A DNA stretch of 22,282 nt, taken from positions 1 to 22,282 of IMG/VR virus record IMGVR_UViG_3300042332_000949. One strand, 5' to 3'. Made by a program: the position numbers and the translations under genes. This document shows positions 1 to 22,282 of the stretch, piece by piece; position 1 is the stretch's first letter, and each line of letters begins with the position of its first letter. A model generated the notes under the pieces. The model saw only the letters and a program-made list of their open reading frames with translations, searched no databases and was not told where the DNA came from. This DNA is from a virus.

Positions 1-2
1 CA

Positions 3-1223
3 TTCACCGGGCTTTCCTCTGACTGCATTCTCTTTCAAGGAGCTAGTCAAATTAACGGCAACGGAATCAAAGGAGCTTGGATTTCAGGATCATCCCTTAC
101 TGGTGGACATGCAATCAACATGCAGGTTGTTGCTTACGGTGTCATTGAGGATGTAAATATCGACAATCCTTGGAATGGTATTTTGTGCTTTCAGACGAAC
201 ACGATCACTATCAATCGCGTTGTCATCAACCTCCCGCGTGGATCTTTTGCGTGCAAATGGGACAGCCCAACGTCAAACAACAGTTCTGCTCTGACGCTTG
301 AAAACGTGACGATGCAGGGAGGTTACTTGGGGGCCAACGGATTTGTTTGGGATGGATTTGCTACTTCTCTCCGAATGAAGTCAGTTGCAATACTGTCTTT
401 TAGGGACTGCTTTCGGATTGAAAACACAAGAAACAGCTCTACTGCATACCCACAGTTTGCAAACATCTTCGGCCTTGAGATTGACGGTGCGAGCAAAAAT
501 GCTTTGGTTATCAATGCCGGGTTTAACTTTAAGTTTGTTGGATGCGATATTACCAATACGAGCGGAGCAACGGGACAAGGAAGTGCAGACACTCAGTGTG
601 TCATTATTAGTCCAGACGCATCATATTCGGTTACGCGATTCATTGATTTTACTGAATGCCAAATTGGAAATTGTAGGCAACAGGGCATCTTTATTAACGC
701 AAAAGATGTTAAGTTGACAGGTTGTACTGTGCATGATGTTTCCAAACAGGGAGTGTCATCCTTCTCTGCCATTGAGCTTGGTGGTTCATCCACTAACATT
801 ACAATTACTGGCGGGAAAGCTGGTATTGTGTACGGAGATCCATTGAATTGCAGACATGGAATTTTAATTGGAACTGGAGTCACAAATGTTGCCATCTCTG
901 GCGTAGATGTTCAGGGTACAAACCTGATAGGTGTCCAAAATAATAGCTCTACACCAAACACGACAACGATCTCTGGGTGTAATGGATTTGTTTCTAAATC
1001 ATCTGGTGTTAGCACCCTAATGGCTGGATCTACATTGATTACTGTCCCTCACGGCATCTCTGCAACTCCTGTGAGTGTTACGGTTAGCCCACAACAGCAG
1101 TTATCAGGCGGCACAACATTCTATGGCACAATTTCTGGGGCCAATGTGCTTATTGGAGTTTCTGGAGCACAGGCTGGAAATATTGACTTTTGCTGGTCAG
1201 CGTCACTTGCATTTACAAACTAA
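3..1223 (+). CDS. Tailspike/tail fibre-like beta-helix protein, 5'-truncated
   Basis: The frame is open from the first bases of the window, so this is the C-terminal part (about 406 residues) of a longer gene; the ATG at 120 is internal. The visible protein is built of short, Gly/Asn/Thr/Val-rich strands with recurring patterns such as ITGG, INGNGIKG, ITITGGKAGI and AISGVDVQGT, which is typical of right-handed parallel beta-helix spikes that bind or cut host surface glycans. The last ~70 residues (from about STLITVPHGISATPVSVTV) change character and resemble the small beta-rich trimerisation end domains of phage tail proteins. No catalytic residues can be assigned. It is followed after one base by the lysis-region genes, so it probably closes the structural operon. 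The family assignment rests on sequence texture, not on a recognised full-length homologue. Confidence 0.75.
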   Translation, partial: FTGLSSDCILFQGASQINGNGIKGAWISGSSLTGGHAINMQVVAYGVIEDVNIDNPWNGILCFQTNTITINRVVINLPRGSFACKWDSPTSNNSSALTLENVTMQGGYLGANGFVWDGFATSLRMKSVAILSFRDCFRIENTRNSSTAYPQFANIFGLEIDGASKNALVINAGFNFKFVGCDITNTSGATGQGSADTQCVIISPDASYSVTRFIDFTECQIGNCRQQGIFINAKDVKLTGCTVHDVSKQGVSSFSAIELGGSSTNITITGGKAGIVYGDPLNCRHGILIGTGVTNVAISGVDVQGTNLIGVQNNSSTPNTTTISGCNGFVSKSSGVSTLMAGSTLITVPHGISATPVSVTVSPQQQLSGGTTFYGTISGANVLIGVSGAQAGNIDFCWSASLAFTN

Positions 1224-1224
1224 C

Positions 1225-1515
1225 ATGAATCACCTTGTCCACCCAGTCATCGCGCTCGCAATCCAAGCCATCGTGGCCATCGCCAGCGGTGACTGGTGGG
1301 TGGGAGCGGCTGCCGGGAGCTTCTACTTCATCGGGCGTGAATACGCTCAGGCCGAGTACCGCAACATAGAGCACAACTACGATGGCCGCAGGGCAAATAT
1401 GCCATACTTTGGAGGGCTGGAGTTGAGAGCATGGACGCTGAAAGGCGTGTTGGACTTTGTTCTTCCTTCCCTTGCCGTGGTGCTTGTGGCAGTGTTGCGC
1501 TCAAGAATTTTCTGA
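1225..1515 (+). CDS. Small phage membrane protein, lysis region (holin-like candidate)
   Basis: A 96-residue protein. I chose ATG 1225, one base after the spike stop; the longer open frame upstream lies inside the spike gene. It has a hydrophobic N-terminal segment (about residues 5-28, ending WWVGAAAGSFYFIG), a polar middle with GREYAQAEYR and RRANMPYFGGLE, and a second hydrophobic segment near the end (GVLDFVLPSLAVVLVAVL). This hairpin-like layout with two membrane spans and a conserved REYAQAEYR stretch is familiar from uncharacterised podovirus genes close to lysis cassettes. Its size and position fit a holin or holin-like protein, but nothing in the sequence proves pore formation. No Shine-Dalgarno is visible. 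Confidence 0.7.
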   Translation: MNHLVHPVIALAIQAIVAIASGDWWVGAAAGSFYFIGREYAQAEYRNIEHNYDGRRANMPYFGGLELRAWTLKGVLDFVLPSLAVVLVAVLRSRIF

Positions 1516-1517
1516 CT

Positions 1518-1685
1518 ATGAAACCACTTCTTGATTCCTACATTCGTCAGCCTTCGACTTGGCTGGGACTTGCTAAACTTGGTGCAGCTATGGGGTTCTA
1601 TTCCAGTGGAGTGGGTGGCGCAGTAGGTTCTGCGATTGTCGCAATCTTTGGGCTCATTGACGTGATTCGGAACGAGCGCAAATGA
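1518..1685 (+). CDS. Small membrane protein, 55 aa
   Basis: The ATG at 1518 lies two bases after the previous stop. The protein begins MKPLLDSYIRQPSTWLGLAKL and has one Gly/Ala-rich hydrophobic segment (about residues 20-47, GFYSSGVGGAVGSAIVAIFGLI) followed by a short charged tail, RNERK. The stop overlaps the next start as ATGA (1682-1685). It is likely a single-pass membrane protein of the lysis region, perhaps a second holin/antiholin-type component; the exact role cannot be told. No clear Shine-Dalgarno. Confidence 0.6.
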   Translation: MKPLLDSYIRQPSTWLGLAKLGAAMGFYSSGVGGAVGSAIVAIFGLIDVIRNERK

Positions 1686-1936
1686 CAATTACGCCCGGCA
1701 ACCTTTCAATGCTTTTAGCGTTGGCCTCTTCGATTGCGCCCGGAACATGGGCTGTTGTCGCAGGGGTTTCAGGTGTGCTGGTTGGATATTTTGGAAAGCA
1801 GATATTAAAAAAATATGACAGTACTACCAGTCCCAGTAATCCCGGCCCTGCAAGAAAAGTACCTCGGAGCAACTCCTCCAGCGGGGCTTCAAATTCTCGC
1901 AAACGTAAAAAGAGTTCTCCCTCCAGCGGGAGCTGA
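1682..1936 (+). CDS. Small membrane-anchored protein, 84 aa, overlapped by next gene
   Basis: It starts with an ATGA overlap on the preceding gene. Residues ~8-36 form a hydrophobic segment (MLLALASSIAPGTWAVVAG and on), followed by GKQILKKY and then a Ser/Pro/Lys-rich low-complexity tail rich in SS and RKRKK. The tail overlaps, in another frame, the gene starting at 1815. A run of seven A (1807-1813) lies exactly where the protein-like sequence gives way to the low-complexity tail. The tail may therefore be a shadow translation and the true product may end near residue 45 or join the other frame. A membrane anchor next to an embedded gene recalls spanin pairs, but no lipobox is present, so I do not call it Rz/Rz1. 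Confidence 0.5.
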   Translation: MTITPGNLSMLLALASSIAPGTWAVVAGVSGVLVGYFGKQILKKYDSTTSPSNPGPARKVPRSNSSSGASNSRKRKKSSPSSGS

Positions 1937-2048
1937 AGGCAATGGGCTTCCGCCTGCGACGATTTCGCCGTACTCCGGCATTTACGACGAGAACGGTAAA
2001 CTGCCAAGAGTTCCCGGCCCTGGCACAACATTCGTGGCACATGTCTAG
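1815..2048 (+). CDS. Pro-rich 77-aa protein, overlapping preceding gene in +1 frame
   Basis: It begins at an ATG directly behind the A7 run inside the previous gene and shares about 120 bases with it. The product is Pro/Gly/Ala-rich (MTVLPVPVIPALQEKYLGA, later RVLPPAGAEGNGLPP and KLPRVPGPGTTFVAHV) with no Cys, no signal sequence and no membrane span. It ends in an eight-base overlap (ATGTCTAG, 2041-2048) with the next gene, as expected for a coupled real gene. It could be a separate protein, or the C-terminal part of a frameshift product with the membrane segment encoded from 1682. Function unknown. Confidence 0.45.
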   Translation: MTVLPVPVIPALQEKYLGATPPAGLQILANVKRVLPPAGAEGNGLPPATISPYSGIYDENGKLPRVPGPGTTFVAHV

Positions 2049-2214
2049 TGAACGCGATTTCGTTGAATTTGCTGGCGTGCATGCTGCTAACCTTGGTGCG
2101 CTAATGCTGTCTCTTACAGAGGCAGAGCAGTGGATCAGGGTTGCAGGGCTGTTTTTGGCAGCGGTGTACACGCTGGTCAAAATCATCGAGGTCTGTCGCA
2201 ACCTGCGTAAGTAA
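2041..2214 (+). CDS. Small C-terminally membrane-spanning protein, 57 aa
   Basis: I chose ATG 2041, which overlaps the upstream stop, rather than the in-frame ATG 1942, whose Arg-rich product start reads like a shadow of the gene at 1815. The protein is MSSERDFVEFAGVHAANLG followed by an amphipathic stretch (ALMLSLTEAEQWIRVAG), a hydrophobic helix LFLAAVYTLVKIIEV and a basic end CRNLRK. Size, single helix and position in a run of tiny membrane-protein genes suggest a lysis accessory protein. The family is not recognised with certainty. Confidence 0.55.
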   Translation: MSSERDFVEFAGVHAANLGALMLSLTEAEQWIRVAGLFLAAVYTLVKIIEVCRNLRK

Positions 2215-2217
2215 CGC

Positions 2218-2964
2218 ATGGCCAACATTACCCAAAGCTGGAAACGATTCTTGGCAGTCGGGTGCAGCCACGGGCATCACGCGGATCAGGCCCTGCTGAA
2301 CAAGGTTCTAGCATTTAAGAAACGCTGGAAGCCACATACGACACTTCATCTCGGGGATGCTATCGATTTAGCGTGCCTCAGGGCGGGAGCTGCCGGCACC
2401 GCTGATGATGCCGTTAACCCTGAGTCTGATCTTAACGACGGACTCACGTTTCTTTCTAGGCTTGAGCCGCAAGTTTACTTCCTAGGAAATCACGAGGCTA
2501 GACTCAACACGTTGATGGCATCACCTCGTGCCATTGTAGCCGCATTAGCGGCCCGTGTGATGGCTCAGATCACTGATCGGGCTAAGTCTATGCGATGCCA
2601 AGTTGTGGACTACAATTTTCAGCGAGGCTGGAGGCTGTTCGGTGACGCTTTGTTCGGGCATGGGTACATGGTGAACGAAAACGCGGTTCGCGACCACGCA
2701 GAGGCCATTTGCGAGGGCGTTGCAAACAAGGTTGTAATCGCGCATCTGCACCGAGTCCAACAGGCCGAGGGGCGCAATAGGGCGCATCCGACGGGGTATT
2801 GCGTGGGCTGGCTAGGCGACATTAACGCAATGGGCTACGCCGCCAACAGGCGGGCCACTACTTCTTGGAGTCGAGGCTTTGCGTGGGGAGAATACTCTGA
2901 TAGAGAAACCGTTGTATGGCTGGCAAAAGAGACAAAGGATCAACAGTTCAGGCTGCCAGTTTAA
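2218..2964 (+). CDS. Calcineurin-like metallophosphoesterase
   Basis: A 248-residue protein with the motif order of calcineurin-like phosphoesterases: GCSHGHH (15-21), LGDAIDL (45-51; family GDxxD), GNHE (90-93), FGHGY (146-150) and AHLHR (175-179; family GHxH). Such enzymes use two metal ions to cleave phosphomonoesters or phosphodiesters. The first motif is usually D-x-H; here the Asp position is Cys16, so metal site 1 may be altered. Phage versions lie in many tail/lysis and replication regions and their substrates are mostly unknown. The start follows the preceding stop by three bases with no Shine-Dalgarno, and the 3' end is overlapped by the next gene by 49 bases. Confidence 0.8.
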   Translation: MANITQSWKRFLAVGCSHGHHADQALLNKVLAFKKRWKPHTTLHLGDAIDLACLRAGAAGTADDAVNPESDLNDGLTFLSRLEPQVYFLGNHEARLNTLMASPRAIVAALAARVMAQITDRAKSMRCQVVDYNFQRGWRLFGDALFGHGYMVNENAVRDHAEAICEGVANKVVIAHLHRVQQAEGRNRAHPTGYCVGWLGDINAMGYAANRRATTSWSRGFAWGEYSDRETVVWLAKETKDQQFRLPV

Positions 2965-3176
2965 CGGCCTCCGCAATCGCTGCGCTCAAGGCCGAGTTAC
3001 ATGGAACTCCAGCGCCGGAGGGTTGGTACACTGTTGCAGAAATTGCCGCCATGCTTGGAGTTCAGTTCCACCGAGCTGCACGATTTTGCGTTTCAAAGGG
3101 CTGGCCGTGCGGCAAATACATGGCCAAAACCAACGACAATAAGCGGTTGCTGATGAAACATTACAAAGTGCAATGA
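2916..3176 (+). CDS. Small helix-turn-helix-like protein, 86 aa
   Basis: It begins inside the end of the phosphoesterase gene and ends in an ATGA overlap with the next gene. The N terminus is basic and Ala/Ser-rich (MAGKRDKGSTVQAASL). Residues ~35-62 (EGWYTVAEIAAMLGVQFHR, then AARFCVSKGWP) have the spacing of a helix-turn-helix: a helix, a Gly turn (MLGV) and a recognition-like helix. A basic end (NKRLLMKHYKV) follows. It may be a small DNA-binding regulator; no family is named. Confidence 0.55.
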   Translation: MAGKRDKGSTVQAASLTASAIAALKAELHGTPAPEGWYTVAEIAAMLGVQFHRAARFCVSKGWPCGKYMAKTNDNKRLLMKHYKVQ

Positions 3177-3415
3177 CGGACTTCGAAAAACAGCAATTTC
3201 TTGAGCGCATGGCCGCCGAGATTGGCGAGCACTTTGACTGCGTCCAGATCCTTGCTCACGACTCAGACTCAGAGAGCTACACCGAGTATGAAGCCGGTTC
3301 AGGAAGCCTATTTGCTCGCCAGTATCAAGCCATGAGGTGGTCTGAAGACTCAGCAGTAACTGTAGACTTTGAAGAGGAGGACGACGACGATGACGACGAC
3401 GACGAATCTGAGTAA
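3173..3415 (+). CDS. Small acidic protein with poly-Asp tail, 80 aa
   Basis: It starts as an ATGA overlap with the preceding gene. The first 55 residues are mixed (MTDFEKQQFLERMAAEIGEH and on); the last ~16 are almost only Glu and Asp, encoded by a GAC/GAT repeat. That tail carries the AGGAGG ribosome-binding site of the endolysin gene and overlaps its first 26 bases. An acidic tail can mimic DNA, as in Ocr-type or other phage inhibitors, but here it may also reflect the overlap constraint. Function unknown. Confidence 0.55.
   Translation: MTDFEKQQFLERMAAEIGEHFDCVQILAHDSDSESYTEYEAGSGSLFARQYQAMRWSEDSAVTVDFEEEDDDDDDDDESE
3375..3380 (+). promoter_or_regulatory. Strong Shine-Dalgarno AGGAGG for endolysin
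   Basis: AGGAGG lies nine bases before ATG 3390, inside the acidic-tail codons of the upstream gene. It is one of very few canonical ribosome-binding sites in the window and decides the endolysin start against the in-frame TTG at 3369. Confidence 0.7.
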
Positions 3416-4004
3416 ACGTGGGATCAAAGCCATCATCGGATGGGAGACTGGTGGAGAATCAGAGTACAATCCACAGCCAGAGTGGCCTGGTGAACAGTCT
3501 GGGGTAACTATCGGTGTAGGCTGGGATCTTGGGCATACTCCTGCGACTGAGACTGCTCGTGCTTGGGGGCCGCATTTGCTTCAAAGCACTGTTGCTGCAC
3601 TGGTTGGTGTGTCTGGCCGCAAGGGTTCAGAGGCTAAGGCAATTCTGCCGCATGTGCGTCACCTCAGCATTCCTTGGGAAGCTGCACTTTCAGTGTTTGA
3701 AGAGGTGACGATTCCAACATGGTTCCTGCGGACTCTTCGCATCTACCCCCAGGCTCAAGCCATTCCCGGTGACTGTGCTGCTGCACTCGTGTCTTTGGTC
3801 TTTAACCGTGGCCCAAGCCTTTCTGGAGAGCGTCGTAGCGAGATGCTTCGGATTCAAGAACTGCTTCGCGTGAATGAACTTGGACAGATTCCTGACCAGT
3901 TTAGGGCCATGAAGCGACTCTGGCCCAACTCTCGTGGACTTCGCAGACGCAGGGATGAAGAAGCAGATCTTTTTCAGGCAGGACTAATACCAAGAGGCGA
4001 ATAA
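3390..4004 (+). CDS. Endolysin, phage muramidase (lysozyme) family
   Basis: A 204-residue protein that would cut the glycan strands of peptidoglycan at lysis. After a Thr-rich start (MTTTTN) comes GWETGG (17-22) with the candidate catalytic Glu19, then WPGEQSGVTIGVGWDLGH (32-49) with Asp46. This E...D layout with the WPGG-SGVTIGxGxDLG signature is that of pesticin/T4-lysozyme-like muramidases. Later, AALVSLVFNRG and a basic GLRRRRDEEADLF end match the C-terminal helices of the fold. No signal peptide or SAR segment is seen, so it needs a holin, consistent with the membrane-protein genes upstream. The start at 3390 is set by AGGAGG. The four Thr codons are the frame-shifted reading of the Asp repeat of the previous gene. 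Confidence 0.8.
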   Translation: MTTTTNLSKRGIKAIIGWETGGESEYNPQPEWPGEQSGVTIGVGWDLGHTPATETARAWGPHLLQSTVAALVGVSGRKGSEAKAILPHVRHLSIPWEAALSVFEEVTIPTWFLRTLRIYPQAQAIPGDCAAALVSLVFNRGPSLSGERRSEMLRIQELLRVNELGQIPDQFRAMKRLWPNSRGLRRRRDEEADLFQAGLIPRGE

Positions 4005-4012
4005 CAATTTGG

Positions 4013-4108
4013 GTGCGCCCAGCAAGTTGCCGGATGGTGCGCAGGGAGAGCCTGCGACAGGGTGAGGACTACATCCGCATGAAACAAAGGCACTTGCAAA
4101 AACGGTAA
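4013..4108 (+). CDS. Possible 31-codon Arg-rich peptide
   Basis: A GTG-started frame just after the endolysin encodes a short basic peptide (begins MRPASCRMVRRESLRQG, ends KQRHLQKR). It reads like protein rather than random sequence, and its stop falls in a hairpin. There is no Shine-Dalgarno and it is too short for certainty; the stretch may be plain untranslated DNA. Confidence 0.25.
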   Translation: MRPASCRMVRRESLRQGEDYIRMKQRHLQKR

Positions 4109-4127
4109 CGAAATAGCTTTCGTGACC
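4104..4127 (+). terminator. Hairpin after the lysis genes, possible terminator
   Basis: GGT-a-ACGAAA-tagc-TTTCGT-g-ACC forms a 6-bp plus 3-bp stem with one mismatch and a four-base loop. The following bases are AAATTTG, not a T run, so it is a weak terminator or an RNA structure at the operon boundary. Confidence 0.3.
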
Positions 4128-4131
4128 AAAT

Positions 4132-4163
4132 TTGACAACCAAGCGGGGTAGGCTAGGTTGTAT
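4132..4163 (+). promoter_or_regulatory. Candidate promoter for the early operon
   Basis: A perfect TTGACA (4132-4137) precedes TAGGTT (4154-4159) at a 16-bp spacing, a poor -10. The arms ACAACC (4135-4140) and GGTTGT (4156-4161) form an inverted repeat across the spacer and could be an operator. The first gene of the long operon starts right after it at 4166, so any transcript would have almost no leader. The -10 is the weak point. Confidence 0.3.
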
Positions 4164-4165
4164 GG

Positions 4166-4384
4166 ATGGAACAAGAACAAGCGGACCGCATCTCGCTGGT
4201 CCTTAAAACGGCTGCCGATCTCACGGCAGAAAACCTTAAAGCAGAGAAACTTTTAGTGATTGCACAGGTAGACGGACACTTCTTTTGCAGTGGCTCACCA
4301 AAGTCGCTCCCATTGATCTTTGGTGTTGCTGCAAAAGCGGCAGAGCAAGTCATGGAAGTAATTGATAACAAGTCAAATGAGTGA
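4166..4384 (+). CDS. Hypothetical protein, 72 aa
   Basis: First gene of the long rightward operon. ATG 4166 gives MEQEQADRISLVLKTAADL, a helical N-terminal half, then a short strand-like middle (LLVIAQVDGHFFCSG) and a helical end (AAKAAEQVMEVI). A second ATG at 4162 is in another frame and leads nowhere. The stop overlaps the start of the DUF3310 gene by eight bases. No family recognised. Confidence 0.55.
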   Translation: MEQEQADRISLVLKTAADLTAENLKAEKLLVIAQVDGHFFCSGSPKSLPLIFGVAAKAAEQVMEVIDNKSNE

Positions 4385-4589
4385 CCCAGTAAACCATCCA
4401 CCGCACTACACCAGTCATCCGTCCTTGGTTGAGTGCATTCAGATTACAGAACACTTCAACTTCTGTATCGGCAACGCCATTAAATACTTGTGGCGTGCTG
4501 GCTTGAAAGGTGAAGCACTAGAAGATCTCCGCAAAGCTGCTTGGTATATCAACCGTGAAATCAACCGTTTAGAACGTCATGAATCCTGA
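4377..4589 (+). CDS. DUF3310 family phage protein
   Basis: The 70-residue product carries the DUF3310 (Pfam PF11753) signature from end to end: NHPPHYTSHP near the start, ECIQITEHFNFCIGNAIKYL in the middle, WRAGLKG, then EDLRKAAWYINREI. The family is found in many phage replication and nucleotide-metabolism operons, sometimes fused to nucleotide kinases; its biochemical role is not settled. ATG 4377 was preferred to 4362 because it makes the usual overlap with the upstream stop and begins the conserved region at the normal distance. Its 3' end overlaps the next small gene by 11 bases. Confidence 0.85.
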   Translation: MSDPVNHPPHYTSHPSLVECIQITEHFNFCIGNAIKYLWRAGLKGEALEDLRKAAWYINREINRLERHES

Positions 4590-4746
4590 AAAAACTCTGA
4601 GAGAACACTGCCGTGAAATTGGAAAGCTGGGAGGCTCTGCAAAGTCTGAAAAAAAAGCAGAAGCTGCTCGCCGCAACGCCAGCCTTCCAAGACCTAAGGC
4701 ACGAGAACGCAACGCCTTAAAGCGCATGGAAAATTTCTCAAAATAA
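4579..4746 (+). CDS. Small basic protein, 55 aa
   Basis: A gene below usual length cut-offs: MNPEKTLREHCREIGKLGG, then SAKSEKKAEAARRNASLPRP and a Lys/Arg-rich end (ARERNALKRMENFSK). The pattern LGGSAKSEKKAEAARRN recurs in small basic phage and plasmid proteins with an A-[KR]-S/T-x-x-K-x-x-A-A-R-x-N core, likely a short helical nucleic-acid-binding protein. It overlaps the DUF3310 stop by 11 bases. Confidence 0.6.
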   Translation: MNPEKTLREHCREIGKLGGSAKSEKKAEAARRNASLPRPKARERNALKRMENFSK

Positions 4747-4787
4747 AGCTAGCAAAGCGCGTTTGGGTGAATACAGTGAGCGCCGCA

Positions 4788-4997
4788 ATGAGCACATCAC
4801 ACTACTCAAGCAGGCCATTCAGAGGCTTGCAGCCACCCCCAAACAAACGCCGCTGGACAGCAGCCAAACTGGCGACAATCGCTGGGCTGTTAATTCTCGA
4901 CCTTGTCGTCCTGATTAACTCGACTGACATCGTCGAATCCTGTGCAGTCGCGGGATTGGTCATCGTAAATCTCTGGGCACTGACTGCGACCAAATGA
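4788..4997 (+). CDS. Small two-span membrane protein, 69 aa
   Basis: ATG 4788 was preferred to the in-frame GTG 4767. A Pro/Arg-rich cytoplasmic-like start (YSSRPFRGLQPPPNKRRW) is followed by two hydrophobic helices, LATIAGLLILDLVVLI and CAVAGLVIVNLWALTA, parted by NSTDIVE. The positive-inside rule puts the N terminus in the cytoplasm. The stop overlaps the next start as ATGA. Role unknown; small membrane proteins in early operons often alter host physiology or block superinfection. Confidence 0.55.
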   Translation: MSTSHYSSRPFRGLQPPPNKRRWTAAKLATIAGLLILDLVVLINSTDIVESCAVAGLVIVNLWALTATK

Positions 4998-5524
4998 GCG
5001 GCCACATGATGAATGGCAACCCAATCTGGTGCAAGCCGGCCAGAACACGGGAGTATGACTTCTACTGTGAGGAGCCAGAAGACAACGTGAAGCTGCTTGC
5101 AGAACTTCCTGCGCTTGTACGGAAAGCAATGGCACAGGGGCTGATTCAGCGGGCTGAGATCCCACTTGAATTAGTTGAAGTTCCTGGACCGCAATCAGAG
5201 ATTTTTTCTTGTAGTTGTGGACAACAGTTTATTCGTCGCCAAAAGGGCGGCTACGAGAAATGTTTTCAGTGCAGGACTCCAGCGATTGCCTGCAAGTGCT
5301 GCGGCAAGTCCTTCCATCCACCCAAGCGTGGACAAGTTAGCTGCTCCAATGCCTGCCGAATCACACTGATTAAGCAGGGGGCAGCGTCTCAAAAGAAAGA
5401 TCGTCCACCGCTAGAGTGTCCAATCTGCGGCAAGCATTACCCGCGCAAAAACAATACCAGCAAGCAGTCTAAGACCTGCGGGCGTGAGTGCGGCCTAGTT
5501 TTGATGAAACAGAATAGAAAATGA
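4994..5524 (+). CDS. Triple zinc-ribbon protein, 176 aa
   Basis: The C-terminal two thirds hold three successive four-cysteine units: C73-x-C75...C90-xx-C93; C100-xx-C103...C117-xxx-C121; C142-xx-C145...C162-xxx-C166. The second and third have the CxxCGKxF/Y...CxxxC form of small zinc ribbons/fingers. The N-terminal 65 residues (with C13 and C25) are helical and acidic. The protein probably binds nucleic acid or acts as a protein-protein adaptor. It sits directly upstream of, and overlaps as ATGA, the PD-(D/E)XK nuclease gene, so it may belong to the recombination block. No named family. Confidence 0.65.
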   Translation: MSGHMMNGNPIWCKPARTREYDFYCEEPEDNVKLLAELPALVRKAMAQGLIQRAEIPLELVEVPGPQSEIFSCSCGQQFIRRQKGGYEKCFQCRTPAIACKCCGKSFHPPKRGQVSCSNACRITLIKQGAASQKKDRPPLECPICGKHYPRKNNTSKQSKTCGRECGLVLMKQNRK

Positions 5525-6510
5525 AAATACGACACAGTAGTCTACCTAAGCTCGCTCTCTGCGGGCAGTATGAAGGAGCGCCGGGATCATCTGATGCCGC
5601 CGCAAGAGGAACAATGCTGGACCGCGTCTTCCGAGATGCATGGACAACTGGCGAGTTTCCTCGCGACTTGTCCGACGATGATGCCTCCGCCGTCCGTTGG
5701 GCGCTCAACCAATGCGTTCTGCTTAATGGTGGAGCTGAAGGTCTCACGACCGACGAGAAGCACTGCAAAGTGGAAACCAGCGGCATCGAGCACAAGGGCA
5801 CTGCCGACGGTGTAGCAGTCAAAGGCAAGTGGCTTGTAGATCTCAAGTCAGGACAGATGTACGACTACAGTGCCCAGATGGCGGCTTACGCTCTCGGCCT
5901 GATGCAAGAACATTTTGAGCAGGAGTGGACGACTCATCTCTTGTTCTGCGACCAGCGGCAGGTAGTGACAGAGCACTGGACCTACAGAAGCGCCTTTGAC
6001 TTGGTCGCCAACATCATCAACAACGTAGGGACGGCCCCTAAGGTTAATGACTACTGTGGTTGGTGTGCTAAGAGTCTGACTTGTCCGGCTCGTGTTGCCA
6101 GCAAAGATGCTGCGCTTGTGACTGTCGCTGGCATGGCTCCTACAGTGCAGGACGAAGCCTTCTTGGCTCTGCTTAACGATCCTGACCGTCTAGGACAGTT
6201 CCTTGCAGCCTGTCAGACTCTGGACGACTTCCGAGACGCTGCAAAGGAGAAGGCTCGCGGGCTGCTTGAGGCTGGTGTCAAGGTGCCGGGCTGGCGCTTG
6301 CAGAAGCCTCGTGCATCCGAATACATCGAGGCCGAACACTTAGCACAGGCAGTGAGCAATGGTGCAATCGGTGCCAGCGATGCGATCCTCGCTCAGGGCT
6401 CGATCAGCGTCAAAAAGGCTCAAGCTCTCTGGAGTGCTGCCGGCGCAGTGTTCCCTGAAGAGTTGGTACAACGGAAGGTTGGTCAAGCACCTCTCGTCGC
6501 TTCCAAATGA
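5521..6510 (+). CDS. PD-(D/E)XK exonuclease with Cas4/RecB-like cysteines
   Basis: A 329-residue protein with the nuclease core GTADGVAV (93-100; Asp96) and LVDLKSGQ (105-112; Asp107, Lys109), followed by QMAAY (119-123), the QxxxY motif of RecB/Cas4-type enzymes. Cys14 in the N-terminal LALCGQYE together with Cys179, Cys182 and Cys188 (YCGWCAKSLTCPA) reproduces the one-plus-three cysteine layout that holds a 4Fe-4S cluster in Cas4, AddB and related nucleases. Family DUF2800-type phage proteins share this build. The likely role is resection of DNA ends for the annealing protein encoded two genes downstream. It overlaps both neighbours as ATGA. The C-terminal ~130 residues are helical and unassigned. 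Confidence 0.8.
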   Translation: MKIRHSSLPKLALCGQYEGAPGSSDAAARGTMLDRVFRDAWTTGEFPRDLSDDDASAVRWALNQCVLLNGGAEGLTTDEKHCKVETSGIEHKGTADGVAVKGKWLVDLKSGQMYDYSAQMAAYALGLMQEHFEQEWTTHLLFCDQRQVVTEHWTYRSAFDLVANIINNVGTAPKVNDYCGWCAKSLTCPARVASKDAALVTVAGMAPTVQDEAFLALLNDPDRLGQFLAACQTLDDFRDAAKEKARGLLEAGVKVPGWRLQKPRASEYIEAEHLAQAVSNGAIGASDAILAQGSISVKKAQALWSAAGAVFPEELVQRKVGQAPLVASK

Positions 6511-6959
6511 CCCAGAACTACATCGCAATCGACCCAGGTGTAGGAGGCGGTATCGCATACGTTGACACTGACGGCAGTGTTCATGCGCTGCCTATGCCTA
6601 GCACGCTTCACGACCTTGAGCACCAGTTGCGCATTTTGTGCAGAGGCATTGTCACCGTGTTTTTGGAGGAGCTTCCAAAGTTTGCGGGGAAAATGTCTGG
6701 CAGCAGCATGGCAACAATGTTCCGCAACTACGGACGCATTGAGGGGATGCTTGCTGCTCACTGTGCTCGCATTGAGTATTTGCCACCAAAAAAATGGCAA
6801 GCCGCTCTTGGCTTAGGCGACAAGAAGACTCATGGCCCTCGCTGGAAGGCTCACCTTAAAGGCAGGGCACAATCGCTATATCCGCAACTTACTGTGACAC
6901 TAAAAACCGCCGACGCTCTCCTGATACTGGAGGCTGGCCTCAAAATGAAAACCAAATGA
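6507..6959 (+). CDS. RuvC-like Holliday junction resolvase
   Basis: A 150-residue RNase H-fold nuclease. IAIDPGVGGGIA (6-17) with Asp9 is the first RuvC motif; FLEELPKF (52-59) supplies the second acidic residue (Glu54 or Glu55); KTADALLILEAG (133-144) with Asp136 is the C-terminal acidic motif. The middle PPKKWQAALGL (93-103) is a stretch common in small phage RuvC-like proteins. It would resolve branched DNA made during recombination-dependent replication so that it can be packaged. It is coupled by ATGA overlaps to the nuclease and annealing-protein genes. Confidence 0.8.
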   Translation: MTQNYIAIDPGVGGGIAYVDTDGSVHALPMPSTLHDLEHQLRILCRGIVTVFLEELPKFAGKMSGSSMATMFRNYGRIEGMLAAHCARIEYLPPKKWQAALGLGDKKTHGPRWKAHLKGRAQSLYPQLTVTLKTADALLILEAGLKMKTK

Positions 6960-7693
6960 ACCTAATACCATTCGACCAAACCAAACTGATGGCTGAAGCC
7001 ATCGCCAAGTCCAAGCTCTTCGGCATTCAGACTGCTGAACAAGCCCTTGCTCTAGGGCTCCTGTGCCAAGCTGAAGGCCGGCATCCCGCCGAGGCAGCCC
7101 GTGACTACCACATCATCAACGGCAAGCCCTCCTTGAAATCCGAGGCTATGCTTGCACGATTTCAACAAGCAGGCGGGAAGGTGGAGTGGCACGAGTATGG
7201 TCACGAGGCAGTCAGCGGCACGTTCAGCCATCCCCAGGGTGGAAGCCTGAAGGTAAGCTGGACAATCCAAGACGCAACTCGCGCCGGCCTTACTGGAAAC
7301 CCAACGTGGAAGAAGTTCCCGAGGCAAATGTTGAAGGCACGGTGCATCTCTGAGGCAGTCCGTGGAATCTTCCCCGGCGTCCTGTCTGGCCTCTACGCTC
7401 CCGAGGAGGTGCAGGAGTTTGCTCCAGTACAGGTTATCACTGAACCTGAGCCGATTCAGATCGAGGCACCCAAAGAGGAGCCCAAACAGGAAATGCCTGA
7501 ACAGATCAGCGCAGTCAACCTGATGGACCGCCTTCTCGCTGAGAAGACCAAGGCCCAAAAGGACAAGGTCACTGCCGGAGCAATTAAGCGTGGGTGGATC
7601 ACGGAAACGCAGACATACAGGGATCTGCCAGTTCAAATCCAAACCCAAGCAGCAGCTTTCCCAGAGAGGTTTTACGCCGCTTTCGGAATCTAA
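6956..7693 (+). CDS. RecT-like single-strand annealing protein (recombinase)
   Basis: A 245-residue protein. The region AAEQALALGLLCQAEGRHP (about 26-44 with small shifts), RDYHIINGKPSLKSEAMLAR (49-68), KVEWHEYGHEAV and KKFPRQMLKARCISEAVRG with FPGVLSGLYAPEEV matches a common phage recombinase family, usually annotated RecT-like: DYHIIxGxPxLKSxAMLARFQ and WxKxPRQMLxARxISExxRxxxPGVxxGxYxPEEV. It is followed by a Pro/Glu-rich linker (EPEPIQIEAPKEEPKQEMPE) and a small C-terminal helical part. Context agrees: nuclease and resolvase upstream, SSB-like protein downstream, the usual set for end-resection and annealing. The assignment to RecT rather than another annealing family is from memory of the motifs. 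Confidence 0.65.
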   Translation: MNLIPFDQTKLMAEAIAKSKLFGIQTAEQALALGLLCQAEGRHPAEAARDYHIINGKPSLKSEAMLARFQQAGGKVEWHEYGHEAVSGTFSHPQGGSLKVSWTIQDATRAGLTGNPTWKKFPRQMLKARCISEAVRGIFPGVLSGLYAPEEVQEFAPVQVITEPEPIQIEAPKEEPKQEMPEQISAVNLMDRLLAEKTKAQKDKVTAGAIKRGWITETQTYRDLPVQIQTQAAAFPERFYAAFGI

Positions 7694-7712
7694 ACCAAAA
7701 CAAAACAAAACC

Positions 7713-8111
7713 ATGCCATCCATCAAAATTGAACGCAGCGAACAGCAATCAATCAACGCAGGTATTCACTCTGCTGTGATTGAAACCGCCACTGAAGCAA
7801 CCTCGAAAGCCGGGAACGAGATGCTCAAATTGGAAGTCAAAGTTGGACCTCTCAAGTTCAACTCGTGGGTCGTCTTCACGACGAAGAACTCAGCCAACGT
7901 GGCTGACTTTGCCGAGGCTATCGGCAAAAAGGTTGTCGAAGGCAAGACTCTTGTTATCGAAACTGAGGACTGCATCGGCAAGACTGCCAAAGTGGAACTT
8001 GGACCTGGGGATCGGATGAACGAGAAGACCGGTAAGCCTTACCTTGAGATTAAGCGTTGGCTGCCAGCATCAGCAGAGTCTGATCTCTCGTCAGATGAGA
8101 TCCCATTCTAA
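7713..8111 (+). CDS. SSB-like ssDNA-binding protein (DUF669-like)
   Basis: I chose ATG 7713, after a leader made of repeated CAAAA units (7695-7712), over upstream in-frame ATGs inside the recombinase gene. The 132-residue product has a beta-rich body (AGIHSAVIETATEATSKAG, KLEVKVGPLKFNSWVVF, KTLVIETEDCIGKTAKVEL) that fits the OB-like phage ssDNA-binding proteins of the DUF669 type. It ends in an acidic DLSSDEIPF tail very close to the DDDIPF tail through which bacterial SSB proteins recruit partners. It would coat single strands made by the nuclease or replication fork. The tail is the strongest evidence. Confidence 0.65.
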   Translation: MPSIKIERSEQQSINAGIHSAVIETATEATSKAGNEMLKLEVKVGPLKFNSWVVFTTKNSANVADFAEAIGKKVVEGKTLVIETEDCIGKTAKVELGPGDRMNEKTGKPYLEIKRWLPASAESDLSSDEIPF

Positions 8112-8154
8112 TTGACACACAGGGGGCCGCGCATCCTACAAACGCGGGCTACTA

Positions 8155-8370
8155 ATGACAAACTCCGAAAAACTGGAGGCTCGTCGTATCGCTGACGAAC
8201 TCCACAAGGCACACTGCGCCTTTATTCGGGCAGATCTTCCCGGTCTACACCCAGACAGCATGATGGCAGTTAAACTTGCTCATATGATTCGCATGTTTGA
8301 TGCGACTCTTGAACCTACGCCTCTTTCAAAAGCGGCCAGAATGCAACGCGATCACGAGGCGACTCTGTAA
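8155..8370 (+). CDS. Hypothetical protein, 71 aa
   Basis: It starts 43 bases after the SSB-like gene and overlaps the helicase start as TAATG. The protein is helical and slightly acidic-basic mixed (MTNSEKLEARRIADELHKAH, later MMAVKLAHMIRMFDATLE, then KAARMQRDHEATL). No motif was recognised. Its place just before the helicase suggests a replication accessory, without proof. Confidence 0.5.
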   Translation: MTNSEKLEARRIADELHKAHCAFIRADLPGLHPDSMMAVKLAHMIRMFDATLEPTPLSKAARMQRDHEATL

Positions 8371-9701
8371 TGACTACACTCAATGTCCCGCAGGCTACAG
8401 ATGCCGAGCGGGCGGTGCTGGGGTGTCTACTGTTTTCCCCAGTAACTGCACATCCTGCGGTTGTCGCCTCTGGGCTGACTGCGCAGGATTTTTTTAACCC
8501 CACATTCCAGACCATCTTTGCCGGCATCCAGTCTTCCATTGACGCTGGCGAGAGTCTCGACCCAATCGGGCTTGCAAGTAGACTCGCGCAAAAAGGAATC
8601 GCTTTTTCCCTTTTGGCAGATCTCTCAACCGGGATGCCAAGTCTGGAGCCGCTCCCGAGCTGGTGCGCCTTAGTCCAGGATGCCTCAAGACGTAGAGGAC
8701 TGCTTAATGAGCTTCTGAGTGCCACTAAAGCACTCTCGGAAGGTAACCCTACAAGCACGATTGTCGCTGACCTGACTCGGGCTACTCTGACAGCAGGAGA
8801 GTCTCAGGGACTGGGCGCTATAGTACAGACCACGTTCAATGACCTGCTCACCTATGATACAGAGCACGATAGCAATACGCTCATTGGTAACAGATGGCTC
8901 TGCAAAGGTGGAAGTGTGCTCATAAATGCTCAAAGTGGCATAGGAAAGAGCAGTCTGACGATGCAGTTGGCAATCGGCTGGGCGCTCCACGGGCAAGGCT
9001 CATTCTCAGAGGTGCTGACATTCGGCATCGTCCCGGTGAGGCCACTGAAGAGCTTGCTCTTGCAGGCAGAGAACGACATAGGTGACCAAGCAGAAATCTT
9101 GCAATCGGTGATTTGCAAGTATGGGCGTACTCAGTGTGGAGAAGCTGAACTGGCAGTCCTTAACGAACGACTCGTGTTTTACCGCGATAATGTGCACTCA
9201 GGTGCAGAGTTCTTAAGAGTGTTGGAGGCGCTCATCATCAGGCATCAGCCAGACATAGCATGGATTGACCCTTTGATGTGCTACCTCGGGGATGACATCA
9301 GTGACCAAAAGGTAGTCACAGAGTTCTGCAATGGGCTCAACAGGATATCTTCCAAGACCGGGGTGCTCTTTGCGATCATCCATCATCTTCCTAAGCCTCG
9401 GGAGGGAACAGCACGCACTGACTCAGACTTGGCCTATGCAGGATTTGGCTCTTCAGCACTCACAAACTGGGCGAGAGAGGTAGTGACATTACAGAGGCTT
9501 GAGACTGCCCCCGGCCAGCCTCCAACGTGCTCTTTTACTTGTACGAAGAGAAGACTGCGGTCAGGAATGCGCAGTTGGGAGAACCAGCCTACAGCAAAGA
9601 TCTACATCAGACATAGCCCTGAGCCAGAGAGACACGGCATGATTTGGCAACAGTGCCAGCAGCCAGAACCACCAGAAGAACAGCCAAAGAAGAGAAAGTA
9701 A
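8370..9701 (+). CDS. Replicative helicase: DnaB-N domain plus RepA/RecA-like ATPase
   Basis: A 443-residue protein in two parts. Residues ~6-75 resemble the DnaB N-terminal domain (DAERAVLGCLLFSP, then FFNPTFQTIF, LDPIGLASRL). From ~165 comes a RecA-fold ATPase of the RepA/AAA_25 type: Walker A AQSGIGKSS (187-195, Lys193), a Walker B strand DIAWIDPL (295-302, Asp300), and LFAIIHHLPKP (333-343), the usual histidine-bearing sensor stretch. Such proteins form hexameric 5'-3' helicases at the fork. The C-terminal tail is Pro/Glu/Lys-rich. The gene overlaps its upstream neighbour as TAATG and its stop TAA overlaps ATG 9701, with GTG 9703 just after it. It likely acts with the initiator encoded at 10972. 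Confidence 0.8.
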   Translation: MTTLNVPQATDAERAVLGCLLFSPVTAHPAVVASGLTAQDFFNPTFQTIFAGIQSSIDAGESLDPIGLASRLAQKGIAFSLLADLSTGMPSLEPLPSWCALVQDASRRRGLLNELLSATKALSEGNPTSTIVADLTRATLTAGESQGLGAIVQTTFNDLLTYDTEHDSNTLIGNRWLCKGGSVLINAQSGIGKSSLTMQLAIGWALHGQGSFSEVLTFGIVPVRPLKSLLLQAENDIGDQAEILQSVICKYGRTQCGEAELAVLNERLVFYRDNVHSGAEFLRVLEALIIRHQPDIAWIDPLMCYLGDDISDQKVVTEFCNGLNRISSKTGVLFAIIHHLPKPREGTARTDSDLAYAGFGSSALTNWAREVVTLQRLETAPGQPPTCSFTCTKRRLRSGMRSWENQPTAKIYIRHSPEPERHGMIWQQCQQPEPPEEQPKKRK

Positions 9702-10390
9702 TGTGGATACTACCCAAATCAATCATATCAGCTTATGTGCCGGGTACGGTGGCATTGACTTGGGCCTCCGGCGAGTGCTCCCAAGCCTGCGCACAATCGC
9801 TTACAGTGAGATCGAAGTCTTCGCAGTGGAAAACCTACTTGCGCGAATGGCAGCGGGGCAACTGGAAGCGGCTCCGATCTGGAGCGATCTCAAGTCATTC
9901 CCTTGGGAGAGCTTTCGAGGTTTGGTGGACATCCTTTCTGGCGGCTACCCGTGTCAACCATTCAGCGCAGCAGGACTCAGGAAGGGAACAGACGACCCAA
10001 GACACCTCTGGCCTTTTATTGCAAATGGAATTGCTGCCATGCGACCAAAACTATGTTTCTTTGAAAACGTCGAAGGACATATCTCGTTGGGACTGCCCGA
10101 CGTTATCGAAGACTTGGCAGGACTGGGTTACAGAACAACGTGGGGAATATTCTCAGCGGCTGAAGTTGGCGCACCTCACCAGCGGAGACGAGTCTTCATA
10201 CTTGCCAACTCCCTGCGCGAACGAGGACAGCTTCCGATTGAACGGGAACAGTCAGCAGAGCAAATGTCTGGAGGCGAAAGCGAGGCGTGGAGAGCTTGGA
10301 GAACCTGGCCCGTTAAACCCGGAGTTTGTCGAAGTAATGATGGGGCTTCCAATAGGGTGGACAGATTGCGCCTCCTTGGGAACGGAGTAG
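9701..10390 (+). CDS. Overprinted frame: methyltransferase-associated protein, 229 aa
   Basis: In the -2/+1 frame relative to the methyltransferase, ATG 9701 overlaps the helicase stop as TAATG and opens 229 codons without a stop. The first half looks like a shadow of methyltransferase motif I. The second half does not: it contains TWQDWVTEQRGEYSQRLKLA, SSYLPTPCANEDSFRLNGN, CLEAKARRGELGEPGPL and NPEFVEVMMGLPIGWTDC. PTPxANE and LNPxFVExxMGxPxGWT are established segments of cytosine methyltransferase target regions and of separate phage proteins related to them. The last 40 bases encode GWTDCASLGTE here and VDRLRLLGNG (motif X) in the other frame, so both meanings use the same DNA. It may be a translated partner protein or an untranslated relic. 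Confidence 0.5.
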   Translation: MWILPKSIISAYVPGTVALTWASGECSQACAQSLTVRSKSSQWKTYLREWQRGNWKRLRSGAISSHSLGRAFEVWWTSFLAATRVNHSAQQDSGREQTTQDTSGLLLQMELLPCDQNYVSLKTSKDISRWDCPTLSKTWQDWVTEQRGEYSQRLKLAHLTSGDESSYLPTPCANEDSFRLNGNSQQSKCLEAKARRGELGEPGPLNPEFVEVMMGLPIGWTDCASLGTE

Positions 10391-10443
10391 TTCCGGCTAC
10401 GGCGGAATTAGCATTTAGAACACTATTCAATGAACTACACTAA
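9703..10443 (+). CDS. Cytosine-5 DNA methyltransferase (Dcm family)
   Basis: A 246-residue enzyme that would transfer a methyl group from S-adenosylmethionine to cytosine C5. Motifs in order: I, SLCAGYGGIDLGL (10-22, cofactor loop); IV, SGGYPCQPFS (79-88, catalytic Cys84); VI, FFENVEGH (119-126, Glu121); VIII, APHQRRRVFILA (157-168); X, RLRLLGNGVVPATA (221-234). The region between VIII and X, where the target-recognition domain lies, is only ~50-55 residues, so the enzyme is short. The start must be GTG 9703, two bases past the helicase stop; the only nearby ATG (9701) is in another frame. Typical phage role: protecting DNA from host restriction. Its whole length is overlapped by another long open frame with methyltransferase-like sequence. 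Confidence 0.9.
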   Translation: MDTTQINHISLCAGYGGIDLGLRRVLPSLRTIAYSEIEVFAVENLLARMAAGQLEAAPIWSDLKSFPWESFRGLVDILSGGYPCQPFSAAGLRKGTDDPRHLWPFIANGIAAMRPKLCFFENVEGHISLGLPDVIEDLAGLGYRTTWGIFSAAEVGAPHQRRRVFILANSLRERGQLPIEREQSAEQMSGGESEAWRAWRTWPVKPGVCRSNDGASNRVDRLRLLGNGVVPATAELAFRTLFNELH

Positions 10444-10975
10444 AATCGGAGCGTTACCAACACACAGGTACATCTGGGTGGACAGTGAATACACTCATGC
10501 AGAGCCATGTGGCCTCGTAGAAGCCATGTGGGTGGGCCTGACATCTATCCCTGGGCGAGCTTGGGGCATCAACGTCATCCTGCGAGACGGAGGCGCTCTG
10601 TATCGCAACATCCCTCCTAACGCTGTAGCGTTTAGCAAGGATGCTGCACCTTGGCATATTCAAGCTGCACAGATGTGGGACTGTTACAGCTACAACTTCT
10701 CAGTGCTCCAGAATCCGATTATGCGCGGGATGGAAGTCATTGTAGTCTGGAAAGACAATGTGTTGTACGGAGAGTACCTTTTCTCTGTAACACACCTCCA
10801 CGACGGCTGGTCTGACTCCCCGGATCAAGACAAGGAGTTCATCTTCGTCAAACTCAATAACGGAAGACTGACAATCCAGCCCACCAACAGAGTGCGCTTC
10901 ATCGACCACAGTTTTACGACAAACGAACTACCAAAGTTGAAACTGCAAGAAACGGTGTACAGTTGCGAGAAATGA
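10430..10975 (+). CDS. Conserved phage protein of unknown function, 181 aa
   Basis: It overlaps the methyltransferase end by 14 bases. The protein is rich in Trp and aromatic residues: HRYIWVDSEYTHAEPCGLVE, AMWVGLTSIPGRAWG, WHIQAAQMWDCYSYNF, and RLTIQPTNRVRFIDHSF near the end. This set (WVDSEYT..EPCGL.., SxPGRAWG, NGRLTIQPTNRV) recurs in uncharacterised proteins of podovirus replication regions, so it is a real and conserved gene. No catalytic motif or membrane span was seen. It ends as ATGA with the initiator gene. Confidence 0.6.
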   Translation: MNYTKIGALPTHRYIWVDSEYTHAEPCGLVEAMWVGLTSIPGRAWGINVILRDGGALYRNIPPNAVAFSKDAAPWHIQAAQMWDCYSYNFSVLQNPIMRGMEVIVVWKDNVLYGEYLFSVTHLHDGWSDSPDQDKEFIFVKLNNGRLTIQPTNRVRFIDHSFTTNELPKLKLQETVYSCEK

Positions 10976-11649
10976 ATCCGAGATCTGAGACACCAAAAGA
11001 CGAAGGTCCGTGGGGCTGGCAGTCGCGTGAAGCGGTCAAGAAAGCCGGCCAACTTGGACCCAATCACTACGCGATTTACTGCGCTTTAACACACATTCAG
11101 AGCGCAGCTCCAAGCCCTCATAAGCGCAGATTCGCCGCCTCATACGAGGAGATCGCAAGCCATGTTGGATGCTCAGAAAGGACCGTTGCGAGGTGTCTGG
11201 CAGACCTTCAAAAAGCCGAGTTGATCCATGTCTTTTCGGGTTCAAATGGAGGCCGCAGAGCAACCCGTAACGCCTTTTTTTTGGCCTCAATTAGCTATGA
11301 CTCACAGGCAGACGGCTATGACTGTGTGGCAGACGGCTATGACTCACAGTCAGGGCTCGTGAATGCCACACAGTCATACCACGTGAATGCCACACAGTCA
11401 TCCTTTAGTAAGAAAAAGAACAAATACAAGGCGGGGCCTCAAGCCCCCGCCGTTGTATTAAAGAAAGGGGAAGCGCAGCCCACTTGCTCGCCCCTGACGG
11501 GCGGCAGTGGTCCGCAAAGAACGAAGCAGACTCAGCCTCCCTCAACCGAAGATGTGCCGGAGTGGATATTGCTGCGAAATGCAATGTATGAGGAGAGCGA
11601 GAGGATCATCGCTGAAAAGAAAATGTTGGAAGACCAAACAAATTCCTAA
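10972..11649 (+). CDS. Replication initiator-like winged-helix protein (lambda O analogue)
   Basis: A 225-residue protein. ATG 10972 was preferred to TTG 10963 because it makes the ATGA overlap. Residues ~30-105 form a helix-turn-helix/winged helix: YEEIASHVGCSERTVARCLA (58-77, with DLQKAELIHVF after it) has the helix-turn-helix spacing, followed by a wing (GGRRATRNAFFL). Residues 108-143 are a repetitive linker (YDSQADGYDCVADG, VNATQSYHVNATQSS) because the DNA beneath consists of iteron repeats. A basic, Pro-rich region and a helical end (RNAMYEESERIIAEKKML) complete it. Domain order and the internal repeats copy the lambda O and P22 gp18 type of initiator. The helicase gene upstream supplies the likely partner. 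Confidence 0.65.
   Translation: MNPRSETPKDEGPWGWQSREAVKKAGQLGPNHYAIYCALTHIQSAAPSPHKRRFAASYEEIASHVGCSERTVARCLADLQKAELIHVFSGSNGGRRATRNAFFLASISYDSQADGYDCVADGYDSQSGLVNATQSYHVNATQSSFSKKKNKYKAGPQAPAVVLKKGEAQPTCSPLTGGSGPQRTKQTQPPSTEDVPEWILLRNAMYEESERIIAEKKMLEDQTNS
11298..11430 (+). repeat. Five iterons plus AT-rich element: probable replication origin
   Basis: Five 13-bp interrupted dyads lie in the middle of the initiator gene: 11298-11310 TGACTcacAGGCA, 11319-11331 TGACTgtgTGGCA, 11340-11352 TGACTcacAGTCA (perfect dyad), 11364-11376 and 11388-11400 TGCCAcacAGTCA. Start-to-start spacing is 21, 21, 24 and 24 bp. Directly after them is an A-rich, purine-rich stretch (11401-11430, 22 of 30 bases A or T), suited to unwinding, then a GC hairpin at 11430-11451. 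This is the same order as lambda ori: iterons inside the initiator gene followed by a purine-rich AT element. Confidence 0.7.
11430..11451 (+). other. GC-rich hairpin beside the origin
   Basis: GGCGGGG (11430-11436) and CCCCGCC (11445-11451) make a 7-bp stem with an eight-base loop inside the initiator gene, directly after the AT-rich element. It could limit melting or pause polymerase; this is inference. Confidence 0.35.
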
Positions 11650-11684
11650 AGTCCGACTCACAACCTGCCGACACACCTCTTGCC

Positions 11685-11894
11685 ATGATACCTGAAATGT
11701 TAATTGAGATTCAGCGGCTCAAAGCCGAGAACATCGAACTAGCCTCAAGACCCTGTTTTGAGTGCGATGTGATCACTCCGGGAATTTTGTCCTCGCTCAG
11801 GGCAGAAAACAAGAAACTCAGAGCAATGTTGGAAAAGGTGAGCGCACAACTTAATGAGAAGTGCCTCGCCGTTGAGCAGAAACAGGCATTCTGA
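11685..11894 (+). CDS. Small coiled-coil protein, 69 aa
   Basis: ATG 11685 is 35 bases after the initiator stop. Two heptad-like stretches, MLIEIQRLKAENIELAS and LSSLRAENKKLRAMLEKVSA, flank a CxxC (C24, C27), so it is probably a small coiled coil, perhaps with a metal site in the dimer. No family recognised. Confidence 0.5.
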   Translation: MIPEMLIEIQRLKAENIELASRPCFECDVITPGILSSLRAENKKLRAMLEKVSAQLNEKCLAVEQKQAF

Positions 11895-11916
11895 TGCCTT
11901 ATACAGTCAAACCAGT

Positions 11917-12132
11917 ATGACCACAGCAGAAGAGATAAAAGGAAGGCTAGAATTGCAGGCTGAGATTGCAGACCTGCGAGAAGTAGTGCAGATAGCAGTT
12001 TTGGCTGCTGTCGAGCTACTCAAGATTGGGAAGCCGGAGATCCGAACCCGGCAGAACCTGTTAACCTGGGGCCAACTCTCTACGACGATTGAGTTGCTCA
12101 AGAAGGAATTTCAGATTGAGGAAATCAAATGA
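11917..12132 (+). CDS. Small helical protein, 71 aa
   Basis: I preferred ATG 11917 to 11854, which would run through the end of the previous gene. The product (MTTAEEIKGRLELQAEIADL, then REVVQIAVLAAVELL and TTIELLKKEFQIEEIK) is mostly helical and probably coiled coil. Its stop overlaps the next start as ATGA. Function unknown. Confidence 0.5.
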   Translation: MTTAEEIKGRLELQAEIADLREVVQIAVLAAVELLKIGKPEIRTRQNLLTWGQLSTTIELLKKEFQIEEIK

Positions 12133-12434
12133 CACACCAAGAAATTAACAAGGCAATCGCAGAAGCCTGCGGTTGGACCGACGTACAGGTTGGCACTCTC
12201 AGCAAGGAACTGATCGGCAAATCACCGAAAGATGGGGACTACTGGCCGATTGCAAGCTATGTGAGCGACCTTAACGCCATGTGGGAGGCTGAAGAGACGA
12301 TCTACAGTCACCACAAAATGTGGCTGGCGTATTACAACGCCGTAGGCGCTGGTCCGTTTAGCCTGCATGTGACTGCACGGAAAAAGGCAGAGGCGTTTTT
12401 GAAGGCGATTGGCAAATGGAAGGAGGGGGAATGA
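12129..12434 (+). CDS. Phage ABA-sandwich domain-like protein, 101 aa
   Basis: Begins MTHQEINKAIAEACGWTDVQ, has DLNAMWEAEETI in the middle and ends TARKKAEAFLKAIGKWKEGE. This pattern (xxINxAIAEACGW..., DLNAMHEAE..., ATAxQRAEAFLxxxGKW) is that of small phage proteins assigned to the phage ABA sandwich domain; their role is unknown. It is coupled by ATGA on both sides. Confidence 0.6.
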   Translation: MTHQEINKAIAEACGWTDVQVGTLSKELIGKSPKDGDYWPIASYVSDLNAMWEAEETIYSHHKMWLAYYNAVGAGPFSLHVTARKKAEAFLKAIGKWKEGE

Positions 12435-12619
12435 GCATGACACCACACGAGCGACTGGAATACACCATCGCTATAGAGACACTCAGTGCGGCACTCGCTG
12501 AGTCCAAGAAACAGCTTAGGCTTGCTAGAGAGAGGATCACCAGGCTTGAGATCCAGTTAATCAGAGAAGGCTGGACTCAAGATGATCTTGACGATGTAGA
12601 GCCAAGACTGGAACAGTAG
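12431..12619 (+). CDS. Small coiled-coil protein, 62 aa, last gene of the operon
   Basis: ATG 12431 overlaps the preceding stop as ATGA and has a purine-rich AGGAGGGGG (12421-12429) just before it, which decides this start over the in-frame ATG 12416. The protein is a single long charged helix (TIAIETLSAALAESKKQLRL, then ARERITRLEIQLIREG) with an acidic end (DDLDDVEPRLEQ). A terminator hairpin follows 78 bases downstream. Confidence 0.5.
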   Translation: MSMTPHERLEYTIAIETLSAALAESKKQLRLARERITRLEIQLIREGWTQDDLDDVEPRLEQ

Positions 12620-12697
12620 AGGCCTTCCGCGACACCTGCGAGGTTCGACCTAATCGGCTAAAAGTGGTGTGACAGCCAGGAGAGACTGCACCAAAAT

Positions 12698-12733
12698 GAA
12701 AGTGCGCCCCAATACAAACTGGAGCGCACTTTC
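12698..12733 (+). terminator. Hairpin terminator at the end of the rightward early operon
   Basis: GAAAGTGCGC (12698-12707) pairs perfectly with GCGCACTTTC (12724-12733), and CCA/TGG can extend the stem inwards. The 3' flank is TGCTTTC, only moderately T-rich. It is the first strong structure after the last plus-strand gene. Confidence 0.6.
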
Positions 12734-12773
12734 TGCTTTCGGGGGGAATGCTGGGAGACTCTCACTGGAGCCT

Positions 12774-12827
12774 CCTTTTTACGAGCAAATTCAGTTTTGA
12801 GAAATTATCTGAGCGATTTCCGATTTT
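12774..12827 (+). repeat. 54-bp direct repeat, copy 1
   Basis: Copy 1 of a non-coding direct repeat beginning CCTTTTT and containing AAAT, TTTTGAGAAAT, AGCGATTT and GATTTT. It aligns without gaps to 12937-12990, with 43 of 54 positions identical by eye, at an offset of 163 bp. Confidence 0.65.
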
Positions 12828-12936
12828 CCCTTTTTGGTTTTCAACTACCGAGGATTACTCGGCAGTTCGGTGAACCATATCGGTGAAGGTACCAAAATGA
12901 TCCTAGCAGGCCAGACTGGCAGCTCCGGGCGGGTCC

Positions 12937-12990
12937 CCTTTTTCCGAGTAAATTGACTTTTGAGAAATGGATTCAGCGATTTTGGATTTT
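12937..12990 (+). repeat. 54-bp direct repeat, copy 2
   Basis: Copy 2 of the repeat at 12774-12827. The best kept blocks are CCTTTTT, CGAG, TTTTGAGAAAT and AGCGATTT. Neither copy is coding in a credible frame. Confidence 0.65.
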
Positions 12991-13011
12991 AGGATTTTGA
13001 CACTGGAAAAT

Positions 13012-13046
13012 GGGTGGATCTGGGGGTGCCTAGGGGGGCCTAGGGG
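13012..13046 (+). other. G-quadruplex motif 1
   Basis: Four runs of three to six G with loops of 7, 6 and 4 bases on the plus strand; the loops include two CCTA units. It fits the G3+N1-7 rule. Confidence 0.45.
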
Positions 13047-13197
13047 TGTATTTAGGGTGCTTGGGCACGCTTGGAGGGGTGCTTTCTAGGGGTGGGAAGG
13101 CGGTTTCTAATAGGGGATTGTTTATTGGCAAGGTGAGTGGTGCCGATTAAGGGGAAATGGCTTTTAAATGGCTTTTTTGTCGCTTGGGCAAAGGTAA

Positions 13198-13224
13198 GGG
13201 GAAAGGGTAGGGGAAAGGGCGGGG
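13198..13224 (+). other. G-quadruplex motif 2
   Basis: Five G runs (GGGG, GGG, GGGG, GGG, GGGG) with loops AAA, TA, AAA and C, a tight pattern predicted to fold stably on the plus strand. It lies 18 bases from the T-run end of the leftward terminator. Confidence 0.5.
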
Positions 13225-13242
13225 AAACTAAGGGTAAAACGC

Positions 13243-13274
13243 AAAAAAGGAGCCCCTCTTTCGAGGAGCCCCTT
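13243..13274 (-). terminator. Rho-independent terminator of the leftward operon
   Basis: Read on the minus strand, a stem of about 12 pairs (with two G-T wobbles; arms AAGGGGCTCCTC and GAGGGGCTCCTT) closes on a GAAA tetraloop and is followed by a run of T. It lies 34 bases after the last minus-strand gene. Confidence 0.85.
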
Positions 13275-13308
13275 GTTCGAGCTTGGCGCTTAGTTGTTGG
13301 CTTGTTTG

Positions 13309-13461
13309 CTAGTTGTCGCGGTGCTTTGCCCTTATGGCATTCCAGCCGTGCTCACGGGCAAAGGCCCTAGCCTCGGCAGCTCGACAGAACCACTTGAACC
13401 AGTCGTTTTTTCGGAGAACCCAAAAATGACCGGAACGGTAGAGAGAGGCGGAGGAAATCAT
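13309..13461 (-). CDS. Small basic protein, 50 aa, last gene of leftward operon
   Basis: A gene below usual size limits. It starts as TAATG on the upstream stop and encodes MISSASLYRSGHFWVLRKND, then WFKWFCRAAEARAFAREHGW and a basic end NAIRAKHRDN. It is rich in Trp, Phe and Arg with an amphipathic helix AAEARAFAREHGW. Coupling to the gene before it and the terminator just after it support it as real. Function unknown. Confidence 0.65.
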   Translation of the reverse strand: MISSASLYRSGHFWVLRKNDWFKWFCRAAEARAFAREHGWNAIRAKHRDN

Positions 13462-13682
13462 TATTCTTCCCCCCTTTCCAGCGTGTCACAGGCTGCGTTT
13501 ATCTCATCGGCAAATCTAGCGGCATCGGGGGCAGATAGGTGACCATATACAACGGCGTCTTGGATGTCTGAAGCGGTAGCAGAAGCGCCGTTTGCGTCTA
13601 GCAATTCAAGACGGTAAAAGGCCTTTTCAAGGGCAGGGTGCAAAGCGAGGAGTTGGGGAAAGGTTAGTTCGTCGGGGTTCAT
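13461..13682 (-). CDS. Small acidic helical protein, 73 aa
   Basis: I chose the ATG at 13682 (reads MNPDELTFPQLLALHPALEK); an open frame continues upstream through other genes but is shadow. The protein is helical and acidic, with HLSAPDAARFADEINAACDT near the end. It is joined to the next gene by TAATG. No known family. Confidence 0.6.
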   Translation of the reverse strand: MNPDELTFPQLLALHPALEKAFYRLELLDANGASATASDIQDAVVYGHLSAPDAARFADEINAACDTLERGEE

Positions 13683-13720
13683 AAAAATTTTTTGGGTTCG
13701 ACCAGGCAAAGGGCAAAATT

Positions 13721-13819
13721 TTATTTTTTGTCGGGAGAAAGAAGCGCGTAGGCGGTGGAAACTAAGGTAAATGTGACTGAGAGCCAGAAGACAAGTTGGA
13801 TAGATTTGATGGGGTCCAT
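13721..13819 (-). CDS. Tiny membrane peptide, 32 aa
   Basis: It starts as TAATG on the stop of the 234-residue gene and encodes MDPIKSIQLVFWLSVTFTLV followed by STAYALLSPDKK: one hydrophobic helix with charged ends. Length and build are those of small single-span phage membrane peptides. The coupling supports translation, but the shortness leaves doubt. Confidence 0.5.
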   Translation of the reverse strand: MDPIKSIQLVFWLSVTFTLVSTAYALLSPDKK

Positions 13820-14523
13820 TAGTTAAGGAGATTTGCGACTGCTTTTGATGTCTGATAACCATGCGCTTTGATCCACACGGAGGGAAGGGGAACGGAACGG
13901 GAAACGGAACGTGAGTTACCGTCGCATAAGCCGCAATCGATGCATTGCAAACCTGATTTGTCTGCCAAGCATTCGATGCCAAGGGAACGGTCAGAGGGTG
14001 CTTCAGGCACAACTGTAAAGGTGCGGAGTCCCAAGTTCTGTGCAAACTGCACGTTGCTAGGCTCTGTGCTTGCCATGAAAAACCTACCGTAGGCTTTCGC
14101 CAATTCCATCGGCATCAAATCCCAATCGTGAAAGTAACCCGTGTGACTGTAGGAGCGTTCGACTATGTCAGAGACTAAGGGCAAAGGGAGCATGGAGGGG
14201 TTGCCGTAGGCTCCAAAGCGGACGGAAGCGCCGTCGAAGAAAGCGGCCCATTCAGGAGAACCAAATTCTAAGTGGCTGTAGTTTCCAGCTTTATAGGCTC
14301 TGTAAATAGCCATCAAAGCCAAAGGGGAAACATAGCAGCCTTGGTTTGAAGCGTGTGGGCATCCTTGGCATTGCAGCGTTGCGTCGTGGCCAGTGCGGCG
14401 AGACTCTACGGGGTGAACGTTTCGCGCCATGATCCACAGTTGAATCATGTTGCCGGTTTTGGAGTTATCTGTGTCGCGTGTCGCGATGCAGACTAGGTCC
14501 AAGGACTCGTGAATGATGTACAT
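13819..14523 (-). CDS. Conserved cysteine-rich phage protein, 234 aa
   Basis: Start at 14523 (MYIIHESLDLVCIATRDTDN); the frame runs further upstream only as shadow of the next gene. It has two cysteine groups: C52-xx-C55...C63 (CQGCPHASNQGC) and C185...C194-xx-C197-xx-C200 (CIDCGLC), enough to bind metal or an iron-sulfur cluster. Other kept-looking stretches are SKTGNMIQLWI, HPVESRRTGHD, RFGAYGNPSM, SYSHTGYFHDW and RTFTVV. This set occurs in uncharacterised proteins of many phages and some bacteria, and recalls radical-SAM-like barrels, but no CxxxCxxC is present. It is the main gene of the leftward operon, followed by a TAATG-coupled peptide. Confidence 0.7.
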   Translation of the reverse strand: MYIIHESLDLVCIATRDTDNSKTGNMIQLWIMARNVHPVESRRTGHDATLQCQGCPHASNQGCYVSPLALMAIYRAYKAGNYSHLEFGSPEWAAFFDGASVRFGAYGNPSMLPLPLVSDIVERSYSHTGYFHDWDLMPMELAKAYGRFFMASTEPSNVQFAQNLGLRTFTVVPEAPSDRSLGIECLADKSGLQCIDCGLCDGNSRSVSRSVPLPSVWIKAHGYQTSKAVANLLN

Positions 14524-14560
14524 ATGGGGTTCTTTGGGGTTTTTAGGTTTAGGGAAAGGA

Positions 14561-14881
14561 TCAGAAATTGCGGATGATGATACCGCCTTCAAACTCAATA
14601 ACTTGCGTACGGTCTTGTAGCCATTCAAAGGCAGCATCGTCGTCCTCTGCCTGAAAAGCTGAGGGTTCAAAGCCGCATTGTGTGGCGGCTTCTAAGGCTG
14701 ACTTGTATTCTGTGAAGTCGCAACGGAGCGCAACATGATCGAATTCGATTTCAATGCCGCAGTCTTCTTCTAGATTTTCCAAGTACTCGACAAGGGCGGC
14801 TGCGCCATCGCGGGACCAACGGGCAAACTGGTCAATCTTAAGGAGTTCAACTGCGGCGGATGTGGTAAGGGTGAGTTTCAT
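14561..14881 (-). CDS. First gene of leftward operon, conserved hypothetical, 106 aa
   Basis: Starts MKLTLTTSAAVELLKIDQFA, then RWSRDGAAALVEYLENLEED, a beta-like FDHVALRCDFTEYKSALEAA and an end QVIEFEGGIIIRNF. The alternation of helix and strand and the phrase ALVEYLE...ALRCDFTEY...TQVIxFxGGIII recur in small phage proteins of unknown role. It is acidic. Just upstream (in its leader, if transcription begins further out) is the telomere-like repeat at 14901-14931. Confidence 0.65.
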   Translation of the reverse strand: MKLTLTTSAAVELLKIDQFARWSRDGAAALVEYLENLEEDCGIEIEFDHVALRCDFTEYKSALEAATQCGFEPSAFQAEDDDAAFEWLQDRTQVIEFEGGIIIRNF

Positions 14882-14900
14882 ACGGGTTTCGTTAAGGTTG

Positions 14901-14931
14901 TTGGGGTTGGGTTGGGTTGGGTTGGGTTGGG
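14901..14931 (+). repeat. Telomere-like GGGTT tandem repeat
   Basis: TTGGGG is followed by five further GGG runs separated by TT, a perfect 5-bp tandem. On the plus strand it is a strong quadruplex motif with two-base loops; on the minus strand, which is the coding direction of the leftward operon, it reads CCCAA repeats, 20 bases before the start codon at 14881. Confidence 0.85.
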
Positions 14932-15159
14932 TGAGACTGGCGACATTGCCAGTGTGTCAGAGTAGTCGGTTGAGGAGCTGGGGAGGGTTAGGGATTTTTT
15001 GAGATTTTTTTGTGGGGGAGAGAGATTGTTGTAAGGTGCTGGGAAATGAGGAGTTGTGGGAGAATTTTTTGAAATGGGTGCGTGCCAGGTGCGGGGCTAA
15101 AATTTTTTTTGAAGGGGGAAATGAGGAAAAAGTTAAGGGAATTAAGGGGCGGGTTGACG

Positions 15160-15187
15160 TCGCCTAAAAAGGGCGGACACTAGGCGA
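15160..15187 (+). promoter_or_regulatory. Inverted repeat at the small terminase start, operator candidate
   Basis: TCGCCT (15160-15165) and AGGCGA (15182-15187) form a perfect dyad that abuts ATG 15188 and follows TTGACG (15154-15159). A protein bound here would block both a promoter with -35 at TTGACG and the ribosome site. It could be autoregulatory; no binding protein is identified. Confidence 0.35.
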
Positions 15188-15622
15188 ATGACTGCTAATC
15201 CAGTTCCAAAGAGTTTGGAGGCGCACGTTCTCCGTGCTGGGGAGCGGACTATTGGACGCGCCAAGGGCACGCCAAACAAGCTCACCGTTTCGATCAAAGA
15301 GGCTATCGAGCACGCGTTTGATGAGCTCGGCGGGACAAGCTATCTCGTCCATGTTGGGAGGTCCGACCCGAGAACCTTTTGCGCACTCTTATCCAAGTTG
15401 CTCCCGACTAAGCTGGCCAATGCTGACGGCTCGCCGCTTCTCGCCGCGTTAACCGAGTTGACCGATGCTCAATTGGAAGCACGTACGGCCAGAGCATTAC
15501 AGGATGCCCAACGCGCCGGTTTAATGGCCAGTTCCGAGGGGGTATCTAGTGCTCAGGTGGTGGAGGTGCAGGCTGAGGTGGTGCCAGTCACAGAGACGGT
15601 CACAGAGAACGACAAGCCATAA
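15188..15622 (+). CDS. Putative terminase small subunit
   Basis: A 144-residue protein just ahead of the packaging genes. GRAKGTPNKLTVSIKEAIEH (23-42) followed by AFDELGG...YLVHVGRSDPRTFCALLSK and LLPTKL is the layout of small phage terminase-like proteins that begin with a basic GRxKGxxNK segment and a DNA-binding helix set, and that contain P-x-x-F-x-x-L-L-x-K-x-L-P. The C-terminal third is Ala/Val/Glu-rich and probably forms helix or coiled coil for oligomerisation. It would recognise the packaging site and hand DNA to the large subunit. Two small genes separate it from the large subunit, which is unusual. No Shine-Dalgarno; a dyad abuts the start. Confidence 0.55.
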   Translation: MTANPVPKSLEAHVLRAGERTIGRAKGTPNKLTVSIKEAIEHAFDELGGTSYLVHVGRSDPRTFCALLSKLLPTKLANADGSPLLAALTELTDAQLEARTARALQDAQRAGLMASSEGVSSAQVVEVQAEVVPVTETVTENDKP

Positions 15623-15940
15623 CGTAATACAACACAAATCATATGGAGTGAGTTTTGTTGATTATGAAGGACTTACGCAAGTTAATATCAGACTGATTGA
15701 GTGGAGTATAGCTGCAACATGGGAGACTTTGGGGGTCGTCACCCCCAGGCCGGGCTCTCTAAGAAAAGAAAGTCGAGGTCCCTACACAACCGCCCTTCAG
15801 CACATCCTCAACCAGTACCCTATCACCCCCAGTACTCCCTACCCTACATCACCCCAGTCCCGTCCCCTTTTCGGGAACGGACTCCCTATCTCTCTTTTCC
15901 TATTGCACGATTCCCTCTTCCTGCTATTTCTCCCAGCGAT
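15623..15940 (+). other. C-rich intergenic region, 318 bp
   Basis: No credible gene. It contains a -10-like TAATAT (15683-15688) without a good -35, a 7-bp perfect hairpin TGGGGGT-cgtc-ACCCCCA (15730-15747), and a long C-rich, G-poor stretch (about 15780-15930) with copies of TCACCCC(C)AG at 15739, 15823 and 15849. It may be a leader or part of a packaging site. Open frames through it are of low-complexity Pro/Ser type. Confidence 0.5.
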
Positions 15941-16303
15941 ATGGAATCACAAATTAAGACTCGTAAGCCTCGCACTCGTAAGCCTGTTAGTGCACAGATT
16001 GAAACACTAAAGAAGACTGTTTCTGTTGCACTTAAAGCTGCTTGGAACGTGGACATGCTTAGAGCTAGGAGAGAGAAGGCTGTGAGGAAAGAGCGTGGGG
16101 CTTTGGAGAAGAAGCTGGTACTTCAACGTGAAGCGTTGTTGGCAGTGAAGGAAGCAGTGGAATCGACTCTGTTGTCTTTAGAGCCTGTGTTGGATACCAC
16201 TGAGACTTCGAGTGTGGCCCCTATCACCCCAGAGGGGGTGGCTGAATTTGCGCCTGTGGACAGTGCAGTTTCGGAAGGTCTTGTAGAACAAGTTGCTGTC
16301 TAA
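15941..16303 (+). CDS. Basic coiled-coil protein between terminase genes, 120 aa
   Basis: ATG 15941 was preferred to the upstream in-frame GTG 15701, whose extra product is Pro-rich and lies in the C-rich leader. The protein starts with a basic repeat (MESQIKTRKPRTRKPVSAQI; the DNA ACTCGTAAGCCT occurs twice), continues as a long charged helix (MLRARREKAVRKERGALEKK, then LVLQREALLAVKEAVESTLL) and ends acidic and Val/Glu-rich. It may bind DNA or a head protein. Function unknown. Its stop overlaps the next start as TAATG. Confidence 0.6.
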   Translation: MESQIKTRKPRTRKPVSAQIETLKKTVSVALKAAWNVDMLRARREKAVRKERGALEKKLVLQREALLAVKEAVESTLLSLEPVLDTTETSSVAPITPEGVAEFAPVDSAVSEGLVEQVAV

Positions 16304-16461
16304 TGGAGACTCCTGAAGAAGTAAAAGATGCTACTGCTTTGGCTTTAGCTTTGCTCAACAACTCGATCTCTAGGGACATGGAGTATGAGGAGTGGGAGTT
16401 CGAGTTGGAAGGAGGGGCTGGAGACGGGGAGTTGTACAAAGTTTTGGTGATGAGATTGTGA
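16303..16461 (+). CDS. Small acidic protein, 52 aa
   Basis: A gene below usual size limits, coupled by TAATG to the gene before it. The product begins METPEEVKDATALALALLNN and continues SISRDMEYEEWEFELEGGAG to DGELYKVLVMRL. It is acidic with a helical start and a beta-like end. No family recognised. Confidence 0.55.
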   Translation: METPEEVKDATALALALLNNSISRDMEYEEWEFELEGGAGDGELYKVLVMRL

Positions 16462-16546
16462 TCTCGCTTGAAAACTTTCGGGCAAAAAGCATGTATATTT
16501 CTGGCATCAGCGTTAGGTGGGTTGAGCTGATGTGGACGGAAAATCC

Positions 16547-16576
16547 CCCCGGCCCTGTGTGTGCAGGTGTCCGGGG
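16547..16576 (+). other. GC-rich hairpin before the large terminase gene
   Basis: CCCCGG (16547-16552) pairs with CCGGGG (16571-16576), and inside CCTG pairs with CAGG. The compound stem ends 12 bases before ATG 16589, where a ribosome would bind, so it could lower or tune terminase translation. Confidence 0.4.
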
Positions 16577-16588
16577 CACCTTCCTCTT

Positions 16589-18037
16589 ATGAGTGATATT
16601 CTTGACGGCTTAGACCAAAAGCTGGAGTTGACTCTTCTGCTCGAAGAGACGCTCAGAAGAAGGAAGGAGAGGAAGATCTCGACGTACTTTCCTACTGACG
16701 GGCCTTTGAGGAGGGAGCTGTACCCAAAGCATCTTGAGTACTTCAAGGCTGGTGCACGGTACAGGGAGCGGCTGATGATGGCTGCCAACCGTATTGGGAA
16801 GACTGAGAGTATTGGTGGCTACGAGATGGTTCTCCACATGACAGGGAAGTACCCTGACTGGTGGGAAGGTAGGAGGTTTGATAGACCTATTTCAGCTTGG
16901 GCAGCTGGGGATACTGGCAAGACGACTCGTGACATTCTTCAGATGAAGTTGTTGGGCCCGCCTGGAGAGTTTGGAACTGGGCTGATTCCCAAGAACGATC
17001 TCATCAAGACTACTGCCAAGGCAGGGGTGGCAGAGGCTATCGAAGTTATAACGGTTAGGCACGCTACAGGAGGTGAGAGTAGGCTCACGTTCAAGTCCTA
17101 CGACCAGAGGCGGGAGGCGTTTCAGGGCTCTGAGCAGGATGTTATCTGGTTGGACGAAGAACCGCCGTTGGATGTCTATACGGAGTGCTTGCTTAGAACG
17201 ATGACCAATAACGGGATGACAATGCTTACCTTCACGCCTCTGATGGGCATGAGTGAGACTGTGTTGTCGTTTATGCCGAATGGGGACATTAAGGAACAGG
17301 CTTCTGGGAGCAAGTTTGTCGGGATGGCGACTTGGGACGATGTTCCTCACTTAAGCCAGCAGCAGAAGGATGAACTGTGGGCGAGTATCCCGCCGTTTCA
17401 GAGAGATGCACGGTCTAAGGGTGTTCCGCAGCTTGGAGCAGGGGCGATTTACCCGGTGCCTGAAAGTGAACTAATTTGCGATGAGTTTGCAGTTCCAGAG
17501 CACTGGAGACGGTGCTACGGCATGGACGTAGGCTGGAACAGGACTGCTGTGGTGTGGGGCGCAACGAACCCTGATACAGAGGTGACTTACCTTTACTCTG
17601 AGTATTACAGAGGCCAGGCGGAGCCGATTCTACACGCAGAAGCGATTAAAGCCCGTGGCGAGATGCCGGGGGTAATCGATCCAGCCAGTCGCGGTCGTGC
17701 GCAGACAGACGGTCAGCAGTTGTTGGGTCTATACAGGCGACACGGTTTGGACATAACCCTTGCGAATAACGCAGTGGAGAGCGGGCTCTACACGGTGTGG
17801 CAGACGATGTCAGCCGGCAAGTTGAGAGTGTTCCCGAGTCTGAAGAACTGGTTAAACGAGTTTCGCCTTTATCGCAGGGATGAGAAAGGGAAGGTGGTGA
17901 AGGATAATGACCACTTGATGGATGCGACACGGTATTTAGTGGTTAGTGGCTTGAGTAGAGCGGCCATTCCATCTAAGTATGGCACAAAGAAGAATAGTAG
18001 TTTTGTAATGCCAGTGATTAACTTTTTCAAACGATGA
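16589..18037 (+). CDS. terL: Terminase large subunit (ATPase/nuclease)
   Basis: A 482-residue DNA-packaging motor. The N-terminal ATPase has Walker A AANRIGKTES (65-74, Lys71) and Walker B DVIWLDEEPP (184-193, Asp189, Glu190), with LTFTPLMG (213-220) as the coupling stretch. The C-terminal RNase H-like nuclease has YGMDVGWN (310-317, Asp313), GVIDPASRGR (361-370, Asp364) and NDHLMDATRY (440-449, Asp445), the three acidic positions that cut concatemers. Length and motifs agree with P22 gp2-like large terminases of headful phages. ATG 16589 was chosen over the in-frame GTG 16532, which lies inside a hairpin. It ends as ATGA with the portal gene. Confidence 0.92.
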   Translation: MSDILDGLDQKLELTLLLEETLRRRKERKISTYFPTDGPLRRELYPKHLEYFKAGARYRERLMMAANRIGKTESIGGYEMVLHMTGKYPDWWEGRRFDRPISAWAAGDTGKTTRDILQMKLLGPPGEFGTGLIPKNDLIKTTAKAGVAEAIEVITVRHATGGESRLTFKSYDQRREAFQGSEQDVIWLDEEPPLDVYTECLLRTMTNNGMTMLTFTPLMGMSETVLSFMPNGDIKEQASGSKFVGMATWDDVPHLSQQQKDELWASIPPFQRDARSKGVPQLGAGAIYPVPESELICDEFAVPEHWRRCYGMDVGWNRTAVVWGATNPDTEVTYLYSEYYRGQAEPILHAEAIKARGEMPGVIDPASRGRAQTDGQQLLGLYRRHGLDITLANNAVESGLYTVWQTMSAGKLRVFPSLKNWLNEFRLYRRDEKGKVVKDNDHLMDATRYLVVSGLSRAAIPSKYGTKKNSSFVMPVINFFKR

Positions 18038-20049
18038 ACGAAGATAAGTTAGCAAAAATCCATCAAGAGGCTCGTGCTGAGTTCGACCAAATTCAGAGTG
18101 CCTTGTACCAAGAGCGAATGAACTGCCTTGGTGACCGCAGATTTTGTTCCTTGGCAGGAGCGCAGTGGGAAGGACCGTTGGGGCAACAGTTCGAGAACAA
18201 ACCGAGGTTTGAGGTCAACAAGATCCACATGGCGGTGCTTCGTATTATTAACGAATATCGCAACAACAGGATCAGTGTGAATTTTGTGTCCAAAGAGGGC
18301 GAAGAGTACGACAAACTCGCTGACACTTGTGCCGGGTTGTACAGGGCTGACGAACAGGACTCGGGGGCTGAAGAGGCTTACGACAACGCCTTTGAAGAGG
18401 CTGTGATGGGTGGGTTTGGTGCTTGGAGACTAAGGACTGAGTATCAGAACGAAGAAGACCCGGAAGACGAGAAGCAACGGGTCTGTATCGAGCCGATCTT
18501 TGACGCCGACAACAGTGTCTACTTCGACCTCGGTGCCAAGAGGCAAGACAAGGCGGACGCCAAACGGTGCTTTGTACTCACCAGTATGACGTATGAAGCG
18601 TACAAGGCTGAGTTCAATGATGATCCCTCAACCTGGCCCAAGACTGTTACGAGGTCTCAGTTTGACTGGTATACGCCCTCTGTAGTGTACGTCGCTGAGT
18701 ACTACAGAGTGGAAGAGGTGTCTGAACAGATCAGGATCTACAAGGATTTCAATGGGGAAGAAGAGAGCTTGCGGCCAGAGGAGTTACACAAGGAAGAAGA
18801 GATGCTCGCGACTGGCTGGAAGGAAGTGCGGCGCAAGAAGGTGAAGACCAAAAAGGTGCGCAAGTACATCATGTCAGGGGCCAAGATTTTGGAGGACTGC
18901 GGCTACATCGCCGGAAAGAACATCCCCATCATCCCTGTGTACGGGAAGCGTTGGTTTGTTGACAATGTCGAGCGTTGCATGGGCCATGTGAGGTTGGCTA
19001 AAGATGCGCAGAGGCTTAAAAACATGCAGTTGAGTAAGCTGGGCGAGATCGCTGCTCTCAGTGCTGTTGAGAAGCCGATCATGATCCCTGAACAGGTGGC
19101 AGGGCATCAGTTGATGTGGGCAGAGGATAACCTCAAGAACTATCCCTACCTGCTCGTCAACGCGATGACTGACGCCAACGGGAACCCCATGGTTGGTGGT
19201 CCTGTGGCGTACACAAAGCCCCCTTCGATACCTCCTTCGATGGCGGCGCTCCTTCAGTTGACTGAAGTCGACATGCAAGAGATCTTGGGCTCCCCGGCGC
19301 AGGGTGACAAGATGGTGTCTCACCTCTCCGGCAAGACTGTTGAGTTGATTCAACAGCGCCTCGACATGCAGACCTTCATCTACATGTCTAACATGGCAAA
19401 GGCCGTGAAACGCTGTGGAGAGATCTGGCTTTCAATCGCCAAAGACATCTTTGTCGAAGAAGGCAGGAAGATGAAGAGTATCCACGAGAGTGGAAAGATG
19501 GAGCCCGTGGAGCTGCTGAAGCCTGTGGTCAACGAAGAAGGCGAGATCGAGTATGAGAATGATCTCTCTGACGCTGATTACGACATCGTCGTGACTGTTG
19601 GACCCAGTTCGAGCACTAAGCGGCAAGCCACTGTCCGGGCGCTCACTGATATGATGACGCTCACTCAAGACCCTGAGATGACTCAGGTGCTCTCTGCGAT
19701 GGCGATGCTCAACATGGAAGGCGAAGGGATCAGTGATGTTCGCGACTACTTCCGTAGGAAACTTCTGGGCATGGGAGTGCTCAAGCCCACAGAAGCAGAA
19801 GCTCAGGAAATGGCTATGGCGGCTCAAAATGCCCAGCCTGACCCACAGGCGCAGTACTTGCAGGCAGCGAGTGAAGAGGCCATTGCACGGGCCTCTAAAG
19901 CGCAGGCAGACAGTATTCTCGCTGTTGCCAAGGCAGAAGAAGCAAGAGCAAAGACGACTGAGACGCTATCGAAGGTCAGCACGACCGATCAGGAGCGTAT
20001 CTTTGCTTTGGCTGACCGGCTGACACAGCCGAATCCGCAGATGCAATAA
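18034..20049 (+). CDS. Portal protein, P22 gp1-like
   Basis: A 671-residue protein right after the large terminase. The start (KIHQEARAEFDQIQSALYQE, then RFCSLAGAQWEGPLGQQFEN) and RFEVNKIHMAVLRIINEYR with NRISVNF are the usual opening of P22-type portals, followed by YDNAFEEAVMGGFGAWRLRT and DADNSVYFDLGAKRQDKADA. The C-terminal ~90 residues (QAQYLQAASEEAIARASKAQ and on) are Ala/Glu/Gln-rich and predict the long coiled coil that forms the barrel in P22. It forms the dodecameric ring at the head vertex through which DNA enters. Its stop codon lies within an AT-rich hairpin (20041-20061). Confidence 0.9.
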   Translation: MNEDKLAKIHQEARAEFDQIQSALYQERMNCLGDRRFCSLAGAQWEGPLGQQFENKPRFEVNKIHMAVLRIINEYRNNRISVNFVSKEGEEYDKLADTCAGLYRADEQDSGAEEAYDNAFEEAVMGGFGAWRLRTEYQNEEDPEDEKQRVCIEPIFDADNSVYFDLGAKRQDKADAKRCFVLTSMTYEAYKAEFNDDPSTWPKTVTRSQFDWYTPSVVYVAEYYRVEEVSEQIRIYKDFNGEEESLRPEELHKEEEMLATGWKEVRRKKVKTKKVRKYIMSGAKILEDCGYIAGKNIPIIPVYGKRWFVDNVERCMGHVRLAKDAQRLKNMQLSKLGEIAALSAVEKPIMIPEQVAGHQLMWAEDNLKNYPYLLVNAMTDANGNPMVGGPVAYTKPPSIPPSMAALLQLTEVDMQEILGSPAQGDKMVSHLSGKTVELIQQRLDMQTFIYMSNMAKAVKRCGEIWLSIAKDIFVEEGRKMKSIHESGKMEPVELLKPVVNEEGEIEYENDLSDADYDIVVTVGPSSSTKRQATVRALTDMMTLTQDPEMTQVLSAMAMLNMEGEGISDVRDYFRRKLLGMGVLKPTEAEAQEMAMAAQNAQPDPQAQYLQAASEEAIARASKAQADSILAVAKAEEARAKTTETLSKVSTTDQERIFALADRLTQPNPQMQ

Positions 20050-20061
20050 TATTTATTGCAT
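20041..20061 (+). other. AT-rich hairpin over the portal stop
   Basis: ATGCAATAA and TTATTGCAT pair perfectly (9 bp) around a three-base loop; the portal stop TAA is part of the left arm. It is followed by a G-containing TTTTGGATGG, not a pure T run, so it may be a weak terminator, an RNA-processing site or a translation switch between portal and scaffold. Confidence 0.55.
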
Positions 20062-20080
20062 TTTGGATGGTTTTGAACAT

Positions 20081-20935
20081 ATGAATAGTACCCAACAGGC
20101 AGAAGATAAAGAAACGGTAGAAGAACTCGATAAACCTGAAGTCGTAACAGAGGCTGTAGAAACTACAGAGCCTGCGAAAGCTGAGGATACGGGTGATGAA
20201 ACCGTGGTGATTATCGCAGGGGAATCGCCACCCCAGGAAGAGGAAGAGAAGCAGGCACCCGAATGGGTGCGTAACCTGAGGAAGAACTACCGAGAGTTGC
20301 AGCGTGAGAAGCGCGAACTTGAGGAAAGACTCAAATCTGTTTCACCGGCACCAGAGAATAATCCTGTTGTTCCCGGCAAGAAACCGACACTTGAGGACTG
20401 CGATTACGATTCAGATAAGTTCGAGAACGAACTTGCTGGTTGGTTTGAGCGAAAGCGGCAGTCTGAAGAGGCTGAAGCCAAGCAGAGAGCCAAACAGCAG
20501 GAGGAAGCAGAATCTTGGCAGAAGAAGTTGGCAGGCTACAACGAGTCCAAAACAGGGCTCAAAGTTCCTGACTTTCAAGACGCTGAAGAGACTGTTCTTG
20601 AAACACTGAATGTGACTCAGCAGGGAATCATCCTTCAGGGTGCTCAGAACCCAGCTGTTGTTGTGTACGCTTTGGGCAAGAACCCAAAGAAAGCAAAAGA
20701 ACTTGGTGAGATCACTGATCCCGTCAAGTTTGCCTTTGCAGTAGCAAAACTCGAAACCCAACTGACTGTGACATCTCGTAAACAAGCTCCTCCTCCTGAA
20801 AAAAAGATTAACGGTAACGGTAGTCTCGATTCGTCCAACGGCCAGTTGGAACGGTTGCGTGAAGAAGCGGCACGCACTGGAGACATGACCAAAGTAGTCG
20901 CTTTCAAACGTCAGTTAAAAGCTCAACAATCCTAG
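20081..20935 (+). CDS. Head scaffolding protein
   Basis: I chose ATG 20081; the longer frame starts at TTG 20063. The 284-residue product lies between portal and coat, as in P22. Its N terminus is very acidic and disordered (EDKETVEELDKPEVV, later PPQEEEEKQAPEW), then comes a charged coiled coil (NLRKNYRELQREKRELEERL), a second helical part rich in E/Q/K (EAEAKQRAKQQEEAESWQKK), and a basic C terminus (REEAARTGDMTKVVAFKRQL). In P22 the C-terminal helices contact the coat protein. It would guide procapsid assembly and then leave. Similarity to P22 gp8 is by position and build rather than clear sequence. Confidence 0.75.
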   Translation: MNSTQQAEDKETVEELDKPEVVTEAVETTEPAKAEDTGDETVVIIAGESPPQEEEEKQAPEWVRNLRKNYRELQREKRELEERLKSVSPAPENNPVVPGKKPTLEDCDYDSDKFENELAGWFERKRQSEEAEAKQRAKQQEEAESWQKKLAGYNESKTGLKVPDFQDAEETVLETLNVTQQGIILQGAQNPAVVVYALGKNPKKAKELGEITDPVKFAFAVAKLETQLTVTSRKQAPPPEKKINGNGSLDSSNGQLERLREEAARTGDMTKVVAFKRQLKAQQS

Positions 20936-20938
20936 TAT

Positions 20939-22210
20939 ATGGCTAATTCATTCAGCAAAGAAGAAAGGGTTGCTTTTGAAAACCTTCTCGAAGGTTTCCA
21001 AGACGCACTCGTCCTGTCCCGCAACGTCTCGATCTACAACACGGATCAGACGATGATGGAACGCACCAACAACGTGATCTGGAGGCCACAGCCCTACATT
21101 TCCAAGTCCTACTCGGGCACGGATATGACGAGCAACTTCACGGACTACATCCAGTTGGCTGTCCCCGCGACGATTGGTTTCAACCAGTCTGTGCCGTGGA
21201 TCATGACCGCGACTGAACTCCGTGACGCCCTTCAGGAACAGCGTTTGGGTGACGCCGCCAAGCAGAAGCTGGCGAGCGACATCAACGTGGCTGTTTTGAA
21301 CGTCGCTTCCGCCCAGGGAACGCTCGTCGTGAAGCGTCTCGCTGCTGCCACCGGGTTTGATGACGTCGCCCAGTGCGAAGCCATCTTCAACGAGCAGGGT
21401 GTCAACTTCGATTCGCGTTATCTCGCGCTCTCGACCCGCGACTACAACGGCATGGCGAACAACCTCGCTGGCCGTCAGACGCTGTCCGGCAAGGCGTTGA
21501 CCGCTTACGACCGCGCCTACATCGGCCAGGTTGCGAGCTTCGACACGTTCAAGATGGACTACGCGAACCGTATCGGTGCGGCTGCCGGCTCCGGCATCAC
21601 CATCGACACTCGCGACTCGGCGAACAACTACTACATCCCGAAAGCGATCAGCACGTCCCCGACGACCGCTGAACGCCTCAACGTGGACAACCGTTACCAG
21701 ACGGTGACCGTGTCCAGCTCGACCGGCGTTGTTGCTGGCGACTGCTTCACGATCGCTGGTGTGAATGCTGTGCATCACATCACCAAGGGTGACACCGGCC
21801 AGTTGAAGACCTTCCGCGTTATCAGTGTTCCCGCTGGTGGCACGAGCTTGGTTATCAGCCCTCCGATCATCTCCAACCAGGTGTCGTCCGCTGCCGGTTC
21901 TGAGTACCAGAACTGTGTGGTCAACACGAAGGCGTCCAACAGCGCCATTGTGTTCCTCAACACGGCTGCGGCTCCGATCAACTGCTTCTGGCAGAAGGAC
22001 GCCATCGAAATCCTGCCCGGTCGCTATGCGGTGCCCTCGGACGCCGGCGCGAACGTGATGCGTGCTTCCACTGATCAGGGGATCGAGTTGGTCATGCAGA
22101 AGCAGTACGACATCAACACGATGAAGACTCGCTACCGTCTGGACACGCTCTTCGGGGTTGTGAACAAGCAGCCTGAGATGAGCGGGATCATCCTGTTCGG
22201 CCAGGTCTAA
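20939..22210 (+). CDS. Major coat protein, P22 gp5-like
   Basis: A 423-residue protein with the P22-type (Pfam PF11651) start: FSKEERVAFENLLEGFQDAL, then LVLSRNVSIYN and MMERTNNVIWRPQPYI. It continues TDYIQLAVPATIGFNQSVPW and TATELRDALQEQRLGDAAKQ, and ends RYRLDTLFGVVNKQPEMSGI with ILFGQV. A Ser/Thr/Val-rich middle (about 230-340, TVTVSSSTGVVAGDCFTIAG) fits the inserted I-domain of P22-like coats. It assembles the HK97-fold shell with the scaffold. Codons end mainly in C or G and Arg is almost only CGC/CGT, unlike the AGG/AGA-rich terminase, as expected of the most strongly expressed gene. The start lies three bases after the scaffold stop; a terminator follows the stop. Confidence 0.92.
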   Translation: MANSFSKEERVAFENLLEGFQDALVLSRNVSIYNTDQTMMERTNNVIWRPQPYISKSYSGTDMTSNFTDYIQLAVPATIGFNQSVPWIMTATELRDALQEQRLGDAAKQKLASDINVAVLNVASAQGTLVVKRLAAATGFDDVAQCEAIFNEQGVNFDSRYLALSTRDYNGMANNLAGRQTLSGKALTAYDRAYIGQVASFDTFKMDYANRIGAAAGSGITIDTRDSANNYYIPKAISTSPTTAERLNVDNRYQTVTVSSSTGVVAGDCFTIAGVNAVHHITKGDTGQLKTFRVISVPAGGTSLVISPPIISNQVSSAAGSEYQNCVVNTKASNSAIVFLNTAAAPINCFWQKDAIEILPGRYAVPSDAGANVMRASTDQGIELVMQKQYDINTMKTRYRLDTLFGVVNKQPEMSGIILFGQV

Positions 22211-22221
22211 ACGACCCGATT

Positions 22222-22260
22222 CACAAAGGGAGGGTGGTTGACTCCGCCCTCCCTTTTGTG
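22222..22260 (+). terminator. Rho-independent terminator after the coat gene
   Basis: GGGAGGG (22228-22234) pairs with CCCTCCC (22247-22253), extended by CACAAA/TTTTGTG with one bulged base. The 3' arm supplies TTTTGTGT. It would end or thin transcription after the coat gene. Confidence 0.75.
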
Positions 22261-22272
22261 TATCAGCTTCTT

Positions 22273-22282
22273 ATGCCACTCA
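22273..22282 (+). CDS. Possible start of next gene, cut by window end
   Basis: An ATG at 22273 (reads MPL) 12 bases after the terminator could begin the next head-completion gene, expected after coat in P22-like phages. Only three codons are visible. Confidence 0.2.

Follow-up and report, generated by a model that had tools for sequence, protein, structure and literature searches.

The stretch of DNA that we analysed, 22,282 nucleotides in length (hereafter the window), contains a C5-cytosine methyltransferase gene in which two overlapping frames are both open and both under selection. We consider it very probable that this locus encodes a split, two-subunit C5 methyltransferase, in which alpha (frame f0) would be the catalytic subunit while beta (frame X, +1 relative to f0), whose translation, binding to alpha and role in setting specificity we infer, would direct the enzyme to its target. 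The two frames have complementary motifs and closely spaced starts, and they are obligately paired in the loci examined.

The beta ATG lies 2 nt before the alpha GTG, and X overlaps nearly all of f0 (Table 1). The DNA encoding motif X of alpha starts where the motif-IX-like element of beta stops. An earlier note on this DNA had reported an open frame of 229 codons at 9701 and had quoted peptides from it; the frame runs as described, and the peptides are present in the sequence. The gene downstream (10430–10975) begins 14 nt inside the end of the methyltransferase and matches phrog_3704 (‘ferredoxin’) with an E value of 8.6e-31.

Table 1. Features of the methyltransferase locus, in window coordinates.
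Feature	Position	Strand	Details and support
Upstream DnaB-like helicase gene	8370–9701	+	Stop overlaps the beta ATG; AAA_25, E = 1.3e-17; DnaB N-terminal domain, E = 1.2e-12
TAATGTG overlap	9699–9705	+	Helicase stop TAA 9699–9701, beta ATG 9701–9703, alpha GTG 9703–9705; sequence, starts of 80 relatives, 34 representatives
Alpha (f0), C5-cytosine methyltransferase large domain	9703–10443	+	246 aa; GTG start; stop 10441–10443
Beta (X), +1 frame relative to f0	9701–10390	+	229 aa; ATG start; TAG 10388–10390
Beta N-terminal part, overprinted on alpha motifs I–VIII	9701–10195	+	0 stops in 80 relatives
Motif IV of f0, GGYPCQPFS	9940–9966	+	Catalytic Cys 9952–9954; invariant in alignment A2
Putative target-recognition module LPTPCANEDSFRLNGNSQQSKCLEAKARRGELGEPGP, X frame	10202–10312	+	Identity and substitution pattern favour X
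Motif-IX-like beta end LNPEFVEVMMGLPIGWTD, X frame	10313–10366	+	Identity; hhalign placement on canonical motif IX
Motif X of alpha, RLRLLGNGVVP, f0	10363–10395	+	Invariant columns of alignment A2; f0 periodicity back at 10391–10440

Frame f0 matches phrog_363 (E = 8.4e-58) and PF00145 (E = 4.1e-31), the latter match being confined to residues 7–172. It contains motifs I–VIII, including the PCQ and ENV catalytic residues, together with motif X (PCQPFS, ENVEGH and LLGNGVVP are invariant in alignment A2), which is the content of a two-chain C5-cytosine methyltransferase (PF00145). Frame f0 has neither motif IX nor a small domain to accompany the catalytic motifs on one chain, and in this respect it does not correspond to a single-chain C5 methyltransferase. 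The earlier note had credited this frame with all key motifs; that description holds for motifs I–VIII and X, while motif IX is missing from f0 and a sequence resembling it is found in X. The AF2 model of f0 (mean pLDDT 75.9) has a confident large domain with an M.HhaI-like fold (Foldseek E about 1e-12 against M.HhaI and M.HaeIII), and residues 174–225 are modelled as a disordered gap that sits at the place expected for the small domain.

Frame X is open well beyond chance. We collected 80 homologues from IMG/VR by f0 alone, so that X had no part in the choice, and found no stop over the first 172 codons of X, the part overlapping the catalytic domain, in any of the 80, compared with a mean of 6.45 in the +2 (third) frame; the check proposed in the earlier note, that the second frame should stay open in homologues, thus came out in its favour. 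For 34 representatives (<90% identical), synonymous shuffles led to an expectation of 96 stops in the +1 frame, where 0 were observed, and the +2 frame contained 217. When f0 of the window was shuffled synonymously, with the protein fixed and codon use preserved, the +1 frame acquired a mean of 8.0 stops and its longest open run averaged 70 codons; none of 500 such shuffles attained the 228-codon run of the real sequence. As a control, 141 neighbouring ORFs with 200 codons or more were examined: none was fully open in +1, and one had an open run of 200 codons or more.

The position of the putative beta start is likewise conserved. An X-frame ATG occurs within 14 nt of the methyltransferase start at all 80 f0-fetched loci, ranging from 14 nt before to 4 nt after the alignment-estimated start and preceding it in 79 of the 80; at the single remaining locus, L071, the estimated methyltransferase start is itself off. 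Scanning for Shine-Dalgarno motifs of at least 4 bases at a spacing of 5–20 nt identified one upstream of the X ATG in 15 of the 34 representatives, a count that does not tell the two starts apart.

Over the part that overlaps the catalytic domain, X matches phrog_1008 (E = 1.7e-18). Pfam returned no DNA_methylase match on X, and comparison with solved structures (PDB) gave no significant match, only weak ones to F-box proteins (E = 0.066 and 0.099). The N-terminal 165 residues of X resemble nothing known, and the AF2 model of X is poor (pLDDT 53) and lends no support to a predicted small-domain fold for beta. A plasmid search with an X relative as query returned three weak records only. We also considered the score of an X-profile HMM relative to synonymous shuffles (z about 9) as proof of the frame and dropped it: z was 6.9–9.7 in the +1 frame but 5.4–7.3 in the +2 frame, and because the latter is nearly as large, shared descent explains most of the X-profile signal.

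The periodicity of substitutions shows that selection acts in f0 over motifs I–VIII, in X over 10196–10375, and in f0 again over motif X. Between the window and L004, changes at f0 codon positions 1, 2 and 3 number 22, 15 and 35 over 9851–10195, 15, 5 and 2 over 10196–10375, and 2, 0 and 8 over 10391–10440, with a two-sided binomial probability of about 0.002 for the 15 versus 2 imbalance in the middle segment. Since f0 codon position 1 is X codon position 3, the silent positions over 10196–10375 belong to X. Across all pairs of aligned genes, the corresponding rates are 0.402, 0.142 and 0.124 over 10196–10375 and 0.265, 0.202 and 0.468 in the catalytic segment. Identity among relatives (11–103 sequences per segment) is higher in X than in f0 for the motif-IX segment (0.83 versus 0.43; 103 sequences), for module B (0.98 versus 0.53) and for module A (0.75 versus 0.40; shared module class, 13 sequences), and is reversed for the motif IV segment (0.47 versus 0.76); these segments were located with X patterns and are biased toward X, a bias of which the window–L004 periodicity is free.

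Third positions of f0 are also better conserved than those of control genes at equal protein identity, with values at 4-fold sites of 0.72 versus 0.60 in the 80–90% range and 0.87 versus 0.69 at 90% and above. Across relatives, variability at f0 positions 1 and 3 is nearly equal near the start (0.238 versus 0.243) and over motifs VI–VIII (0.190 versus 0.221), a feature that is absent over motif IV. This near-equality suggests that parts of the N-terminal region of beta may matter too.

The motif content of the two frames is complementary, since X ends in the motif-IX-like LNPEFVEVMMGLPIGW and f0 has no motif IX. When hhalign was used to align the X end with the canonical set, it fell on their motif IX (RrLTvrE-ARLQgFPD versus gkLNPrWVEtLMGLPVGW) with an E value of 0.044 and a probability of 1.2, statistics as weak as an alignment of 24 columns would lead one to expect. 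The EcoHK31I-type motif split, with I–VIII and X in alpha and IX in the other frame, is seen here with its motif IX resting on this placement. Because the X end aligns with a motif that belongs to the main frame in canonical enzymes, the suggestion of the earlier note that a once in-frame target domain has been kept out of frame probably describes the origin of beta, modest as the alignment statistics are.

For a comparison with canonical enzymes, PF00145 was searched against 14 bacterial genomes from the X-fetched set, yielding 28 scorable loci, among them some duplicates and some of the X-fetched genes themselves. Where a single PF00145 match spans the whole enzyme (L189–L194, L203–L205 and L207), the +1 frame has 10–29 stops and there is no X; adding the two enzymes matched in two pieces of one frame (L206 and L214) widens the range to 7–29, and none of these enzymes has motif IX in the +1 frame. 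In 13 domain-truncated enzymes (L195, L197–L201, L208, L209, L213, L215–L218), the +1 frame has an open run of 213–487 codons, not significant by shuffling in every case (notably L201), and in all 13 this frame also encodes LNPxWVExLMGLP or a closely similar sequence. Three truncated enzymes are exceptions: L196 is without a long X, and L202 and L212 are open but without the motif-IX pattern.

Searching with X only retrieved 15 bacterial and 80 viral loci, and f0 overlaps X in the same relative frame at all 95; since several of these viral contigs had already come up in the f0 search, the two sets are partly dependent on each other. No stand-alone X gene was found among the 95 (+ strand frames read in the matched orientation). 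Ten further phage records, with 31–57% f0 identity, contain the same X second frame, and the two-frame arrangement is found in phages and in several bacterial phyla. Three of the ten have an annotated +1 CDS, namely fTaEco03 (TE3_033, ‘Mte8-like’), Lily (‘g62 internal gene’) and Leyra (a second methyltransferase CDS), indicating that annotators had spotted single cases. Each of these CDSs lies within a C5 methyltransferase gene and is shifted by +1 relative to it, as X is here, but their annotated starts lie 88–184 nt downstream, and no function for the pair is stated in any of the three records.

Eight relatives (L045, L050, L056, L057, L058, L067, L070 and L075) and L027 show that the two-frame arrangement is not perfectly stable. 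In the eight, the third frame holds the motif-IX-like element; their methyltransferase frame ends early and motif X is found in the X frame, with L056 having motif X in the third frame as well. Indels, gene degeneration or sequencing errors may account for them. L027 (2999–3742) has an X frame with an HNH-like segment at the expected place of motif IX, resembling the out-of-frame HNH of ShiLan; the HNH profiles of Pfam (E = 3.5e-4) and PHROG (phrog_1271, E = 6.7e-10) match one member of alignment A1, which we identified by its sequence as L027. The X of L041 (2999–4648) comprises 550 aa and contains several modules of the WPTPxAxD type, which may represent several target-recognition units, and the presence of such modules in the X of longer relatives suggests that recognition modules may be exchangeable. 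In L005 (3001–3912), the f0 spacer that precedes motif X contains a cysteine-rich insert resembling a zinc ribbon, and L107, a Pseudodesulfovibrio MAG contig, carries two overlapping f0/X pairs in tandem.

Natural alpha/beta C5 methyltransferases have precedent in M.EaeI and in M.EcoHK31I, whose beta subunit is read from an alternative frame within the gene for alpha. A beta frame so placed is what this locus and its relatives display. M.EcoHK31I consists of two polypeptides, a large subunit with motifs I–VIII and X, in which its TRD is also predicted to lie, and a small subunit with only motif IX (PMC3404938). The present locus resembles it in separating motif IX from a large chain with I–VIII and X, but differs in that beta holds the constrained module preceding motif IX, begins ahead of alpha and spans almost the whole gene. 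Likened to M.EcoHK31I by motif layout rather than by sequence comparison, the locus appears to work in the same way and hence to be no new kind of enzyme. M.AquI, in which the catalytic large subunit is joined by a small subunit with motifs IX and X and the variable region is divided (PMC3404938), likewise has motif IX apart from the catalytic chain; it differs in the placement of motif X, as only L048, L049 and L068 put both IX and X in the X frame and so resemble the M.AquI division.

Hidden frames in phage methylase genes include the out-of-frame HNH described for ShiLan (PMC11855218). There, the frame is a homing-endonuclease insertion, whereas here it resembles the enzyme's own missing part, and no HNH domain was found in X of the window. 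The family phrog_1008 (‘DNA methyltransferase’) matches X and 33 of 34 X relatives as well as motif X of f0, and its label gives no hint that it picks up the second frame of methyltransferase genes. In the literature searched, which left most subscription journals uncovered, we found no description of this overlap in phages, of its wide distribution or of selection that switches frame. Precedent exists for the kind; what is new here is the scale, the overlap of the two starts as ATGTG, and a selected frame that changes along the gene.

We propose that both frames would be translated separately from closely spaced starts on one mRNA, with alpha providing cofactor binding and catalysis (motifs I–VIII and X) and beta providing target recognition and the motif-IX-like element. 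The two would assemble into an active enzyme that most likely marks phage DNA against host restriction, and each frame stays open through the working part of the other. The earlier note had raised the possibility of a partner protein helping target choice, and this is the best reading of a presumably translated X that is open with a nearby ATG in 80 of 80 homologues, has X periodicity over 10196–10375 and carries what f0 misses.

We regard it as unlikely that X is instead a translated overlapping protein with another job, such as a regulator, inhibitor or anti-restriction factor, rather than an enzyme subunit. Such a role would suit a protein without a significant PDB match or a confident fold, whose first 165 residues look like nothing known, yet the motif-IX-like element missing from f0 is present in X, in motif order, X never occurs without the methyltransferase in 95 loci, and single-frame canonical enzymes are without X. 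Marginally less probable again is programmed frameshifting, by which one chain would take motifs I–VIII from f0, shift +1 into X for the TRD and motif IX, and return to f0 for motif X. This mechanism needs neither an open X over motifs I–VIII nor an X start, yet zero stops and a nearby ATG are found in 80 of 80; moreover, the usual layout demands two opposite shifts, and f0 is without a stop through the TRD segments examined. Its appeal lies in the strongest-selected frame going from f0 to X and back to f0 in motif order, and in the three relatives with both IX and X in the X frame, where a single shift would be enough. That X is not a real protein, and owes its openness and resemblance to codon bias and methyltransferase conservation, is highly improbable: inherited DNA similarity does account for part of the X-profile similarity, as seen in the +2 control, but openness of this kind is not recovered in synonymous shuffles that keep codon use, stops abound in the third frame, and the X-frame period-3 substitutions over 10196–10375 cannot arise from selection on f0 or from a pure wrong-frame artefact, which the earlier note had named as one possible refutation.

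The split two-subunit enzyme may also be one case of something wider. According to this broader proposal, to which we give a little less than an even chance, full-length two-frame C5 methyltransferase genes would form an old, large class in phages and bacteria, in which beta combines a displaced target domain, its C-terminal part, with a new protein of 165 N-terminal residues created over the catalytic domain. A single exchange of DNA would replace the target module in the two frames together and thereby alter the specificity of the enzyme.

For long same-strand overlapping genes, proof that selection acts on both frames is usually difficult to obtain; in this case, what speaks for the second frame is its openness, its start codons, the obligate pairing, and a period-3 signal of selection that can be seen directly to switch frame. 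If the split enzyme is confirmed, many phage ‘DNA methyltransferase’ annotations would represent half an enzyme, a PHROG family label would omit the second-frame nature of what it matches, and an alpha gene that is codon-optimised and expressed by itself would lose its partner and might appear inactive. The locus offers a natural system for asking how one DNA sequence keeps two functional proteins.
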